Assembly: GCA_017398045.1 (NCBI GenBank)
Contig: JAFQHI010000025.1
Span: forward strand, 310,001-374,000
Source of the DNA: Alistipes sp.
Lineage (GTDB): Bacteria > Bacteroidota > Bacteroidia > Bacteroidales > Rikenellaceae
DNA length: 64,000 bases
Reading direction: 5' to 3'
The translations under genes were made by a program, and so were the position numbers. Positions within the stretch are counted from its first letter, which is position 1. Every line of letters starts with the position of its first letter. Below, one piece after another: positions 1 through 64,000 of this stretch. The notes beneath the pieces were generated by a model that worked only from the letters and a program-made list of their open reading frames with translations, did not search any database and was not told the origin of the DNA.

Positions 1-1834
1 CGGGAATCGAAGCCGTGGGGTGCCAGTTGAAGACAAAGAGCAGGCGGCCGTGCGAGAAGACGATGGTCTTGTTCTGTTCGTCCATCTGGAGATTCCAGGC
101 GTAGCCATCCTCCAGGACCTTGTACTTCTTCATCAGCTTGATCATGGCGCGGTCGAAGTCGCCCAGGAACGAGTAGCGCAAAAAGCCGTTCGTGGAGAGC
201 GACCACTGACGACGGGCATGAGCATAGCTCCAATTGTTACCCTCGCGCGGGAAGTCAATCCACTCGGGATGGCCGAACTCGTTGCCCATGAAGTTCAGGT
301 AGGCCTGCCCACCCGTGGCGATGGTCATCAGACGAATCATCTTATGCAGGGCCATACCGCGCTCGATAATCAGGTTCTCCGAGGCGCGGTTCATATCCGA
401 GTACATCTCCTTGTCCATCAGTCGGAAAGCGATGGTTTTATCGCCCACCAATGCCTGGTCGTGCGACTCGGCATAGGCCACGGTTTTGACCTTCGGCAGA
501 CGGTTCGTCAGTACGGACCACATCTCCCAGATGTTCCAATCCTCGTCGGGGATATCCTTCAACAATTTAATCCAAAAGTCGGGAATCGCCATGCCGAGGC
601 GGTAATCGAAGCCGACACCGCCCTCCTCAATCGGGATGCAGATGCCCGGCATACCGCTCACATCCTCGGCAATCGTGACGGCTGCGGGGTTCAGCTCATG
701 GACGAGCTTGTTGGCCAGCGTGAGGTAGCAGATGGCATCGGTATTGACACCTGCGTCGAAGAACTTCTCGCGGGCATCGAAATCTGTGTAGCCGTGGTGG
801 TGGTAGAGCATCGAGGTGACACCATCGAAACGGAAACCGTCGAAATGGAACTCCTCCATCCAGTATTTGATGTTCGAGAGCAGGAAGTGCTGCACCTCGC
901 GTTTGCCGTAGTCGAAAATCATCGAGTCCCAGTAGGGTTGATAGCCTGCATCGCCCGCCTTCGAGTAGTGGTGGTCGGTACCGTCCAGCTCGTTGATGCC
1001 CTCGTCGAAATTCTTCACGTAGTGGGCGTGTACGAGGTCCATGATGACGGCAATGCCCTTTTCGTGGGCCACGCGAATCAGCTCCTTCAGCTCCTCGGGC
1101 GTACCGCAACGCGACGAGGGGGCAAAGAAGTTCGAAACGTGGTAGCCAAACGAACCGTAGTAGGGGTGTTCGGCGATGGCCATGAGTTGGATGGCGTTGT
1201 AGCCGTTTTTCTTCACGATGGGCAGTACCTTCTTCGTAAATTCGCGGTAGGTGCCGACCCCCTCTTTTTCCTGCGCCATACCCACGTGCGACTCGTAGAT
1301 GAGCAATGCGCCGTTTTTCGAGGCATCAAACTTGTCGCCCATCCAATCGAAGGCCTCGCCCGGCCACCAGAATTGCGCCGAGAAGTTTTTCGTTGCTTCA
1401 TCCTGCACCACGCGCGTCGCGTAGGCCGGAATACGGTCGTGCCAACCATTCGGGCCATGTACATGAATCTTATAAAGCGAGCCGTGCGTGAGTCGGTCTC
1501 GGTACATGGCAGCCGGCAGGAAGATGCTCCAAACACCCGCTCCGTCGCGTTTTAAGCGCAACTCGGTGCGTTGCCAATTGTTGAAATCACCAAATAGATA
1601 GACATCCTGCGCCCCGGGCAGCCATTCGCGGAACCACCATCCGTCGAGTGTGTCGTCCCACTGCCAGCCGAAATAGCGGTAGCCGTTGGCATACTCCGAA
1701 ATCGAGCCGTTGCCGGCCGTGATGTCCGCCAACTTCTCCGTATAGCGGGCATAGCGGGCGTTCATCTCGCCCTCGACGGGCTGCAACCATTCATCTTCGG
1801 CCACAATGGGCAGTATCGGTTTTTCCTGATTCAT
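1..1834 (-). CDS. glgB: 1,4-alpha-glucan branching enzyme, 3' end cut by window
   Basis: Makes alpha-1,6 branches in cytoplasmic glycogen by cutting and transferring alpha-1,4 glucan chains (GH13). Translation from the ATG at 1834 gives 611 codons and is still open at position 1, so the C-terminal end is missing. An N-terminal CBM48-like region (about residues 60-150) precedes the GH13 barrel. The conserved regions are visible: DLVHAHYVKN (region I), FRFDGVTSM with the nucleophile Asp337, TIAEDVSG with the acid/base Glu390, and ESHDQ (region IV). The overall style (MNQEKPILPI start, YGSFGYHVSNFF) matches the eukaryote-like branching enzymes of Bacteroidales, which are near 670 residues. A TAAATTTG box on the minus strand (1863-1856) is a possible -7 element, but no well-spaced -33 TTG is seen. 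Identification is firm. Confidence 0.95.
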   Translation of the reverse strand, partial: MNQEKPILPIVAEDEWLQPVEGEMNARYARYTEKLADITAGNGSISEYANGYRYFGWQWDDTLDGWWFREWLPGAQDVYLFGDFNNWQRTELRLKRDGAGVWSIFLPAAMYRDRLTHGSLYKIHVHGPNGWHDRIPAYATRVVQDEATKNFSAQFWWPGEAFDWMGDKFDASKNGALLIYESHVGMAQEKEGVGTYREFTKKVLPIVKKNGYNAIQLMAIAEHPYYGSFGYHVSNFFAPSSRCGTPEELKELIRVAHEKGIAVIMDLVHAHYVKNFDEGINELDGTDHHYSKAGDAGYQPYWDSMIFDYGKREVQHFLLSNIKYWMEEFHFDGFRFDGVTSMLYHHHGYTDFDAREKFFDAGVNTDAICYLTLANKLVHELNPAAVTIAEDVSGMPGICIPIEEGGVGFDYRLGMAIPDFWIKLLKDIPDEDWNIWEMWSVLTNRLPKVKTVAYAESHDQALVGDKTIAFRLMDKEMYSDMNRASENLIIERGMALHKMIRLMTIATGGQAYLNFMGNEFGHPEWIDFPREGNNWSYAHARRQWSLSTNGFLRYSFLGDFDRAMIKLMKKYKVLEDGYAWNLQMDEQNKTIVFSHGRLLFVFNWHPTASIP

Positions 1835-1965
1835 ACTCCTAAATTTTTGGTGTATCAAATTTACGAAAAAGAATTGAGAAATAAAAACAAGCGCGGTAAA
1901 AAATGGCAGCAACGGGCGTTAAAGGTCGCTCTTTGCCGATCGGCTGTTGCCCGACGTTTCTTTTT

Positions 1966-2562
1966 TTACACAATCACTCCAATTTCGTCAATCAGTTGAT
2001 TCACCTTGCGGCGGAGCTTTTTCAGGATGGGTACCCAGATGAGGGTCAGGACGATAATGGCCGAGGTCGATGTGCCGAATGCAATCCCTTGGAAGAACTC
2101 CTTGAGGTTCATGTTTGAGGTCAGGGCATTCCCCGCACAGCTCACTATCACGATGACGGCAAAGATGGCCAACAGGCGACACAGCGTGCGCACGGCAAAC
2201 GAATAGACCTTATTGACGTGGCGCAACTTGGCGTAGGTGTCGTCCTTCATGTCGAAGGGGCCGTCGGCTGCCTTTTTCTGCAGGAAGAGCCAATCTTTCC
2301 ACTCCCCGACGATACGTATGTCACATTCGGTGAGGAAGTTGAAGTAGCTCTCCTTCACCTCGTCCGAGGCCGTGCGCTCTACGATGTCGAGCTTGTAGAT
2401 GTATTCACCCGGATTGCCGCGACGGAAGATATAGCGACAGCAGCCTACGGCCGTCAGATGCCAACCCTCTTTGGCCATTTCGTTCAGCCATTGCTCCTCT
2501 TTTTCGTATTCGGCAATGTGGTAGTATCGCCATACCTTTTTCATCTCGCCAGTTCTTTTCAT
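1966..2562 (-). CDS. DUF2812 membrane protein
   Basis: A 198-residue protein. The N-terminal soluble half carries the DUF2812 signature (YHIAEYEKEEQWLNEMAKEGWHL near residue 14, then RYIFRRGNPGEYIYKLDI). Two membrane segments follow, around residues 128-148 (LLAIFAVIVIVSC) and 162-182 (ASTSAIIVLTLIWVPIL). DUF2812 proteins have no established biochemical role; they are typically encoded beside PadR regulators, as here. The gene starts 11 bp after the stop of the PadR gene, so the two form a transcription unit under the promoter/operator at 2915-2960. Function inferred only as the target of the PadR regulator, perhaps envelope stress or antimicrobial sensing. Family assignment is good, role unknown. 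Confidence 0.85.
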   Translation of the reverse strand: MKRTGEMKKVWRYYHIAEYEKEEQWLNEMAKEGWHLTAVGCCRYIFRRGNPGEYIYKLDIVERTASDEVKESYFNFLTECDIRIVGEWKDWLFLQKKAADGPFDMKDDTYAKLRHVNKVYSFAVRTLCRLLAIFAVIVIVSCAGNALTSNMNLKEFFQGIAFGTSTSAIIVLTLIWVPILKKLRRKVNQLIDEIGVIV

Positions 2563-2573
2563 AGCTTTGCTGT

Positions 2574-2882
2574 TTAGTGATTTAATAACTCTTTTCCGTT
2601 TTTGACCAACTCTTCGAGCCGCTCCACTTCGGCAATCAGTACGCTCCGTCCGTTGTCGGTCAGGCGGTACTCCTTTTTGCGACCCTCTTCGCCAAGCGGC
2701 TCAATCCAACCCTTCTCCTGCAACGAGACCAATGCTCCGTAGAGCGTACCGGCCGAAAGTCGCAGTCGGCCACCGCTGAGCGAGGCTGTCTGTTGCATGA
2801 TTCCGTAGCCGTGTTTCGGCTCGATGAGCGATAGCAGAATGTAATATACGGCCTCCGTAAGGGCGTTGTTGGCGTTGTTCAT
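2574..2882 (-). CDS. PadR family transcriptional regulator
   Basis: A 102-residue PadR-type winged-helix repressor. The ATG at 2882 gives MNNANNALTEAVYYILLSLI, which matches the usual PadR opening. A longer reading frame to 2984 would run through the promoter and is not used. The fold is visible in the order helix (AVYYILLSLIEPKHGYGIMQ), recognition region (GRLRLSAGTLYGALVSLQEKGWI), wing (GRKKEYRLTDNGR) and a short C-terminal dimer helix (LIAEVERLEELVKNGKELL). PadR proteins repress their own operon and a neighbouring membrane protein and are relieved by small ligands or stress. The downstream DUF2812 gene is the expected target. A perfect inverted repeat lies at the predicted transcription start (2915-2929), supporting autoregulation. 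Confidence 0.92.
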   Translation of the reverse strand: MNNANNALTEAVYYILLSLIEPKHGYGIMQQTASLSGGRLRLSAGTLYGALVSLQEKGWIEPLGEEGRKKEYRLTDNGRSVLIAEVERLEELVKNGKELLNH

Positions 2883-2914
2883 GGGTGTGAATAGTGGTAT
2901 TTCGGTTTCCGTTA

Positions 2915-2960
2915 TATCGGTTGCCGATACAAATGTAGATATAATGTCCCGTTTTTGCAA
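2915..2960 (-). promoter_or_regulatory. Promoter and palindromic operator of the PadR-DUF2812 unit
   Basis: Read on the minus strand: a -33 TTG (2960-2958), a 20-bp spacer, and TACATTTG (2937-2930), an exact match to the Bacteroidetes -7 element TAnnTTTG. Directly downstream lies a perfect 6-3-6 inverted repeat, TATCGG-CAA-CCGATA (2929-2915), covering the expected start of transcription. A dyad at +1 beside a PadR gene is the expected position for an autorepression operator. The promoter is a motif match; operator function is inferred. Confidence 0.7.
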
Positions 2961-3068
2961 CCCCTTGGTGTGAAAAAATGCCAAAAGTTGACTATTTCGG
3001 TCATAAATGGGGGAAATGTGAAAAAAAATGCCTATCTTGCACTCTAATTATATATAAATTGATTGGCT

Positions 3069-4817
3069 ATGAAATATTGCTATGCCTATTTGGTGCTGCT
3101 CGTTTCCCTCTTTTTGCCCGCTTCGGCTTTGGCCGATTCGGTCAGCGTGGAGGAGGCGCACGCCAAAGCCGTCCGTTTCTTTACGGGCAGTGTTGAGACC
3201 CGTACCGCTCCCCAGCTTGAGCTGGTTTGGGATGGCGAACCGGCCACGACCCGTTCGGGGGCCGAGCCTGCGTTCTACATTTTCAATCGCAACGATAACC
3301 CCGGTTTTGTGATTATTGCAGGTGACGATGCCGCCAGCCCCGTGATTGGCTATTCGTTGAAAAATAACTTCTCCTCGACGGCCATGCCCGACAACCTGCG
3401 TTGGTGGCTCGATGGTGTGCGCGAGACGATTCTCGAGATGCGTAAGGCGGGTGTTGCCGCCCATCCCGACCAGCGATTGGCCGCCGCCGATGCCGAGAAA
3501 CTGCTTGCAACGGCCGAATGGGGACAGGGTGACCCCTACAACCGCGAGTGTCCGATGTTGATGGATGGCGTAACGCGCACGGTGACCGGATGCGTGCAGA
3601 CGGCTGCCGCGATTATCTGTAAATACCACCGCTGGCCGACCGAGGTGTCGGGTACGGTGCCGGGTTATACCACTGCGACGAAAAAGCTTTCGGTTCCTTC
3701 CCGCACGTTGCGCGGCTACAACTTCGACCTGATGCCGATGGACTACCGCAATTTCAACGAGTCGCAGGCTGCGGAGATTGCACGTCTGATGGCCGATTTG
3801 GGTGTGATGATGCAGGCCGATTACGATACGAGTACGGGTGCCTATTCGGAGGATGTCCCCATCATGTTATCGACCTATATGCGCTTCAGCAAGCAGGCCT
3901 TGCATTTGAGCCGCATGGCCTACACCGATGAGGAGTGGATTACGCTCCTCAAGAAGGAGATTGACGCCAATCGCCCCGCTCTGTATAGCGGTTCGGATAT
4001 TACGGCCGGTGGCCACGCCTTTGTGATGGATGGCTACGACTCGAACAATAAGATTCACTTCAATTGGGGCTGGGACGGCTCGGCCAACGGCTATTACGAT
4101 GTCGCCTTCATGAACCCCAAGGATACGCCCTATCGCTTTACGCAGTATCAGGGTTGTGTGGTGAACCTGCAACCCGACCCGGATGGCACCTCGACCTATG
4201 TCGATTTGTTGATGGTCGCTACTACCGAGAGCGCATCGGGTTTGACGACTACGGCTACCGGCTTTGCCCCCGGCAGTTCGTTCCAGGCCACCTTTGCCGT
4301 TTTTAATTTAGGTAGCACGGCCTATACGGGCGAGACCTGCCTGGCCCACTTTGCCGAAGATGGCACCAAAAAGGCGGATGTGTCGTCCAAATATTCGTGG
4401 AATATGGTTTCACCCATGATTGGCTATGTATTGAATGTCAATTGTACGCTCACGGAGCCGATTGCAGCGGGTGATTATGTGGCCGGTATCTTCTATGAGC
4501 GAAGCTCGAAGGAGTGGCAGACGGTGCGCTCCTACGACGGTTCGCCCTGGCGCATTGTGTTGCGTGTCGCCAACCCCAAACCGCACGAGCTGTTGCAGGC
4601 GACGACGATGACCTTCGACAAGAAGAGTCGCAGCCTGGGCTTTACGGGCTATGTCGGCATGACCGTCAAGCTCCTCGCACCCGATGGGTCGGAGGTGGCG
4701 TCGGCTACGTTCGATAAGGAGCCGGTGACGTTCGACTGCTCGAAACTCGCAGCCGGAAAATATACGGTAGCAATTTCCTATGATGTGGTAAGTGCCACCT
4801 TTAACGTGGTCTTTTAA
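3069..4817 (+). CDS. Secreted C10 family (streptopain-like) cysteine protease
   Basis: A 582-residue secreted protease. The ATG at 3069 is chosen over TTG at 3063 because it begins a clean signal peptide (MKYCYAYLVLLVSLFLPASALA, cut near residue 22). A Spi-type inhibitory propeptide follows (about residues 25-140, with FYIFNRNDNPGFVIIAGDD). The C10 catalytic domain has the nucleophile Cys175 in TGCVQTAAAIICKYH and His316 in GGHAFVMDGYD, followed by the family motif HFNWGWDGSANGYYDV. About 220 further residues form beta-rich domains of the kind seen in Bacteroidetes secreted proteases. C10 enzymes include streptopain SpeB and the Bacteroides fragilis Bfp proteases; they are made as zymogens that self-process. 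The next gene, 18 bp downstream, encodes a surface lipoprotein and is probably co-transcribed. Substrate unknown. Confidence 0.92.
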   Translation: MKYCYAYLVLLVSLFLPASALADSVSVEEAHAKAVRFFTGSVETRTAPQLELVWDGEPATTRSGAEPAFYIFNRNDNPGFVIIAGDDAASPVIGYSLKNNFSSTAMPDNLRWWLDGVRETILEMRKAGVAAHPDQRLAAADAEKLLATAEWGQGDPYNRECPMLMDGVTRTVTGCVQTAAAIICKYHRWPTEVSGTVPGYTTATKKLSVPSRTLRGYNFDLMPMDYRNFNESQAAEIARLMADLGVMMQADYDTSTGAYSEDVPIMLSTYMRFSKQALHLSRMAYTDEEWITLLKKEIDANRPALYSGSDITAGGHAFVMDGYDSNNKIHFNWGWDGSANGYYDVAFMNPKDTPYRFTQYQGCVVNLQPDPDGTSTYVDLLMVATTESASGLTTTATGFAPGSSFQATFAVFNLGSTAYTGETCLAHFAEDGTKKADVSSKYSWNMVSPMIGYVLNVNCTLTEPIAAGDYVAGIFYERSSKEWQTVRSYDGSPWRIVLRVANPKPHELLQATTMTFDKKSRSLGFTGYVGMTVKLLAPDGSEVASATFDKEPVTFDCSKLAAGKYTVAISYDVVSATFNVVF

Positions 4818-4835
4818 TCTAAAAAGTGAATGAGG

Positions 4836-5954
4836 ATGAAAAAGTTACAATATATGTTGCTGATGCTGCCGGCCCTCTTGTCGGTGGCTTGTAGCAGTTC
4901 GGGAGATGAAGGTCCCGCTCCTACCACCATCACCTTTACGACCGAGGTGCAGACCCGCGCCGCGGTACTGCCGGTGAAGAGCGATTTCAAGAGCGGTGAC
5001 GGTATGTCGATTTTCCGCAGTACGACCAACTCGATTGAGGCGAACAACATCGTGACCTATGCCGCCTCCTATAGCGGTTCTTCGTGGCAGGTTTCGCCCG
5101 TAGCCACGGTAGTGGGTGAGGAGAAGCCCTACTTCTTTGCCGTTTATCCCCAGGTGGATAAGTCGGCCGATGCAGTGGACCCCTCGGCTGTGCCGGTCAA
5201 TGTGGCCACGCAGGTTGATTACCTCTACTCGGGACAGGGTGTGTCGGCCTCGGAGAGCAATCCGACGGTGAACTTCACGATGCACCACGCCATGGCTGTC
5301 ATTGCCTTCAATATCCAGAGCTATGTGGGTGGAAAGCTGACCGCTATCAAGGTGGGCAACGACCGTTTCCCCACGGCCGGTGTATTGCGTGTTACGCGCG
5401 GTAGCATCACCCCGACCGCCTATGGTGTTTATGAGAAGAGCTTCAACGAACCGCTGACGACTACGGGCTGGACGAAAGACCACCCCTCGATGTTCGTTAT
5501 TCCCCACACGATAGGTGCCGATGGTATGCCTGTGGAGCTGACCATCGATAACCGTACCTTTACCTTTACGATTCCGTCGATGCGCCTCACGCTGGCCAAT
5601 AAGTATATCTATTATGTTACGGTGACGGAGCAGGGTGCCGCGTTGTTGGAAGATAAGACCGAGACCATCGACCTGATGGGGGAGACCGAACCCCTGCCCG
5701 ATGTGCCTTACAGCCACCTTGCCCTGCGTTTTAAGGGTCAGAAATTCACCGCGCCGACCATCACTGCAACGGGTCTTTACGGCATGGTGCATTGGGGTGA
5801 CGGTGCGCAGGAGAGCTACAAAGAGGGGTTGGTGCATAACTTCTCGGTGGCCGGTGAATACACCGTAGGTTTTGATATGTGGAATGTAGAAGATGCCCAG
5901 GTTAGCTATTCGAACCTTGAGGGGCTGCAAGAGATTGATTTCTCGAAGTTCTAA
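4836..5954 (+). CDS. Fimbrillin-family lipoprotein
   Basis: A 372-residue predicted lipoprotein. The signal peptide ends in LLSVAC with the lipidated Cys near residue 19. The body has the fimbrillin signature of Bacteroidales: ITFTTEVQTRA directly after the linker, a GDGMSIFRST stretch, FAVYPQ, and a central MHHAMAVIAFNI strand. The C-terminal 80 residues (from LRFKGQKFT, with MVHWGDGAQE and YSNLEGLQEIDFSKF) resemble the WGDG-type domain that usually leads into leucine-rich repeats, but the protein stops there, so it may be a shortened version. ATG 4830 (MRMKK) is an alternative start. In Bacteroides fragilis, C10 protease genes neighbour small inhibitor genes; here the neighbour is this lipoprotein, which could be a surface partner, substrate or pilus subunit. 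Family fairly sure, role not. Confidence 0.75.
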   Translation: MKKLQYMLLMLPALLSVACSSSGDEGPAPTTITFTTEVQTRAAVLPVKSDFKSGDGMSIFRSTTNSIEANNIVTYAASYSGSSWQVSPVATVVGEEKPYFFAVYPQVDKSADAVDPSAVPVNVATQVDYLYSGQGVSASESNPTVNFTMHHAMAVIAFNIQSYVGGKLTAIKVGNDRFPTAGVLRVTRGSITPTAYGVYEKSFNEPLTTTGWTKDHPSMFVIPHTIGADGMPVELTIDNRTFTFTIPSMRLTLANKYIYYVTVTEQGAALLEDKTETIDLMGETEPLPDVPYSHLALRFKGQKFTAPTITATGLYGMVHWGDGAQESYKEGLVHNFSVAGEYTVGFDMWNVEDAQVSYSNLEGLQEIDFSKF

Positions 5955-5975
5955 CTGTACGGATAACGAGTGACG

Positions 5976-6980
5976 ATGCTGAAATTTCAACCCATCTTGA
6001 AATGTCCGGTGTGGGGCGGTGAGCGCATTGCCTCCTACAAGGGTATCGATACCGACCAACGGCAGATAGGCGAGAGTTGGGAGTTGTCGGGACTTCCCGG
6101 TAACGAGTCGGTGGTGGCCGATGGTCCCGATAAGGGGCTGACCATTTGCGACGTGTTGCGTCGTGATGGTGAAAAGTTGGTCGGCAAGGCCAACTATGCT
6201 CGTTTTGGCGAGGAGTTCCCGTTGCTGGTGAAGTTTATCGATGCCCGCGAAGACCTCTCGGTGCAAGTCCATCCGAACGAGGCGTTGGCCCGCGAACGCC
6301 ATGGGTGTAGCGGAAAATGCGAGGCGTGGTATGTGATTCGTGCCGATGAGGATGCACGCCTCCGTGTTGGTTTCAATCATGCGGTGACGCCCGAGGAGTA
6401 TGATAAGGCAGTGGCCGAGCATCGGGTGGTGGAGCTGATGGCCGAACATCGTATCGCCCCCGGGGATTGGTTCTACCTGCCGGCAGGCCGTATCCATACG
6501 ATTGGTGCAGGAACGATGGTGGCCGAGATTCAGCAACCCTCGAACATCACCTATCGCATCTATGATTACGACCGCCCGGGTGTGGATGGCGAGCCACGCG
6601 AACTGCATACCGAGGCGGCACGCGAAGCCCTCGATTACGGATTCTATTCCGATTACCGCACCTCCTATACCCCCTGTAAGGATAGTGCGGTGCAACTCAT
6701 TCGCAATGAACATTTTACGGTGACGCTCTTCGATTTGAGCCGCCCGCAGATTTTAGACCTTGAGTGGTTGGATTCGTTTGTGGCGGTGGTCTGCACCGTG
6801 GGCGAAGGCACCTTGCGCGACGATAAGGGGCGCACGATGCCGATTCATCAGGGCGAGACGGTGCTGGTACCTGCCGAGACAAAGTGCATCGAGATGGAGC
6901 CGAATGGCGAGCAGCTGAAACTGCTTGTTACCTGGATTGAGAGCGATGTGGCATACGAAACGTCGGCCGAAATGCGTTAA
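5976..6980 (+). CDS. manA: Mannose-6-phosphate isomerase, class I
   Basis: A 334-residue cytoplasmic zinc enzyme interconverting mannose-6-phosphate and fructose-6-phosphate, feeding GDP-mannose/fucose synthesis and mannose catabolism. The cupin metal site is visible: QVHPNE (the Q-x-H-P ligand pair), the Glu in CEAWYVI, and the later His of GRIHTIGAGTMVAEIQQ, which also bears the family's catalytic stretch. The short form (about 320 residues) is typical of Bacteroidales and Bacillus. ATG 5976 is chosen over the GTG at 5970 because it gives MLKFQPILKCPVWGG, the usual start. It follows the fimbrillin-like gene by 21 bp and precedes ykvA by 26 bp, so it could be read from the same transcript, although it has no clear functional link with the protease. 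Confidence 0.95.
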   Translation: MLKFQPILKCPVWGGERIASYKGIDTDQRQIGESWELSGLPGNESVVADGPDKGLTICDVLRRDGEKLVGKANYARFGEEFPLLVKFIDAREDLSVQVHPNEALARERHGCSGKCEAWYVIRADEDARLRVGFNHAVTPEEYDKAVAEHRVVELMAEHRIAPGDWFYLPAGRIHTIGAGTMVAEIQQPSNITYRIYDYDRPGVDGEPRELHTEAAREALDYGFYSDYRTSYTPCKDSAVQLIRNEHFTVTLFDLSRPQILDLEWLDSFVAVVCTVGEGTLRDDKGRTMPIHQGETVLVPAETKCIEMEPNGEQLKLLVTWIESDVAYETSAEMR

Positions 6981-7006
6981 TAAGGTAGCGTGAAAGCCAT
7001 TAAACG

Positions 7007-7396
7007 ATGAACAAACCGCACGATTTGGAGAAATATCGGGGTAGCTACTCCGAACGAGGGCTGATGAATAAGCTCTCGACCATGGCGCGTAAGGCGGGTA
7101 TTAAGGCCGTCTATGCCGTGTTGTTGCTCTATTATGCCCTGCAAAGTCCCAACACCTCGACCAAGGATAAGAGCATCATCTATGGTGCGTTGGGCTACTT
7201 TATCCTGCCACTCGATTTGGTGCCGGATTTTATCCCGCTGGCCGGCTTTGGCGATGATTTGGGAGCCTTGATTTGGGCCTTGAGCCGCGTCTTGGCCAAC
7301 ATTACGGATGAGGTGCGTCAGCAGGCCCGCCTTAAATTGCGCGATTGGTTCGGTGACTACGACCCGGACGAAATCTCCGACCTGGAGAAAAAGTAG
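7007..7396 (+). CDS. YkvA/DUF1232 family membrane protein
   Basis: A 129-residue protein with the DUF1232 (YkvA) core: a first hydrophobic helix (AVYAVLLLYYALQSP, residues 34-48), then YGALGYFILPLDLVPDFIPLAGFGDDLGALIWAL (residues 61-94), whose PLDLVPDFIP(L/V)xGxxDD motif defines the family. The N-terminal and C-terminal ends are charged. No enzymatic role is established for the family; members occur in bacteria and plants as small membrane proteins. It lies 26 bp after manA and is followed by a repeat array and a strong hairpin terminator, so it probably ends that transcription unit. Confidence 0.88.
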   Translation: MNKPHDLEKYRGSYSERGLMNKLSTMARKAGIKAVYAVLLLYYALQSPNTSTKDKSIIYGALGYFILPLDLVPDFIPLAGFGDDLGALIWALSRVLANITDEVRQQARLKLRDWFGDYDPDEISDLEKK

Positions 7397-7430
7397 CAGA
7401 CGACCGGTTGGCGGAAAGGAGAGAGTTAGG

Positions 7431-7497
7431 GGCTTGCTTAAGGTTTCTTAAGGTTTCTTAAGGGTGCTTAAAGGTGCTTAAGGGGACTTAAGGGAGC
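7431..7497. repeat. Six phased 10-bp repeats (CTTAAGGnnn)
   Basis: Six consecutive 10-bp units beginning CTTAAGG or CTTAAAGG run from 7437 to 7496 without a break in register. They lie just after the ykvA stop and just before its terminator. The same decamer family (CTAAAGG/CTTAAGG and its complement CCTTTAG) recurs at about 22.1, 33.2, 36.3, 45.5 and 60.6 kb. Confidence 0.9.
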
Positions 7498-7506
7498 GTC
7501 TAAATT

Positions 7507-7530
7507 GGTGTGGTAACACACCTTTTTTTT
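7507..7530 (+). terminator. Rho-independent terminator after ykvA
   Basis: GGTGTG-GTAA-CACACC stem-loop (7507-7522) followed by eight T residues. It is nearly the same hairpin as the one starting at about 7576 and resembles the 3' end of the SRP RNA gene on the other strand, suggesting local duplication. Confidence 0.85.
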
Positions 7531-7584
7531 ATTGACCTTTTGTAAAGGGAGGATTTAGGAGGGAATGTGGGTATGGGTGTGGTA

Positions 7585-7629
7585 TCACACCTTTTTTTAT
7601 TGCCCTAAAGGCAATAAAAAAAGGTGTGA
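7585..7629. terminator. Bidirectional terminator, 20-bp perfect inverted repeat
   Basis: Two 20-bp arms (7585-7604 and 7610-7629) are exact reverse complements around the 5-nt loop CTAAA. On the minus strand the SRP RNA 3' stem (CTCACACC) is followed by seven T residues inside this palindrome. On the plus strand a GGTGTGGTATCACACC hairpin followed by a T run also ends here. One element can therefore terminate transcription from both sides. Confidence 0.85.
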
Positions 7630-7720
7630 GCTGTTTATATCGCACCGCTACAACCGCATACCCTTGCTTGCTTCCGCACCTGGGGGGTTCTGCAGGAGCT
7701 GGTCGTATAAGACTCACACC
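7623..7720 (-). ncRNA. ffs: Small signal recognition particle RNA (4.5S type)
   Basis: On the minus strand a 98-nt RNA begins GGTGTGAG (7720) and ends CTCACACC (7623); these termini pair and are followed by a T run. The middle contains the hallmark of the SRP helix 8 domain: CCAGGTGCGGAAGCAAGCA then GGGT, with the GGAA tetraloop and the asymmetric-loop bases that bind Ffh. Length fits the short bacterial form without an Alu domain. The RNA joins Ffh to target membrane proteins co-translationally. A consensus promoter with correct spacing sits directly upstream at 7727-7757. Identification rests on sequence and fold by eye. Confidence 0.9.
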
Positions 7721-7726
7721 GAGGGA

Positions 7727-7757
7727 CAAAAGTAGAGAAATTTTCTTATCTTTGCAA
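7727..7757 (-). promoter_or_regulatory. Promoter of the SRP RNA gene
   Basis: Minus strand: TTG (7757-7755), 20-bp spacer, TACTTTTG (7734-7727), then six bases to the G at 7720 that opens the RNA. This is an ideal Bacteroidetes sigma-ABfr promoter. It overlaps a TATCTTTG box on the plus strand (7747-7754), a likely -7 element for mltG, so the two divergent promoters share DNA. Confidence 0.85.
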
Positions 7758-7772
7758 AAAAAATGAAAAAAG

Positions 7773-8798
7773 ATGGCGAAAAATAGTTTCCGAACCCTCC
7801 TTGTGCGCTGTTTCGTGATGGGTGTTGTGCTGGGTGCTGTGGTGGCTGCTGCGGGCTTTTTGATGTTCAAAACCAATGCCCTCAAAGAGCCTGTCGAACT
7901 CTATGTCAGCCGCAAGGCCGACTACGAAACCTTGTGCGATTCGTTGCTTCCGAAGGTGCGTTACAAGGCGGCTTTTAACCTCTATGCCAAGCGGTTGAAC
8001 CTCGCAGAGAGCTTCAAGCCGGGCTACTACCATTTCGAGCCGAAGATGGATGTGATTCGGCTGGTGCGTATGCTGAAACTCGGCGAGCAGACCCCCGTGC
8101 GTGTGACGGTGAACAATGTGCGTATTCCGGCGCAGTTGGCCGGAAAGCTTGCCGGTCAGATTGATGCCGACTCGGTGGAGATTCTCGCCACTTTGAACAA
8201 CCCCGAGACGGCCAAACGGGTCGGAATGACCACCAAAACGCTCTTTTCGATTTTCCTGCCCGACACCTACGAGTGCTATTGGACCACCACGCCCGACGAG
8301 TGGGTGGACCGCATGAAGCGCGAGTGGGACCGCTTCTGGACCGAGGAGCGCGAGGCGAAACGCAAGCGCACGGGCCTTTCGCGGATGGAGGTGATGACCC
8401 TCGCGTCGATTGTCTATGAGGAGACGCGCAAGACGGACGAAATGCCGCGTGTGGCGGGTGTCTATATGAACCGCCTGAAGAAGGGGATGCCTTTGCAGGC
8501 CGACCCGACGATTAAGTATGCCATGCAGGATTTCGGCCTGCGTCGCATCCTGCACAAGCATTTGAAGTACCCCTCGCCCTACAACACATATATAAATAAG
8601 GGGTTGCCTCCTACGCCGATTTGTATGCCGGGCAAGAACGCCATCGAGGCGGTGTTGAACTTCGAGAAGCATAACTACCTCTTCTTCTGCGCCCGACCTA
8701 CGTTTGACGGTTACCACAACTTTGCGGCTACTTATAGCGAACACCTGAAGAATGCCCGCGCCTATTCGGCCGAGCTGAATCGTCGCAAAATCAAATAA
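7773..8798 (+). CDS. mltG: Endolytic murein transglycosylase MltG
   Basis: A 341-residue inner-membrane enzyme that cuts nascent peptidoglycan glycan strands and sets their length. A single N-terminal membrane helix (residues 12-33, CFVMGVVLGAVVAAAGFLMF) anchors a periplasmic YceG-like domain. The catalytic Glu216 sits in LASIVYEETRK, followed by the family motifs VAGVYMNRL, PLQADPTIKYA, YNTYINKGLPPTPICMPG and YLFFCA. The length is usual. The nearest ATG upstream (7763) is out of frame, so 7773 is the start. Transcription probably starts from the TATCTTTG box at 7747-7754, giving a leader of only about 12 nt. The next gene has its own possible box at 8805-8812. Confidence 0.95.
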   Translation: MAKNSFRTLLVRCFVMGVVLGAVVAAAGFLMFKTNALKEPVELYVSRKADYETLCDSLLPKVRYKAAFNLYAKRLNLAESFKPGYYHFEPKMDVIRLVRMLKLGEQTPVRVTVNNVRIPAQLAGKLAGQIDADSVEILATLNNPETAKRVGMTTKTLFSIFLPDTYECYWTTTPDEWVDRMKREWDRFWTEEREAKRKRTGLSRMEVMTLASIVYEETRKTDEMPRVAGVYMNRLKKGMPLQADPTIKYAMQDFGLRRILHKHLKYPSPYNTYINKGLPPTPICMPGKNAIEAVLNFEKHNYLFFCARPTFDGYHNFAATYSEHLKNARAYSAELNRRKIK

Positions 8799-8835
8799 AA
8801 GTACTATCTTTGCAGGAGAATAAAATCTACGAACT

Positions 8836-9411
8836 ATGGAACAGAAAAGATTTTGGAGCGTAGCAGCCACCCAGGGTGGTGTGATTGGTCTGGTGCTGGC
8901 GGCATCGATGTTTTTTGAGACCTACGCCTCGCTTTCGGGCAGTGTCGGCCTGATGGGCTTGATGCTGGTGGAGTGGATTGCGGTGGTTGTGCTGCACTAT
9001 TGGTTGCTGAATCGTTATACGAAACAATATGCCGCCCAATTTTCGGCTGAAGAGGGCTTCCCCTTCTTCCGTGGTTACGGCTACGTGTTGGTTTTGTCGC
9101 TCTTTGCGGGTGTGATTCTGGGTCTGGCACAGGCCCTCTATCTGCACGGTGTGATGGGCTACGGAGCCTATATCGAGCAGTATGCCTCGGCTTTGAAGGA
9201 GCTGTTGGCCTCGTCGCCCGCTTCGTCGCAGATGGAGCCGATGCTGAAGCAAATGTTCACCCAGCTCGAGGCGGCTCCCGTTCCCTCGGTATTGCAGACC
9301 GCATGGGGTGGTGTGACCAATTCGATACTCTTTGGTGGTTTCTTTGGCCTGATTATCGCGGCTGTGCAGTCGCGTCGTCCGGAGCTGTTTACGCCGAAAA
9401 ACGAGGAGTAA
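8836..9411 (+). CDS. DUF4199 integral membrane protein
   Basis: A 191-residue protein with four hydrophobic segments (about residues 10-30, 33-58, 72-98 and 158-178), matching the DUF4199 family of Bacteroidetes: an N-terminal FW..A...G..IGL start, an EGF.FFRGYGYVL loop entering the third helix, and a final helix ending in RR. No biochemical function is established. It precedes a glycosyltransferase gene by a single base (stop 9411, ATG 9413), an arrangement common in Bacteroidetes and suggesting a shared role at the lipid-linked sugar step. A TATCTTTG box at 8805-8812 may drive this unit. Confidence 0.85.
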   Translation: MEQKRFWSVAATQGGVIGLVLAASMFFETYASLSGSVGLMGLMLVEWIAVVVLHYWLLNRYTKQYAAQFSAEEGFPFFRGYGYVLVLSLFAGVILGLAQALYLHGVMGYGAYIEQYASALKELLASSPASSQMEPMLKQMFTQLEAAPVPSVLQTAWGGVTNSILFGGFFGLIIAAVQSRRPELFTPKNEE

Positions 9412-9412
9412 G

Positions 9413-10381
9413 ATGGAGCAAAAGGAGCAACATATCGACCTCTCGGTGGTGGTTCCCCTCTATAACGAGGAGGAGTCGCTGCCCGAATTGGTGGCCTGGA
9501 TTGACCGCGTGGCTCGGCAAGAGCAATTGCGTTATGAGGTCATTATGATTGACGATGGCTCGACGGACGATTCGTGGGCCGTGGTCGAAAAGTTGGCAAC
9601 GAAGTACGACTCGGTGCGTGGCATTTCGTTTGGCCGCAACTACGGCAAGTCGGCCGCCCTCTATTGCGGTTTCGAAGCTGCACGGGGCGAGGTGGTCGTG
9701 ACGATGGATGCCGATTTGCAGGACTCGCCCGACGAGATTCCGGCCCTGCGTCGCATGATTTTGGAGGAGGGCTACGACCTCGTGTCGGGCTGGAAGAAGA
9801 AGCGTTACGACCCGATTGGCAAGCGTTGGCCGAGTAAGTTTTTCAACGCCACGGCACGCCTTGCGTCGGGTATCAAACTCCACGATTTCAACTGCGGACT
9901 GAAGGCCTACCGCAAGCGGGTCATCAAGTCGATTGAGGTCTATGGCGAGATGCACCGCTTTATCCCGATTTTGGCCAAGCAGGCGGGCTTCAAGCGCATC
10001 GGCGAAAAGGTCGTCGAGCATCACGCTCGCAAGTACGGCTACTCGAAATTCGGCCTGGAGAGAATGGTGAAGGGCTACCTCGACCTGATTTCGGTGATGT
10101 TTATGTCCCACTTCGGCCGCTCGCCGATGTACCTTTTCGGTTCGCTCGGTACGGTGATGTTCCTCTTGGGCGGTGGTACGACCGTGTGGGTCATTGCCGC
10201 CAAATTGTGGAAACAGGCCCACGGCCTGCCATTGCGTGCCGTGACCGAACAGCCGCTCTTCTACCTGGCCATTCTGGCCGTGGTGCTGGGTGTGCAGTTG
10301 TTCTTGGCCGGCTTCCTCGGCGAGTTGATTAACCGCAACGCCACCGATAGAAATAAATATCTGATTGATAAAACTTTGTAG
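9413..10381 (+). CDS. Family 2 glycosyltransferase, bactoprenyl/dolichyl-phosphate sugar synthase type
   Basis: A 322-residue GT2 enzyme that probably moves a hexose from a nucleotide sugar to polyprenyl phosphate at the inner membrane. The GT-A domain shows LSVVVPLYNEEESLPELV (residues 10-27), IMIDDGSTDDSW, and the metal-binding DAD at residues 99-101 in TMDADLQDSPDEIP. The HDFNCGLKAYRK stretch and the amphipathic VVEHHARKYGYSKFGLERM segment are typical of GtrB/DPM1-like enzymes. Two C-terminal membrane helices (about 238-262 and 283-310) anchor it. It lies between DUF4199 and DUF4293 genes as an apparent operon. The acceptor sugar cannot be told from sequence. Confidence 0.9.
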   Translation: MEQKEQHIDLSVVVPLYNEEESLPELVAWIDRVARQEQLRYEVIMIDDGSTDDSWAVVEKLATKYDSVRGISFGRNYGKSAALYCGFEAARGEVVVTMDADLQDSPDEIPALRRMILEEGYDLVSGWKKKRYDPIGKRWPSKFFNATARLASGIKLHDFNCGLKAYRKRVIKSIEVYGEMHRFIPILAKQAGFKRIGEKVVEHHARKYGYSKFGLERMVKGYLDLISVMFMSHFGRSPMYLFGSLGTVMFLLGGGTTVWVIAAKLWKQAHGLPLRAVTEQPLFYLAILAVVLGVQLFLAGFLGELINRNATDRNKYLIDKTL

Positions 10382-10397
10382 AAAACAACCTCAAGTA

Positions 10398-10865
10398 ATG
10401 ATTCAACGTATCCAAACCCTCTATCTGCTGGGTGCATCGCTTTTGATGGCCTTGGCATTTTTCCTCCCGACGGCTCTTTTGACGACCGAGGCCGGCACGG
10501 CAGTCTTTCGCTTTTATGAACTCACCGGAGCCGATGGTGTGGTGGAGCAGGTTCCCTCCTATTTGATGTTCCTCACGCTGCTCACCATCGCCCTGCCGCT
10601 TTATATCATCTTCCGCTATAAGAACCGCCTGCACCAGATTCGTTTCTGCGTGGTGGCGATGATTCTGGAGGTGGGCGTACTGCTTCTTTCGGGACTCTAT
10701 TGCTACCGCCTCTATACGCTCTTTAACGCGGCATATGAGGCCTTTGCCTTCGAGATTCGTTGGCCGCTCCTCTGCCCCTTGGTGGCACTGCTCTTCACGT
10801 GGCTGGCCATGCGGGCCATCTTTAAGGATGAGATGTTGGTGCGTGCCGCCGACCGCATCCGATAG
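10398..10865 (+). CDS. DUF4293 integral membrane protein
   Basis: A 155-residue protein with four predicted helices (residues about 8-28, 50-70, 77-100 and 116-140). The start MIQRIQTLYLLGASLLMA is the characteristic opening of the DUF4293 family in Bacteroidetes. ATG 10398 is used rather than an upstream in-frame start at 10365, which would overlap the end of the glycosyltransferase gene. It closes the DUF4199-GT2-DUF4293 cluster and is followed by a hairpin terminator. Function unknown; location suggests envelope glycan metabolism. Confidence 0.85.
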   Translation: MIQRIQTLYLLGASLLMALAFFLPTALLTTEAGTAVFRFYELTGADGVVEQVPSYLMFLTLLTIALPLYIIFRYKNRLHQIRFCVVAMILEVGVLLLSGLYCYRLYTLFNAAYEAFAFEIRWPLLCPLVALLFTWLAMRAIFKDEMLVRAADRIR

Positions 10866-10912
10866 GCGTGTGCCTAACAAGGTGATTGCCCTATATCGCA
10901 TCGCCAAACTTT

Positions 10913-10942
10913 AAGCATCCGATTTTTTCGGGTGCTTTTTTT
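10913..10942 (+). terminator. Terminator after the DUF4293 gene
   Basis: AAGCATCC pairs with GGGTGCTT (one G-T pair) around a short loop and runs into a T tract. Confidence 0.75.
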
Positions 10943-11020
10943 GTGTGTTAGTACGTTGGCGGTGGGTTGTTCTTTTTGTCCTGAAATTTCGTAAGATTTA
11001 GTAGATTCTTTTGCGCTTTA

Positions 11021-11052
11021 TTTGGGGATTTCAATATATATTTATATATTGC
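11021..11052 (+). promoter_or_regulatory. Promoter of first small membrane-protein gene, with 20-bp palindrome
   Basis: TTTG (11021-11024), 20-bp spacer, TATATTGC (11045-11052). The stretch 11032-11051 is a perfect palindrome with 9-bp arms (CAATATATA / TATATATTG) around TT, overlapping the -7 box. Copies with the same GGGATTTCAATATATAT...TATATTGC layout lie at 11951-11981 and, more loosely, 11514-11544. Confidence 0.6.
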
Positions 11053-11088
11053 AAATGACGATTTTAGTAGAACTTAAAACACTGATTT

Positions 11089-11436
11089 ATGAAAGAGATG
11101 AAAAATCGAAACGGAGTCGGACAGCCCTCCTCGGTGGAGGTGTTTGCCAAGCGATGCAAGCGGGATTTGTTTTTTCGTATTTCGATGTTGCTCTGTTTGG
11201 TCGCCCTCTTCCTGTTGTTGCTGTGGCCTGAATCGTGGGGGCTTTATGTTGCACTGTTTGTCCTTGCGATGAGCGTGATTGCTACCGTGCGTCTGCTTCG
11301 CAAAGGAGATGTGGCGGACGATAAGCCGGCACCTGCCTGGGTGGCTGCAATGGATATTGCCGATAAATTTATGGGAGCTATTTGGCTCGTATTGGCAGTG
11401 GTGATAATTGTGATGAAATCTGGGATGCTCCAATAG
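11089..11436 (+). CDS. Small membrane protein, tandem paralogue 1 of 3
   Basis: I do not recognise this 115-residue protein. It has a charged N-terminus (about 26 residues, containing FAKRCKRDLFFRIS), a helical hairpin (about residues 29-46 and 49-70, joined at LLLLWPESWGLYV), a short charged linker, and a last hydrophobic helix (about 95-113). The same plan occurs in the next two genes: KRCxxD then RI before the first helix, a P-(E/D)-x-W turn between helices, and a C-terminal helix. The gene stands alone between its own promoter and a strong terminator. Codon use is a little more AT-rich than the neighbours. ATG 11098 is an alternative start. Expression looks real; function unknown. Confidence 0.65.
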   Translation: MKEMKNRNGVGQPSSVEVFAKRCKRDLFFRISMLLCLVALFLLLLWPESWGLYVALFVLAMSVIATVRLLRKGDVADDKPAPAWVAAMDIADKFMGAIWLVLAVVIIVMKSGMLQ

Positions 11437-11471
11437 CTGTTTGGACGAATTTCTCGTTGTGAACTATAATG

Positions 11472-11505
11472 GGTTGCCGATTTTTAGGTCGGCAACCTTT
11501 TTTTT
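11472..11505 (+). terminator. Terminator after small gene 1
   Basis: Perfect 9-bp stem GGTTGCCGA / TCGGCAACC with loop TTTTTAGG and eight T residues. An almost identical hairpin ends small gene 3 (12487-12520), differing by a C-to-T change that converts a G-C pair to G-T. Confidence 0.9.
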
Positions 11506-11513
11506 GTGACCTA

Positions 11514-11544
11514 TTGTATAATTCGAAATAATTCGTTATATTGC
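11514..11544 (+). promoter_or_regulatory. Promoter of second small membrane-protein gene
   Basis: TTG (11514-11516), 20-bp spacer, TATATTGC (11537-11544), the same variant -7 box as the promoters of the other two small genes. Confidence 0.55.
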
Positions 11545-11583
11545 AAACGATAGTTAGGTATCACCTTTAACACCTTTTTAGCG

Positions 11584-11901
11584 ATGAAGAACTTTGTGAA
11601 GCGATGCGAAGCCGATCCGTGGGTTCGAATTCCTGGATTTGTAGTGTCTATTTGTTTGGTATTGATGTTGATTACGCCTGAACCTTGGCAAACGTGGGCT
11701 GTTTATGTCGGTTTCGCCTCAATCGTTGTCAGCCTTGTCTGTATGGTTCGTCATGTGGGGCAGGGACACACCGAGTCGGAAGATGCGGTGCGACCTCATC
11801 CGATTTTTGATGTAATTCAAAATGTCTTGGGGATAGTTTGGTTTGTGCTGGTATTTGTAGTTCTGATTTGGATTGTTTGGATTGCTCCGCTACTCAAATA
11901 G
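11584..11901 (+). CDS. Small membrane protein, tandem paralogue 2 of 3
   Basis: A 105-residue protein with the same design as its neighbours. The N-terminus NFVKRCEADPWVRIPGF aligns with FAKRCKRDLFFRISML of paralogue 1. A helical hairpin follows (about residues 17-33 and 38-58, with a PEPWQTW turn), then a charged linker (RHVGQGHTESEDAVRPHP), and a C-terminal helix ending IVWIAPLLK. The last residues match the IGPLLK end of paralogue 3. The gene has its own TTG/TATATTGC promoter and only a weak hairpin (AAGG...CCTT with T run, near 11904-11921) behind it. No known domain is recognised; the three genes look like one family amplified in place. Confidence 0.65.
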   Translation: MKNFVKRCEADPWVRIPGFVVSICLVLMLITPEPWQTWAVYVGFASIVVSLVCMVRHVGQGHTESEDAVRPHPIFDVIQNVLGIVWFVLVFVVLIWIVWIAPLLK

Positions 11902-11950
11902 AAGGTTTCAATGCCTTTTTTGCGATGTTCTTATTTTTTAGTACGACTAT

Positions 11951-11981
11951 TTTGGGATTTCAATATATATGCGTATATTGC
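11951..11981 (+). promoter_or_regulatory. Promoter of third small membrane-protein gene
   Basis: TTTG (11951-11954), 19-bp spacer, TATATTGC (11974-11981). The sequence from the -33 box into the spacer (GGGATTTCAATATATAT) is the same as in the first promoter, and CAATATA / TATATTG again form inverted arms. Confidence 0.6.
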
Positions 11982-12008
11982 TCTCGAAGCTAAAATTTTG
12001 ATTTTTCT

Positions 12009-12461
12009 ATGAAACACCAAACGAACAGTTGGGACTCAACAATTCTTTTCTATGCCCCTAAAATCATCGCCACGCTTATCTTCGTGACGATTACCTTTGT
12101 TCCCGATTCGTGGACTACTCCGAATTCGTGGACTACTCCGATGGTGGTTGTCGGCTTTGTTGCGTTGGCTTTGGCGGTTGTGTTGGATATTCTGCGCTAT
12201 CGGCACCGTGTAGCCAATGAGGTCGAGGAGGAGAATGAGTGCGACGAGGAGTATCAGGTGCAGCAGATGGGTGAAACGTGTGAGGAGCAGGGCGTGAAAC
12301 CGAACTGCGATACGCAAGAGGAGCCTGAATCGAGGTGGGCAAAGATTGAAAAATGGGGCGAAGTGGTCGATAAATATAATGATGCTGTTTATTGGATCTG
12401 GCTAGTGGTTGTCGCGATTTGTGTCTTATGCGCGACGTGGATTGGCCCCTTGCTGAAGTAG
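12009..12461 (+). CDS. Small membrane protein, tandem paralogue 3 of 3
   Basis: A 150-residue protein of the same design as the two genes before it: an N-terminal helical hairpin (about residues 17-33 and 44-62), a long acidic linker (rich in Glu and Gln, with EVEEENECDEEYQ), and a C-terminal helix (about 129-147) ending ATWIGPLLK. The turn between the first two helices carries an exact 18-bp tandem duplication (12106-12123 and 12124-12141), giving PDSWTTPNSWTTP where the paralogues have a single P-E-x-W turn. The linker is about 45 residues longer than in the paralogues and contains several Cys. Own promoter and a strong terminator flank it. Function unknown. Confidence 0.65.
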   Translation: MKHQTNSWDSTILFYAPKIIATLIFVTITFVPDSWTTPNSWTTPMVVVGFVALALAVVLDILRYRHRVANEVEEENECDEEYQVQQMGETCEEQGVKPNCDTQEEPESRWAKIEKWGEVVDKYNDAVYWIWLVVVAICVLCATWIGPLLK

Positions 12462-12486
12462 CGTAGTGTCGTACTGCAAATTTAGA

Positions 12487-12520
12487 GGTTGTCGATTTTT
12501 AGGTCGGCAACCTTTTTTTT
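12487..12520 (+). terminator. Terminator after small gene 3
   Basis: GGTTGTCGA / TCGGCAACC stem, loop TTTTTAGG, eight T residues; near copy of the terminator at 11472-11505. Confidence 0.9.
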
Positions 12521-12530
12521 GCCCTTTTTG

Positions 12531-12585
12531 TTGGCAGATTCACTATTTTGATGTAATTTTGAAAGCTAATACCCCTATGGGGTAT
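12531..12585 (+). promoter_or_regulatory. Promoter and palindrome upstream of the surface nuclease operon
   Basis: TTG (12531-12533), 20-bp spacer, TAATTTTG (12554-12561), a consensus promoter for the five-gene operon. At the expected start of transcription lies a perfect 7-3-7 inverted repeat, ATACCCC-TAT-GGGGTAT (12569-12585). It may be an operator or a 5' mRNA hairpin. The leader to the ATG at 12708 is about 140 nt, and its last 60 nt are an A/C-rich unstructured stretch. Confidence 0.65.
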
Positions 12586-12707
12586 AAAAGAGACCGTTTT
12601 GAGGCGGATGGCCGGACAAACAGAGGTGCCAACGTGTGCAAACGCGCTCTTGCAACAAGCAACAAAACAAACAACAAATAATTACAAACAAACAACACAA
12701 AAGAAGT

Positions 12708-15700
12708 ATGAAAAAAATGCTTTGGACCAAGTTGTCGCTTATGGTGGTGATGCTGCTTTCGGCCGTATCGTTTACCGCCTGCGTGGATGACAACGAAGAT
12801 GTGGGTATGCCCTTCCTCGAACTCGACATCGAGGAGCTGCCCCTCACCGAGGAGGGTGGTACGGCCACCTTTACCGTTTCGACCAACCGCCCCTGGACCG
12901 CTACGCTCAGCGAGGGCAGCGAGTGGATTTCGCTCTCGACGATGGAGGGCGCAGGCACCGAGGAGGTGGAGATTTCGGTACCTGCAACCACCTACGGCCG
13001 CGTGGGTGAGGTGCAGTTCCACCTCTCGAACACCTATGCCGTCTATGAGACCAAGACCCTCGTTGTGAAGCAGGGCGAGGTTGAGGAGGAGGAGATAATC
13101 TACTCCGAGACCGTGGGTACGCAGTCGGTATCCAGCCCCTATCCCTATGTCGATGCCTACACCTCGTGGCAGACCGACGGTACGGGTGCTTCGACGGTTA
13201 CCTACTCGGGTAAGAGTGCCTCGGTACGTGCCTCGGGTCTTGCAAATGCCGGTTCGGGTCCGAATGTGATCTTCTTCGGTACGCTGCCCGCTTACTTCCA
13301 GGTGAACACCATTACGCTGCAGCCGCAGCACCAGCGCTTAGCACTTTCGTTCCTCGGCAGCTTCTCGTACAAGCCGGAGGGTTCGTCGGAGTATGACAAC
13401 ACGTTCAACTTCGATAACTTCACGGTAGAGATCAGCGGCGACGGCAAGAAGTGGTCGAAGCTCGAGTGTACGAAGGATAACGGCGATACGGAGCATCCCT
13501 ACTGGATTGCTGCCGAGTCGAAGTTTATCCTCACGGAGGTTCCCGAGCAGCTTTCGATCCGCTTCACGGCTTCGTTCGCTTCGGCCTTCCGTCTGGATGA
13601 TATCCGCCTGGAGACCTTCAACGGTACGGCTACCGAAATCGACCTGGCACAAGGCAAGGAGGATGGCGGTTCGACGGGTGGCGAGACGCCTGTTGTCCCG
13701 GCCGGCGATAAGATCTTCTACGAGTCGTTCGGTACGCCCGTCAAGGAGGGTACCTATTGGCCCTATGCCAACGAGAATGCCACGAATATCATGACCGGTA
13801 CGGGTGTTGTAGCCGGTACGACGACCTACAAGGGTTATGGCGTAACGGCCCGCACGGTGGGTACCTACACTTCGCCCAACCCGCCCGCATCGGGTGAGGG
13901 CCACATCTGGTTCCCCGCAGGCAAGACGGCCGACAAGAACTTCTTCGAGGTGCAGAAGCTGAATCTGAATGGTGAGAAGAACCTCGACATTTCGTTCTAC
14001 CTCCACGGCAACACCGACCCCTACAAGGAGGGAGATGTTGTGCTGCAACTCTCGGCCGATGGCGAGAAGTGGACGACGGTAGCCTTCACGACCGCCGCCA
14101 TCGCGGAGGCTGCGGAGAGTACCTGGAAGGTGGCCAAGGCTTCGGTGACGCTCAAGGAGTCGCCCGCCAACTTCTACCTCAAGTTCTCGTCGGAGACGAC
14201 GGGTGGTTGCCGTCTGGATGACCCGACCATCGTGAAGGGTAACGGCGGTACGGAGATTGACCTCGGTGCCGGTACGAGCGGTGAGGAGCCTACGCCTCCG
14301 ACCCCCTCGACCGATGTATCGACCGACTTCCCGGGTGCCGGTAAGTACCTCATGGTGGCTACGGCCGATGGTAAGGCACTGGCTGCTACGCCGCTGACGG
14401 CCGATAAGAACTATGGCTACCTGAGCGGTACGGAGGTGACCGTTTCGAATGGTCAGATTGCTGCCGACGGCACGTCGAATGGCCTGGCTTGGACGGTGGC
14501 TGCCGCCTCGTCGGAGGGTCAATATACGCTCTACGGTGCCGATAGCCGCTACTACTACATGACCGGTACCTACAACTCGTTCAACGTGAACGGTTCGGCC
14601 GGCACGGATGGTTATGCATGGGTATTCACGAAGAATACGGACGGTACCTATGCCGTGAAGAACGTGACGATGCAGAAGACCCTGCAATACGATACGAATT
14701 ACAGCTCCTATGGTGCTTATCCCGATACGCGCGGTCTGATGACCGACCTCTACAAGCTCAATGCCGAGGGTACGGCCTATGTGAAGGTAACGGGTGCCGG
14801 TACGGGTGGCGAGGAGCCTACGCCTCCCGCTCCGACGGGTGGTGAGTACGATGGCGACTACCTGGTAGTGGCCAACGTGAATGGCGTTTGGAGAGCCGCT
14901 ACGCCCGTTCCGGCCGATAAGACTTACGGCTATCTCCAGCCGACCGATGTAACGGTTTCGGGCAATGCCATCACGGCTGATGCAACGGCCAAGTCGCTCA
15001 ACTTCACCCTCAAGCAGGGGGCGACGACGGGTCAATACAGCCTCTACGGTGCCGATGGTCGCTACTACTACCTCTCGGGTACGCATAACTCGACCAACGT
15101 AACGGCCGAGTTGGGTACGGATGGCTACTATTGGTCGGTGGCCAAGAACAGCGACAATACCTTTACGCTGACCAATGTCACCATGTCGAAGACCTTGCAG
15201 TATGATACGCAGTATGGCTCGTATGGTGTATATCCCGATGTGCGCGGTCTGTATGTCTATCTCTTCAAGCTCAATGCGGCCGGCACGGCTTACGAGGCTG
15301 TTTCGGAGCTGCCCTCGACGGGTGGCGGTACGGAGCCTGACCAGCCCGACACGCCCGACACGCCCGACACGCCCGACACGCCTGATACGCCCGACCAGCC
15401 CGCAACGGGTTCGTTGCTCTGGAACGACGACTTCTCGCAGTTCGACAGCGCAACGGCTGACGGTACGGCCGATATCGGCACGTCGCTGACCGGCTCGCTC
15501 GATGGCTTCAAGGATAGCTACACGGGTGAGAAGGTCTATTCGGCAGCCGGTAAGATTAAGCTCGGCTCGTCGTCGAAGAAGGGTAAGCTGACCACCCCCG
15601 CCATGAAGGCTACGGCTACCGTGGGTGCTACGCTGACGGTCGATTTGGCAGCCTGGGCCAATGCTACGTCGGGTGCTACGGACTCGGCCAAGGTGGTGAT

Positions 15701-15881
15701 TACGGTCAATGGCGGTACGATTGAGGGTGGTGCCTCGGTGACGGTGACCTTGGACGGTACGATGAAGAGCTACACCTACACGCTCTCGGGTGTATCGTCG
15801 GCCACGACCATCACCTTTGAGTCTGCAACGGCATCGAAGTGCCGCTTCTACCTCGACAACCTGAAGGTACAACAGCAGTAG
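12708..15881 (+). CDS. Modular BACON-domain surface lipoprotein
   Basis: A 1057-residue predicted lipoprotein heading the operon. ATG 12708 gives a signal peptide ending AVSFTAC, with the lipidated Cys near residue 25. Modules by eye: a BACON domain (about 34-122, with GGTATFTVSTNRPWTATL and WISLS); two beta-sandwich modules (about 145-320 and 345-525), both ending in a RLDD motif; two copies of a 140-residue module (about 545-691 and 716-862) that share YGADxRYYY, MxKTLQYDTxYxSYG and YPDxRGL; a Pro-Asp-Thr linker of 9-bp repeats (about 880-896); and a third beta-sandwich (about 903-1057). There is no obvious catalytic centre, so it is probably a binding protein that presents substrate to the co-encoded nucleases and receptor. 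BACON modules are usually linked to carbohydrate or mucin binding. Confidence 0.8.
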   Translation: MKKMLWTKLSLMVVMLLSAVSFTACVDDNEDVGMPFLELDIEELPLTEEGGTATFTVSTNRPWTATLSEGSEWISLSTMEGAGTEEVEISVPATTYGRVGEVQFHLSNTYAVYETKTLVVKQGEVEEEEIIYSETVGTQSVSSPYPYVDAYTSWQTDGTGASTVTYSGKSASVRASGLANAGSGPNVIFFGTLPAYFQVNTITLQPQHQRLALSFLGSFSYKPEGSSEYDNTFNFDNFTVEISGDGKKWSKLECTKDNGDTEHPYWIAAESKFILTEVPEQLSIRFTASFASAFRLDDIRLETFNGTATEIDLAQGKEDGGSTGGETPVVPAGDKIFYESFGTPVKEGTYWPYANENATNIMTGTGVVAGTTTYKGYGVTARTVGTYTSPNPPASGEGHIWFPAGKTADKNFFEVQKLNLNGEKNLDISFYLHGNTDPYKEGDVVLQLSADGEKWTTVAFTTAAIAEAAESTWKVAKASVTLKESPANFYLKFSSETTGGCRLDDPTIVKGNGGTEIDLGAGTSGEEPTPPTPSTDVSTDFPGAGKYLMVATADGKALAATPLTADKNYGYLSGTEVTVSNGQIAADGTSNGLAWTVAAASSEGQYTLYGADSRYYYMTGTYNSFNVNGSAGTDGYAWVFTKNTDGTYAVKNVTMQKTLQYDTNYSSYGAYPDTRGLMTDLYKLNAEGTAYVKVTGAGTGGEEPTPPAPTGGEYDGDYLVVANVNGVWRAATPVPADKTYGYLQPTDVTVSGNAITADATAKSLNFTLKQGATTGQYSLYGADGRYYYLSGTHNSTNVTAELGTDGYYWSVAKNSDNTFTLTNVTMSKTLQYDTQYGSYGVYPDVRGLYVYLFKLNAAGTAYEAVSELPSTGGGTEPDQPDTPDTPDTPDTPDTPDQPATGSLLWNDDFSQFDSATADGTADIGTSLTGSLDGFKDSYTGEKVYSAAGKIKLGSSSKKGKLTTPAMKATATVGATLTVDLAAWANATSGATDSAKVVITVNGGTIEGGASVTVTLDGTMKSYTYTLSGVSSATTITFESATASKCRFYLDNLKVQQQ
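15343..15396 (+). repeat. Tandem 9-bp repeats coding for a (Asp-Thr-Pro)n linker
   Basis: Five to six near-identical 9-bp units (GACACGCCC type) inside the BACON lipoprotein gene encode repeated Asp-Thr-Pro between the second 140-residue module and the last beta-sandwich. Such in-frame arrays can change length by slippage without breaking the frame. Confidence 0.9.
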
Positions 15882-15901
15882 GAATTGGTTGCAAAAGAAT
15901 C

Positions 15902-17131
15902 ATGCGAAGAGCTTTGAATCGTCTGTTGAGCGGTCGCTTGGGACTTTGGGTCTTGCTCCTCGGTGGGCTGACGGCCTGCTCGAGCGGTGGCGATGACCCC
16001 GATACGGGGTCGGCCACGGTGAATTGGGAACATACGACCATGACTTCGGAGGCGGGTGTGGCACGTCTGCGCATTGCAGACGATGCCGTCCCGGGCCTTC
16101 GCTATACGGCCGAAATCACGAGTGGCGATTGGGCTTCGTTTGGCTATTGGAGCCGCTACGAACTGACTAAAAGCGGTGAGGTGGGAACTTCCCTCGGCAC
16201 GCGCCTGATTGATATCTACTACCTCGACAATACCGAGACCACGGAGCGCACGCTCACGGTTCGTTTCACCTTCGAGGGGCGCGAACCGGTGGTGTTGAGC
16301 CTTAAGCAACCCGCTTTGGGCAATGTGACCCCGACACCGAGTGAGACCACGTGGAGTTGGCCCGAACTGCCCGCCAAGGTCGAGAACGCGAATTGGAGCT
16401 ATGTGACTCATTTCTGCCCCGTCTATGACCAGACGCTCGGCAAGGAGGTGACCAAGCGCAACTTCTCGCTCTGCTTCGACAAAACGAAGCGTGCTTCGTG
16501 GTGGGTGGCCTATCCGATGCACTCGGTCTATCTCGGTTCGCTCTCGCGTCCGAATCCCGACCCGTGGGCCTTCGACCCCGAGATTGAATCCTCGTGGCAG
16601 GCCAATCTGGCCCTCGGCAGCTACTCGGGTTCGCCCGTCAGAGGCCATCAGGTAGCCAATGCCGACCGTGACGCCAACCGCACGATGCAGTACCAAACCT
16701 TCTATTGTTCGAACTCGACGCCCCAGAACTATGACCTCAATGGCGGTGCCTGGGCGCGTTTGGAGGGTAAGGTGCGCAATTGGAAGTGTAACGATACGCT
16801 CTATGTTGTGACGGGTGCCTATTGGGACCCCGCATCGTCGAACAAGACGACCGACCGAGCCGGTAACACGTGTCCCATTCCGACCCACTACTTCAAGGTT
16901 TTGGCACGCACGGTGAGGGGCAATGTTCGCAAGGCGGGCGATAAGTTGGGCGACTACAAGGCCGACGAGCTGCAAACGATTGGCTTCTGGGTCGAGAATA
17001 AGAATGTATCGACCGAGGCGCAGGATTGGGTGATGTCGGTTGAGGAGATTGAGCAGAAGACCGGTTTTACCTTCTTCCCCTCGCTTCCCGCGGCAGCCAA
17101 AAAACAGAAGAACAAGACGCAATGGTTCTAA
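15902..17131 (+). CDS. DNA/RNA non-specific endonuclease lipoprotein (NUC family)
   Basis: A 409-residue predicted lipoprotein nuclease. ATG 15902 gives a signal peptide ending LGGLTAC (Cys near residue 26). The N-terminal 120 residues look like a beta-sandwich spacer of BACON type (TSGDWASFGYWSRYELTKSG, LTVRFTFEGREPVVLSLKQP). The C-terminal part is a beta-beta-alpha-metal nuclease of the Serratia NucA/EndoG type: PVRGHQVANADR carries the general base His249, and YDLNGGAWARLEGKVR carries the Mg-binding Asn280. The usual DRGH motif is VRGH here, a change found in some Bacteroidetes members as far as I recall. The enzyme would cleave DNA and RNA at the cell surface. It starts 20 bp after the BACON lipoprotein gene. 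Confidence 0.88.
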   Translation: MRRALNRLLSGRLGLWVLLLGGLTACSSGGDDPDTGSATVNWEHTTMTSEAGVARLRIADDAVPGLRYTAEITSGDWASFGYWSRYELTKSGEVGTSLGTRLIDIYYLDNTETTERTLTVRFTFEGREPVVLSLKQPALGNVTPTPSETTWSWPELPAKVENANWSYVTHFCPVYDQTLGKEVTKRNFSLCFDKTKRASWWVAYPMHSVYLGSLSRPNPDPWAFDPEIESSWQANLALGSYSGSPVRGHQVANADRDANRTMQYQTFYCSNSTPQNYDLNGGAWARLEGKVRNWKCNDTLYVVTGAYWDPASSNKTTDRAGNTCPIPTHYFKVLARTVRGNVRKAGDKLGDYKADELQTIGFWVENKNVSTEAQDWVMSVEEIEQKTGFTFFPSLPAAAKKQKNKTQWF

Positions 17132-17151
17132 CCGAATAAATGAATTTAGCG

Positions 17152-18186
17152 ATGAAGAAAATAGCTTTTATACTGCTCCTGACTGCCCTCGTGGTTACGA
17201 CCGCCGAGGCACAGAAGCCCTATAAGGTGATGTTCTGGAACATCGAAAACTTCTTCGATACGGTCGATGACCCCGCCACACGTGACGAGGAATTTACGCC
17301 CGAGGGTGTGAAGGCCTGGAACGAGGCCAAATACGAAAAGAAGCTCGCGAATGTGGAGCGTGTGGTGTTCGATATTGCCGCACAGGACCGCATCTATCCC
17401 GCCGTGATTGGCTTCTCGGAGGTGGAGAATCGCTCCGTGTTGGATGATATCGTCTCGACCCCGAAGCTGGCCCCCGCCTCGTATCGCGTGGTGCATTACG
17501 ACTCGCCCGAGGCGCGTGGTGTGGATGTGGCCTTTATCTACCGCCCCGACCAGTTCAAGCTGGAGGGTAGTTTTCCGGTGAAGGCCGAAGTGCCGCAGTT
17601 GCCCGAATTCCGCACGCGCGACATCCTGACGATGTGGGGAACAATTGACGAGGAGCCGTTCTACTTCATGGTCGTTCACTGGCCCTCGCGCCTCGGTGGT
17701 AAGGATGCCTCGGAGTTTAAGCGTGTGGCTCTGGGCGAGCAGATGCGTCGTCTGGCCGACTCGGTTTTGATGCAGAACCCCAAGACGAAGATTGTCGCCA
17801 TGGGTGACTTCAACGACGACCCGACCGACCCCAGCATGGAGGAGGCGTTGGGAGCCAAAGGCAAACTCAAGGAGTTGGTGGAGGGCGATTTCTTCAACCC
17901 CTACCACGAGATGTTGCGTGCCGGTATGGGTACGTTGGCCTATGGCGATGCCTGGAACATCTTCGACAATATTGTCGTGACGGAGAACCTCATCTCGGCC
18001 AAGAAGGGCGAGCTGAAGCTGCAAAAACCGAAGGGGTCGAAATTCTACGGAGCGATTTTCCGCGCCCACTACCTCTTCCAAAAGGAGGGTCAGTATAAGG
18101 GCTATCCGTTGCGTACCTATGTGAGCAACAGCTTCCAGGGTGGCTTCTCGGACCACCTTCCGGTCTATATCTATATTGCCAAATAA
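17152..18186 (+). CDS. Secreted endonuclease/exonuclease/phosphatase (EEP) family protein
   Basis: A 344-residue secreted member of the DNase I-like superfamily. ATG 17152 (MKKIAFILLLTALVVTTAEAQ) gives a standard signal peptide; ATG 17140 would add four residues. All core motifs are present: FWNIENFFD (metal-binding Asn), FSEVEN (Glu), DVAFIY, VHWPSR (His), GDFNDDP (Asp and Asn) and a terminal FSDHLPV (Asp-His). The family hydrolyses phosphodiesters; with the NUC enzyme encoded 20 bp upstream, extracellular DNA or RNA breakdown is the natural reading. There is no lipobox, so it is probably periplasmic or released. It lies 14 bp before the TonB receptor gene. Confidence 0.9.
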   Translation: MKKIAFILLLTALVVTTAEAQKPYKVMFWNIENFFDTVDDPATRDEEFTPEGVKAWNEAKYEKKLANVERVVFDIAAQDRIYPAVIGFSEVENRSVLDDIVSTPKLAPASYRVVHYDSPEARGVDVAFIYRPDQFKLEGSFPVKAEVPQLPEFRTRDILTMWGTIDEEPFYFMVVHWPSRLGGKDASEFKRVALGEQMRRLADSVLMQNPKTKIVAMGDFNDDPTDPSMEEALGAKGKLKELVEGDFFNPYHEMLRAGMGTLAYGDAWNIFDNIVVTENLISAKKGELKLQKPKGSKFYGAIFRAHYLFQKEGQYKGYPLRTYVSNSFQGGFSDHLPVYIYIAK

Positions 18187-18200
18187 ATAACTCAAACCAT

Positions 18201-20960
18201 ATGAAAATCAAAAGTTTACTAACGCTTTTACTCGCACTCGTCACCCTGACGGCTACGGCCCAGGTAGGTGGCGTGAAGGGTCGTGTCGTTTCGCGTTCGG
18301 GACGTACGGCCGTGAGCGGAGTAAAGATTCAGCTTACGCCGGGTGAGCAGACCACCACGAGCGACGAGGAGGGTAACTTCCTCTTCGAGCTGGTCGAGGA
18401 GGGTGTCTATCAGCTCCACTTCGAGGCCGATGAGTTCGAGCCGCTTTCGATTCAGGTGCGCGTAGGAAAGCTCGTGCATGATATGCGCACGGTGGTGCTT
18501 GTGCCTGCTGTCCAGCAGGAGATTTTGGACGATGCCATCTTCACGGAGTTTGACACCGAGTCGGCAGACGATTCGCACGCCCTGCCCACCTCGTTGTCGG
18601 CTTCGAAGGACATCTTCAACAACATCGCCTCGTACAACTTCAGCGAGATGCGCTTCAATGTGCGTGGTTACGACTCGCAGTATCAGGATGTCTATATGAA
18701 CGGCATCCGCCTCAATGATGCCATGACGGGCTACTCGCCTTGGTCGTTGTGGACGGGTCTGAACGATGCTACGCGCAACCAGGAGGTGACCACCGGTTTG
18801 ATTGCTTCGGAGCAGGGCTTGGGCGGTATCGGCGGTACGACGAATGTGAATACGCTCCCTTCGCAGATGCGTAAGGGCTTGCGTACCAGCCTCGTTTCGG
18901 CTAACCAGACCTATCGTTTCCGTGCTATGGTGACCTATGCGTCGGGTTTGCAGGACAATGGCTGGGCCTATGCCTTCTCGCTCTCGACCCGTCAGGGTGG
19001 CAATGACTATGTGGAGGGTGTCTATTACAACGCCTACGGCTACTTTGCCTCGGTCGAGAAGCAGTTCCTCTCGGGTCGTCACCGTCTGGCTTTGACCCTG
19101 TTGGGCGCACCCACCGAGCGTGGTGTGCAGCAGGCTTCGGTGCAGGAGGTCTATGACCTGGTGGGTAACAACTACTACAACCCGAACTGGGGTTATCAGC
19201 AAGGCGAGAAGCGTAACGCCCGTGTGCGTGATAACCACGAGCCGCTCGTGATGCTGAACTATACGTTCAATATCTCGGACCGCACGAAATTCGACCTCGC
19301 TACGTCGTTCCGCTTCGGTCGCAACGGCTATTCGGCCCTGACGTGGCAGGATGGTGCCGACCCGCGCCCCGACTACTACCGCTACCTCCCGTCGTACTTC
19401 GTGCGCGACAACAATTTGGAGGGTGCAGCCTGGCAGTATGAGCGTTGGAGAGCCAATTACGAGAACGTGCGTCACATCCAGTGGGATAAGTTCTACGAGA
19501 CGAACTACACGCGCGAAAATCCCGTCGATAGCGAAATCTACGGTCCGGGCGCACGCTCGAACTACATGATTGAGGAGCGTCACACCGACCAGCGCGATTG
19601 GAATCTGGTGATGACCTTCCACCACCTCTTTAAGAACGGTTCGAAGCTGAATGCCGGTCTGAACCTGCGTCGCAATCGCACCGAGTACTACTCGGAGGTG
19701 AAGGACCTCCTGGGCGGTGACTATTGGGTCGATGAGGATAAGTTTGCCGAGCGCGATTTTGCCTCGCCCACGGCCAAGCAGAACGATTTGGAGTACTATA
19801 ATAAGTATGGCCACGCGCGTGCAGCCAAGGAGGGCGATAAGTATAGCTACGACTACTATGCGCACGTGCTGAAAGGTGGTGCCTGGGCATCGTATCAGTG
19901 GCAGACGGGTGGTTTCTCGATGGTCCTCGGTGGCGAGATTGGCGCGACGAAGCTCTGGCGCGAGGGTCTGTGGCAGAAGGGTCTCTTTGCCGACAATTCG
20001 AAGGGCGACTCCGAGAAGCTCGACTTCCTCAATTACAAGGGTAAGTTAAACCTTGCGTATCGTTTCTCGGCGGCTCACTCCGTAGAGGTGAATGCCCTCT
20101 ATATGCAGCAGGCTCCCGACTTTAAGAATGCCTTCGTATCGCCCCGTACACGCAACTCCGTGACGCCGAACCTCGAAGAGGAGAAGGTGCTGGGTGTCGA
20201 TGCTTCGTACAACCTCCGTTATGGCGATTTGAAGGCGCGTATTTCGGGTTATTACACCGTGATTAAGGACCAGACGAAGCTCATGTCGTACTACGATGAC
20301 GTGAACTCGAGCTTTACGAACTTTGCCATGAGCGGCATCGACAAGCTTCACTTCGGTTTGGAGGCTGCCGTTCAGGTGCCTATCTATCGCGGTTTGTCGT
20401 TGCGTGGTGCGTTGAGCTGGGGTCAATATACCTACACCTCGAATCCGGACTACGTGCAGACGCGCGATAACAGTGCCGAGGTGCTGACCGAGGGTAAAGT
20501 TTATTGGGAGGATTTCCGCGTGGAGAGTACGCCGCAGCTGGCTGCCAGCATCGGCCTGAACTTCCGCTCGAACAACAATTGGTTTCTCTCGGCCGACTGC
20601 AATTACTACGACCATATGTACCTCTCGATGAGTCCTGTCTATCGTACCGATGAGGTGATTTCCAGCTCGATGACCGATGCCGATATCGCCTATATGCGTC
20701 GTCAGGAGCGTTTCGACGATGCCTTCGTGCTGAACGCCTCGATTGGTAAGAATTGGTCGATTAAGTACAAATATACGCTCGGCTTCAGCCTCAATGTCGA
20801 TAACCTGTTGAACAATCAGGATATCAAGACGGGCGGTTACGAGCAGACGCGCCTTGTGAAGAATACCGAGACGACGGTGGATTCCTATCAGCCCTTCGAT
20901 TCGAAGTATTTCTATATGTTCGGCACGACCTACTACCTGAATGTCTATTTCCGATTCTAA
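18201..20960 (+). CDS. TonB-dependent outer-membrane receptor with carboxypeptidase-like domain
   Basis: A 919-residue outer-membrane transporter. Signal peptide at residues 1-20, then a CarboxypepD_reg-like domain (about 22-105, GGVKGRVVSRSGRTAVSGVKIQL), a plug (about 115-235, with FNVRGYDSQYQDVYMNGIRLND), and a beta barrel ending in the C-terminal aromatic motif NVYFRF. No SusD gene accompanies it, unlike glycan-utilisation loci. Its neighbours are two nucleases and two lipoproteins, so the imported substrate is more likely nucleotides or oligonucleotides than sugars. This is inference from context: the receptor sequence itself does not reveal its ligand. Gaps on both sides are under 25 bp, supporting one operon. 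Confidence 0.9.
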   Translation: MKIKSLLTLLLALVTLTATAQVGGVKGRVVSRSGRTAVSGVKIQLTPGEQTTTSDEEGNFLFELVEEGVYQLHFEADEFEPLSIQVRVGKLVHDMRTVVLVPAVQQEILDDAIFTEFDTESADDSHALPTSLSASKDIFNNIASYNFSEMRFNVRGYDSQYQDVYMNGIRLNDAMTGYSPWSLWTGLNDATRNQEVTTGLIASEQGLGGIGGTTNVNTLPSQMRKGLRTSLVSANQTYRFRAMVTYASGLQDNGWAYAFSLSTRQGGNDYVEGVYYNAYGYFASVEKQFLSGRHRLALTLLGAPTERGVQQASVQEVYDLVGNNYYNPNWGYQQGEKRNARVRDNHEPLVMLNYTFNISDRTKFDLATSFRFGRNGYSALTWQDGADPRPDYYRYLPSYFVRDNNLEGAAWQYERWRANYENVRHIQWDKFYETNYTRENPVDSEIYGPGARSNYMIEERHTDQRDWNLVMTFHHLFKNGSKLNAGLNLRRNRTEYYSEVKDLLGGDYWVDEDKFAERDFASPTAKQNDLEYYNKYGHARAAKEGDKYSYDYYAHVLKGGAWASYQWQTGGFSMVLGGEIGATKLWREGLWQKGLFADNSKGDSEKLDFLNYKGKLNLAYRFSAAHSVEVNALYMQQAPDFKNAFVSPRTRNSVTPNLEEEKVLGVDASYNLRYGDLKARISGYYTVIKDQTKLMSYYDDVNSSFTNFAMSGIDKLHFGLEAAVQVPIYRGLSLRGALSWGQYTYTSNPDYVQTRDNSAEVLTEGKVYWEDFRVESTPQLAASIGLNFRSNNNWFLSADCNYYDHMYLSMSPVYRTDEVISSSMTDADIAYMRRQERFDDAFVLNASIGKNWSIKYKYTLGFSLNVDNLLNNQDIKTGGYEQTRLVKNTETTVDSYQPFDSKYFYMFGTTYYLNVYFRF

Positions 20961-20984
20961 CAACCTCGAAAAACGATTTAAGCT

Positions 20985-22019
20985 ATGAAAAAGATTGCAA
21001 ATATGTTTGTCGTTGCGCTTCTCGCGCTTGTGATGACGGGTTGTTATAACGACTTCGAGAACCCGGCCGAGGGTAAGATTTTCTCCGACGAGGATTTCAC
21101 GGCCGAGGGAATGTCCTACATCTCGATTAAGGAGCTGAAGACCACCTTCTGGCGCACGACGGGTGCCGGTACGGGTGCGGTGGCTTCGTGGGAGATTGAC
21201 GAGCCGCTCTATACGCGCGGCAAGGTGATTTCTTCCGACCGCTACGGCTCGATTTATAAGTCGGTCTATCTATACGACGAGGTGACCGAGTCGGCCATCG
21301 AACTCAAACTCAACAGCGGCACCTATGTCTTCTATAGCGCAGGTCGTGAGCTGTTCGTGAAGCTCGAGGGCTTGGTGCTGGGTAACTACCGTGGTATGGT
21401 GAGCATCGGTACGAAGTCGGGTAACCCCGAGTATTCGAATGATAACCTCGAACTTCCCGTGATGATTGCCGACCATGTCTTCCGTGGCCGTGATTTGGGT
21501 ATGCAGCAGAGCGATACGCTTGTGGTGAATGCTTCGAACTACATGGCCTTGACGGACGATGCGCTGGGTCGCCTGGTGCGCTTCGAGAACATCGAGAGCA
21601 AGTTCGGCACGGCTCCCTGGGGCTACAACAACTCCTTCCCCAACTACTTCGCCAACCAGACCTCGTATGATGTCAATTCGACCGAGACGCTCAATGGTGT
21701 GAGTTTCCAGGAGATGATTCAGGGCAAACCTACGTGGGCTGCGAAGGGCAAGCTCGGCGACGATAAGAAGGATACCTACTTCTATGGCTCGGCCTGGTTT
21801 ACCTACGACGCTACAGACCCGGGTCAGGATTCGAATGCTGCCCTCGGCAACTATGTGGTGCGCACGAGCGGCTATGCCCGCTTTATGGAGGAGGCTATTC
21901 CGGCCGATGGCACGAAGGTCGATTTGACGGCTATCCTGGTTAAGTACACCAACTCGTCGGGTCGCTACGTGACCTACCAGCTCACGCTCAACGACGGCAA
22001 CGATGTGGTAGCGAAATAA
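20985..22019 (+). CDS. DUF5689-domain lipoprotein
   Basis: A 344-residue predicted lipoprotein; signal peptide ends LVMTGC with the Cys near residue 20. From about residue 45 it has the DUF5689 pattern (MSYISIKELK, then YTRGKVISSDRYGSIYKSVYLYDE, IELKLNSGTY, GRELFVKLEGLVLGNYRGMVSIG), an OB-like fold common in surface lipoproteins encoded next to TonB receptors. OB folds often bind single-stranded nucleic acid, which would suit the operon, but binding here is untested. It may occupy the place that SusD takes in glycan systems, i.e. the lid or capture protein of the receptor. Last gene of the operon, followed by a terminator. Confidence 0.82.
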   Translation: MKKIANMFVVALLALVMTGCYNDFENPAEGKIFSDEDFTAEGMSYISIKELKTTFWRTTGAGTGAVASWEIDEPLYTRGKVISSDRYGSIYKSVYLYDEVTESAIELKLNSGTYVFYSAGRELFVKLEGLVLGNYRGMVSIGTKSGNPEYSNDNLELPVMIADHVFRGRDLGMQQSDTLVVNASNYMALTDDALGRLVRFENIESKFGTAPWGYNNSFPNYFANQTSYDVNSTETLNGVSFQEMIQGKPTWAAKGKLGDDKKDTYFYGSAWFTYDATDPGQDSNAALGNYVVRTSGYARFMEEAIPADGTKVDLTAILVKYTNSSGRYVTYQLTLNDGNDVVAK

Positions 22020-22046
22020 ATTAAGAATTAAGAATTCTTGGAGCGA

Positions 22047-22088
22047 AAATCGGGGTTGTGGTTAATGGCTGCGACCCCGATTTGTTTT
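22047..22088 (+). terminator. Terminator of the surface nuclease operon
   Basis: Ten-base stem AAATCGGGGT / ACCCCGATTT (22047-22056 with 22074-22083) followed by GTTTT. Confidence 0.8.
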
Positions 22089-22109
22089 GGCTTTCGGTGG
22101 GGGCGGGAG

Positions 22110-22232
22110 TTAAGGGTTTTTAAGGGTTGCTAAAGGTTGCTAAAGGTTACTAAAGGTTACTAAAGGTTGCTAAAGGGGCCCCTTAAACCTTTAATTACCT
22201 TTAGTTGCCTTTATCGCCCTTTTCGCCCTTTT
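22110..22232. repeat. Phased 10-bp repeat array with inverted arms, centred on GGGGCCCC
   Basis: Seven 10-bp units of the type TAAAGGTTGC run from 22111 to 22180. They are followed by a complementary arm (CCTTAAACCTTT...CCTTTAGTTGCC...) to about 22232. The junction is the palindrome GGGGCCCC (22175-22182). The whole can fold into a long imperfect hairpin with a one-helical-turn period. Same family as the arrays at 7.4, 33.2, 36.3, 45.5 and 60.6 kb. Confidence 0.9.
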
Positions 22233-22239
22233 CGTCTGT

Positions 22240-22253
22240 GGGGAGACTGGATT
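22240..22253 (-). repeat. Fragment duplicating the 3' end of tRNA-Pro
   Basis: Fourteen bases, GGGGAGACTGGATT on the plus strand, are identical to 22443-22456 inside the tRNA-Pro gene (acceptor/T-arm 3' side). Similarity to the sequence just beyond the tRNA (ACAAAGCAAAAGC) also recurs nearby at about 22316-22328. The 22233-22400 stretch otherwise holds no gene I can support. Confidence 0.6.
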
Positions 22254-22404
22254 GGCTACTCCGCAGGCAGAGCCTGCTCCGTGACGCCTTTCCAGGTGGA
22301 CCCCTTGGGGAGATTACAAAGCAAAAGCTTTTCTTGTCAGAAAAGCCCTATTTTTTTGTTTGCCCTGTCGCCTTGTATGCAAGCATCCAGTCGCCACGAC
22401 AAAC

Positions 22405-22434
22405 AAAAAAGCCTTTGCAGATGCAAAGGCTTTT
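22405..22434 (-). terminator. Terminator of tRNA-Pro
   Basis: Downstream of the tRNA on the minus strand, AAAGCCTTTGCA and TGCAAAGGCTTT form a perfect stem that ends in a T run. Confidence 0.85.
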
Positions 22435-22440
22435 GCTTTG

Positions 22441-22515
22441 TCGGGGAGACTGGATTCGAACCAGCGACTTTCTGGTCCCAAACCAGACGCGCTAACCGGG
22501 CTGCGCTACACCCCG
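22441..22515 (-). tRNA. tRNA-Pro, anticodon UGG
   Basis: A 75-nt cloverleaf on the minus strand. It starts CGGGGTGTAGCGCAG (acceptor and D arm), has anticodon arm CTGGT-TTGGGAC-CAGA with UGG, and T arm CTGG-TTCGAAT-CCAG. The discriminator is A and CCA is not encoded. Acceptor position 6 (T) faces T at position 67, where a T-A pair is usual, so one acceptor pair is mismatched. All other stems are intact, and a strong terminator follows. I take it as functional, with the mismatch noted. Confidence 0.93.
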
Positions 22516-22540
22516 AACTGTGGCGCAAAGATACACCTTA

Positions 22541-22573
22541 ATTTTGAATTCTAAATTCTAAATTCTAAATTAA
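22541..22573. repeat. AT-rich repeat (AATTCTAAATTCTAAATT)
   Basis: Three to four tandem copies of TTCTAAA between the tRNA and the stop codon of the HAD gene, reaching the stop itself. The same family is at 22020-22038 (degenerate), 45484-45520, 54376-54413 and 60741-60775. Confidence 0.85.
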
Positions 22574-23202
22574 TTTTCTGTCTCCTCGAAAATCTGCTGC
22601 CAGGCACCGTTCGTGGGTGGGCAATAGACCGCGAAACCGAGCCGATGGGCGGTGTCGGCATTGCGGCTGCCATCGTCGATAAAGAGCGTCTCTTTGGGGT
22701 TCAGACCGCTCAAAGCAATCATCTTTTCGAAAATCGCGGGGGCTGGTTTCAGTATCTTCAGGCGGTAGGAGAGGAAGATGTCGTCGAAGTAGCTCTCCAA
22801 TTCGCGCCCCGTGGCCTCACGCACGCGGTCACGGACAATCTCGATGGCCGTGGGGTTGGTGTTCGAAAGGACGTAGGTGCGGATGCCCCGCTCGCGCAGG
22901 CGGTCGATGGTGGCGAGCTTTTTTGCATCCACCCGCGAAAGGAACTCCCGATAGACCCATTCGATTTGTTCGTTCGTCACCTCGGGGCGGTTGTCGATAC
23001 GGCGCATCTCGTCGCACGCCTCCTCCCAACTGATTTGGCCGCTCTCCATCCGCTCGTTCACCTCGGCGGGGTAGCAGGGGTCCATCAGGGCCGCCATCTT
23101 CTCCATACCAATCTCGCGAAAGGCCTCCATGACACGCTCCACCTCCAGGTCGCAAATCACGCCTCCGAGGTCGAATACTACATTTTTTATCGCTTTGAGC
23201 AT
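22570..23202 (-). CDS. HAD family phosphatase (YihX-like)
   Basis: A 210-residue cytoplasmic haloacid-dehalogenase-type hydrolase. Motif I is VVFDLGGVICD (the second Asp replaced by Gly, as in YihX-type enzymes), motif II is VLSNTN (Ser/Thr), motif III is the Lys in RLKILKPAPAIF, and motif IV is FIDDGSRN. A four-helix cap lies at about residues 20-90. YihX-like members dephosphorylate hexose phosphates, but the substrate cannot be read here. The stop codon lies within the AT-rich repeat. The gene follows the SDR gene by 7 bp and may be the last gene of the reductase operon. A related protein is encoded at 60760-61350. Confidence 0.88.
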   Translation of the reverse strand: MLKAIKNVVFDLGGVICDLEVERVMEAFREIGMEKMAALMDPCYPAEVNERMESGQISWEEACDEMRRIDNRPEVTNEQIEWVYREFLSRVDAKKLATIDRLRERGIRTYVLSNTNPTAIEIVRDRVREATGRELESYFDDIFLSYRLKILKPAPAIFEKMIALSGLNPKETLFIDDGSRNADTAHRLGFAVYCPPTNGAWQQIFEETEN

Positions 23203-23209
23203 CTTGTTT

Positions 23210-24022
23210 TTACTTTTGAAATTGCATCGTATAGCGGCGAATCGGGCGAATAATCCACATCGGCAGCATCACCAAAAGGGGAATCCATAACCGATTCCAC
23301 CAATCGGGAACCGAGCAACGCGTCCCTCGCCAGAGGGCCTTCAGTGCGCGCTTGGCACAGCGGTCGGGGGTGATGAGTCCGCCAATCCTTACGCCCAACT
23401 GTTGGAGTTTGGGCGTGAGGCCGTAGAGGTCGGTCGCTACACCTGCCGGACAGATGGCCGTGACGGTCAGGCCCTGCTCTGCAACCTCCTTCGAGAAGGC
23501 GACCGAGAAGGCTTTGAGGTAGGCTTTTGAGGCACTATAGATGGCCAATCCCGGGTAGGGCATCCAGAGCGAATAGGAACTCATGTTGAGGATATGGCCC
23601 TTGATGCCACGCTCCACCATGCGCTGGGCATAACGACGGCAGAGTTTCGTGGCGGTCATGTCGTGAAGCAGGAGCATCCGCTCGATTTTCTCCTCGTCGG
23701 TTTTCAGTACATCGCAAAACGAGAAGATGCCGGCATTGTTTATCACGAGGTCAATCTCGATACCGGCGGCACCAATGGCCTCATACAGCTCTTCGGCCGC
23801 CTCCAGGCGGGCTAAATCGAGCGATAGGGTGCGGAATATCTGCCCCTCGACAAGGGGTTTTAGCTCTTTGGCCACCTCCTTGAGCGGCTCTTCGCGATTG
23901 CCCACCAGGACGAGGTTATAGCCCATCGCGGCCAGTTGCAGGGCAAAACTGCGACCGATGCCCGAACCGGCACCTGTCACCAAGGCCCATGTTTGGGCAG
24001 GATGTATCGTCGGACGTGCCAT
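23210..24022 (-). CDS. Short-chain dehydrogenase/reductase, candidate 3-hydroxysteroid dehydrogenase
   Basis: A 270-residue classical SDR. ATG 24022 is chosen because it overlaps the stop of the preceding gene (TAATG) and starts MARPTIHPAQTWALVTGAG; a longer frame would run into that gene. Visible motifs: TGAGSGIG (cofactor), NNAGIF, NMSSYS with the catalytic Ser, and YSASK with Tyr and Lys. The C-terminal 40 residues are hydrophobic and basic (LWIPLLVMLPMWIIRPIRRY), resembling membrane-associated 17-beta/3-beta-HSD-like SDRs. Upstream in the same operon are an OYE-like reductase and a steroid 5-alpha-reductase homologue. In other gut Bacteroidales such trios (5AR, 5BR, 3-beta-HSDH) turn 3-oxo-delta4 bile acids into allo/iso forms. 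Role assigned by context. Confidence 0.82.
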   Translation of the reverse strand: MARPTIHPAQTWALVTGAGSGIGRSFALQLAAMGYNLVLVGNREEPLKEVAKELKPLVEGQIFRTLSLDLARLEAAEELYEAIGAAGIEIDLVINNAGIFSFCDVLKTDEEKIERMLLLHDMTATKLCRRYAQRMVERGIKGHILNMSSYSLWMPYPGLAIYSASKAYLKAFSVAFSKEVAEQGLTVTAICPAGVATDLYGLTPKLQQLGVRIGGLITPDRCAKRALKALWRGTRCSVPDWWNRLWIPLLVMLPMWIIRPIRRYTMQFQK

Positions 24023-25248
24023 TATTTGATTTTTTTCAATTCGCGCCACAGCCGTTCGGGAATCTCTTCCGTGCAGTTGTGGCAACATTGCATATCGCGC
24101 GAATACATACGGGCAATGCAGTAGTCGCGATGGTCGCAACCCGAGCGGGTCGTAAGGTCGCCTTCACGCATCTTATTGACAAACGAGGGGTCGTTAATCA
24201 GGGCGCGAGCCATCTGCACCAGTTCAAAACCCTCGCCAAGTACCCGCTCGATGCCCTCGCGCGAAACCAATCCGCCGACATAGATGAGCGGCAGCTGCAA
24301 CGCCTCGCGGAATTTTTTGGCATTTTCGAGGAAGAAGCACTCCTCGAAATCGTATTGTTTAATCATCCACTGCCCAAAGAGTGAAACGACAATCTTCTGC
24401 AACCATTCGTTCCATCCCATGTAGTAGCCCATCGTCTTGGTGGGAATACGGCCGCGCATTACGGCCATCGGAGCGCGTGATACGAACCCCGATGAGAGGA
24501 CGATGCCATGCACGCCCAACCGCTCAATCTCCTTGGCAATTTCGATGCTCTCCGGCACTTCGATACCCCCTTTGAAACCATCCTCCATGTTGTGTTTCAC
24601 GACAACGGCCATCTTCAGCTTGGCGGCCTCCTCCAAAACCTCCGTCAAACACTCCCGCATAAAGCGCATACGGTTTTCGAGCGACCCACCGTAGCTGTCC
24701 CGCCGACGATTGGTCCAGGGCGAGAGAAATTGCGAGATGAGGTAGCCATGGCCGGCATGTACCTCGACTGAGTCGAAGCCCGCCTCGTGCGCCGTCTTGA
24801 CGGCCCGACCGAAATCCTTGACCGTTTGGTGAATATCGCTGTGCGACATCCGACGGTGGAAGGTGGGGGAGTAGAGGTTGAATCCGTTGGAGGCCGAGAC
24901 GGGGAACGAGCCGGCCGTGGACCAGTGGGTCATGTTGCCGCAGTGGCCAATCTGGATGCCGGCCGCAGCCCCCTCGCGGTGGATGGCGTCGGTGATATCT
25001 TTCAGGGCGGGGACAATCTCGTCGCGAAGCCACAACTGCGAGTTGAACGACACGCCGCTGCGGTTAATCGAGGCGTAGGCCAGGGTGGTCATACCGATAC
25101 CGCCACGTGCCACGCTGACGTGGTAATCCTTGAGCTGTTGGGTCGGGCCGAAGTCCTTGCCCATCGACTCGAAGGCAGCCGAGCGAATCGTGCGGTTGCG
25201 CAGCGTCAAAGGCCCCAATTGAAAGGGGGTGAATAGTTTCGAATCCAT
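24022..25248 (-). CDS. OYE-family NADH:flavin oxidoreductase, candidate delta4-3-ketosteroid reductase
   Basis: A 408-residue FMN TIM-barrel enzyme of the old-yellow-enzyme / 2,4-dienoyl-CoA reductase family. Signatures: LRNRTIRSAAFE near the N-terminus, IQIGHCG, and HAGHGYLISQFLSP with NRRRDSYGGSLENR (residues about 165-200). A Cys-rich end (CDHRDYCIARMYSRDMQCCHNC) is all that remains after the barrel. The Fe-S and NAD(P)-binding domains of full dienoyl-CoA reductases and BaiCD (640 or more residues) are absent, so electrons must come from a separate donor or directly from NAD(P)H. It lies 3 bp after the 5-alpha-reductase-like gene and overlaps the SDR gene by one base. Context suggests reduction of a steroid or bile-acid enone. 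Confidence 0.85.
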   Translation of the reverse strand: MDSKLFTPFQLGPLTLRNRTIRSAAFESMGKDFGPTQQLKDYHVSVARGGIGMTTLAYASINRSGVSFNSQLWLRDEIVPALKDITDAIHREGAAAGIQIGHCGNMTHWSTAGSFPVSASNGFNLYSPTFHRRMSHSDIHQTVKDFGRAVKTAHEAGFDSVEVHAGHGYLISQFLSPWTNRRRDSYGGSLENRMRFMRECLTEVLEEAAKLKMAVVVKHNMEDGFKGGIEVPESIEIAKEIERLGVHGIVLSSGFVSRAPMAVMRGRIPTKTMGYYMGWNEWLQKIVVSLFGQWMIKQYDFEECFFLENAKKFREALQLPLIYVGGLVSREGIERVLGEGFELVQMARALINDPSFVNKMREGDLTTRSGCDHRDYCIARMYSRDMQCCHNCTEEIPERLWRELKKIK

Positions 25249-25251
25249 GGC

Positions 25252-26013
25252 TTAATAGATAAAGGGGATGATGCGCTTGCGCTTTAAGCGCGTAAACTCC
25301 TCGCCAAACTCCTGCTCGTAGCGACGTCGCAATGAGGCGGCACGTGGAGCCAAATTGGCAAAGGTCCAAAGGACAAAAACAACACCTGCCCACGACGAGG
25401 AGGCGATGGCGAAGCCCGTCCATTCGACCAATTCGCCAAAGTAGTTGGCCGACGTCACGTAGCGGAACATCCCTCCGTGGGGGATGTAGTGGCGCGTGTC
25501 GCCCGCTTTGCGGAGCGTGCGGATGATGTGGTCGGAGTGCAGGTTGATACCCATACCCGTAAAGAAGAGCAGAATACCTATCCAACTCATCGGCTTTGCG
25601 AGCCATCCGTCGTAGAAACCCTCGGGGGCGAGGTAGAAAATCCAGCCTCCCTGCATCAGGGCGTTGAGCGTATTGAAAATCATGCCCATCAGGACGATGC
25701 CCAAAGGCATTTTCGATTGACCGCGTAGGCGTAGCGGAAAGATGAACGAGCGGTGGAAATAGTGTAGTTCGAACAGCAGAAAAAGCACCAACGGAGCCGT
25801 CTCCAGCCGTCGGTCGGAGAGTCCCCACAGCAGGGCCATGGCCACAAATACGGGGCTTTCCATCATGACCCATCCCACCTTGTTTGAAATCGGACGGCCG
25901 AATTTGGGATTAAAGAGGTATCCATAGCCCGCCTCAACAAAGTGCAGCGCGATGAATACCACGACCGCCATGGCGGCCATCACCCCAAGAAATGTATAGT
26001 AAGTTTCCAACAT
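25252..26013 (-). CDS. Steroid 5-alpha-reductase family membrane protein
   Basis: A 253-residue integral membrane protein of the 3-oxo-5-alpha-steroid 4-dehydrogenase family. It has about six hydrophobic segments. The C-terminal half carries the family landmarks: GMGINLHSDHIIRTLRK, HYIPHGGMFRYVTSANYFGELVEWTGFA (matching the NADPH-binding P-x-G-x-x-x-x-V-x-x-x-N-Y-x-x-E stretch), and the end RRYEQEFGEEFTRLKRKRIIPFIY. Animal SRD5A enzymes reduce the delta4 bond of 3-ketosteroids with 5-alpha geometry; bacterial homologues act on bile-acid intermediates. ATG 26013 is preferred over 26037 because a TATCTTTG promoter box lies between them (26026-26019). First gene of the operon. Confidence 0.88.
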   Translation of the reverse strand: MLETYYTFLGVMAAMAVVVFIALHFVEAGYGYLFNPKFGRPISNKVGWVMMESPVFVAMALLWGLSDRRLETAPLVLFLLFELHYFHRSFIFPLRLRGQSKMPLGIVLMGMIFNTLNALMQGGWIFYLAPEGFYDGWLAKPMSWIGILLFFTGMGINLHSDHIIRTLRKAGDTRHYIPHGGMFRYVTSANYFGELVEWTGFAIASSSWAGVVFVLWTFANLAPRAASLRRRYEQEFGEEFTRLKRKRIIPFIY

Positions 26014-26129
26014 AGCGACAAAGATAGCAAATTTCAAGATGCAAAGAGATGCCTTGCGGGCGATTTTTTTCTTTTTTGGTACGGTTTCTGCCGTAGTTGG
26101 AGCAATTCACCAATTAAATCAACAAAACG

Positions 26130-27533
26130 ATGAAAAAACACGACAACCTCACAACCGACATCTACGCCTCGGAGGCGATGCACCATGCTGCCCCCATCGA
26201 TACGATTCCCCAAAAGGGAACAACGCCGCAGGTGGCCTACCGCATGGTCAAGGATGAGACCTATGCCCAGACCCGTCCGGAGTTGAACCTGGCCACCTTC
26301 GTCACGACCTACATGGACGAAGAGGCGACGCGCCTGATGAACGAGGCCATCTCGATAAACTATATCGACGAGACGGAGTATCCGCGTGTGGCCGTCATGT
26401 GCGGACGATGCATCAACATTCTGGCCAACCTTTGGAACAGCCCCGAAAAGGCGGATTGGAAGTGTGGCGCGTTGGGTATCGGTTCGTCCGAAGCCTGTAT
26501 GTTGGGCGGTGTGGCGGCCTGGTTGCGCTGGCGAGAGCGTCGCCAAAAGGAGGGTAAGCCGTGCGATAAGCCCAATCTGGTGATGAGTGCGGCCTATCAG
26601 GTCGTATGGGAGAAGTTCTGCCAGCTGTGGCAGATTGAGATGCGCACCGTACCCCTCACGCCCGACCACCTGACGCTCGATGCCGAGGCGGCCGTTAAGC
26701 TCTGCGACGAAAATACGATTTGCGTGGTGCCGATTTGCGGTGTCACGTGGACGGGTCTGGACGATGATGTCGAGGCTTTGGATAAGGCCCTGACCCGCTA
26801 CCACAAGGAGTCGGGTAACGATATTCCGATTCATGTCGATGCCGCCTCGGGTGGCTTTATCCTGCCCTTCCTGAAGCCCGAAAAACGATGGGATTTCCGC
26901 CTCGAACGCGTGCTGTCCATCTCAACATCGGGCCATAAGTACGGCTTGGTCTATCCGGGTCTTGGGTGGGTGATTTGGAAGGATAAGCGATACCTGCCGA
27001 GTCAAATGGCCTTCTCGGTCAATTACTTAGGGGCTTCGATTACGCAGGTTGGGCTTAACTTCTCGCGCCCTGCGGCCCAGATTCTGGGGCAGTATTACAA
27101 CTTCATCCGCTACGGATTCGAGGGCTATAAGGCGGTGCAGGAGGCCTCGATGGCCGTGGCCGAGTATTGTCATGCGGAGATTGGCAAGATGAACTGCTTT
27201 GCCAACTATTCCGATAAGGTGGAGAATCCGCTCTTTATCTGGAAGATGTGTTCGACCTACGAGAAGAAGGCGAAGTGGACGCTCTACGATTTGCAGGATA
27301 AACTCAAAGAGAGCGGATGGATGGTGCCGGCCTACTCGATGCCGGCCAATATCGAGGATACGGTTGTGATGCGCGTGGTGGTACGCCAAGGTTTTTCGCG
27401 CGATATGGCCGACCAGCTCCTGACCGATATCCGTAACGCCGTGGCGGAGTTCGAGGCCTTGAAATACCCGACAACCTCGCGCCTGAAATTTGAGCAGCAG
27501 GAGCGGCAGTGCGGGAAGGTCTTTACGCACTAA
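26130..27533 (+). CDS. gadB: Glutamate decarboxylase
   Basis: A 467-residue PLP enzyme converting glutamate to GABA and CO2 with uptake of a proton; it contributes to acid resistance and GABA output by gut Bacteroidales. Motifs: SIGSSEACMLGG-like LGIGSSEACMLGGVAAWLRW, the PLP-contacting HVDAASGGFILPF, and STSGHKYGLVYPG with the Schiff-base Lys270 (Lys276 in E. coli GadB). The N-terminal segment and the C-terminal end (CGKVFTH), which folds into the active site at neutral pH in E. coli, are both present. No glutamate/GABA antiporter gene is adjacent in this window. It is divergent from the 5-alpha-reductase operon and followed by a hairpin repeat element. Confidence 0.95.
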   Translation: MKKHDNLTTDIYASEAMHHAAPIDTIPQKGTTPQVAYRMVKDETYAQTRPELNLATFVTTYMDEEATRLMNEAISINYIDETEYPRVAVMCGRCINILANLWNSPEKADWKCGALGIGSSEACMLGGVAAWLRWRERRQKEGKPCDKPNLVMSAAYQVVWEKFCQLWQIEMRTVPLTPDHLTLDAEAAVKLCDENTICVVPICGVTWTGLDDDVEALDKALTRYHKESGNDIPIHVDAASGGFILPFLKPEKRWDFRLERVLSISTSGHKYGLVYPGLGWVIWKDKRYLPSQMAFSVNYLGASITQVGLNFSRPAAQILGQYYNFIRYGFEGYKAVQEASMAVAEYCHAEIGKMNCFANYSDKVENPLFIWKMCSTYEKKAKWTLYDLQDKLKESGWMVPAYSMPANIEDTVVMRVVVRQGFSRDMADQLLTDIRNAVAEFEALKYPTTSRLKFEQQERQCGKVFTH

Positions 27534-27535
27534 AG

Positions 27536-27688
27536 GTGAAAGTTGAGAGTTGAAAGTTGAAAAATAGTTAGCTCAACAAAAAGGGAGATGACCAACGGTT
27601 CAGGTCATCTCCCAATCTTTTTTGTTGAGCGGCTGAAAGCACGACAAAAAACTTTCAACTTTCAATTTTCAATTTTCAACTCTCAACT
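27536..27688. repeat. Interspersed hairpin element, copy 1
   Basis: AAGTTGA-type units (27536-27563), a 60-nt core hairpin (27571-27630), the tail GGCTGAAAGCA, then complementary TTTCAACTT units (27650-27688). The core has an outer stem GCTCAACAAAAA / TTTTTGTTGAGC, an inner stem GGGAGATGACC / GGTCATCTCCC and a loop AACGGTTCA. A second copy lies at 52425-52565. It follows the gadB stop by 3 bp. Confidence 0.92.
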
Positions 27689-27724
27689 TATTTTGCTATT
27701 TTTGCCAGAGCAAAAAGCAAAGCT

Positions 27725-28834
27725 ATGTCTTTTACGAAGATTAACCACTACGAACACGAATACCTCGACCACCACCACGATTCGGCCTTGCAGGTCACGG
27801 AGGGTGTTGAGGACCAACCCGTTGTCAATCCCTACCTGAAGCGTAGGAAGAAACGCCAACTTTCGACCGAGGAGTATATCGAGGGCATCCTGAAGGGCGA
27901 TATCACGATTCTTTCGCGTGCCATCACCCTCATCGAAAGCTCCAATCCGGCCCATTATGCACAGGCACAGGAGATTATCGAAGGGTGTCTGCCCCATGCC
28001 GGCAAGTCGGTCCGCATCGGTATTACGGGCGTTCCCGGGGCCGGAAAATCGACCTGGATTGAGGCGGTGGGTAACATGGTGACCCGCCTGCACCATAAGT
28101 TGGCCGTCTTGGCCATCGACCCCTCGTCGGAGCGTTCCGGTGGTTCGATTTTGGGCGATAAAACCCGCATGACGACCATTACGACCAATCCCGATATCTT
28201 TGTGCGCCCTTCGCCTTCGGCCGGTTCGCTGGGTGGTGTGGCGCGTAAGACGCGCGAAACGATTGTGCTGTGCGAGGCGGCCGGTTTCGATGTGATTTTC
28301 ATCGAGACGGTGGGTGTGGGACAATCCGAAACGGCCGTCCATTCGATGGTCGATATGTTCCTCTTGTTGCAGATTTCGGGTGCCGGTGACGATTTGCAGG
28401 GCATCAAGCGTGGCATTATGGAGATGGCCGACATGATGGTCATCACGAAGGCCGACGGCGAGAATATCCACAAGGCTGAGTTAGCCCGTGTGCAGTATCA
28501 GGGGGCGTTGCGCCTCTTCCCGATGCCCGAGTCGGGATTCCGTCCCGAAGTATTTTGCTGCTCGTCGGTGGCTGAAACGGGTCTGGAGGAGGTCTGGAAG
28601 GGGGTTGAGACCTATATCGACCACATCCAGGCAAACGGCTATTTCCGCCACAACCGCAACCGCCAAAACAAATATTGGATGTACGAAACCATCAACGAAT
28701 CGCTCAAATCGTCGTTCTATCTTAACCCCGAGATTGAGCCGTTGATTGCCGAGATGGAGAGCCGTGTTTTGGAGGAGAAGACCTCCTCGTTTACGGCTGC
28801 TCACGAGCTGCTCGACCGCTATTTCAACCGCTGA
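27725..28834 (+). CDS. meaB: Methylmalonyl-CoA mutase-associated GTPase MeaB
   Basis: A 369-residue G3E-family GTPase that loads and protects adenosylcobalamin-dependent methylmalonyl-CoA mutase. It has a P-loop ITGVPGAGKST (residues about 99-110), the switch/base motif AIDPSSERSGGSILGDKTRM, ETVGVGQSE (Walker B region) and TKADGEN (guanine specificity). An N-terminal 75-residue helical arm and a C-terminal dimerisation arm are present. Within the window it precedes mce and the mmd operon, the other steps between succinyl-CoA and propionyl-CoA; the mutase itself is not in the window. A TATTTTTG box at 27697-27704 may be its -7 element. Confidence 0.95.
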   Translation: MSFTKINHYEHEYLDHHHDSALQVTEGVEDQPVVNPYLKRRKKRQLSTEEYIEGILKGDITILSRAITLIESSNPAHYAQAQEIIEGCLPHAGKSVRIGITGVPGAGKSTWIEAVGNMVTRLHHKLAVLAIDPSSERSGGSILGDKTRMTTITTNPDIFVRPSPSAGSLGGVARKTRETIVLCEAAGFDVIFIETVGVGQSETAVHSMVDMFLLLQISGAGDDLQGIKRGIMEMADMMVITKADGENIHKAELARVQYQGALRLFPMPESGFRPEVFCCSSVAETGLEEVWKGVETYIDHIQANGYFRHNRNRQNKYWMYETINESLKSSFYLNPEIEPLIAEMESRVLEEKTSSFTAAHELLDRYFNR

Positions 28835-28859
28835 TGCGGCCCCGTTGAGCCGTGTTTTC

Positions 28860-28900
28860 GATGCGTGTCCGACCCTTGTGTCGCGACACGCATCTTTTTT
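28860..28900 (+). terminator. Terminator after meaB
   Basis: Perfect 10-bp stem GATGCGTGTC / GACACGCATC followed by six T residues. Confidence 0.9.
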
Positions 28901-28969
28901 GCGATTTCTGCCCCTTGCACGGGCTGCTTTCGTCCCCCTTTTTCTAAAGAAAAACTTTCGGCTTTTCTC

Positions 28970-29000
28970 TTTGCGCTTTGCACTTAATTTTGTACCTTTG
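28970..29000 (+). promoter_or_regulatory. Promoter of the mce-mmd operon
   Basis: TTTG (28970-28973), 19-bp spacer, TACCTTTG (28993-29000). The predicted leader to mce is about 60 nt and A/T-rich. Confidence 0.75.
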
Positions 29001-29067
29001 TATGCCCAAAAACCGATTTGGACGAAAATTATTCACAAAATACTAATTACCAAATTTTATTTTCATT

Positions 29068-29478
29068 ATGAAAGTATCTCACATTGAGCATCTTGGCGTG
29101 GCTGTAAAGAGCCTCGACGAGGCAATTCCCTATTGGGAGAACGTATTGGGTCTGAAGTGTTACGCCATCGAGGAGGTGGCCGACCAGAAGGTGCGCACGG
29201 CCTTCTTCCAGCTGGGTCAGACGAAGATTGAGCTGTTGGAGCCGACGTCGGAGGATTCGACCATCGCCAAGTACATCGAGAACAAGGGCGTGGGTATCCA
29301 CCACATGGCCCTCGCTTGCGAGGACATCGAGGCCCAGTTGGCCGATGCCGAGGAGAAGGGCATCCGCCTCATCGACAAGACGCCGCGTAAGGGTGCCGAG
29401 GGTCTGACGATTGCCTTCCTCCACCCGAAATCGACGCAGGGTATCCTGACCGAGTTGTGCGAGAACAAGAACAAATAA
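29068..29478 (+). CDS. mce: Methylmalonyl-CoA epimerase
   Basis: A 136-residue vicinal-oxygen-chelate fold enzyme interconverting (2S)- and (2R)-methylmalonyl-CoA, linking the B12 mutase to the decarboxylase encoded downstream. The two beta-alpha-beta modules are visible: VSHIEHLGVAVKSLDEAIPYWENVLG (metal ligand His8) and GVGIHHMALACEDIEAQL (His near residue 91), with TAFFQLGQTKIELLEP and GILTELCE supplying Gln/Glu ligands. The length is standard. The gene opens an operon with mmdA, 30 bp downstream, and has a consensus promoter. Confidence 0.96.
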   Translation: MKVSHIEHLGVAVKSLDEAIPYWENVLGLKCYAIEEVADQKVRTAFFQLGQTKIELLEPTSEDSTIAKYIENKGVGIHHMALACEDIEAQLADAEEKGIRLIDKTPRKGAEGLTIAFLHPKSTQGILTELCENKNK

Positions 29479-29508
29479 TCACAACATAAACAAAATCAAC
29501 ATTTAGCA

Positions 29509-31074
29509 ATGAGCGAAATTCAAGCTAAAATCAACAAACTGATCGAAAACCGCGAGACGGCTCGCATGGGTGGCGGTCAGAAGCGCATCGAGGCCCAGCA
29601 CGCCAAAGGCAAGTACACGGCTCGTGAGCGTATCCAGATGCTCCTGGATGAGGGTTCGTTCGAGGAGTTCGACATGTTCGTAACCCACCGTTGCTACGAC
29701 TTCGGTATGGACAAGAGCCATACGTTCGGTGACGGTGTCGTAACCGGTTACGGTACGATTGCAGGCCGCCTGGTCTATGTCTTTGCCCAGGACTTCACGG
29801 TAACGGCAGGTTCGCTGTCGCTCTCGATGGCCGACAAGATTTGCAAGATTATGGATATGGCCATGCGCAACGGCGCACCCTGCATCGGTCTGAACGACTC
29901 GGGTGGTGCCCGTATCCAGGAGGGTGTGAACGCCCTGGCCGGCTATGCCAACATCTTCCAGCGCAACGTGATGGCTTCGGGTGTGATTCCCCAGATTTCG
30001 GCCATCTTCGGTCCCTGCGCCGGTGGTGCTGTTTACTCGCCCGCACTGACCGACTTCATCATCATGAAGAAGGAGACCTCGAATATGTTCCTCACCGGCC
30101 CGAAGGTGGTGAAGACCGTAACGGGTGAGGATGTAACGCAGGAGCAGCTCGGTGGTGCTACGATGCACACCACGCGCTCGGGTGTTGCCCAGTTTGCTGT
30201 CGATACCGAGGAGGAGGGTATCAAGATTATCAAGGACCTCCTTTCGTATATGCCGCAGAACAACATGGAGGATACGCCGCTGGCCGTTTGCACCGACCTG
30301 CCGACCCGTCTCGAGGATTCGCTCAACGAGATTATCCCCGACAACATCAACAAGCCCTACGATATGACCGAGGTCATCAAGGCCATCGTCGATAACGGTG
30401 AGTATCTGGAGCAGGCCGCCGGCTATGCCAAGAACATCATCACCTGCTTCGCCCGCTTCAATGGTCAGGCCGTAGGTATCATTGCCAACCAGCCCAAGTT
30501 CATGGCCGGTGTATTGGATATCAACGCTTCGCGCAAGGCTGCCCGCTTCGTGCGTTTCTGCGATGCCTTCAATATTCCGCTCGTGACGCTGGTGGATGTG
30601 CCGGGCTTCCTGCCGGGTACGACCCAGGAGTATGGTGGTGTGATTACGCACGGTGCGAAACTGCTGTTCGCCTACTGCGAGGCTACGGTACCCAAGGTAA
30701 CCGTTACGCTGCGTAAGGCCTACGGTGGTGCCTATATCGTGATGTCGTCGAAGCACATCCGTGGTGATATCAACTACGCATGGCCCTCGGCCGAGATTGC
30801 CGTGATGGGTGCCAGCGGTGCTGTTGAGGTACTCTACGGTAAGGAGCTGAAGGAGCTGGCCGATAAGCCGGAGGAGAAGGCCAAGTTTATTGCCGAGAAG
30901 GAGGCCGAGTACAACGAGAAGTTCTCGAACCCCTACAACGCTGCCCGCTACGGCTACATCGACGATGTGATTGAGCCGCGCAACACGCGCTTCCGCGTGA
31001 TTCGCGCCCTCCAGTCGCTCTCGACGAAGCGTCTCCAGAACCCCGCCAAGAAACACTCGAACATTCCTTTGTAA
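29509..31074 (+). CDS. mmdA: Methylmalonyl-CoA decarboxylase alpha subunit (acyl-CoA carboxyltransferase)
   Basis: A 521-residue carboxyltransferase that takes CO2 from (S)-methylmalonyl-CoA onto the biotin carrier, giving propionyl-CoA. The crotonase-like double domain shows [34 protein letters not shown] (oxyanion region), [43 protein letters not shown] and a [19 protein letters not shown] end. Paired with OadG-, biotin- and OadB-like genes directly downstream, this is the Na+-pumping methylmalonyl-CoA decarboxylase rather than an ATP-dependent propionyl-CoA carboxylase, since no biotin carboxylase gene is present here. Confidence 0.95.
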
Positions 31075-31086
31075 TCCCTTTAGGTT

Positions 31087-31440
31087 ATGACAAACTTTTT
31101 AGCAGTTACCTGGGGCTGGTCGGAGATGATTTGGTGTACGGTCATCAGCATTGCGCTGGTGTTCTGTGTGCTGATTTTGCTCGTCTTCGTGATGATGCTC
31201 TTCGGTGTTATCTTTGCCCAGAAGCCCGAGCGCAAGCTGGCAAAGGTGGCCGAGAAGCCCATCTCGGATGAGCAGCTGCACGAGGAGCAGATTGCCGCCA
31301 TTACCGCCGCTTTGAAGCTCTATAAGAGTGCCTTGCACGACCGCGAGTCGGAGGTGCTGACGATTCAGAGCCTGAAGCGTGCCTACTCGCCGTGGAACTC
31401 GAAGATTCACGGTTTAACCCAGTTACCCGATAGAAAATAA
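31087..31440 (+). CDS. mmdD: OadG-family small membrane subunit of the decarboxylase
   Basis: A 117-residue protein with one N-terminal membrane helix (about residues 15-43, TVISIALVFCVLILLVFVMMLFGVIF) and a soluble C-terminal tail (ISDEQLHEEQIAAITAALKLYKS), the usual plan of OadG/MmdD delta subunits that hold the carboxyltransferase on the membrane beta subunit. It lies 12 bp after mmdA and 10 bp before the biotin carrier gene. Sequence identity in this family is low; position and topology make the call. Confidence 0.88.
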   Translation: MTNFLAVTWGWSEMIWCTVISIALVFCVLILLVFVMMLFGVIFAQKPERKLAKVAEKPISDEQLHEEQIAAITAALKLYKSALHDRESEVLTIQSLKRAYSPWNSKIHGLTQLPDRK

Positions 31441-31450
31441 GCATTAAACT

Positions 31451-31912
31451 ATGAAAGACTACACATTGAAAATCAACGGTCATACGTACAACGTACAGAT
31501 TGACGAGGTGAACGAGGCCTCGACGCTGGCTCGTGTGACGGTGAATGGTACGCACTATGAGGTAGAAATCGAGGGTGGTAAGGCTGCTCCGGTTGTTAAG
31601 CCGCAGGTAGCTGCCGCTCCCAAGACGGCCAACAGTGCCCAGATTACGCCCCAGACGGCCGCTCCGTCGGCTCCCGTACAGCGTCCCGCAGCCGCTGCTG
31701 CCGGTGCCATCAAGTGTCCGCTGCCCGGTACGGTGATGGCCGTGAAGGTAGCCGTGGGTGATACGGTGGCCGTAGGTCAGACGCTCCTCGTGCTGGAGGC
31801 TATGAAGATGGAGAACAACATCGACTCGGACCGCGCCGGTGTCGTAAAGCAGATTTGCGTACAGCAGGGTGCTACGGTGATGGAGGGTGACAACTTAATC
31901 GTGATTGAGTAA
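31451..31912 (+). CDS. mmdC: Biotin carrier (gamma) subunit of methylmalonyl-CoA decarboxylase
   Basis: A 153-residue biotinyl protein. The N-terminal 45 residues form a small beta domain (YTLKINGHTYNVQIDEV), a Pro/Ala-rich hinge spans about 46-82, and the C-terminal biotinyl domain carries LEAMKMENN with the biotinylated Lys119. It shuttles the carboxyl group from MmdA to the membrane subunit MmdB. It lies 3 bp before mmdB, within the same operon. The hinge is typical of swinging-arm carriers. Confidence 0.95.
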   Translation: MKDYTLKINGHTYNVQIDEVNEASTLARVTVNGTHYEVEIEGGKAAPVVKPQVAAAPKTANSAQITPQTAAPSAPVQRPAAAAAGAIKCPLPGTVMAVKVAVGDTVAVGQTLLVLEAMKMENNIDSDRAGVVKQICVQQGATVMEGDNLIVIE

Positions 31913-31915
31913 GCT

Positions 31916-33133
31916 ATGTTGAACCTCCTGCAATCAAATTTCGCGCTGGAGAGCTTGGAGAAGTTCGTCTCGAAGATGGGCTTTGTGGCCTTCTTCTCGG
32001 AGATGGGCTGGGGCAACCTGGTGATGATTCTCATCGCCTTCTTCCTGCTCTATCTGGCCATTAAGAAGGAGTATGAGCCGATGCTGATGATGACCATCGC
32101 CTTCGGTATGCTCCTGACGAACCTCCCCGGTGCGGGTCTCTTCCATGAAGAGCTGTTCGCCGGTGGTCATGTCCATTGGGATGCCTTCACCTCGCATGAG
32201 GGTGTGGCTCCCGGTCTGTTGGACTACCTCTATCTGGGTGTGAAGCTCGGTATCTATCCCTGCTTGATTTTTGTGGGTGTAGGTGCCATGACCGACTTCG
32301 GTCCGCTGATTGCCAACCCCAAGAGCTTCCTGCTGGGTGCTGCCGCACAGACGGGTATCTTCCTTACGTTTATTGCCGCTTACGCCATGGGCTTTACGCC
32401 CGAGCAGGCCGGTTCGATTGGTATCATCGGTGGTGCTGACGGCCCGACGGCTATCTTCCTGACCGCCAAGCTCGCTCCCGAGCTGCTCGGCCCGATTGCC
32501 GTGGCTGCCTACTCGTACATGGCTCTCGTGCCGGTGATTCAGCCGCCCATCATGCGCGCCCTGACCACCAAGAAGGAGCGTCAGATTAAGATGAGTACGC
32601 TGCGCCAGGTGTCGAAGAAGGAGCGCATCCTCTTCCCGATTATCATCGCATCGATTATCTCGTTGCTGCTGCCCGATGCAGCTCCGCTGATTGGCTGTCT
32701 GATGCTGGGTAACCTGATGAAGGAGTGCGGTGTAGTGGATCGTCTCTCGAAGACCGTACAGAACGAGCTGATGAACATCGTGGTTATCTTCCTGGGTCTC
32801 ACGGTAGGTGCTACGGCTACGGCCAACACCTTCCTCAGCCCCGCCACCATCAAGATTATGGTGATGGGTGTGGTTGCCTTCGGTGTCGCTTCGGCTTGCG
32901 GTGTGCTGTTTGCCAAGCTGATGAACTGCTTCCTCAAGGAGGGCAATAAGATTAACCCGCTGATTGGTTCGGCCGGTGTGTCGGCTGTGCCGATGGCTGC
33001 CCGCGTATCGCAGAAGGTAGGTCAGGAGGAGAATCCTTCGAACTTCCTCCTGATGCACGCCATGGGTCCGAACGTAGCCGGTGTGGTTGGTTCGGCCGTA
33101 GCGGCAGGTCTTCTGCTGTCGTTCCTCGGATAG
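31916..33133 (+). CDS. mmdB: Na+-translocating decarboxylase beta subunit
   Basis: A 405-residue polytopic membrane protein that decarboxylates carboxybiotin and exports Na+ (about nine membrane segments). OadB/MmdB landmarks: [27 protein letters not shown] with the Asp of the sodium site, [24 protein letters not shown], and [20 protein letters not shown] near the end. The C-terminal [19 protein letters not shown] is also conserved. It ends the mce-mmdADCB operon; a strong terminator follows at 33171. With the Nqr complex at 54.6-60.4 kb, this gives the cell two Na+ pumps. Confidence 0.96.
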
Positions 33134-33170
33134 GTTCCGAATTTTGCGGAATCTTCCGCACTATACTTGC

Positions 33171-33212
33171 AAGCCCCGAATGGTTTTCCGTTCGGGGCTT
33201 GTTGTTTTTTTT
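33171..33212 (+). terminator. Terminator of the mmd operon
   Basis: Ten-base stem AAGCCCCGAA / TTCGGGGCTT with a following T tract. A second perfect hairpin, TGCGGAA-TC-TTCCGCA (33145-33160), lies between it and the mmdB stop. Confidence 0.9.
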
Positions 33213-33325
33213 AAGGGTTGCTAAGGGGTACTAAAGGTAACTAAAGGTTGCTAAGGGGTTGGATAGAACTTTAGTTCCCCTTTAGTATCCTTTAGCATCC
33301 TTTAGTCGCCTTTAGCCTCCTTTTA
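33212..33325. repeat. Phased decamer array with inverted arms
   Basis: Left arm of TAAGGGTTGC / TAAAGGTAAC-type units (33212-33260) and right arm of CCTTTAGTnn-type units (33268-33325), together a long imperfect hairpin. It lies between the mmd terminator and the rplM promoter. Same family as at 7.4, 22.1, 36.3, 45.5 and 60.6 kb. Confidence 0.88.
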
Positions 33326-33342
33326 ATTAATTTTTAATTTAT

Positions 33343-33392
33343 TTTGTAAAACCAAAACTTTTTCGTACCTTTGCGCACCCGCAAAGTGCGGG
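33343..33392 (+). promoter_or_regulatory. rplM promoter and leader hairpin
   Basis: TTTG (33343-33346), 19-bp spacer, TACCTTTG (33366-33373). Right after the expected start of transcription is a perfect 6-3-6 hairpin, CCCGCA-AAG-TGCGGG (33378-33392), about 40 nt before the GTG start. From memory, ribosomal-protein leaders upstream of L13 have been predicted in Bacteroidia; this hairpin may be such an autoregulatory element. Confidence 0.65.
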
Positions 33393-33430
33393 ATTAGGAT
33401 TACAACAAGTTAAATTAAACGTAAAACACA

Positions 33431-33886
33431 GTGGATTCATTAAGCTACAAGACTATCTCGGCCACTGCTGAGGGCGTTACCAAGGAGTGGTACGTCATCG
33501 ACGCAACGAACGAGGTATTGGGACGTCTTGCATCGCAAATCGCGAAGATTCTCCGAGGCAAGAACAAGCCCTGCTTCACGCCCCACGCCGATTGTGGTGA
33601 CTATGTCATCGTAATCAATGCAGACAAGGTGAAGCTCACGGGCAAGAAGATGACCGACAAGGTCTATGTGCGTCACACGGGTTATCCCGGTGGTCAGCGT
33701 TTCGCTACCCCCGCCGATTACCTGGCAAAGAAGCCGACCTTCGTAATTGAGAAGGCCGTGAAGGGTATGCTCCCCAAGACCCGTCTGGGCGAGCACATTT
33801 TGAAGAACCTGAAGGTTTATGCCGGTGAGGAGCATCCCCACGCCGCTCAGAACCCGAAGGCAATTAAGTTAAACGAGATTAAGTAA
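33431..33886 (+). CDS. rplM: 50S ribosomal protein L13
   Basis: A 151-residue large-subunit protein that binds 23S rRNA early in assembly. Read from GTG 33431 (MDSLSYKTISA), the start form usual for this gene in Bacteroidetes; no ATG lies at the right place. Core motifs: WYVIDATNEVLGRLASQIAKILRGKNK, YVIVINADKVKLTGKKMTDK, RHTGYPGG, and AVKGMLPKTRLGEHILKNLKVYAGEEHPH. Followed 8 bp later by rpsI, the classic L13-S9 pair. Probably autoregulated through the leader hairpin. Confidence 0.98.
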   Translation: MDSLSYKTISATAEGVTKEWYVIDATNEVLGRLASQIAKILRGKNKPCFTPHADCGDYVIVINADKVKLTGKKMTDKVYVRHTGYPGGQRFATPADYLAKKPTFVIEKAVKGMLPKTRLGEHILKNLKVYAGEEHPHAAQNPKAIKLNEIK

Positions 33887-33894
33887 GAAAGAAG

Positions 33895-34281
33895 ATGGAA
33901 GTTGTAAACACCGTAGGTCGCCGTAAGGCAGCTGTGGCTCGCGTATACGTGAAGCCGGGTAAGGGTCAGATTACCATCAACCACAAGGCACTTGCCGAGT
34001 ATTTCTCGCTGGACATTCTCTGCTTCCAGGTTAAGCAGCCCCTGTTGGCTACCAATACGCTGGAGAACTATGACATCACCATCAACTTGGTTGGTGGCGG
34101 TATCAAGGGTCAGGCAGAGGCTGCCCGTCTGGGTATTGCTCGCGCACTGTGCGAAATCGACGCCGAGATGCGTCCGGTGCTGAAGAAGGCCGGATTCCTC
34201 ACGCGCGATTCGCGTGTTGTTGAGCGTAAGAAGCCCGGTCAGCCCGGTGCCCGTCGCAAGTTCCAGTTCAGCAAGCGTTAA
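33895..34281 (+). CDS. rpsI: 30S ribosomal protein S9
   Basis: A 128-residue small-subunit protein whose C-terminal tail reaches the P-site tRNA. It begins MEVVNTVGRRKAAVARVYVKPGKG, contains the GGGIKGQAEAARLGIARAL core, and ends with the basic tail RKKPGQPGARRKFQFSKR. Length and ends are standard. Co-transcribed with rplM. Confidence 0.98.
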   Translation: MEVVNTVGRRKAAVARVYVKPGKGQITINHKALAEYFSLDILCFQVKQPLLATNTLENYDITINLVGGGIKGQAEAARLGIARALCEIDAEMRPVLKKAGFLTRDSRVVERKKPGQPGARRKFQFSKR

Positions 34282-34473
34282 TATTCGCACTGGACCGAAT
34301 TTCGGCAACGCACGGAACGAGTTCTCAAACATCGAGGGACTACACCTATATATTATTGTACTGCCCTTGTGTTGCTCGTCCGCGGAAAATCGACGGAGAC
34401 TCACCTCGTGAAGAGGCCGCTACTTTGTCGATTGAAGAAAAGAGAATTAAAATTTATAACCATTTGAATTAAA
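34282..34473 (+). promoter_or_regulatory. Intergenic leader of rpsB with possible structured RNA
   Basis: This 192-bp gap has no gene. Near its end, AATCGAC (34388-34394) pairs with GTCGATT (34427-34433) and encloses a smaller CCTC / GAGG hairpin (34404-34416), about 40 nt before the rpsB ATG. The layout suits a ribosomal-protein autoregulatory leader, but I see no consensus promoter or terminator, so the gene may also be read through from rpsI. Confidence 0.45.
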
Positions 34474-35319
34474 ATGTCACGTACAGATTTTAATACATTA
34501 CTGGAGGCCGGCGCACACTTTGGTCACCTGAAGCGTAAGTGGAACCCCAAAATGGCTCCCTACATCTTCATGGAGAAGAACGGCATCCACATCATCGACC
34601 TGCACAAGACCGTGCTGAAGCTCGATGAGGCTGCAGCAGCCATCAAGCAGATTGCCAAGAGTGGCCGTCGCGTGCTGTTCGTAGCCACGAAAAAACAAGC
34701 TAAGGAGATTGTTGCCGAGAAGGTGGCAGCAGTAGGCATGCCTTACGTAACCGAGCGTTGGGCAGGCGGTATGCTGACGAACTTCCCCACCATACGTAAA
34801 GCCGTTAAGAAGATGGCCACCATCGATAAGATGGCCTCGGACGGCACGTTCGATAATTTCTCGAAGCGAGAGAAGCTCCAGATTGAGCGTCAGCGCGCCA
34901 AGTTGGAGAAGAACCTCGGTTCGATTGCCGACCTGACCCGTCTGCCGGCAGCCTTGTTCGTTGTTGACGTACAGAAGGAGGCCAACGCCGTGAAGGAGGC
35001 AAAGCGACTCAACATCCCCGTATTTGCAATGGTTGATACTTGTTGTGATCCGACCAACATTGATTACGTTATCCCTGCAAACGATGATGCTTCGAAGTCG
35101 ATTGCCGTTATTCTCGACGTGATGTGCGCTGCCATCGCCGAGGGTTCGGAGGAGCGTCGCCTGGAGAAGGAGAAGGAGGCTCAGGAGGCTGAGGCTGCTG
35201 CTCCCAAGAAGGAGGCCAAGCCCCGCATCAAGAAGGCTGTAAAGGCCACGGTTGATGCCGAGGAGGAGGCTGTTAAGGAGGTAGTTGCCGCTACGGAGGC
35301 TGCTGCCGATGCCGAGTAA
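34474..35319 (+). CDS. rpsB: 30S ribosomal protein S2
   Basis: A 281-residue small-subunit protein. Conserved segments: LLEAGAHFGHLKRKWNPKMAPYIF, KQAKEIVAEKVAAVGMPYVTERWAGGMLTNF, LPAALFVVDVQKEANAVKEA and FAMVDTCCDPTNIDYVIPANDDASKSI. From about residue 226 there is an extension of some 55 residues rich in Lys, Glu and Ala, longer than the E. coli protein but common in Bacteroidales. The rpsB-tsf pairing, 37 bp apart here, is conserved in nearly all bacteria. Confidence 0.98.
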   Translation: MSRTDFNTLLEAGAHFGHLKRKWNPKMAPYIFMEKNGIHIIDLHKTVLKLDEAAAAIKQIAKSGRRVLFVATKKQAKEIVAEKVAAVGMPYVTERWAGGMLTNFPTIRKAVKKMATIDKMASDGTFDNFSKREKLQIERQRAKLEKNLGSIADLTRLPAALFVVDVQKEANAVKEAKRLNIPVFAMVDTCCDPTNIDYVIPANDDASKSIAVILDVMCAAIAEGSEERRLEKEKEAQEAEAAAPKKEAKPRIKKAVKATVDAEEEAVKEVVAATEAAADAE

Positions 35320-35356
35320 TTATTGACTTTACAAACCTTAAACACACATTAAGACT

Positions 35357-36187
35357 ATGGAAATCAAGGCTGCTGATGTCATGAAGCTCCGTAAGATGAC
35401 GGGTGCCGGCATGATGGACTGCAAGAAGGCTCTGATGGAGGCTGAGGGCGACTTCGCCCGCGCCCAGGATATCATCCGCGAGAAGGGTAAGCTGGTTGTT
35501 GCCAAGCGTGCCGACCGCAACGCTACGGAGGGTGTTGTTGCCACGAAGGTTGTAGGCACGAAGGCCTATATCATCTGCTTGGCTTGCGAGACCGACTTCG
35601 TTGCTCAGAACGAGGAGTACTCGGCTTCGGTGAACGAGATGCTGGAGTTGGCCGTTGCTGCCGACGCTGCTGACCGTGACGCTCTCTTGGCTGTGAAGAA
35701 CGCCGAGGGTCACACCGTTGAGGAGATGGTAACCGAGAAGTCGGGTCAGACGGGTGAGAAGATTGAGCTGGCTTACTACGCTCGTATCGAGGCTCCCTAC
35801 TGCAACGCCTACGTACACTTCAACAAGAAGCTCGGTACGGTTCTGGGCTTCAACAAGGAGGTTCCCGAGGAGGTTGCCCACACCGTTGCCATGCAGGCTA
35901 CGGCTATGGCTCCCATCTCGATTGATGTTGCCGACTGCCCCGCCGAGACGGTTGAGCATGAGCGCAAGATTGCAATCGAGGCCATGAAGCAAGACCCGAA
36001 GAACGCTAACAAGCCGGAGGCTATTCTGGAGAAGATTGCCGAGGGTAAGATGCGTAAGTTCTTCGAGGAGAACACGCTGCTGAACCAGTGCGTGGTTGGC
36101 GAGAAGGAGTCGATTGCCGAGTTCATCCACAAGGCAGACAAGGAGGCTACGGTTGTTGCTTACAAGCGTTTCGCGCTGGGTGAGTAA
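35357..36187 (+). CDS. tsf: Translation elongation factor Ts
   Basis: A 276-residue nucleotide-exchange factor that recycles EF-Tu. It begins MEIKAADVMKLRKMTGAGMMDCKKALMEAEGD (UBA-like domain), followed by the TDFVAQNEEY signature in LACETDFVAQ that inserts into EF-Tu, and ends with the helical EFIHKADKEATVVAYKRFALGE segment. Standard length. Last gene of the ribosomal block, with a strong terminator behind it. Confidence 0.98.
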   Translation: MEIKAADVMKLRKMTGAGMMDCKKALMEAEGDFARAQDIIREKGKLVVAKRADRNATEGVVATKVVGTKAYIICLACETDFVAQNEEYSASVNEMLELAVAADAADRDALLAVKNAEGHTVEEMVTEKSGQTGEKIELAYYARIEAPYCNAYVHFNKKLGTVLGFNKEVPEEVAHTVAMQATAMAPISIDVADCPAETVEHERKIAIEAMKQDPKNANKPEAILEKIAEGKMRKFFEENTLLNQCVVGEKESIAEFIHKADKEATVVAYKRFALGE

Positions 36188-36208
36188 TTCCGATAACTCC
36201 CATAAAGA

Positions 36209-36243
36209 AAACCGAGGTTCTGAAAAGAGCCTCGGTTTTTTTT
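36209..36243 (+). terminator. Terminator after tsf
   Basis: AACCGAGG / CCTCGGTT stem flanked by A and T tracts (eight T residues downstream). Confidence 0.92.
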
Positions 36244-36260
36244 GTGTCGGTGGGAGTTGA

Positions 36261-36356
36261 AAAGGGTGCTAAGGGTAGCTAAGGGTTATTAAGGGTTGCT
36301 AAGGGGGTAGGTTGAACTTTAGTTCCCCTTAGTTTCCTTTAGTTCCCGTTAGTTTT
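36261..36356. repeat. Phased decamer array with inverted arms
   Basis: Left arm of AAGGGTnGCT units (36261-36310) and right arm of TTAGTTCCCC-type units (36316-36356). The right arm contains the stop codon of the S24/S26 peptidase gene (36349-36351). Same family as the other decamer arrays. Confidence 0.88.
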
Positions 36357-36792
36357 TTACTCTTCGCAGTACGCCCAGGATAACGCGCCTTACGATGGCC
36401 GGCAGTGCGCACCAGATAGCTGATTTTGTGCGCCAGCTGCGTGACGAGCAGTCGATGAGTTTGCCCGACGGGCGATGTGCGCGAACCATACGGGCAACGA
36501 CATCCGCTCTTTTGCATCGCTCCTCCAAGCGATAGTTTCCGTCACCGCGCATCACCAACTCCTCTCCCTCGATGCGGTGGAGGCGGTGCAGCAGATGCCG
36601 CCCGCGATAGCGAAAGAGATAGACTTCGCCCACGTGCGGCTCTTCGTTGCCGATGGGGGCTACTATAACGTGGTCTTTGCTGTCGTGCAGGAAGGGGCGC
36701 ATACTGTTTCCGCGCAGGATAAATTCCGCCTCCAACCCCTCGGCAAGCAGTCGCTCGACCTCGTCGAAGAAGATTTCGTTGCTGATTTTCAT
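36349..36792 (-). CDS. S24/S26 family peptidase (signal-peptidase-like)
   Basis: A 147-residue protein with the serine-protease core of LexA/signal peptidase type: FILRGNSMRPFLHD carries the nucleophile Ser (near residue 30), PHVGEVYLFRYRGRHLLHRLHRIEG forms the central sheet, and VMRGDGNYRLEE matches the G-D-N box. A lysine base is not obvious, so activity is not certain. The C-terminal 45 residues are basic and hydrophobic. ATG 36792 overlaps the stop of the kinase-like gene (ATGA). In Bacteroidales such short S26-like proteins often occur with HprK-like and PqqD-like proteins and ABC exporters, a context suggestive of peptide maturation. No leader-bearing substrate is seen here. Confidence 0.75.
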   Translation of the reverse strand: MKISNEIFFDEVERLLAEGLEAEFILRGNSMRPFLHDSKDHVIVAPIGNEEPHVGEVYLFRYRGRHLLHRLHRIEGEELVMRGDGNYRLEERCKRADVVARMVRAHRPSGKLIDCSSRSWRTKSAIWCALPAIVRRVILGVLRRVKN

Positions 36793-37652
36793 CGTTCTTC
36801 GGTGTAGAGGGTTTGACAAGCCAACTCGGCCGCCTCCCGATTCGGCAGGCAGCGCAGGTGATAGACCGGTGTTTGGCGCAGGATGGCCGAGAGGAGGTTG
36901 TTCGTGCGGTCGAACAGCTCCGCATCGTAGCTGAACGAGGGGGGCATCGACGGTTGCAGCGAGCCGTAGGCCATGAGGGTCGAAAGTTTGCGAATTTCAT
37001 TTACGGGTGCCTGCGAGAGGCGCAGGAAGCCGCGAATGGGGTAGTGAAGGTTGCGATAGCAGGGCGTTTTGCCGCTCCAGGGCGAACCATAGACCGTAGC
37101 AACTCCCTCCTCGATGGCAATCATTGGTGAGTCGTCGTTGAGCAGTTCGGTGCCGGCAATGTGTTCGCGCCACAGGCGGGTATGGGTACTTTTGCCCGTT
37201 CCCGATTCGCCCAAACAGAGGACAGCCGCCCCGTCGTGTATCAATACCGAGGAGTGAATCGCCATCACCCCTTTGGCCGATGCACGCAGGTTGAAGGTAA
37301 TCCACAGCCCGAAACGGAAGAGTGACGGGTCTTCATCGGCGGTGCAATTGCAGCGCACAAGACCTTGTTTCGGAACCTCGAACGAGGTGAGCGGTTTGCC
37401 TTCGCGGGCCATCGTAAAGAGGTGGCCTTCAGTGGTTTTGTAGAGGCGGCAGACGGCCTCGGCATCGGGGAAATCGAACGTGTCGAGCAGGTGATGAGTC
37501 GTCTCGGGGTGAGTCGTTTCGGCATCGTAGCACACCTCGATGGGGTCGCTGACTGTCGAGGGGTCGATTTCGAAGGGGCGCAACCCTGCAAAGTGAAAAT
37601 GCGGGGCGTGGAGTAGCAACTCGATGTGGGCAATGCGGTAGGCTTTAGGCAT
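36789..37652 (-). CDS. HPr-kinase-like / PEPCK-fold ATPase
   Basis: A 287-residue protein starting at ATG 37652 (MPKAYRIAHIELLLHAPHF); longer frames upstream lie inside the ABC gene. The N-terminal 140 residues are a variable beta-rich domain. From about residue 145 the HPr-kinase-like core appears: HSSVLIHDGAAVLCLGESGTGKSTHTRLW with Walker A, and LLNDDSPMIAIEEG matching the acidic motif of HprK. The rest (YGSPWSGKTPCYRN, AILRQTPVYHLRCLP) is typical of kinases found in RiPP and lasso-peptide clusters, which phosphorylate a peptide or small molecule. Neither HPr nor a PqqD gene is nearby. It overlaps its neighbours on both sides (8 bp and 4 bp), so the three genes are translationally coupled. 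Confidence 0.75.
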   Translation of the reverse strand: MPKAYRIAHIELLLHAPHFHFAGLRPFEIDPSTVSDPIEVCYDAETTHPETTHHLLDTFDFPDAEAVCRLYKTTEGHLFTMAREGKPLTSFEVPKQGLVRCNCTADEDPSLFRFGLWITFNLRASAKGVMAIHSSVLIHDGAAVLCLGESGTGKSTHTRLWREHIAGTELLNDDSPMIAIEEGVATVYGSPWSGKTPCYRNLHYPIRGFLRLSQAPVNEIRKLSTLMAYGSLQPSMPPSFSYDAELFDRTNNLLSAILRQTPVYHLRCLPNREAAELACQTLYTEER

Positions 37653-39366
37653 AGGGTGTAGCGGTGTGGTCAATGGTGATGATGCGGTCACAAGCCTCGA
37701 GCGAGGTTTCGCGGTGGGCAATGACCAGTAGTGTGAGTGATTTATTCTCCGAGGCGAGGCGGGCAATCGAGTGGTTGATTTCCTGCTCGGTGGCCGAATC
37801 GAGCGACGAGGTAGCCTCGTCGAAGAACAGCACGTCGGCACGACGATAGAGGGCGCGGGCAATGCCGATGCGTTGGCGTTGGCCGCCCGACAGACGACAT
37901 CCGCACTCACCGACACGGGTATCCATTCCCTTGTCGAGCGAGCGTACAAAATCGCCTAATTGGGCCATCTCAAGCACCTCTTCGACCCGCTTGCGGTCAA
38001 TCTCCTCCGGAGCGATACCAAGAGCCACATTCTCGGCAAAGGTGCCGTCGGTGAGGAAAAGGCTCTGCGATACGTAGCCTACACGTTGTTGCCAACGACG
38101 GCAATTGTCAGCCGTGAGGGGGGTGTTATCGATTGCAATTTCACCTTCGGTGGGGGCGTAGAAACCAAGCAGGAGGTTGAACAAGGTGGTCTTTCCGGCA
38201 CCCGAAACACCCCTGAAACCGATATGCTCGCCCTTGCGGATCGTGAGGTTCAGCCCATCGAACAGCTCCTCCTTGCCGTCCCAGAAGCGGAACTTCAGGT
38301 CGCGAATCTCGATGACATCGTTAAACGGAAGTGGCTCGATGTGTTTTTCGCTCTTCTCACTTTCCACATCGTTGGGGGCCTCTTTGAGTATCTGAATCGT
38401 GTAGCGGTTGTAGCGAATCGTGGTCCAGCTCGAGAGGATGTTTCTGACCGAGGGCATCAGACGGATGGCTGCCACGGCAAAGATACCGAAGAGCAGTTGC
38501 GAACTTCCCTCGCCCAGTCCGAGCGAAAAGGAGAGGGCTGCCAAGAGCGAGATGCCGATAGCCAATCCCAACTCGGTGACCATCTGGGGCAGCAGGGCGA
38601 TATCGGCCTCTTTCGAGCGGGTGCGTACCACCTCGCGCATGGCACGGTCGAACCGACGGAGCATCATCGGGAAGGCGTTGTTCAGCTCCACGTCGGTAAA
38701 ACCTCGGAAGGTCTCGGCCACGACACGCGACTTCTCGCGCTGGGCGCGATTCTCCTCCTCGCCATAGCGGTTGATGCGACGACGCACGTAGCGGTAGTAA
38801 CCCCACATCGAGGGGAGGAAAATCAGGATGATGAGCAGCGAAGCCATCGGTGCATAGAGGGCCAAGGCGGTAAAGAGCAACACGAGCAACATCGCTTCGG
38901 AGCAAATCGTGGCGATGGGCTTCAGCACACCGGCCGTAAAGGCGAGGCAGACCACATTTACGTTGCGGGCCAGCACGGCCGAATTCTGACTCTTGATAAA
39001 GGGCAGACCGCGACGATGGTAGGTGGTGTAGAGACGACGCGAGAGGGTGGTGTAGAGGTCGTAGATGTAGCGACGCTCGATGCGCGAGAGCAGGAGAGTC
39101 AGCAACGATTTGAGGGCAATGACCCCCACAATCAGTGCGGCCGTAAACCAGGCAAACTGCTCGGCCGAGCGAAAACCGGCCCAGCGATAGAATTGGGCCA
39201 TCGGCCCCTCGCCTGTCAGCGAATCGGGGTCGAGTGCCAACGCCAGCACGGGGAGCAACATGGCCAGACCCACCAAATTGAGCGTGGCTCGAATGAAGAG
39301 CGTAAAGGCTACGCCCAAGCCGCGACGACGAAAGGGACGGGGTATGAGATTCAGTAGCTGTTTCAT
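37645..39366 (-). CDS. ABC exporter (fused membrane and ATPase domains)
   Basis: A 573-residue half-transporter. The N-terminal 310 residues hold about six membrane helices (first LGVAFTLFIRATLNLVGLAMLLPVLAL). The ATPase domain shows GVSGAGKTTLFNLL (Walker A), VGYVSQSLFLTDGTFAENVALG (Q-loop), CRLSGGQRQRIGIARALYRRADVLFFDEATSSLD (signature, Walker B) and VIAHRET (H-loop). The order resembles lipid and peptide exporters such as MsbA, or the ABC proteins of RiPP loci. The start overlaps the addA stop (ATGA) and the end overlaps the HprK-like gene by 8 bp. Substrate unknown; the coupled kinase and peptidase point to a modified peptide or envelope component. Confidence 0.9.
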   Translation of the reverse strand: MKQLLNLIPRPFRRRGLGVAFTLFIRATLNLVGLAMLLPVLALALDPDSLTGEGPMAQFYRWAGFRSAEQFAWFTAALIVGVIALKSLLTLLLSRIERRYIYDLYTTLSRRLYTTYHRRGLPFIKSQNSAVLARNVNVVCLAFTAGVLKPIATICSEAMLLVLLFTALALYAPMASLLIILIFLPSMWGYYRYVRRRINRYGEEENRAQREKSRVVAETFRGFTDVELNNAFPMMLRRFDRAMREVVRTRSKEADIALLPQMVTELGLAIGISLLAALSFSLGLGEGSSQLLFGIFAVAAIRLMPSVRNILSSWTTIRYNRYTIQILKEAPNDVESEKSEKHIEPLPFNDVIEIRDLKFRFWDGKEELFDGLNLTIRKGEHIGFRGVSGAGKTTLFNLLLGFYAPTEGEIAIDNTPLTADNCRRWQQRVGYVSQSLFLTDGTFAENVALGIAPEEIDRKRVEEVLEMAQLGDFVRSLDKGMDTRVGECGCRLSGGQRQRIGIARALYRRADVLFFDEATSSLDSATEQEINHSIARLASENKSLTLLVIAHRETSLEACDRIITIDHTATPYA

Positions 39367-42300
39367 CCTTCTATGACGTGTTCTATTTTTCCTTGTTTAA
39401 CGTACCACAGGTAGCCATTTACCCGCTCGTAGCCCATTTCGCGGAGCAGCGAGGCGTAACGCTCCAGCTGTCGGCGGTAGGAGGCGGCATCGAGTTCGCC
39501 GAATTTGTAATCCACTACGACGGCCTCCTTGTCGCGTATCATCACGCGGTCGGGGCGGTGTTTGAGGTGCGCTCCGCGACTTAAAATCACCTCCTCGGTG
39601 CGTATCTCCTGCCACGAACCATCGAACCAATTCCCCACTACGGGGTCCGAAAGGGCCTTATCGACCATGCGTTGCAGCTCCTCGGCATCCTCCTTTTTGA
39701 TGCGGGCGTCCTGCTCCATGCCTTGGATGGCGCGACGAATACCCTCACGGTCCGAGGCCTCCTCGAAGGCTTGGTGCATCAGAATACCGAAGTTGCGGGG
39801 CGACAGGTCGGGGAGTTCGTGGTCGAAATATCGCTCCGACTTGAGGCTTAAGGCTAATTCGGTCTCCGAGGTGGGGTAGCCTTTGAGCAGGGTATGTGTC
39901 ACCGCGCGTTTCGGCTCTTCGTGGCGCATCAACTCCAACGGCTCCTCGGTCTGCTGCTCGTCCTTCGGAGCGGGACCTTGCAGCGTGCCTGCCGTATAGC
40001 GTCCCCCCTGCATCTCGCTCTCGACAACCGAGCGTAGCAAAGCTCCGACGTGTTTGCTGCCCGTTTCGGGGATAAAGATGTGGAGCGACTCGGCTGCGCG
40101 TGTGAGGGCCACATAGAGCAGGTTGATGTTGTCGATGTGCGCATAGACCAGCTCCTGGTAGTAGGCGGCCGAAAAGCCCGATTCGCCCATCTGGCGACGC
40201 AGGCGGATGGGCATCTGCCCGATTTCGGCCTCCTCGCCTTCGCCCGCCGCGGCCCAGATGATGTTGCTTCTCATACCGCTCACCACGGGGCTGAGCGACC
40301 ACGAGCAGTAGGGTATCAGTACCACCTTCTTCTCCAAACCCTTGGCTTTGTGGATGGTGAGAATCTCGATGGTCGATTGGCTCTCCTCGATGGAAATCGA
40401 TTTTGTGCATCCCTGCTCCTCCCACCAGGCGATGAAGAGCGCGAGGTCGGCAATGCGATTCGTCGAGAAGGAGATGATTTGTTCGTGGAGGGCTTGCAGG
40501 TAGGCCACCTCACGGTGGTTTTGTTGCAGGTCGTACTCCAGCACAATCCGTTCGAAGGCCTCCTCGGGCGAAAGGAGCCGTATCGAGCGTAAAAATTGCA
40601 ACTCACGGCTCTCCAGCGTGCGGTCGAAGGGGTGTTTGAGGTATTGGTTGTAGAGGGCGCGGTAGAGCGACTCTTCGGGGTTCAGGGCGAGGCGCATGAC
40701 GGCTGTTACGAAGCCGCAGATGGGGGCTTTTCCGATGATGAGAGCCTCCTGTGTCATCACATCGAAACGATAGCGCGGGTCGTCGTTCGTGCGTTTGAAA
40801 TCGAGCAGGCGCGTAGCGATGCGTGCGCCTTCGAGCGAATTGCGCACCAAAATCAGCAGCTCCGAAGGGCGATAGCCCAGGTCGAGGAGTTGGCAGATGC
40901 GCTCGATGATGGGCGGCTCCTCCGCGTAGTTCTCGATGCTGACATACCCTTTGTGGGTATTCTTACGGCGCGGCTCCTGCGCGGAGTTGTGGTAGGCATC
41001 CTGCAACGTGTTGCGCAGCGAGTCGGCTACCGAGCGTTTCAGGTGTCCGCCCACTACCGCTTCGTCGAGCTGGTCGTTCACAAGGCGATTGTCCAGCTCC
41101 ACGATGCGTTCGATGACGCGGTTGTTGAAACGAACCACCTCCTCCAGACTGCGGAAGTTCTCCTTGAGGTTGATGACCGTCGTATCCTCCTTGCCCAGGG
41201 CCTCCTCCGCTTCGCGGTGCAGAATCTTCCAGTCACCGCCTCGCCAACGATAAATCGACTGCTTCAAATCGCCCACCAGCAGGACCGATTGGCGGTCGGA
41301 TTGCGCCATGGCGTTGCGTAGCAGCGGGAGGAAATTCTCCCACTCGCGTACCGAAGTATCCTGGAACTCGTCGATGAGGAACCGTTCAAAGCGGTTGCCC
41401 ACCTTTTCGTAGATGAAGGGGGCGTCGCTCTCGGTGAGAAACTCCGAGAGCAGGTATTTCGTCTCCGAAAGGAGCATGAGTTGCTGTTCGCGGCAAAGCT
41501 CTTGTACCTTTTTATAAAGGTCACCCAGGAGGGCGAAACTGCGGTAGGTCTCGCTCAACAGTTGGGCCGTATTCCAACGATGCAGGTTCTTGTCGTAGAT
41601 ATGGCGCATATGCTGCATGAGGGGTTGCAGCAGGGGGCGCAACTCCCACGAACGGCTACCCGCCTTGCCCCACGCCTTCTCCTCGTCGCAGGCCGTGTCG
41701 AAGCGTTTCGAGTAGGGGATAATCTCCCCCTCGTCGGCAATCGTGAGGGGCCAATTCATAAAGCCCGTCTGCTTGTATGGGAAGTCCGAAATCGTTGCAC
41801 CGGCACTCGTCATAAGCCGTCGGATTTCGCAGGCGAACTTCCTAAGCTCGGCCTTCGATGCCTCGGCATGGCGGTTGGTGCGCTGTACCAATTCGTGCAG
41901 CTCCTCGCGCGAGCGGCTCGAGAGCAAGGCCTGCTTGTTGCGCTCCTTGAAAATCTCGTCGCCCAAGGCCAGAATACCCTCCCTGACGTCCCAGCCTTTT
42001 CCCTCCTCGATGCGCTCCTCGACAAAGCGGGTGAGCCAGCCGAGCAGTTCGCGGTTGGTGGTAATCTCCTCGATGAGCGTGTCGGCACTCTTCGTGAGAA
42101 TCGAGGCCGTTTCGAGTTCGATGTTGTAGTTCAGGTCCAATCCTAACTCCTTGATAAAGGCGCGTAGGATGCGCTGAAAGAAGGTGTCGATGGTCAGTAC
42201 CGTGAAACGCGAGTAGTCGTGCAGAATCTTCGAACGTGCCTCCGTGGCCCGCTTTTTAATCTCTTCGGGGGTCAGCCCCAAATCGCGCATCAGGAGTTTG

Positions 42301-42506
42301 CGGTACGACGAACGGTAGTCGGCCGCCAGGCGGTGAATCTCCTTCAGGATGCGGCTCTTCATCTCCTCGGTGGCCTTGTTCGTAAAGGTGACGGCCAGGA
42401 TGTGGCGATACGAGGCGGGCTGTGAAATCAGCTCACGGACGTAGTTGTAGGCCAGCTGGTAGGTCTTGCCCGAACCGGCACTTGCATTGAGAATCTTGGC
42501 GCGCAC
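39363..42506 (-). CDS. addA: AddA-type UvrD helicase with RecB-like nuclease domain
   Basis: A 1047-residue helicase-nuclease subunit for repair of double-strand DNA ends. It starts with the Walker A NASAGSGKTYQL (residues about 7-18), followed by UvrD motifs AVTFTNKATEEMK (Ia), FLIDEFQDTSVREWENF (II), VGDLKQSIYRWRGG (III), ILTIHKAKGLEKKVVLIP (V) and LYVALTRAAE (VI). The C-terminal PD-(D/E)XK nuclease has VVVDYKFGELD near residue 1000. The partner addB is divergent, 118 bp away, an unusual arrangement since addA and addB are usually co-directional. Downstream, addA overlaps the ABC exporter gene by 4 bp. Confidence 0.92.
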   Translation of the reverse strand: MRAKILNASAGSGKTYQLAYNYVRELISQPASYRHILAVTFTNKATEEMKSRILKEIHRLAADYRSSYRKLLMRDLGLTPEEIKKRATEARSKILHDYSRFTVLTIDTFFQRILRAFIKELGLDLNYNIELETASILTKSADTLIEEITTNRELLGWLTRFVEERIEEGKGWDVREGILALGDEIFKERNKQALLSSRSREELHELVQRTNRHAEASKAELRKFACEIRRLMTSAGATISDFPYKQTGFMNWPLTIADEGEIIPYSKRFDTACDEEKAWGKAGSRSWELRPLLQPLMQHMRHIYDKNLHRWNTAQLLSETYRSFALLGDLYKKVQELCREQQLMLLSETKYLLSEFLTESDAPFIYEKVGNRFERFLIDEFQDTSVREWENFLPLLRNAMAQSDRQSVLLVGDLKQSIYRWRGGDWKILHREAEEALGKEDTTVINLKENFRSLEEVVRFNNRVIERIVELDNRLVNDQLDEAVVGGHLKRSVADSLRNTLQDAYHNSAQEPRRKNTHKGYVSIENYAEEPPIIERICQLLDLGYRPSELLILVRNSLEGARIATRLLDFKRTNDDPRYRFDVMTQEALIIGKAPICGFVTAVMRLALNPEESLYRALYNQYLKHPFDRTLESRELQFLRSIRLLSPEEAFERIVLEYDLQQNHREVAYLQALHEQIISFSTNRIADLALFIAWWEEQGCTKSISIEESQSTIEILTIHKAKGLEKKVVLIPYCSWSLSPVVSGMRSNIIWAAAGEGEEAEIGQMPIRLRRQMGESGFSAAYYQELVYAHIDNINLLYVALTRAAESLHIFIPETGSKHVGALLRSVVESEMQGGRYTAGTLQGPAPKDEQQTEEPLELMRHEEPKRAVTHTLLKGYPTSETELALSLKSERYFDHELPDLSPRNFGILMHQAFEEASDREGIRRAIQGMEQDARIKKEDAEELQRMVDKALSDPVVGNWFDGSWQEIRTEEVILSRGAHLKHRPDRVMIRDKEAVVVDYKFGELDAASYRRQLERYASLLREMGYERVNGYLWYVKQGKIEHVIEG

Positions 42507-42526
42507 GAGAAGTAAAACGTTTGTTT

Positions 42527-42546
42527 AATTTGTAAAATTACAAATT
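42527..42546. promoter_or_regulatory. 20-bp palindrome between divergent addA and addB
   Basis: Perfect inverted repeat AATTTGTAA-AA-TTACAAATT, the only strong dyad in the 118-bp region separating the two starts. It lies 21 bp upstream of addA and 79 bp from addB. It may be a shared operator; no clean -33/-7 pair is seen on either strand here. Confidence 0.5.
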
Positions 42547-42624
42547 AATTCCCGAATGTCGTACATTTTGCCGTAAATTTTGTAAATTAGCATCCGTGAA
42601 ACCGTAAAATCGAACCCCCGGAAG

Positions 42625-45483
42625 ATGGAGCAAACGCAACCCATGAAGAGCTTTTTGGAGGAGGTGGCCGACGACCTCTACACCCGCTATGGCGATGCTT
42701 TGTCGTCTTGTCGCATCCTCTTTCCCTCGCGTCGCGCCCGCATCTTCTTTATCGATGCCCTGGGTCGTATCATCGACCGTCCCCTGTGGCAGCCACACTA
42801 TACGACCATCGACGAAATGATGAGCGAACTCTCGGGGTTACGTCCGGGCGATAAGTTGCGCCTGGTGACCGAGCTGTATAAGGTGTATAGCGAACTGCAC
42901 AACGAGAGTTTCGATAAGTTCTATTTCTGGGGCGAGATGCTCATCTCGGATTTCGATATGATTGACAAATATCGCATCGAGGCCGAGCAACTCTTTACGA
43001 ACATCACCGACCTGAAGGAGTTGGAGGCCGACCTCTCGTATCTCACGGAGCGTCAGCAGGAAATCATCACCCGTTTCTGGTCCACGGTAGGTCCCGAGGT
43101 GTCGCTCTCGGAACAGAAAAAACGCTTTCTTCACATCTGGCGCACCCTGCCCGAGGTCTATACCCGCTACCGCAAACGACTGCTTCAGCTGGGCGTTGCC
43201 TATGGCGGACTGATGCAGCGCAGAGCCATCGAGCGGCTTGAAAGCGGGGAGGCAAAACTTCCCTCCGACAGCCACTTTGTGGTGGCCGGATTCAACGCCC
43301 TTTCGACCTGTGAAAGAGCCTTGTTTCGCCACCTTCAAATGCAGACCAAGACCGACTTTTATTGGGATGCCGACCGCTATTACCTCGACCGCAAGGAGCA
43401 GGAGGCGGGGATGTTCCTGCGTCGCAATATGGTCGATTTTCCCCCTGCGAAACGTCTTTCGGAGGAGGGTATGAGCCGCCCTAAACGGTTGCGTTCGGTG
43501 GCGGCCGTGTCAAATGCCGTGCAGTGTAAGCAGGTGGCCGAAATTCTCACCGAGTGGGCCAAAGAGGGGAAATTGGATAAGGAGACGGCCGTGGTGCTGA
43601 CCGACGAAAATCTGCTGATGCCGCTCCTCTATGCCCTGCCCAAAGAGCTGGGCAAGGTCAATGTGACGATGGGTTACCCCCTGCGTCAGACCCTGGCCTA
43701 CACCTTCATAGAACGACTCATCGAGTTGCAGGCTCATGGTCGCAAAGAGGGGGAGGGGTGGAGTTTCTATCATGCCGACGTGTCGGGCCTTTTGAGTCAC
43801 CCCTTCCTCACGACGGCCGATGCCAAACTTTGTGCCGAGATGCAGTGCGAGATGGTCGAAAAACGGCATATCCGCCTGATGAGCGAATCGCTGCATCGCC
43901 ACCCGTTGCTCTGCCTTATTTTCCGTCCGAAACACTCCTGGCAGGAGTTGTCGGATTGGATGCTCGAGGTGCTGGAGGCGGTGGCTCGTGTCCCTTACGA
44001 AGGGGAGGATTCGGAACGACGTGTGGAGTTTCTGTCCGTCACGGCAACCGAAATTCATAAGTTGCGTAACTTAATCGAACAGTGCGAGATACCTATCGAA
44101 CAGCCGGTCTATTGCTCGTTGCTTCGTCGCCACCTGCAAACGCTGCGCATCCCCTTCCGGGGTGAACCGTTGCAGGGTATTCAGGTGATGGGTATTTTGG
44201 AGACCCGCAACCTTGATTTTCGGCGTGTGGTGATTCTCTCGATGACCGACAACAACTTTCCGGGTGACCACCTGCAACAAGGCTCCTTCATCCCATACAG
44301 CCTGCGTGCAGCCTTCGATTTGCCCACGCCCGAACACCACGAGGGCGTCTATGCTTATTACTTCTATCGCCTGATTCAGCGAGCCGAAGAGGTGACGATG
44401 CTCTATTCGTCGCGTGCCGACGAGAAATCGACCGGCGAGCCGAGTCGTTACCTGCGCCAACTCGACTACGAAAGTCCCCATACGCTCCATCATGCCGAGG
44501 TGGGTGTCGATGTCAATCTTGTGCCGCCCGAACCGATTGTGGTGCGAAAAGAGCCTGTTTTTGGTGCCTTGTTGCGCTATGTCGATGCCAATTCGAAGGC
44601 GGCCCTTTCGCCCACGGCCCTCTATCGGTATGTGGCCTGTCCGCTCCGCTTCTATTTCCACTCGGTGGCGGGGTTGCGCACCGAGGATACGGTGGCCGAG
44701 GAGGTTGATGCTCCGATGTTCGGAACAATTCTCCATGCCGCTGCACAAGCGTTGTATAAACGCATCGAAGGTGTGCAAAATCCGGGTGAGATGCTTCATG
44801 CATTGGCACGCTCGGGCGAGGTGGAGCGTGCCGTTGATGGCTCTATTGCAAAGAATTATCTCAATCGTGAGTCGGTGCCGAAGGAGGAGTATCCGGGCAA
44901 CCTGCTCTTGGTGCGCGATATTGTGATTCGCTACCTGAAACGGGGTGTGATGGCCTACGATGCCGCGCACGATGATTTTGCCGTCGTGGGACGCGAAGAA
45001 AAGGTCGATTACGCCTTCCCCTTTACCAGTGCCGGTGCTTCGTTCGAACTGAAATTAAGCGGTATAGCCGACCGTATCGACCGCCTCAATAACGGGCTGT
45101 TGCGCGTGGTGGATTATAAGACCGGAACGCCCCATCTCGAATTTAAGGGTGTTGAGGCACTCTTTTATGGCGAGGCACGCGAACGGCAGTCGAATACGTT
45201 GCAGACGCTGCTCTATGCCATGATGCTCAGCCACAGCCGAGGGTGCGATGTGCTGCCGACGCTCTACTATGTGCGCAATATGCACCGCGAGGAGTATAGC
45301 CCCCTGCTGGTCGATATGGAGCGTGAGGAGAGCGGTTTAACCTATCGTCACTATGCCGACGAGTTTGAGACATTGCTTGGCGAACTGCTCGACGAGCTGT
45401 TCAACCCCTCGATTCCCTTCCGCCAAACCGAGGATGAAAATGCCTGCACCTATTGCGATTTCAAACTCCTCTGCAAGAGGTAA
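42625..45483 (+). CDS. addB: AddB-like PD-(D/E)XK nuclease subunit
   Basis: A 952-residue partner of AddA. The N-terminal region is a degenerate helicase fold (ILFPSRRARIFFIDALGR, then VVAGFNALSTCERALF and VLTDENLLMPLL), as in AddB. The C-terminal nuclease shows YVACPLRFYF, VDYKTGTPHLEFKG and a closing ACTYCDFKLLC; the four Cys (one in ACPLRF, three at the end) match the iron-sulphur staple of AddB nucleases. Walker A is not evident at the N-terminus, so helicase activity would rest with AddA. It is transcribed away from addA across a short palindromic region. Confidence 0.9.
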   Translation: MEQTQPMKSFLEEVADDLYTRYGDALSSCRILFPSRRARIFFIDALGRIIDRPLWQPHYTTIDEMMSELSGLRPGDKLRLVTELYKVYSELHNESFDKFYFWGEMLISDFDMIDKYRIEAEQLFTNITDLKELEADLSYLTERQQEIITRFWSTVGPEVSLSEQKKRFLHIWRTLPEVYTRYRKRLLQLGVAYGGLMQRRAIERLESGEAKLPSDSHFVVAGFNALSTCERALFRHLQMQTKTDFYWDADRYYLDRKEQEAGMFLRRNMVDFPPAKRLSEEGMSRPKRLRSVAAVSNAVQCKQVAEILTEWAKEGKLDKETAVVLTDENLLMPLLYALPKELGKVNVTMGYPLRQTLAYTFIERLIELQAHGRKEGEGWSFYHADVSGLLSHPFLTTADAKLCAEMQCEMVEKRHIRLMSESLHRHPLLCLIFRPKHSWQELSDWMLEVLEAVARVPYEGEDSERRVEFLSVTATEIHKLRNLIEQCEIPIEQPVYCSLLRRHLQTLRIPFRGEPLQGIQVMGILETRNLDFRRVVILSMTDNNFPGDHLQQGSFIPYSLRAAFDLPTPEHHEGVYAYYFYRLIQRAEEVTMLYSSRADEKSTGEPSRYLRQLDYESPHTLHHAEVGVDVNLVPPEPIVVRKEPVFGALLRYVDANSKAALSPTALYRYVACPLRFYFHSVAGLRTEDTVAEEVDAPMFGTILHAAAQALYKRIEGVQNPGEMLHALARSGEVERAVDGSIAKNYLNRESVPKEEYPGNLLLVRDIVIRYLKRGVMAYDAAHDDFAVVGREEKVDYAFPFTSAGASFELKLSGIADRIDRLNNGLLRVVDYKTGTPHLEFKGVEALFYGEARERQSNTLQTLLYAMMLSHSRGCDVLPTLYYVRNMHREEYSPLLVDMEREESGLTYRHYADEFETLLGELLDELFNPSIPFRQTEDENACTYCDFKLLCKR

Positions 45484-45580
45484 ATTTAGAATTTAGAATT
45501 TAGAATTAAAAATTAAAAAATGGTGGGAGAGAAACATCTATCCTTAAGTACCTTTAAGCACCCTTAAGTCCCCTTAATCA
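45484..45580. repeat. AT-rich TTTAGAATT array followed by a CCTTAAG decamer arm
   Basis: Directly after the addB stop come four copies of TTTAGAAT-type units (45484-45520). Next are four CCTTAAGnnC-type decamers (45541-45580) whose last unit reaches the stop codon of the HAD gene. Both repeat families thus fill the whole convergent gap. Confidence 0.85.
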
Positions 45581-46159
45581 CTCCTCGATTTGCTCGAAGT
45601 TCACTTTGAAATAGGGTGCGCCACTTGCTGCGGCTGCGGCCAGACCAACGGGTGAGTCCTCGAAAATTAGACACTCCGAGGGGGTACATCCTTCGCGTCG
45701 CATCACCTCCAAAAAACAGTCGGGCGCGGGTTTCGGCCGCTCGATTTCAAGCCCCGAAAGAATCCCGTCGATGCCGTCCGTGAGACCTAAATAGTTGATT
45801 ACATTGTCGATATTTGCACGCGAGCCGGTCGATACAATCCACATCTTTCCCCCTTGCCGACGCACCGATTGGGCAAAATTCCACAACGGTTCGTTGAGGC
45901 GCAACGTGTCGAAATAGGAGGGGTATAGCTCGATTTTTCGCAGGCGCAGACGCTCCCGCTCCATAGGGTCGGTGATGCCCATCGTGGTCATAAATTCGTT
46001 GCACCGCATCCCGAAGTAGCGGGCCAAATAGCTTTCGACAGAGATTTCGATGCCCACCTCGCGGAGCGTCTGGATATAGGCGAGGGCATTGGCTTGGCGC
46101 GTATCGACCAATGTACCATCAAAGTCGCAGAGTAACAGGCGAATCGGTTTTCCTTCCAT
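45578..46159 (-). CDS. HAD family hydrolase (phosphatase/phosphoglucomutase type)
   Basis: A 193-residue HAD enzyme. Motif I LLCDFDGTLVDT carries both catalytic Asp residues, motif II is IVSTGS, motif III is the Lys in RPKPAPDCF, and motif IV is LIFEDSPVGLAAA. An alpha-helical cap lies at about residues 18-85. The IFEDSxxG form of motif IV is found in beta-phosphoglucomutase and phosphoglycolate phosphatase relatives. Substrate cannot be assigned. It is followed upstream by the M23 peptidase genes on the same strand, 13 bp away, so it is likely in their operon. Confidence 0.88.
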   Translation of the reverse strand: MEGKPIRLLLCDFDGTLVDTRQANALAYIQTLREVGIEISVESYLARYFGMRCNEFMTTMGITDPMERERLRLRKIELYPSYFDTLRLNEPLWNFAQSVRRQGGKMWIVSTGSRANIDNVINYLGLTDGIDGILSGLEIERPKPAPDCFLEVMRREGCTPSECLIFEDSPVGLAAAAASGAPYFKVNFEQIEE

Positions 46160-46172
46160 GTTTTTTGTGAGG

Positions 46173-47123
46173 TTAGTCGAAGGCCTGCATACCCGATTGG
46201 GCGATGTGAATCAGTCGCTCGTATTCAATCGGGTTCAGCTCCATAAAGAAGTAATGTATCGGGTCCACCCGCACCCCGCCCAGGCGCACTTCGTAGTGCA
46301 GGTGGGGAGCCAACGAAAGGCCCGTATCGCCCGAGAGGGCAATGATGTCACCACGGCGTACCTGCTGGTTGCGGATGACCGAAATTTTCGAGAGGTGGCT
46401 GTAGGAGGTCTCATAGCCGTTGCCATGGTCGATAATGACCGTCTGTCCGGAGGTCGAACTGCGCTTAATCTCTTTAACGCGCCCATCGGCCGTGGCAAAG
46501 ACGCGCGACCCCTCGGGAATGGCATAATCGACTCCCTGGTGTGACGTCAGGGTCTTGTAGAAGGGGTGGATGCGCATACCGTAGGAGGTGGTTAGCAGGG
46601 TCAACTCCTTGTTAATCACGGGCTGTATGGCCGGAATACGGTGCGTGGCCTCGCCTTGTCGGCGGATGGCCTCATCGAGGGTTTGGTAGCTGCGATTCAG
46701 CTCCTCCAACTGCTCCTCGAGACGGGTCGTGCGCGCTCTTAAATCGCGCTTCAGGCGGCGGGTCGATTGGTTGAAAATCGCCTCATAGGTTTCGTTGCGT
46801 CGCTCGGCATACTCCGTGTCGAAGTTGTAGGGGTCGGATTCGAAGAGGGAGCGAAAGACCGAACGGTCACGCTCCGAGAGGTTTTCGATGACCATCATCA
46901 GCGTATCGTATCTACCCTCCAAGGCGGCATACTCCTGCTTCATGCGGTCGGCACGGTGCTTCAGCTCATACTCCATCGGCGTGTCGAAAAAGAGCGAAAA
47001 GAGCAGGTAGTAGAGGATGGCTGCACCAAGCCACGTGAAAAGCCCCACCACGAGCCGTGCAAGTTGCTGCTTACGGCTGCGGTGCTTGGGTGTTTTTACT
47101 TTCTCTATCTTCTTGGTAGCCAT
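46173..47123 (-). CDS. M23 family metallopeptidase (LytM domain), second of pair
   Basis: A 316-residue membrane-anchored peptidoglycan hydrolase. A basic N-terminal tail (ATKKIEKVKTPKHRSRKQQ), a membrane helix (about 32-50), and a coiled coil (about 60-165, rich in Glu, Arg and Leu) precede the LytM domain. Zn ligands are intact: HQGVD (His and Asp) and HLHYE, with YSHLSK between. It is 34% or so like the preceding gene by eye in plan, and lies 1 bp from it, so they are tandem paralogues with probably divided roles in cell-wall cleavage. The proteins may interact through their coiled coils. Confidence 0.92.
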   Translation of the reverse strand: MATKKIEKVKTPKHRSRKQQLARLVVGLFTWLGAAILYYLLFSLFFDTPMEYELKHRADRMKQEYAALEGRYDTLMMVIENLSERDRSVFRSLFESDPYNFDTEYAERRNETYEAIFNQSTRRLKRDLRARTTRLEEQLEELNRSYQTLDEAIRRQGEATHRIPAIQPVINKELTLLTTSYGMRIHPFYKTLTSHQGVDYAIPEGSRVFATADGRVKEIKRSSTSGQTVIIDHGNGYETSYSHLSKISVIRNQQVRRGDIIALSGDTGLSLAPHLHYEVRLGGVRVDPIHYFFMELNPIEYERLIHIAQSGMQAFD

Positions 47124-47124
47124 A

Positions 47125-48108
47125 CTATTCCAACTTTTCGTAGTTCGTATCGCGCATATTCTCCATCAGGCGTTCGTACTCGCTCTCCGAGAGGTCTTTG
47201 TTGAAGTAGTTAATCGGATTGACGGGACGTCCCTTGTAGAGAACTTCGTAGTGGAGGTGGGTCGAGGTCGAGCGACCCGTATTGCCGGCATGGCCGATGA
47301 CCTGACCGCGGCGAATCGTGTCGCCACGCTCGACCAACACCTTGTCCAGGTGGGCGTAACGGGTCTTGTAACCGAAGCCGTGGTCGAGGATGATTTGGCG
47401 GCCGAAACCTCCGTTGTAGCCCTGTGCGTAGGCCTTATCGACCACGGCATCGCCCGTGGCATAAATCAGCGTACCGCGCGTGCAGGGCAAATCGACTCCG
47501 TTGTGGGGCTGAATGCGGTGCAGGATGGGGTGGTAGCGACGCGGATTAAAGGCTCCGATGTGGCTCTTGAGGGCCGAGCGGTCGATGGGCCAGATGGCCG
47601 GAATGGCGGTGGTCATCTGCTCCTTGTCCCGCGAGAGGAGTTGCAACTCGTCGAACGACACCGACTCGGCGTAGAGCAGGCGGGCCAGTCCGTCCATCTC
47701 TTTCCAGGTCGATGTCATCAACTCCGAGTAGGGGTCACCGCTCAACGGGAGATACTTCTCGGCCGGATACTCCTGATAGATGCCTTGCAGGGAGAGCGTG
47801 TCGCTCGAGAAGAGCGAACGGTAGAGGTTTTGGTCGCGGTGGCGAATCTCCTCCACCTGAAGGCGGGCCGTGCGGATACGGTCTTGCAGGATGCGGTATT
47901 TGATGACCATGTCGCGGTTTTCGCGGTGGATGGAGTACATCTTCGGGGTGAGGAAGAAGAACGAGAAGAGGACGTTGATAAACGAGACGAGGATGAATCC
48001 GAGCAGGATTTTGCGGATCATGCGATAGGCCCGAAGTCGCCTCGAACTCTTCGTGGCGGCCTCCTTTGCCTGCTCGGGGGTGGAAAGTATGGTCTGTTTT
48101 TGCGTCAT
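47125..48108 (-). CDS. M23 family metallopeptidase (LytM domain), first of pair
   Basis: A 327-residue membrane-anchored peptidoglycan hydrolase. Membrane helix at about residues 32-53 (MIRKILLGFILVSFINVLFSFFFL), a coiled-coil stretch (about 55-170), and a LytM domain with HNGVDLPC, YAHLDK and HLHYEV, so all zinc ligands are present. First gene of a run with the second M23 peptidase and a HAD hydrolase. It is divergent from alaS. Promoter at 48137-48167, with a leader of about 20 nt. The M23-alaS neighbourhood is familiar from other Bacteroidales. Confidence 0.92.
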   Translation of the reverse strand: MTQKQTILSTPEQAKEAATKSSRRLRAYRMIRKILLGFILVSFINVLFSFFFLTPKMYSIHRENRDMVIKYRILQDRIRTARLQVEEIRHRDQNLYRSLFSSDTLSLQGIYQEYPAEKYLPLSGDPYSELMTSTWKEMDGLARLLYAESVSFDELQLLSRDKEQMTTAIPAIWPIDRSALKSHIGAFNPRRYHPILHRIQPHNGVDLPCTRGTLIYATGDAVVDKAYAQGYNGGFGRQIILDHGFGYKTRYAHLDKVLVERGDTIRRGQVIGHAGNTGRSTSTHLHYEVLYKGRPVNPINYFNKDLSESEYERLMENMRDTNYEKLE

Positions 48109-48136
48109 GGGTCAAAAAACTCCCTCGTTTATGGTG

Positions 48137-48167
48137 CAAATTTAGCGTAAAATGTGTAATTTTGCAA
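48137..48167 (-). promoter_or_regulatory. Overlapping divergent promoters of the M23 operon and alaS
   Basis: Minus strand: TTG (48167-48165), 20-bp spacer, TAAATTTG (48144-48137) for the M23 genes. Plus strand: TAATTTTG (48157-48164), a -7 match for alaS, occupies the spacer, though its -33 is weak. The two RNA polymerases could not bind at once. Confidence 0.7.
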
Positions 48168-48250
48168 CCCGAATTGCGTCGCGTGTGTGCGCGAGCGTTG
48201 TTCGCCTATTTTTTGAAGAACGAAAAACAAGTTAAAAACGTATATCAACT

Positions 48251-50872
48251 ATGCAATCAAAAGAAATTCGCCAAGCCTTTTTGGACTTCTTTGCCGAGAA
48301 ACAGCACGCCATCGTGCCGTCGGCTCCGATGGTCGTGAAGGGCGACCCGACGCTGATGTTTACCAACGCCGGTATGAACCAGTTTAAGGATATCTTCCTG
48401 GGCAATGCTCCGCGCAAGTATCCCCGTGCAGCCGATACGCAGAAGTGTCTGCGTGTGTCGGGTAAGCACAACGATTTGGAGGAGGTAGGCCACGACACCT
48501 ACCACCACACGATGTTCGAGATGCTCGGCAACTGGTCCTATGGCGACTACTTCAAGAAGGAGGCCATCGAGTGGGCATGGGAGCTGCTGCACGATATCTA
48601 TAAGCTGCCTGCCGAGCGTATGTATGCCACCGTTTTCGAGGGTTCGGAGGAGGATGGCGTGCCGTTCGACCAGGAGGCCTACGACTATTGGCTCCAATTC
48701 CTGCCTGCGGACCACATCATCCGCGGCAACAAGCACGACAACTTCTGGGAGATGGGCGAGACGGGTCCCTGCGGTCCCTGTTCGGAGATTCACTTCGACC
48801 TGCGTGACGAGGAGGAAATCGCCAAGATTCCGGGTCGTGAGATGGTCAATATGAGCCACCCGCAGGTGATTGAGATTTGGAACCTGGTGTTCATGCAGTT
48901 CAACCGCAAGGCCAACGGTTCGTTGGAGGAGCTGCCGGCTCGCAACGTCGATACGGGTATGGGCTTCGAGCGTCTGTGCATGGTGATGCAGGGCAAGAAG
49001 TCGAACTACGATACGGATGTCTTCCAGCCCACGATTCAGCGTATTGCCTCTCTTTCGGGCAAGCAGTACGGCGTGGATGAGAAGTGTGACGTGGCAATGC
49101 GCGTGATGGCCGACCACCTGCGTGCTATTGCCTTCTCGATTGCCGATGGCCAGCTGCCCTCGAACGTGAAGGCAGGTTATGTGATTCGTCGCATCCTGCG
49201 CCGTGCCGTGCGCTACGGCTATACCTACCTCGGCTTCAATGAGCCGATGCTCTGCAAACTCGTTCCCGTGCTGGTGGCACAGATGGGTGAGCAGTTCCCC
49301 GAACTGAAGGCCCAGCAGACGCTTGTCGAGAAGGTCATCGAGGAGGAGGAAAGTTCGTTCCTCCGCACGTTGGCCACGGGTATCAACCTCTTGGATGGTG
49401 TGATTGCCCGTACGAAGAAGGAGGGTAAGGAACTGATTTCGGGTAAGGACGCCTTCGTTTTGTACGATACGTTCGGCTTCCCGATTGACTTGACGGAGCT
49501 GATTGCCCGTGAGCAGGGTGTCGGGGTCGATTTGAAGGCCTTTGAGGAGGAGTTGGCTGCCCAGAAGGCCCGCTCGCGCAATGCGGCTGCCGTCGATACG
49601 GACGACTGGGTGGAGCTGTTCCCCCTGCCGCAGAGCGAGTTCACGGGTTACGATACGCTGACCGAAGAGGTGAAAATTGCCCGCTATCGTCGCGTAACGT
49701 CGAAGGGTAAGACGACCTATCAGCTCGTCTTCGACAAGACCCCCTTCTATGGCAATTCGGGTGGTCAGATTGGTGATACGGGTTGCATCGAGAGCATCAA
49801 CGAGCGCGTGGAGATTGTCGCTACGGAGAAGGAGAACGGTCTGATTATCCATATTGTAAACCAGCTTCCGGAGAATCCCGAAGCTACCTTCACGGCCAAG
49901 GTCAATGGTGCGGAGCGTCAGTCGGCCGCCAACAACCACTCGGCTACCCACCTGATGCACGAGGCCCTGCGCGAGGTGCTGGGTAAGCACGTCGAGCAGA
50001 AGGGTTCGCTCGTGACGCCCCAGTCGCTGCGTTTCGACTTCTCGCACTTCCAGAAGGTGACGCCGGAGGAGTTGCGCGAGGTGGAGCGTTTGGTAAATCG
50101 TAAGATTCGTGCCAACTATCCCCTGGAGGAGAACCGCGAGGCTACGAAGGAGGAGGCCGAGGCAGCCGGTGCCATGATGCTCTTTGGTGAGAAGTATGGC
50201 GATAAGGTGCGCATGGTGAAGTTCGGCTCGTCGGTGGAGTTGTGCGGTGGTACGCACACCTCGGCAACGGGTACGATTGGTATGTTCAAGATTATCTCCG
50301 AGGGTGCCATTTCGGCCGGTGTACGCCGTATCGAGGCTGTGACGGGCGAGAAGGCCGAGGAGATGCTCTATGCCGTAGAGGATACGATGACCTCGCTCTC
50401 GGAGGCCCTGCACAACTCGCAGGTGATGGTGGCTGTGAAGAAGATGATTGAGAGCAACGAAAGCCTCTCGAAGGAGGTAGAGGAGATGCGCAAGGAGCAG
50501 ATTTCGCAGGTTGCCGACCGCTTCTTCTCGAACCTCAAGGAGCAGGACGGTATGCAGCTCGTGAGTGCCGTGCTGCCGCGTCGTGCCGACTTCGTGAAGG
50601 ATTTGGCCTACAATTTGCGCGCTCGCGCTCCGAAGCTCGTCTTTGTGGTGGGCGTGGTGAACGACGGCAAACCGAACCTGACCATCATGCTCGGTGACGA
50701 GATTACGGCCGCAGGCGTCAATGCCGGTGCCGTGGTACGTGAGGCTGCCAAGCTCATGCAGGGCGGTGGTGGCGGTCAGGCCTTCTTCGCTACGGCCGGT
50801 GGCAAGAACCCCGAGGGGTTGAAGGCTGCCATCGACAAGGCGGTAGAGTTGATTGCAGCTCAAGTAAAGTAG
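48251..50872 (+). CDS. alaS: Alanyl-tRNA synthetase
   Basis: An 873-residue class II synthetase charging tRNA-Ala. N-terminal aminoacylation domain: [15 protein letters not shown] (motif 1 region), [31 protein letters not shown], and FMQFNR. The editing domain carries [15 protein letters not shown] (HxxxH) and the [14 protein letters not shown] motif, so Ser/Gly clearance should work. The C-Ala domain at the end contains the glycine-rich [18 protein letters not shown]. Full length and normal. It lies 26 bp before gpmI and may be co-transcribed with it. Confidence 0.98.
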
Positions 50873-50898
50873 TAGATAAGATAAAATGATATAAAATT

Positions 50899-52425
50899 AT
50901 GGCTAACAAAGTATTATTGATGATTCTCGACGGCTGGGGAAACGGCCGTAAAGATGCTTCGGATGTCATTTCGACCGTCCATCCTGCCTACATCTCGAAG
51001 ATGTCGGAGGAGTATCCTCATGCTGAACTTCGCACCGACGGTGAGAACGTAGGTCTGCCCGAGGGCCAGATGGGTAACTCGGAGGTGGGTCACCTCAATA
51101 TCGGTGCCGGTCGCGTGGTCTATCAGGACCTGGTGAAGATTAACCGCGCCTGCCGCGACAACTCCATCATGCAGAACAAGGAGGTCGTTGCAGCCTTTGA
51201 GTATGCCAAGCAGAACGGCTCGGCCGTACACTTCATGGGTCTTACGTCGGATGGTGGCGTACACTCCTCGTTGGAGCATCTCTTCAAACTCTGCGACATC
51301 GCTGCCGAGTATCAGATTGAGAAGACCTATGCCCACTGCTTTATGGATGGTCGTGATACCGACCCCCGTAGCGGTAAGGGCTTCATCGAGCAGCTGGAGA
51401 AGAAGATGGCTGCCTCGACGGGTGAGATTGCAACCATCATCGGTCGCTACTACGCCATGGACCGCGACAAGCGTTGGGAGCGTGTGAAGGTGGCCTACGA
51501 TGCCCTGGTAAAGGGCGTAGGTAAGCCCGCAACGGATATGGTGGCTGCTGTGCAGGCCTCGTATGACGAGGAGGTGACCGACGAGTTCATCAAGCCGATT
51601 GTTCGCGTGGATGGCGAGGGTAAGGCCGTGGGTCTTATTCAGCCCAACGATGTGGTGATTTTCTTCAACTACCGCAACGACCGCGCCAAGGAGCTGACCA
51701 TTGTCCTCACGCAGGAGGATATGGAGGCCGAGGGTATGCACACGATGCCCCTCTACTACTGCTGCATGACCCCCTACGATGCCAAGTTTGAGGGGCTGCA
51801 CATCCTCTTCGATAAGGAGAACGTGCAGAACACGATTGGCGAGTGGGTATCGAAGCAGGGTTTGAGTCAGCTGCGCATTGCCGAGACGGAGAAGTATGCA
51901 CACGTGACCTTCTTCCTCAATGGTGGTCGCGAGGAGAAGTTCGAGGGTGAGGAGCGTATTCTGGTTGCTTCGCCCAAGGTGGCAACCTATGACCTGCAAC
52001 CCGAGATGTCGGCCCCCGAGGTGGCTGACAAGCTGGTTGAGGCACTCGATAGCCAGCAGTTCGATTTCATCTGCCTGAACTTTGCCAATGGCGATATGGT
52101 GGGCCACACGGGTATCTACGAGGCTATCGTGACGGCTGTAAAGGCGGTGGATAAGTGCGTGGAGAAGGTGGTTGAGGCCGCCAAGCGCAACGGCTACGAG
52201 GTGATTCAGATTGCCGACCACGGTAACGCCGACAATGCGGTGAACGAGGATGGTTCGCCCAATACGGCCCACTCGTTGAATCCCGTGCCTATCGTGGTTG
52301 TTTCGGACCGCGTGAAGGAGGTACACAACGGTATTTTGGCCGATGTTGCCCCCACGGTGCTGGAGCTGATGGGCATTGCCAAGCCCGAAGAGATGACCGG
52401 CAAGTCGCTCGTTGAGCTGAAGTAG
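50899..52425 (+). CDS. gpmI: 2,3-bisphosphoglycerate-independent phosphoglycerate mutase
   Basis: A 508-residue Mn-dependent glycolytic enzyme interconverting 3- and 2-phosphoglycerate. Alkaline-phosphatase fold motifs: [11 protein letters not shown] (metal Asp), [23 protein letters not shown] with the phosphorylated Ser, [70 protein letters not shown] and IADHGNADN (metal ligands). Complete length. The stop codon touches the second copy of the interspersed hairpin element. Confidence 0.98.
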
Positions 52426-52565
52426 AGTTGAAAGTTGAGAGTTGAAAGTTAGCTCAACAAAAAGGGAGATAGCCACCGGTTTAGGCTATCTCCCATTTTT
52501 TTTGTTGAGCGGCTGAAAGCAAGAAAAAAATAACTTTCAACTTTCAACTTTGAACTTTCAACTTC
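52425..52565. repeat. Interspersed hairpin element, copy 2
   Basis: Same build as the copy at 27536-27688: AAGTTGA units, a 59-nt core (52452-52510) with outer stem GCTCAACAAAAA / TTTTTGTTGAGC, inner stem GGGAGATAGCC / GGCTATCTCCC and loop ACCGGTTTA, the tail GGCTGAAAGCA, and complementary TTTCAACTT units. It fills the convergent gap between gpmI and the ProX-like gene exactly. Two inner-stem base pairs differ from copy 1, with both sides changed so that pairing is kept. Confidence 0.92.
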
Positions 52566-52566
52566 T

Positions 52567-53064
52567 TTAATAGAGTTCTATGAACTCGTAGGTATTCCCG
52601 ACCTTTTCGAGGTAGCGCAGAAACTCCTCCAGCGCGATGACCACCGTGGCGCGGTTGTCGTTGGGGTGGAACGAGAGCGAAGGGTAGTCGCGGAGCGTGC
52701 TGTCGAGGAAGAGGTGGACGTGATTTTCGGGGTCGTTGATTAAACCGAAGGGCGAGACCGAGCCGGGTTTCAGTCCCAGCCAACGCTCCATGCGTTGCTC
52801 CGAGGCAAAGGAGAGCTTTCCCTGATGCAGGCGGTGTTCGAGGTCGTGAATGGCCATCGACTGCTCGCAATCGAAGCAGACCAGGTAGTGGCGGTTGCCT
52901 TTGTGGTTGCGGAAAAAGAGGTTCTTGCAGTGCTTTGAACCATCCGAGTGCCAATATTGGCGGGCTATCTCGATGGTCGGAGCTTCGGGATGCTCATACC
53001 AGGAGTAGTTGATTTCGTGGCGGTCGAGAAAGTCAAAGACCACCTGCATACGCTCGTTTACCAT
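52567..53064 (-). CDS. YbaK/ProX-type aminoacyl-tRNA deacylase
   Basis: A 165-residue trans-editing protein of the ybaK/prolyl-tRNA synthetase-associated domain family, PrdX/ProXp-ala type, which removes wrongly attached Ala from tRNA-Pro. It has the family features YEHPEAPTIEIA, GSKHCKNLFFRNHKGNRHYLVCF with the key Lys (near residue 46), ASEQRMERWLGLKPGSVSPFGLIND and a closing HPNDNRATVVI. Last gene of a run TatD-TcdA-ProX on the minus strand, 14 bp after tcdA. All three concern nucleic acid or tRNA quality. Confidence 0.9.
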   Translation of the reverse strand: MVNERMQVVFDFLDRHEINYSWYEHPEAPTIEIARQYWHSDGSKHCKNLFFRNHKGNRHYLVCFDCEQSMAIHDLEHRLHQGKLSFASEQRMERWLGLKPGSVSPFGLINDPENHVHLFLDSTLRDYPSLSFHPNDNRATVVIALEEFLRYLEKVGNTYEFIELY

Positions 53065-53078
53065 ATATATTATGCTGC

Positions 53079-53798
53079 TTATAATTCACCAATCAATCCG
53101 CGGATAACGACCGAGGCGCACCCGATGCCGAACAGGACAGGGATGTAGCTGATGGTGCCTACCTGCGATTTCTTGTTCTGCTCCTCCTCGATAATCATTG
53201 CCCCCTCGCGGATGGGTTCGGGCGAAAAGACCGCCTGGAAACCCTTGCGGATGCCCACTTTGTGCAGCCGCTTGCGGAGCATATGGGCCAAAGGGCAGTG
53301 ATGGGTCTTGGATATATCCTTGATTTCGAGTTGTGTAGGGTCCATCTTCGCCCCCGCGCCCATCGAGCTGACAAGGGGTAGTTTGCGCTCCAAAGCGGCC
53401 ACAATCAGGGCCAATTTGGGCGAGAGTGTGTCGATGCAATCGACAACGTAGTCGTAGTGGTCGGCATCGAGCAACCGATAGGTCTCCTCGTCCTTCACGA
53501 AACGGTCGCAGAGGGTGAGCTGAATCTCCGGATTTATATCTTTGATGCGTTCGGCCAAGACCTCGACCTTCTTTTTTCCGATGGTCGAGTGCAGGGCCAA
53601 AAGTTGGCGGTTGATGTTCGTAAGACCCACCACGTCGGCATCGGCCAGGGTCATGCGACCGACTCCGGCGCGGGCAATCATCTCGGCGGCATAAGCTCCT
53701 ACGCCACCCAGCCCGACGACGAGAACGTGCGCTTTTTTTAACTGTTCCAACTTTTCGCTTCCGAGTAGTAACTCGGTGCGCTCCAGCCAATTATTCAT
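53079..53798 (-). CDS. tcdA: tRNA threonylcarbamoyladenosine dehydratase
   Basis: A 239-residue E1-like enzyme that cyclises the t6A base next to the anticodon to ct6A using ATP. The start RTELLLGSEKLEQLKKAHVLVVGLGGVGAYAAEMIARAGVG contains the nucleotide-binding GxGGVG. DADVVGLTNINRQ and VVDCIDTLSPKLALI are the ThiF/TcdA landmarks, and the SSMGAGAKMDPTQLEI and VFSPE segments separate TcdA from ThiF/MoeB, as does the lack of a CxxC zinc site. The start overlaps the stop of the TatD gene by 4 bp (ATGA). Confidence 0.95.
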   Translation of the reverse strand: MNNWLERTELLLGSEKLEQLKKAHVLVVGLGGVGAYAAEMIARAGVGRMTLADADVVGLTNINRQLLALHSTIGKKKVEVLAERIKDINPEIQLTLCDRFVKDEETYRLLDADHYDYVVDCIDTLSPKLALIVAALERKLPLVSSMGAGAKMDPTQLEIKDISKTHHCPLAHMLRKRLHKVGIRKGFQAVFSPEPIREGAMIIEEEQNKKSQVGTISYIPVLFGIGCASVVIRGLIGEL

Positions 53799-54370
53799 CT
53801 TTTTGTCGTAAAAATTCTTGTGTAATTATTCGCTGTCGCCTGCTTCAGCTCCTCGCTTCCGACACCCCGCAAAAGGGCGATGGTTTGATACAACTCTTCG
53901 AGGGCAACGGGACTTTCGTCCGTCTCGACGAAGAGCCTCTCGAGGGGCGTTGCGCGGAGTGCCTCCACCGTCTTTCGCGACCGCTCGGTTCGCGCTCCAA
54001 AGGAGAGGTAATATCCCTTTTTGACAGCACGCATGGCCTGCTCGCGCGACCCCGTGAAACCGTGAAAAATTACGGCACGGAGGGTGTGCTTTTTGAGGCA
54101 GTTCATCACCTCCTCGAAGGCGCGAACGCAGTGCAGAATAACCGGTTTTTCATGCCTTTCGGCCAGCTCCAACTGCTTGACGAAAAGCTCTTTCTGCCTT
54201 TCGAAATCGCCCCCGCAGGCCTTGTCCAATCCAATTTCACCTACGGCATCGGCACCGAATACCTCCTCCTCGGTCGGAAGGGAGCCATGCTCCGCTTGCC
54301 AGGGATGCAGCCCTACGGTGCGTATGGTGACGGCCGATGTTGGGCGATGGGTGTGGATATCGATTAGCAT
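53795..54370 (-). CDS. TatD family metal-dependent hydrolase
   Basis: A 191-residue TIM-barrel hydrolase (ATG 54370, MLIDIHTHRP; an in-frame ATG at 54391 would add seven residues). Metal ligands: DIHTH, the Glu in AVGEIGLDKA, HCVRAFEEV, HGFTGS and the Asp in FVETDES. TatD proteins are Mg-dependent DNases or deacylases; this one is shorter than E. coli TatD (260), as is usual for the Bacteroidales form. First gene of the TatD-tcdA-ProX operon. Confidence 0.9.
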   Translation of the reverse strand: MLIDIHTHRPTSAVTIRTVGLHPWQAEHGSLPTEEEVFGADAVGEIGLDKACGGDFERQKELFVKQLELAERHEKPVILHCVRAFEEVMNCLKKHTLRAVIFHGFTGSREQAMRAVKKGYYLSFGARTERSRKTVEALRATPLERLFVETDESPVALEELYQTIALLRGVGSEELKQATANNYTRIFTTKR

Positions 54371-54644
54371 AGATGCAAATTTAGAATTCAAAATTTAGAA
54401 TTCAAAATTTAATTGACGAAAAGGCGGAAAGAGGAAAAGTCACGAAGTAGAAAGGGCGTTTTCCTTCACACCCTTGATGCCCTTTGCGCCCTTTCGCCTT
54501 TTTCTCTGTAATCAAATTGTTAATTTGTGCTGTTGGGGCGCGGTTATTCGGGATTTTTTTTGTATTTTCGCACGCGATTTATGCAGATAGCGCAACGCTA
54601 ACACAAACAACACAATAATTCACAAATTTTCAAACACATTAACC
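54371..54644. other. Intergenic region with AT-rich and CCCTT-type repeats, nqrA leader
   Basis: No gene seen. 54376-54413 has two copies of AAATTTAGAATTC. About 54420-54510 contains GAAAAGGCGGAAAG with its complement CTTTCGCCTTTTTC, and between them CCCTT/CCCTTT decamers resembling the other arrays, so this is probably a degenerate inverted-repeat element. Near 54560 the sequence GTATTTTCG resembles a weak -7 box for nqrA; the following 70 bases are A/C-rich leader. Confidence 0.6.
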
Positions 54645-56000
54645 ATGTCGAAAATCATTACTTTACGCAAGGGTCTCGACATCAACCTCGCAGGTGCTGC
54701 TTCGAAGCAGCTGTCGGCACTGCCGATGGCTTCGGAGTACGGCCTCTCGCCCCTCGATTTCGAGGGCGTGACGCCGAAGTTGCTGGTTAAAGTAGGCGAT
54801 GAGGTGAAGGCAGGTACGCCGCTCTTCTTCAACAAGGCAGACGAGCGCATCCTCTTCACGTCGCCCGTCAGCGGTGTGGTTTCGGCTATCAACCGCGGCG
54901 AGAAGCGCAAGGTGCTCTCGGTGACGGTGACGCCCGCTGAAAAGCAAACCTATGAGGAGTTCCCCAAGCTCGATGTGAAGAAGGCATCGCGCGAGGAGGT
55001 GGTCGAGTTGCTGCTCAAAGCCGGTCTGTGGCCGATGATTCAGCAGCGTCCCTATGGCATCATTGCCAACCCTTCGGATTGCCCGAAGGCCATCTTTGTT
55101 TCGGCGTTTGATTCCGCGCCGCTGGCTCCCGACTACAACTTCGTGTTGGAGGGTGCCAAGGCCGAAATCGAGGCAGGTGTCGCCCTGCTGGGTCGCCTCA
55201 CCGAGGGTAAGGTACACCTCTCGATGCGCAAGGGCGCAGAGGGTCAGTTTGCCTCGGTGGCAGGTGTTGAAACCCACACCTTTGCCGGTAAGCACCCCGC
55301 AGGTAACGTGGGTGTGCAGATTCACCACATCGACCCCGTAAACAAGGGTGAGGTGGTTTGGACCGTGAATATCCAGGATGTAGCCATCATCGGTCGCCTG
55401 GCATTGGAGGGTAAGGTCGATATGACCAAAATCGTTGCCCTTACCGGTTCGGAAGTCGAGGCTCCGCAGTATTACAAGCTGATTGCCGGTGCGCGCATCG
55501 ACTCGCTGGTAGGCGGTAAGCTGAAGGCGCAGCAGGAGGGTGACAAGGTCCGCATCATCTCGGGCAACGTCCTCACGGGTGCCAAGCGCACGGAGACCGA
55601 GTTTGTAGGCTTCTACGCCAACCAGCTCACGGTGATTCCCGAGGGTGACAAGTTCGAGCTGTTCGGCTGGATGATGCCCCGCTTTGGGAAGTTCTCCGTT
55701 TCGCGTGCCTACTTCTCGTGGCTCTGCCCGAAGAAGCAGTACACGCTCGACACGAACCTCAATGGCGGTGAGCGTCCCTTTGTCGTTTCGGGCATATATG
55801 AGGAGTATCTGCCGATGGATATCTATCCGGTCTATCTGTTGAAGGCCTGCCTGGCAGGTGATATCGACAAGATGGAGAACCTGGGTATCTACGAGGTTGT
55901 GGAGGAGGATATCGCCCTCTGCGAGTTTGTTGACCCGTCGAAAATCGAGATGCAGCAGATTCTCCGCGATGGTATTAACTTAATGATTAAGGAGGCATAA
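54645..56000 (+). CDS. nqrA: Na+-translocating NADH:quinone reductase subunit A
   Basis: A 451-residue peripheral subunit of Na+-NQR, facing the cytoplasm and contributing near the quinone site. Recognisable by KGLDINLAGAASKQL, the barrel-like KVGDEVKAGTPLFFNK and ILFTSPVSGVVSAINRGEKR, PSDCPKAIFVSAFDSAPLAPDY, HPAGNVGVQIHHIDPVNKGE and the late YSVDPSK-like FVDPSKIEMQQILRDG. Standard length. First gene of the complete nqrABCDEF operon (gaps from 2 to 20 bp or overlaps). Confidence 0.96.
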   Translation: MSKIITLRKGLDINLAGAASKQLSALPMASEYGLSPLDFEGVTPKLLVKVGDEVKAGTPLFFNKADERILFTSPVSGVVSAINRGEKRKVLSVTVTPAEKQTYEEFPKLDVKKASREEVVELLLKAGLWPMIQQRPYGIIANPSDCPKAIFVSAFDSAPLAPDYNFVLEGAKAEIEAGVALLGRLTEGKVHLSMRKGAEGQFASVAGVETHTFAGKHPAGNVGVQIHHIDPVNKGEVVWTVNIQDVAIIGRLALEGKVDMTKIVALTGSEVEAPQYYKLIAGARIDSLVGGKLKAQQEGDKVRIISGNVLTGAKRTETEFVGFYANQLTVIPEGDKFELFGWMMPRFGKFSVSRAYFSWLCPKKQYTLDTNLNGGERPFVVSGIYEEYLPMDIYPVYLLKACLAGDIDKMENLGIYEVVEEDIALCEFVDPSKIEMQQILRDGINLMIKEA

Positions 56001-56002
56001 CG

Positions 56003-57136
56003 ATGAAGGCATTAAGAAACATTGTTGATAAGCTGAAGCCGACCTTCTCCGAGGGGGGTAAGTTGAGCTTCCTGCACTCGACCTTCGAGGGTTTCGAGAC
56101 ATTCTTGTTTGTCCCCGACACGACCACCACGAAGGGTGCGCATATCCGCGACTGCAACGATATGAAGCGCACGATGATTATGGTGATTGTGGCATTGATT
56201 CCCGCCTTCCTGTTCGGTTGCTACTGGACGGGTGCGCAGGTGGGTCTGGAGGGTCTGACGGCCTTCTTCTACGGTTTGGTGCGCATCCTGCCGATGGTGT
56301 GCGTTTCGTACATCGTGGGTCTTGCCATCGAGTTCTATTTTGCCCAGATTCGCGGCCATGAGATTAACGAGGGTTTCCTCGTGTCGGGTCTCTTGATTCC
56401 GATGATTATGCCCGTTTCGACCCCGCTGTGGATGGTTGGCCTGGCTACGGCTTTTGCCGTTATCTTCGGTAAGGAGGTCTTTGGCGGTACGGGTATGAAC
56501 GTATTTAACCCCGCTCTGTTGGCTCGTGCCTTCGTATTCTTTGCCTACACGCCCCAGATTTCGGGTGAGGAGGTTTGGTACTCGAAGTGGACGATGATGG
56601 GTGCCGAGGTGGATGGCGTTTCGGGTGCTACGGCCCTCGAGAAGCTCGCCTCGACCGGTACGCTGGGCGATTGGTCGCCGATGGATGCCTTCCTGGGCTT
56701 CATCCCGGGTTCGTTCGGTGAGACCTCGACGCTGGCTATCCTGCTGGGTGCCGTTATCCTGCTGGGTGCTGGTATCGCCTCGTGGCGTACGATGGTATCG
56801 GTATTCGTCGGCGGTCTGGCCATGGGTTACCTCTTCCAGTGGACGGGTGTGACGGAGTATCCCGCTTGGTGGCACCTCATCATTGGTGGTTTCGCCTTCG
56901 GTGCCGTCTTTATGGCTACCGACCCTGTCACTTCGGCGCAGACCAATACGGGTAAGTACATTGTTGGTTTCATGACGGGTGCTATTGCTGTCCTGATTCG
57001 CGTGGTGAACCCCGCCTATCCGGAGGGTATGATGCTCTCGATTCTCTTCATGAACGCCCTGGCTCCGCTGGTGGACTACTTCGTGGTAGAGGCCAACATT
57101 TCGCGTCGTAAGAATCGTGTTAAAACCGTTAAATAG
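56003..57136 (+). CDS. nqrB: Na+-NQR subunit B
   Basis: A 377-residue membrane subunit with about ten helices, binding riboflavin and a covalent FMN. The FMN site is the Thr210 in [12 protein letters not shown]. Other marks: [82 protein letters not shown]-like segment, and [23 protein letters not shown]. It provides part of the Na+ path. It starts 2 bp after nqrA. Confidence 0.96.
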   Translation: [377 protein letters not shown]

Positions 57137-57145
57137 TGAAGCGAT

Positions 57146-57871
57146 ATGAATAAGAACAGCAATCTTTATATTGTCATCTATTCGACGGTGATGGTTGTCG
57201 TGGTGGCTACGCTGCTGGCAGTGGCTGCCTTGGCACTGAAGAGCCGTCAGGATGCCAATATCCTGAACGAGAAGAAGGAGGCTATTTTGGCTTCGCTCTC
57301 GCTCCAGGGTCAGAACTACGACGAGGTTATCGAGGCCTTTGTCGTGAATGAGAAGGGCGAGAAGATGGAGGGTGCAGACCCCATTCAGCTCCTCTTCGAC
57401 CTGCCGACTGCCTTTGCCGAGAATACGCTTCCCGTATTCCAGGCTGCGGATGGTCGCATTGTAGTACCCGTTTCGGGTGTAGGTCTGTGGGGTCCGATGT
57501 GGGGCTATGTAGCCTTGGAGAAGGATATGAATACCATTTCGGGTATCGTTCTGGACCATGCGGGTGAGACCCCGGGTCTGGGTGCCGAGGTGGCAACCCG
57601 GAAGCACCAGGCCATGTATAAGGGCAAGACAATTTTCGAGGGCGAGGAGTTTGTTTCGGTTACATTGCGTAAGGGTGGCGCGAAAGACCCCAACCACGAG
57701 GTGGATGCCATCTCGGGTGGTACGAAGACCTCGGACGGTGTAACGGCCATGCTCAAGACGAGCCTGGGTGCTTACCTGCCCCTGTTGAAGGTGTCGGCTG
57801 TGGCTCCCTGCTGCGCCGAGTGCGCCGAGGCAACCGAGTGTGAAACGAATAAAGTAGCGAACAATGAGTAA
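57146..57871 (+). CDS. nqrC: Na+-NQR subunit C
   Basis: A 241-residue subunit with one N-terminal helix (about 8-28) and a periplasmic FMN-binding domain. The attachment motif is ISGGTKTSDGV, with Thr193 carrying the flavin; the usual SGAT is SGGT here, which I believe is common among Bacteroidales. The fold shows VPVSGVGLWGPMWGYVALE and HAGETPGLGAEV. The C-terminal 20 residues are Cys-rich (APCCAECAEATEC), which is unusual in NqrC and may be a redox or metal site, or simply a tail. It overlaps nqrD by 8 bp. Confidence 0.94.
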   Translation: MNKNSNLYIVIYSTVMVVVVATLLAVAALALKSRQDANILNEKKEAILASLSLQGQNYDEVIEAFVVNEKGEKMEGADPIQLLFDLPTAFAENTLPVFQAADGRIVVPVSGVGLWGPMWGYVALEKDMNTISGIVLDHAGETPGLGAEVATRKHQAMYKGKTIFEGEEFVSVTLRKGGAKDPNHEVDAISGGTKTSDGVTAMLKTSLGAYLPLLKVSAVAPCCAECAEATECETNKVANNE

Positions 57872-58493
57872 CAAGAATCTGAAATATCTGACCGGTCCGT
57901 TCTCGGCGAACAACCCGGTCATCGTGCAGATCTTGGGTATCTGCTCGGCGTTGGCCGTAACGGTGCAGCTTAAGCCTGCTATCGTGATGGCTCTTTCGGT
58001 GACGGCCGTGACGGCCTTTGCAAACTTGGTGATGTCGCTCCTGCGCAAAGGTCTGCCGTCGCGTATCCGCATCATCGTGCAGCTGGTCGTAATTGCCACG
58101 CTGGTAATTTTGGTGGACCAGGTGCTGAAGGCATTCGTCTATGACGTGTCGAAGCAGCTTTCGGTCTATGTGGGTCTGATTATTACGAACTGTATCGTGA
58201 TGGGTCGCGTAGAGGCCTTCGCGTTGGGTAACGGCCCCTGGGCTTCGTTCCTCGACGGTATCGGCAACGGTTTGGGCTATGGCCTTATTCTGGTCATCAT
58301 CGCCTTCTTCCGCGAGCTGTTCGGTGCCGGTACGCTCTATGGTTTCCGCGTGATTCCCGAGAGCTGGTACATTGCCGAGGGTGGTTTCTATGCGAACAAC
58401 GGTCTGATGTTGTTCCCGCCGATGGCACTGATTCTCTGCGGTTGCATCATCTGGGTACACCGTTCGAAAAACAAGGATTTACAGGAAAAATAG
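57864..58493 (+). CDS. nqrD: Na+-NQR subunit D
   Basis: A 209-residue six-helix membrane subunit, related to RnfE/NqrE in inverted topology; with NqrE it forms the intramembrane 2Fe-2S site. Marks: GPFSANNPVIVQILGICSALAVT with the ligand Cys, LVVIATLVILVDQVLKAF, LIITNCIVMGRVEAFALGNGPW (second Cys) and MLFPPMALILCGCIIW. It is preceded by nqrC (overlap) and followed by nqrE after 11 bp. Confidence 0.95.
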   Translation: MSNKNLKYLTGPFSANNPVIVQILGICSALAVTVQLKPAIVMALSVTAVTAFANLVMSLLRKGLPSRIRIIVQLVVIATLVILVDQVLKAFVYDVSKQLSVYVGLIITNCIVMGRVEAFALGNGPWASFLDGIGNGLGYGLILVIIAFFRELFGAGTLYGFRVIPESWYIAEGGFYANNGLMLFPPMALILCGCIIWVHRSKNKDLQEK

Positions 58494-58504
58494 GAGGGTA
58501 AAGT

Positions 58505-59113
58505 ATGGAATCATTGAATATCTTTATTGAGTCGATTTTTATCGACAACATGGTCTTCGCCTTCTTCTTTGGTATGTGTTCGTACATTGCCGTGTCGAAG
58601 AGCGTTAAGACGGCCCTCGGTCTGGGTGCTGCGGTTACCTTCGTGCTGGTGATGACCGTGCCTCTGAACTATTTGCTTTATAATTATGTGCTGAAAGCCG
58701 ACGCGCTGGTTCAGGGTGTCGATTTGAGCTTCCTCACGTTCATTATCTTCATCGCTACGATTGCCGCCTTCGTGCAGCTCGTGGAGATGATTGTCGAGAA
58801 GTTCTCGCCGACGCTTTACAGCCAGCTGGGTATCTTCCTGCCGCTGATTGCCGTGAACTGCGCCATCATGGGTGCTTCGCTCTTCATGCAGCAGAAGGTC
58901 GATGGCGGTGAGCTGACCTCCGTATGGCAGTCGATTGTCTATGGTCTGGGTTCGGGTCTTGGTTGGTGGTTGGCTATCGTGATGATGGCCGCTATCCGCG
59001 AGAAGACGACCTATTCGCATATTCCGGCTGCACTGAAGGGTCCCGGTATCGCCTTTATCATCACGGGTCTGATGGGTATCGCCTTCATGATTTTCTCGGG
59101 TATTCAGTTCTAA
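58505..59113 (+). CDS. nqrE: Na+-NQR subunit E
   Basis: A 202-residue six-helix membrane subunit, mirror partner of NqrD. Marks: [30 protein letters not shown] (iron-sulphur Cys), [38 protein letters not shown] (second Cys), and [19 protein letters not shown]. It forms part of the electron route from NqrF to NqrC/B. Standard length. Confidence 0.96.
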
Positions 59114-59134
59114 CCTTTAATAAGAGATAGGAAT

Positions 59135-60397
59135 ATGACACAGACAATTCTTGTTGCAATCGTAGCCTTTCTGGTGGTGACGCTCTTCTTGGTGGCACTG
59201 CTTCTCTTTGCAAAGGCAAAACTGACTACGTCGGGAGCCGTGACGATTGACGTCAACGACGGCTCGCAGATTATCGAGGCCGAGAGTGGTTCGACGCTCC
59301 TGGCTACGTTGGCCGATAATAAGATTTTCCTCCCCTCGGCTTGTGGTGGTGGTGGTGCCTGCGGTATGTGCAAGTGCCAGGTGATGGAGGGTGGCGGTGA
59401 GCTGCTCCCGACCGAGACCGGCTTCATCAACCGCAAGATGGCCAAGGACCACTGGCGTCTGGGTTGCCAGGTGAAGGTGAAGGAGAACATGAAGATTAAG
59501 GTGCCGGAGTCGGTACTGGGTGTGAAGAAGTGGGAGTGTGAGGTGGTTTCGAACCGCAACATTTCGACCTTCCTCAAGGAGTTCGTTGTGAAGCTCCCCG
59601 AGGGCGAGACGCTGAACTTCCGCAGCGGTGGTTACATCCAGATTGACATCCCGCAGTATGACGCTATCAAGTTCTCGGATATGGATATCGACGAGAAGTT
59701 CCGCGCCGATTGGGACCACTTCAAGATGTGGGACCTCGTGACGACGAACCCCGAGCCGACCTTCCGTGCCTACTCGATGGCCAACCACCCCGCAGAGGGC
59801 AACATCATCATGCTCAACATCCGTATCGCTACGCCTCCGTTCGACCGTGTCAATGGTGGCTTTATGAAGGTGAACCCGGGTATCTGCTCGTCGTACATCT
59901 TCTCGCGCAAGCCGGGTGATAAGGTGACCATTTCGGGTCCCTACGGTGAGTTCTTCCTCGATGAGAACCTGCCCGACACGCAGGAGCTGATTTTCATCGG
60001 TGGTGGTGCAGGTATGGCTCCGATGCGTAGCCACCTGATGCACCTCTTCAAGACCGAGAAGACGAAGCGTCCCGTATCGTTCTGGTATGGCGCACGTGCT
60101 TTGAAGGAGGCTCCCTACATGGATGAGTTCAACCAGATTCAGGAGGAGTTCCCCAACTTCAAGATGAACCTGGCACTCGACCGTCCCGACCCCGAGGCCG
60201 ATCAGAAGGGCGTGGCTTACACGGCAGGTTTCGTACACAATGTGCTGTATGAGAACTACCTGAAGAACCACGAGGCTCCCGAGGATTGCATCTACCTCAT
60301 GTGCGGACCCCCGATGATGATTGGTGCCGTGGTGAATATGCTCGATTCGCTCGGCGTACCGCCGGAGAATATCCTGTATGATAACTTCGGATCATAG
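59135..60397 (+). CDS. nqrF: Na+-NQR subunit F (NADH-oxidising)
   Basis: A 420-residue subunit that accepts electrons from NADH. One N-terminal helix (about 4-26), a 2Fe-2S ferredoxin domain with SACGGGGACGMCKC and a later LGCQVKV, then a ferredoxin-reductase-like module: FRAYSMANHPAEGN (FAD), GICSSYIFSRKPGDKVTISGPYGEFF, and NADH site FIGGGAGMAPMRSHLMHL with YLMCGPPMMIGAV. It ends the operon. A nested hairpin element follows within 6 bp of its stop. Confidence 0.97.
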   Translation: MTQTILVAIVAFLVVTLFLVALLLFAKAKLTTSGAVTIDVNDGSQIIEAESGSTLLATLADNKIFLPSACGGGGACGMCKCQVMEGGGELLPTETGFINRKMAKDHWRLGCQVKVKENMKIKVPESVLGVKKWECEVVSNRNISTFLKEFVVKLPEGETLNFRSGGYIQIDIPQYDAIKFSDMDIDEKFRADWDHFKMWDLVTTNPEPTFRAYSMANHPAEGNIIMLNIRIATPPFDRVNGGFMKVNPGICSSYIFSRKPGDKVTISGPYGEFFLDENLPDTQELIFIGGGAGMAPMRSHLMHLFKTEKTKRPVSFWYGARALKEAPYMDEFNQIQEEFPNFKMNLALDRPDPEADQKGVAYTAGFVHNVLYENYLKNHEAPEDCIYLMCGPPMMIGAVVNMLDSLGVPPENILYDNFGS

Positions 60398-60402
60398 TGA
60401 GA

Positions 60403-60528
60403 GCAGAACAGCGCAAATCGCCTAACGGCGTAAGCGCATAAACAAAAAGGATGGATGCGAATTAATTCGTGATCCATCCTTTTTTGTTTGTGTGCGGTAT
60501 CCGAAGGATACATTTGCGCTTGTTCTGC
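60403..60528 (+). terminator. Terminator nested in a larger inverted repeat after nqrF
   Basis: An inner hairpin (AACAAAAAGGATGGAT with ATCCATCCTTTTTTGTT, 60441-60488) is a strong terminator. An outer 16-bp pair, GCAGAACAGCGCAAAT (60403-60418) and its complement with one extra base (60512-60528), encloses it. A small 6-3-6 hairpin GTATCC-GAA-GGATAC (60497-60511) lies in the right arm. Confidence 0.85.
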
Positions 60529-60775
60529 CGAACGCCCCTCGAAGTCACGGCACGAAAGCGAAGCGTGTGCCGTAATTTCGGCTTGTTGCGCTGACGGCCG
60601 GTTTTTATATATAATAAAGGTAGCTAAAGGTTACTAAAGGGCGATAAGGGTGATAAGGGCGGACACGGCGAGGAAGTAAAAAAGCGCAAAGGATTTTCCC
60701 TTTGCGCCTTAATTCCCTTTAGTCGCCTTTAGCAACCTTTTAATTTTGAATTCTAAATTCTAAATTTTGAATTTG
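60529..60775. repeat. Intergenic region with decamer arms, a terminator-like hairpin and AT-rich repeats
   Basis: No gene seen. Decamer units (TAAAGGTAGC type) at 60614-60659 face complementary TTTAGTCGCC-type units at 60711-60741. Between them is a hairpin GCGCAAAGG / CCTTTGCGC (60684-60709). 60741-60775 is the AATTCTAAATT family; it contains the stop codon and last few codons (KFKI) of the HAD gene. Confidence 0.85.
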
Positions 60776-61350
60776 GAACGCAGTTCGCCAATCGTTCCTG
60801 CGATATCCTTGCGGTTGAAGTGGAAGCCCGTGATGCCCTCTTTTTCGGCCGCCTCGACATTCTCGCGTCTATCGTCGATAAAGAGCGTTTCCGTCGGGTC
60901 GAGCTGATAGCGCGAAAGCAGGATGCGGTAAATCTCGGCCTCGGGTTTGCAGACCCCCTCCTCGCACGAAACAACCTCGCCATCGAAATAGCGATAGACG
61001 GGCACTTTGCGCAGGAAGGCGATAAACTCCTTCGACATATTCGAAAGCACATAGAGCCGATAGCCGGCCGCCTTGAGGTCGTGAATCAGCTCTTCGGTGG
61101 GGGCGATGACCTCCTGCTTGTCGATGGCTTGTTGCAGGTAGTCCTCGACCTTTGCGCGGTCGCATTGGTTCAGCTCGCAGAGGTCCTCTTTGACCTCTTC
61201 TATCGAGCGGGTGCCGCGGTCGTACTCGTTCCAAAACCAGGGCATCTGCTCCGAACGTACAAAGCTGAAGAAGCGGATAAAATCCTCCGTGCATTTCTTC
61301 GGGTCGCGCATAAAGACCACGCCACCCAGGTCAAAGACTATGTTTTTCAT
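60760..61350 (-). CDS. HAD family phosphatase (YihX-like)
   Basis: A 196-residue HAD hydrolase. Motif I IVFDLGGVVFMRD (second Asp replaced, as in YihX-type enzymes), motif II VLSNMS, motif III Lys in EEGVCKPEAEIY, motif IV FIDDRRENVEAA. Helical cap at about residues 18-85. Same subfamily as the protein at 22570-23202. The start overlaps the stop of the methyltransferase gene (ATGA). The last four residues (KFKI) are encoded by the AT-rich repeat, so the original C-terminus may have been altered by repeat insertion. Confidence 0.88.
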   Translation of the reverse strand: MKNIVFDLGGVVFMRDPKKCTEDFIRFFSFVRSEQMPWFWNEYDRGTRSIEEVKEDLCELNQCDRAKVEDYLQQAIDKQEVIAPTEELIHDLKAAGYRLYVLSNMSKEFIAFLRKVPVYRYFDGEVVSCEEGVCKPEAEIYRILLSRYQLDPTETLFIDDRRENVEAAEKEGITGFHFNRKDIAGTIGELRSKFKI

Positions 61351-62114
61351 CGTTTTACGGCTGTTAGGAAGAGGTCGAAGGCCCCCTCGGTGTTGTTTGT
61401 CAGGAAATAATCGTCGCGGCTGATGGCTGCGCTCTCCTCGGGGGCGGCAGCGTGGAGTTTACGACGGTTCAGGCGGTTCATTACATCATACGGAAGTTGC
61501 AACATCCAGCGCGGCAGTCGATGTTGCAGGTCGAGGATATCCCAACGCGTGATTTTGCGCACGCTCTCGCGGTTACGCTCGTAGTAGGCCATTACCCGCT
61601 CGTTGCCACCAACGCCCATTAGCTCCACCTCGCCGAAGTGGATGCTGAAGAGGTTTTGCAGCTCGTCGGGCAGATACTCTCTTACGTGCCACGGATTGCG
61701 CGTGAGCGACATCGGGCGGTTGGGCGTTGTCAGAATCACCTTGCCCCCCGGACGCAAGACGCGATGTATTTCGCGCACAAACTCCAAATCCTGCTTGATG
61801 TGTTCGATGACCTGAAACGAAATGACACAATCAAACCGCTCCGACTCGAAGGGGAGGGGAGGAACCGTGGCCTGACGAAACTCCACGTTGTCGGGCAGGG
61901 CCTCACCCGTTTCGGCCATGTATTTGTCGAGGGTGATGAATTGCTTGGCGTGGGGGGCAATCAGCTCGATGCCGTAGCCCGACCCCGTGCCAATCTCCAA
62001 CACATCGCCCTGCACCCGTTTGGCCGCCTCGTAGTAGGCGAGAATCGAACGCTGAAAGACGAAGTTGTCCGTTGCGTCGCGTGAAACGCGCTCGGCAGTC
62101 TGCATGGTAGCCAT
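61347..62114 (-). CDS. Class I SAM-dependent methyltransferase
   Basis: A 255-residue Rossmann-fold methyltransferase. Motif I LEIGTGSGYGIELI (SAM-binding), motif II near FITLDKYM, motif IV DCVISFQVIEHI, and motif V LRPGGKVILTTPN. This is the Methyltransf_11/25 type, and the substrate cannot be named. The C-terminal 100 residues are basic (ESVRKITRWDILDLQHRLPRWMLQLPYDVMNRLNRRK). Start ATG 62114 shares a base with the stop of the CvfB-like gene (TAATG), and its own stop overlaps the HAD gene. Three coupled genes in one operon. ATG 62105 (MQTAERVS) is an alternative start. Confidence 0.85.
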   Translation of the reverse strand: MATMQTAERVSRDATDNFVFQRSILAYYEAAKRVQGDVLEIGTGSGYGIELIAPHAKQFITLDKYMAETGEALPDNVEFRQATVPPLPFESERFDCVISFQVIEHIKQDLEFVREIHRVLRPGGKVILTTPNRPMSLTRNPWHVREYLPDELQNLFSIHFGEVELMGVGGNERVMAYYERNRESVRKITRWDILDLQHRLPRWMLQLPYDVMNRLNRRKLHAAAPEESAAISRDDYFLTNNTEGAFDLFLTAVKR

Positions 62115-62950
62115 TAGCGCACCAATTTAATCCCTACGTCGGTCATCTCCACCTCGCGGCTCTTCAGCAACATACCCACCGAACGCTTGAAGACCTTCTT
62201 GCTCATCTGGGTCATGCGGGCCACCTCCTGCGGGTCGCTGCTGTCGTTTAGCGGGAGGAATCCCCCGTTGGCCGTCAGGAGTTCGCGTAATTGTGCAGCC
62301 GAATCCTGCACCTGACGATAGCCCTGCTGTTGCAGGCTGACATCGATGCGATTATCCTCCGTAATGCGCGTCACGAAGGCCTTCATGCGGTCGCCAATCT
62401 CCACGCGACGGAAGAGTTGGTTGCGGTAAATCATGCCCCAATGGCGGTTGTTGATGATGACACGGAAGCCGATGGGCGACTCCGAGGCGATGAGAATATC
62501 CACCTCGTCGCGCACCGAGACCGAGATGTCTTCGTTGCCGATGAAACTCTTCAGCTTGTTCGATGCAACGCAACGGCCCGTGATGCTGTCCTCGTAGGCA
62601 TAGACCACGTAGCTGTGGTTGGCAAAGATGCCGCCCTGCTGGTTGCGATTCGGCAGAAAGAGGTCCTTGCCGTGCAAACCCCAATCGAGGAATGCACCGT
62701 GTACGGTCTTATCCACCACGCGCAAATAGGCCGCCTCACCGACACGAATCGTGGGCGTTTCGGTGGTAGCGACAAGGCGGTCTTCCGAGTCGTGATAGAC
62801 GAAGACCTCCTTTTCGTCGCCCACCTTGTCCGTGAGCGAAGTGTAGCGGTTCGGGAGCAGTACCTCCTGCCCCTCGTCGTCTTGCAGGTAGAGACCGAAT
62901 TCCGAGATGCGGCTCACCTTGAGTGTATAGTTGCGTCCTGCTTTAAGCAT
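62114..62950 (-). CDS. S1 RNA-binding domain protein, CvfB-like
   Basis: A 278-residue protein of the CvfB/YitL family, with three S1-like OB domains (about residues 1-65, 68-135 and 145-210) and a C-terminal winged helix (about 220-275, AAQLRELLTANGGFLPLNDSSDPQEVARMTQMSKKVFKRSVGMLLKS). The middle S1 unit contains the typical GAFLDWGLHGKDLFLP. Family members bind RNA and affect virulence or stress genes. ATG 62950 (MLKAGRNYTLK) is chosen since a TACCTTTG promoter box lies at 62976-62969 on the same strand, giving a leader of only about 12 nt; a longer frame would start upstream of this promoter. First gene of the operon with a methyltransferase and HAD. Confidence 0.88.
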   Translation of the reverse strand: MLKAGRNYTLKVSRISEFGLYLQDDEGQEVLLPNRYTSLTDKVGDEKEVFVYHDSEDRLVATTETPTIRVGEAAYLRVVDKTVHGAFLDWGLHGKDLFLPNRNQQGGIFANHSYVVYAYEDSITGRCVASNKLKSFIGNEDISVSVRDEVDILIASESPIGFRVIINNRHWGMIYRNQLFRRVEIGDRMKAFVTRITEDNRIDVSLQQQGYRQVQDSAAQLRELLTANGGFLPLNDSSDPQEVARMTQMSKKVFKRSVGMLLKSREVEMTDVGIKLVR

Positions 62951-63100
62951 ACTCTTTGTTCTTTCGGGCAAAGGTAGCCATTTTTTTCGGAAAAACTCCC
63001 TCAAGGGAGTTCTCATTTCGCAAGAAGAGTTGTATCTTTGCATATTCACCCCTTTGCTTGCGTAATAAGGGGTGCTGAACAACCGTTAGTGAGGCAGATC

Positions 63101-64000
63101 ATGCAGGATAAGATTCAGATACTCGGTGCCAGGGTGCATAACCTGAAAAATGTCGATTTGGAGATTCCGCGCCGCCAATTGGTGGTGGTGACCGGACTCT
63201 CGGGGTCGGGCAAGTCGTCGTTGGCATTCGATACGATATATGCCGAGGGTCAGCGTCGCTACATGGAGACCCTGTCAGCCTATGCCCGCCACTTTGTGGG
63301 GTCGATGGAGCGACCCGATGTGGATAAAATCACGGGCCTCAGCCCCGTGGTGGCCATCGAGCAGAAGACCACGAACAAGAATCCCCGCTCCACGGTGGGT
63401 ACCGTGACCGAAATCAACGACTTCCTGCGTCTGTTGTTTGCCCGCGCCTCCCGTGCCTATTCACCCATTACGGGCGAACGGATGGTCCACTACACCGACG
63501 ACCGCATTGCGGAGTTGATTCGCGAGGGTTTTGCGGGGCGCAAGATTGCCCTGATGGCTCCCGTGGTGAAGGGGCGCAAGGGCCACTACCGCGAGTTGTT
63601 CGAATCGCTGGCCAAGAAGGGCTATCTCTATGCCCGCATTGATGGCGAGATACGCGAATTTCAGGCCGGTATGCGCCTCGACCGTTACAAGACCCACACG
63701 ATTGATTTGGTGGTGGACCGCCTGCGTGTTACGGAGGAGGCTCACGACCGCATCATGACCTCGCTGAAGGAGGCGATGCGCCAGGGTAAGGGTACGATGT
63801 CGGTCTATGACTACGGCACGGATGAACAACGCTACTATTCGCGCCATTTGATGTGTCCCTCGACGGGTGTGGCCTTCGAGGACCCGGCCCCGCATACCTT
63901 CTCGTTCAACTCCCCGAAGGGAGCCTGCCCCCACTGTAACGGCTTGGGCGAGGAGGCGGTCTTCGATTTGGAGAAGATGATACCGGACCCCCATCGCTCG
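63101..64000 (+). CDS. uvrA: Excinuclease ABC subunit A, 3' end cut by window
   Basis: The first 300 residues of the damage-recognition ATPase of nucleotide excision repair. Seen: [21 protein letters not shown], Walker [39 protein letters not shown]-loop-like [27 protein letters not shown], and the zinc module. Its first pair is CPSTG instead of the CxxC of E. coli UvrA, while the second is [10 protein letters not shown] recall such one-Cys forms among Bacteroidales UvrA paralogues, so this may be the UvrA2-like copy. ATG 63101 follows a TATCTTTG box at 63033-63040. Divergent from the CvfB-like gene. Confidence 0.95.

What the first reader, a model, noticed from the sequence alone, without database searches (positions are those of the whole stretch)
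12531..22088. Five-gene surface operon that looks like an extracellular nucleic-acid scavenging system without SusD
Seen: a BACON lipoprotein, a NUC-type nuclease lipoprotein, an EEP nuclease, a TonB receptor and a DUF5689 lipoprotein, all on one strand with gaps of 20, 20, 14 and 24 bp, one promoter and one terminator. Known: NUC and EEP families cut nucleic acids or other phosphodiesters, and TonB receptors import their products. Inference: two different surface nucleases plus a receptor form a DNA/RNA-eating analogue of a polysaccharide utilisation locus, with DUF5689 and the modular lipoprotein as capture proteins in place of SusD.
Basis: partly seen in the sequence, partly recalled or inferred. 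Interest (0 to 1): 0.75.

Follow-up and report, generated by a model that had tools for sequence, protein, structure and literature searches.

The report
Nuclease operon with DNA-import receptor
A gut-type bacterium carries a five-gene surface operon with two nucleases and an outer-membrane pump whose pump-and-capture pair is related to genes that another bacterium needs to take in DNA, so this looks like a way of catching, cutting and importing nucleic acid, either as food or as genes.

Summary
The operon is real: five same-strand genes with gaps of 20, 20, 14 and 24 bp, one promoter-like motif and one strong terminator-like hairpin. Pfam confirms the NUC nuclease, the EEP nuclease, the TonB receptor (TBDR) and DUF5689; BACON in gene 1 is sub-threshold and no SusD domain was found.

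The decisive evidence lies outside the window. The TBDR-DUF5689 pair is homologous to RA0C_RS04915/RS04920 of Riemerella anatipestifer; deleting either gene abolishes natural transformation (PMC8459023). A genome whose gene order matches those locus tags step by step has an EEP gene beside the pair, RS04910. The trio recurs in Bacteroidota: in 80 of 80 loci DUF5689 follows the TBDR, and 72 have a divergent EEP gene. NUC-EEP-TBDR-DUF5689 on one strand was kept in 20 of 20 chosen relatives. The DUF5689 model best matches nucleic-acid-binding OB proteins.

Best reading: a TonB-driven nucleic-acid capture-and-import system. Against: 26-28% identity to the Riemerella pair, acidic proteins, no experiment in this lineage.

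The parts
12554..12561 (+). Bacteroidota-type -7 promoter-like motif TAATTTTG, about 147 bp upstream of gene 1
   Evidence: the consensus TAnnTTTG is recalled
12708..15881 (+). gene 1: 1057-aa modular lipoprotein (lipobox FTAC and acidic residues after the Cys by eye, sub-threshold BACON, 9-bp repeat linker at 15344-15395); related proteins at this place often carry a DUF5689 domain
15902..17131 (+). gene 2: NUC-type DNA/RNA non-specific endonuclease lipoprotein (PF01223); R247 G248 H249, N280 and E288 conserved, the usual leading D is V246
17152..18186 (+). gene 3: endonuclease/exonuclease/phosphatase (PF19580), signal peptide without a lipobox, probably periplasmic; catalytic motifs conserved
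18201..20960 (+). gene 4: TonB-dependent receptor (N-terminal CarboxypepD_reg domain, plug, barrel), homologue of RA0C_RS04915
20985..22019 (+). gene 5: DUF5689 lipoprotein with an OB-like core, homologue of the DUF5689 part of RA0C_RS04920; stands where SusD stands in a glycan locus
22047..22083 (+). terminator-like hairpin, 17 pairs

Best explanation
The operon encodes a surface nucleic-acid capture, cutting and TonB-driven import system. Shown: family membership, operon structure, conservation, and homology of the receptor/DUF5689 pair to the R. anatipestifer pair required for natural transformation. Inferred: the DUF5689 OB-like lipoprotein (helped by gene 1, whose relatives often carry DUF5689) sits on the receptor from outside and holds DNA or RNA. 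The surface NUC lipoprotein trims long polymers. The TonB receptor threads strands or fragments into the periplasm. There the EEP nuclease, whose gene stays beside the receptor gene in much of the phylum, cuts them further. In this lineage, where a NUC lipoprotein has joined the operon, the likeliest main use is scavenging of nucleic acid as P, N and C source; transformation through an HhH protein, ComEC and DprA remains possible because those genes are also in the genome.
Confidence: 0.72

Rival explanations
1. The operon is chiefly a natural-transformation DNA-uptake machine: DUF5689 protein and receptor bring dsDNA into the periplasm, EEP helps make single strands, and HhH protein, ComEC and DprA carry it on; the surface NUC only shortens or clears DNA.
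For: Mutant data for the homologous pair in R. anatipestifer (PMC8459023). Host genome has ComEC (487-aa ORF against a 605-aa frame in the RA-like genome), DprA and a three-HhH membrane-anchored protein with a homologue in the RA-like genome at C1:528127-529299, roughly where RA0C_RS02645 should lie by tag spacing (my extrapolation). No secretin found.
Against: A surface nuclease in the same operon would destroy transforming DNA. NamZ/DUF1343, essential in RA, was not found in the host genome, which is 91.5% complete. ComEC and DprA are widespread and prove nothing alone. F. johnsoniae has the homologues but was not transformable when tested (PMC8459023, discussion).
Confidence: 0.3
2. Phosphate or nucleotide scavenging: the system imports short oligonucleotides, nucleotides or other phosphodiesters cut outside, chiefly for phosphorus.
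For: EEP and NUC families act on phosphodiesters (established knowledge of the families); removal of phosphate lowers RA transformation (PMC8383284 abstract), so phosphorus state and DNA uptake may be linked there.
Against: In the homologous system long DNA must pass, since fragments with a whole marker gene and about 620-bp flanks were scored (PMC8459023 passages). No separate phosphatase domain was found in the five proteins.
Confidence: 0.2
3. The receptor has changed substrate in Bacteroidales (for example protein, haem or glycan) and the nucleases defend the cell against extracellular DNA traps or loosen biofilm.
For: Low identity to the RA pair; acidic proteins; multi-domain adhesive-looking gene 1.
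Against: An EEP gene stays beside the receptor from Flavobacteria to Bacteroidales, and this lineage added a second nuclease rather than another enzyme class.
Confidence: 0.12

Closest known systems
R. anatipestifer natural-transformation outer-membrane pair RA0C_RS04915/RS04920 (PMC8459023)
   Same: TBDR on the same side of the receptor tree followed at once by a DUF5689 lipoprotein, EEP nuclease gene next door
   Different: EEP on the opposite strand, no NUC or gene 1 relative in the fetched locus, longer DUF5689 protein with a choice-of-anchor-J/DUF5017 part; 26-28% identity
SusCD polysaccharide utilisation locus
   Same: TonB receptor with adjacent surface lipoprotein and surface enzyme lipoprotein in one operon
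   Different: no SusD domain found, nucleases instead of glycosidases, DUF5689 lipoprotein in the SusD place
B. thetaiotaomicron BtuB-BtuG receptor-lipoprotein complexes (8blw, 8p97)
   Different: cobalamin substrate, no nucleases (recalled); shared barrel fold shows no function
ExeM/NucH and NUC extracellular nucleases
   Same: EEP and NUC catalytic families used on extracellular DNA
   Different: window EEP scores 27.2 against a cut-off of 300 for ExeM/NucH, so it is another EEP branch (PF19580)

Membership tests
SusCD-type polysaccharide utilisation locus | SusD-family lipoprotein beside the receptor | tested here: not met
   no SusD Pfam match in any of the five proteins at E up to 1
SusCD-type polysaccharide utilisation locus | TonB receptor with CarboxypepD_reg domain and plug | tested here: met
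Riemerella-type DNA-uptake pair | receptor on the DUF5689-linked side of the TBDR tree | tested here: met
   quick tree of 52 rows, branch 1.34, SH-aLRT 100
Riemerella-type DNA-uptake pair | DUF5689 lipoprotein directly downstream | tested here: met
   gap 24 bp; PF18942 E 2.5e-34
Riemerella-type DNA-uptake pair | full NF052645 architecture with choice-of-anchor-J/DUF5017 part | tested here: not met
   41.7 bits against cut-off 475; the RA-like protein scores 599.3; Kaistella L076 also misses the cut-off at 408.2
Riemerella-type DNA-uptake pair | partner genes comEC, dprA and multi-HhH protein in the genome | tested here: met
Riemerella-type DNA-uptake pair | DUF1343/NamZ gene in the genome | tested here: not met
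   no match; genome 91.5% complete
Riemerella-type DNA-uptake pair | needed for DNA uptake | not testable with these tools
   needs mutants
NUC DNA/RNA non-specific endonuclease (PF01223) | profile match and catalytic His, Asn, Glu | tested here: met
   E 1.1e-37; H249, N280, E288 in at least 93% of 26 rows, leading D replaced by V in the window; residue roles recalled
EEP nuclease (PF19580) | profile match and N, E, H, D-N, D-H motifs | tested here: met
   E 1.4e-106; N34, E94, H180, D223, N225, D338, H339 in at least 93% of 36 rows (numbering of the 348-aa form); residue roles recalled
OB fold | fold match to OB domains | tested here: met
BACON domain (PF13004) | Pfam gathering score | tested here: not met
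   13.3 bits against 25

The most novel reading that the evidence does not exclude
The EEP / TonB receptor / DUF5689 trio is the general outer-membrane nucleic-acid importer of Bacteroidota, a TonB-powered substitute for the pilus-and-secretin route, and gut Bacteroidales have turned it into a nucleic-acid utilisation locus by adding a surface nuclease and a modular capture lipoprotein, a package that has moved between families.
Probability: 0.45. Interest if true: 0.88.

Novelty: new variant of a known kind. Interest (0 to 1): 0.72.

Why it matters
How Bacteroidota, which mostly lack the usual DNA-uptake pilus (recalled), bring DNA across the outer membrane is an open question. One mutant study named the pair in one species; its text says both that the homologues are widespread in Bacteroidetes and that RS04915 homologues were found only in Flavobacteriaceae (PMC8459023 section 20). 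Here the receptor-DUF5689 pair is followed across Bacteroidota into gut-type Bacteroidales, in most loci beside an EEP nuclease gene that the study mentions once and for which its tables that I saw list no mutant, and in this lineage inside one operon with a surface nuclease. That gives a concrete gene set for testing DNA eating and gene acquisition in a major gut phylum, and a likely function for DUF5689, a word held by one paper of the library searched.

Tried and rejected
Rejected: (a) SusCD glycan locus, no SusD domain. (b) Anti-phage defence: genes 2-5 gave no PADLOC match (gene 1 was not submitted). (c) Recent gain by the host: by my hand count of the table 48 of 61 same-genus genomes hold a strong window-type receptor and 13 only weaker matches, so it is an established genus trait. 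A careful tree (30 rows) places the receptors of two genomes of another family (L038, L039) inside the host genus (set of 3 rows 98/96, set of 7 rows 100/99), so the operon has probably moved from this genus into that family. (d) A known RNA element in the leader: Rfam at gathering level found only a small SRP RNA and a tRNA elsewhere in the window. (e) A solved structure of the pair: by sequence only the N-terminal domain of the receptor had PDB matches, DUF5689 and EEP none; NUC matches EXOG and NucA-type nucleases.

Led nowhere: PMC8630151 and PMC8289736 (passages read) support nucleic-acid degradation by sediment microbes, the second one by Bacteroidota in particular, but the passages name no importer; the 2025 review PMC12236230 does not hold the word beginnings Riemerella, Bacteroid, Porphyromonas, TonB or Flavobacter. 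PMC12568770 held none of my terms. PMC10202324: two passages only. That the wider system is not in print rests on searches of an open-licence library without bioRxiv, in which I saw listings; most subscription papers are missing.

Limits of counts: searches (134 of 247; 154 of 296) mix both sides of the receptor tree; 113 of 247 reach E 1e-94 by my hand count. The 20 loci were chosen for strong window-type receptors. For one search I used 31 of the 40 loci; L035, L054, L065-L068 and L073-L075 were left out as other receptor groups or other genes; L060 is cut inside its EEP gene. One NUC of the 20 of 20 is a 136-aa fragment (L192). One search undercounted because overlapping antisense ORFs displaced real genes; searches replaced it. 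The tree is a quick one with 11 open forks; L071 on the window side has no DUF5689 next door, and L074 on the other side has a 1333-aa DUF5689-hitting ORF about 2.4 kb away.

Full report
Observation. The five genes are present as described: gene 1 12708-15881, NUC 15902-17131, EEP 17152-18186, TonB receptor 18201-20960, DUF5689 20985-22019, gaps 20, 20, 14 and 24 bp. A Bacteroidota-like -7 motif lies at 12554-12561 and a 17-pair terminator-like hairpin at 22047-22083. Pfam supports NUC (1.1e-37), EEP (1.4e-106), CarboxypepD_reg, Plug (0.00099, under its cut-off) and DUF5689 (2.5e-34); BACON is below threshold in the window protein (E 0.083) but above it in relative L040. Lipobox cysteines are seen by eye in genes 1, 2 and 5; for NUC the Cys is conserved in at least 93% of 26 rows. 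The window EEP protein has a signal peptide without a lipobox, so it is probably periplasmic (inference; the string search flagged 6 of 36 EEP rows, not the window).

Conservation. The receptor gave matches in 134 of 247 genomes of the order (E 1e-30), and a profile in 154 of 296 genomes, all at least 90% complete, over the phylum (E 1e-25); both counts include more distant TBDRs. In 80 loci with titled records (Kaistella, Chryseobacterium, Flavobacterium, Polaribacter, Winogradskyella and others) a DUF5689 gene follows the receptor on the same strand, within about 700 bp, in 80 of 80, and an EEP gene lies divergently upstream in 72 of 80 (L120 starts at a contig end). In one flavobacterial family 143 of 148 genomes have the receptor (E 1e-60). 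In 31 wider loci DUF5689 is next in 30, EEP is on the same strand in 5 and divergent in 17, NUC is upstream in 5; in 20 chosen loci of the host's family the order NUC-EEP-TBDR-DUF5689 is kept in 20. In 18 of those 20 a large same-strand ORF precedes NUC, 12 related to gene 1 by phmmer and 7 with a DUF5689 hit. By Pfam 5 of 6 operon gene 1 relatives scanned carry DUF5689 (L039, L040, L177, L179, L191 yes, L038 no), the window copy not. So the core is phylum-wide and the NUC-containing operon is a regional elaboration. A careful tree of 30 receptors nests two genomes of another family (L038, L039, with all five genes) inside the host genus, which points to transfer of the operon between families.

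Link to DNA uptake. The only paper in the library that holds the word DUF5689 is a transposon screen in R. anatipestifer (PMC8459023; abstract, passages and sections 18, 20, 21 seen). Clean deletion of RA0C_RS04915 or of RA0C_RS04920 (DUF5689 plus DUF5017) put transformation below detection. The authors proposed, as a speculative model, that they bind DNA and carry it over the outer membrane. To test identity I looked for genomes of that family with comEC close to the receptor. L156 has RecA, DinB, three Sdh genes, ComEC, a short ORF, a carboxyltransferase, EEP, TBDR and DUF5689 in that order, which fits the locus tags 04870, 04875 ... 04920 step by step; RS04910 is therefore the EEP gene (inference). 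Its DUF5689 protein is a full member of NF052645 (599.3 bits). Against three receptor homologues of the host genome (the three scored, of 27 first-look candidates) the RA receptor scores best on the window one (374, 172, 142 bits). The tree of 52 receptors separates 36, window and RA included, from 16 others (quick method, one long row L035). A second paper (PMC8383284, abstract and passages) shows that tonBA and tonBB mutants transform less; the authors blame iron for tonBB, but the tonBA mutant had no iron defect.

Host background. The host genome has ComEC (487-aa ORF), DprA, a membrane-anchored protein with three HhH motifs whose homologue in the RA-like genome lies at 528-529 kb, and neither NamZ/DUF1343 nor a secretin was found; it is 91.5% complete.

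Results against. Identity to the RA pair is 26-28%. Window receptor and DUF5689 protein are acidic (pI 5.4 and 4.6; medians over the 80 loci 5.7 and 4.8). The window DUF5689 protein lacks the C-terminal part of the RA protein. A surface nuclease sits badly with transformation. ComEC was near the pair in none of the 80 loci. No experiment for this lineage was found.

Conclusion. The most likely function is capture, cutting and TonB-driven import of nucleic acid, with food as the likelier use in this lineage and transformation as the main rival. What changes is the pedigree: the receptor and its lipoprotein are kin of a DNA-uptake pair rather than an ad hoc PUL analogue.

Noticed in passing
L156:18494-19718 and L158:18211-19899: Cas2 and Cas1 genes lie 1-2.6 kb behind the DUF5689 gene in the R. 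anatipestifer-like locus, and a Cas9-looking ORF (by eye; no Pfam hit at 1e-5) in its sister L158: CRISPR next to a DNA-uptake locus.
   Followed up: partly
L160:2603-3628 (host genome contig C26): The host's dprA lies close to an ORF with a weak Cas9_a match (E 0.002, below cut-off).
   Followed up: no
L038, L039 (genomes of another family): Receptors of the whole five-gene operon nest inside the host genus in a careful tree (98/96 and 100/99), which suggests that the operon moves between families.
   Followed up: partly
L035:8254-13486 (host genome C15:22-27 kb, outside the window): A second DUF5689 locus in the host genome, two tandem DUF5689 genes and a shorter receptor on the other strand; receptor-DUF5689-DUF5689 loci of the same receptor branch occur in L036 and L037.
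   Followed up: partly
L067:5819-11051 (host genome C15:289.8-295.1 kb, just before the window): A third TBDR, on the other side of the receptor tree, followed by an 840-aa protein related to gene 1: another receptor with a non-SusD partner.
   Followed up: partly
window 15510-15875: The C-terminal 120 residues of gene 1 match part of the R. anatipestifer surface endonuclease family NF052644 (E 1.1e-16, 60.9 bits, cut-off 260); whether this part is catalytic is unclear.
   Followed up: no
control genomes: The DUF5689 profile also rings in Bacillus subtilis above its cut-off; I recall an extracellular nuclease there (YhcR) with OB-type domains, which would fit, but the gene was not identified by any search.
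   Followed up: no
L193:1019-5607: Three NUC-type genes in a row upstream of the EEP gene in a relative, a local nuclease expansion.
   Followed up: no
window 22121-22234: Short tandem repeats of 9-10 bp (TAAAGGTTGC, then ACCTTTAATT as a partly inverted form, then CCTTTTCGC) just after the terminator.
   Followed up: no
window 7620-7726 and 22441-22515: Bacteroidales small SRP RNA and a tRNA, both on the minus strand.
   Followed up: no
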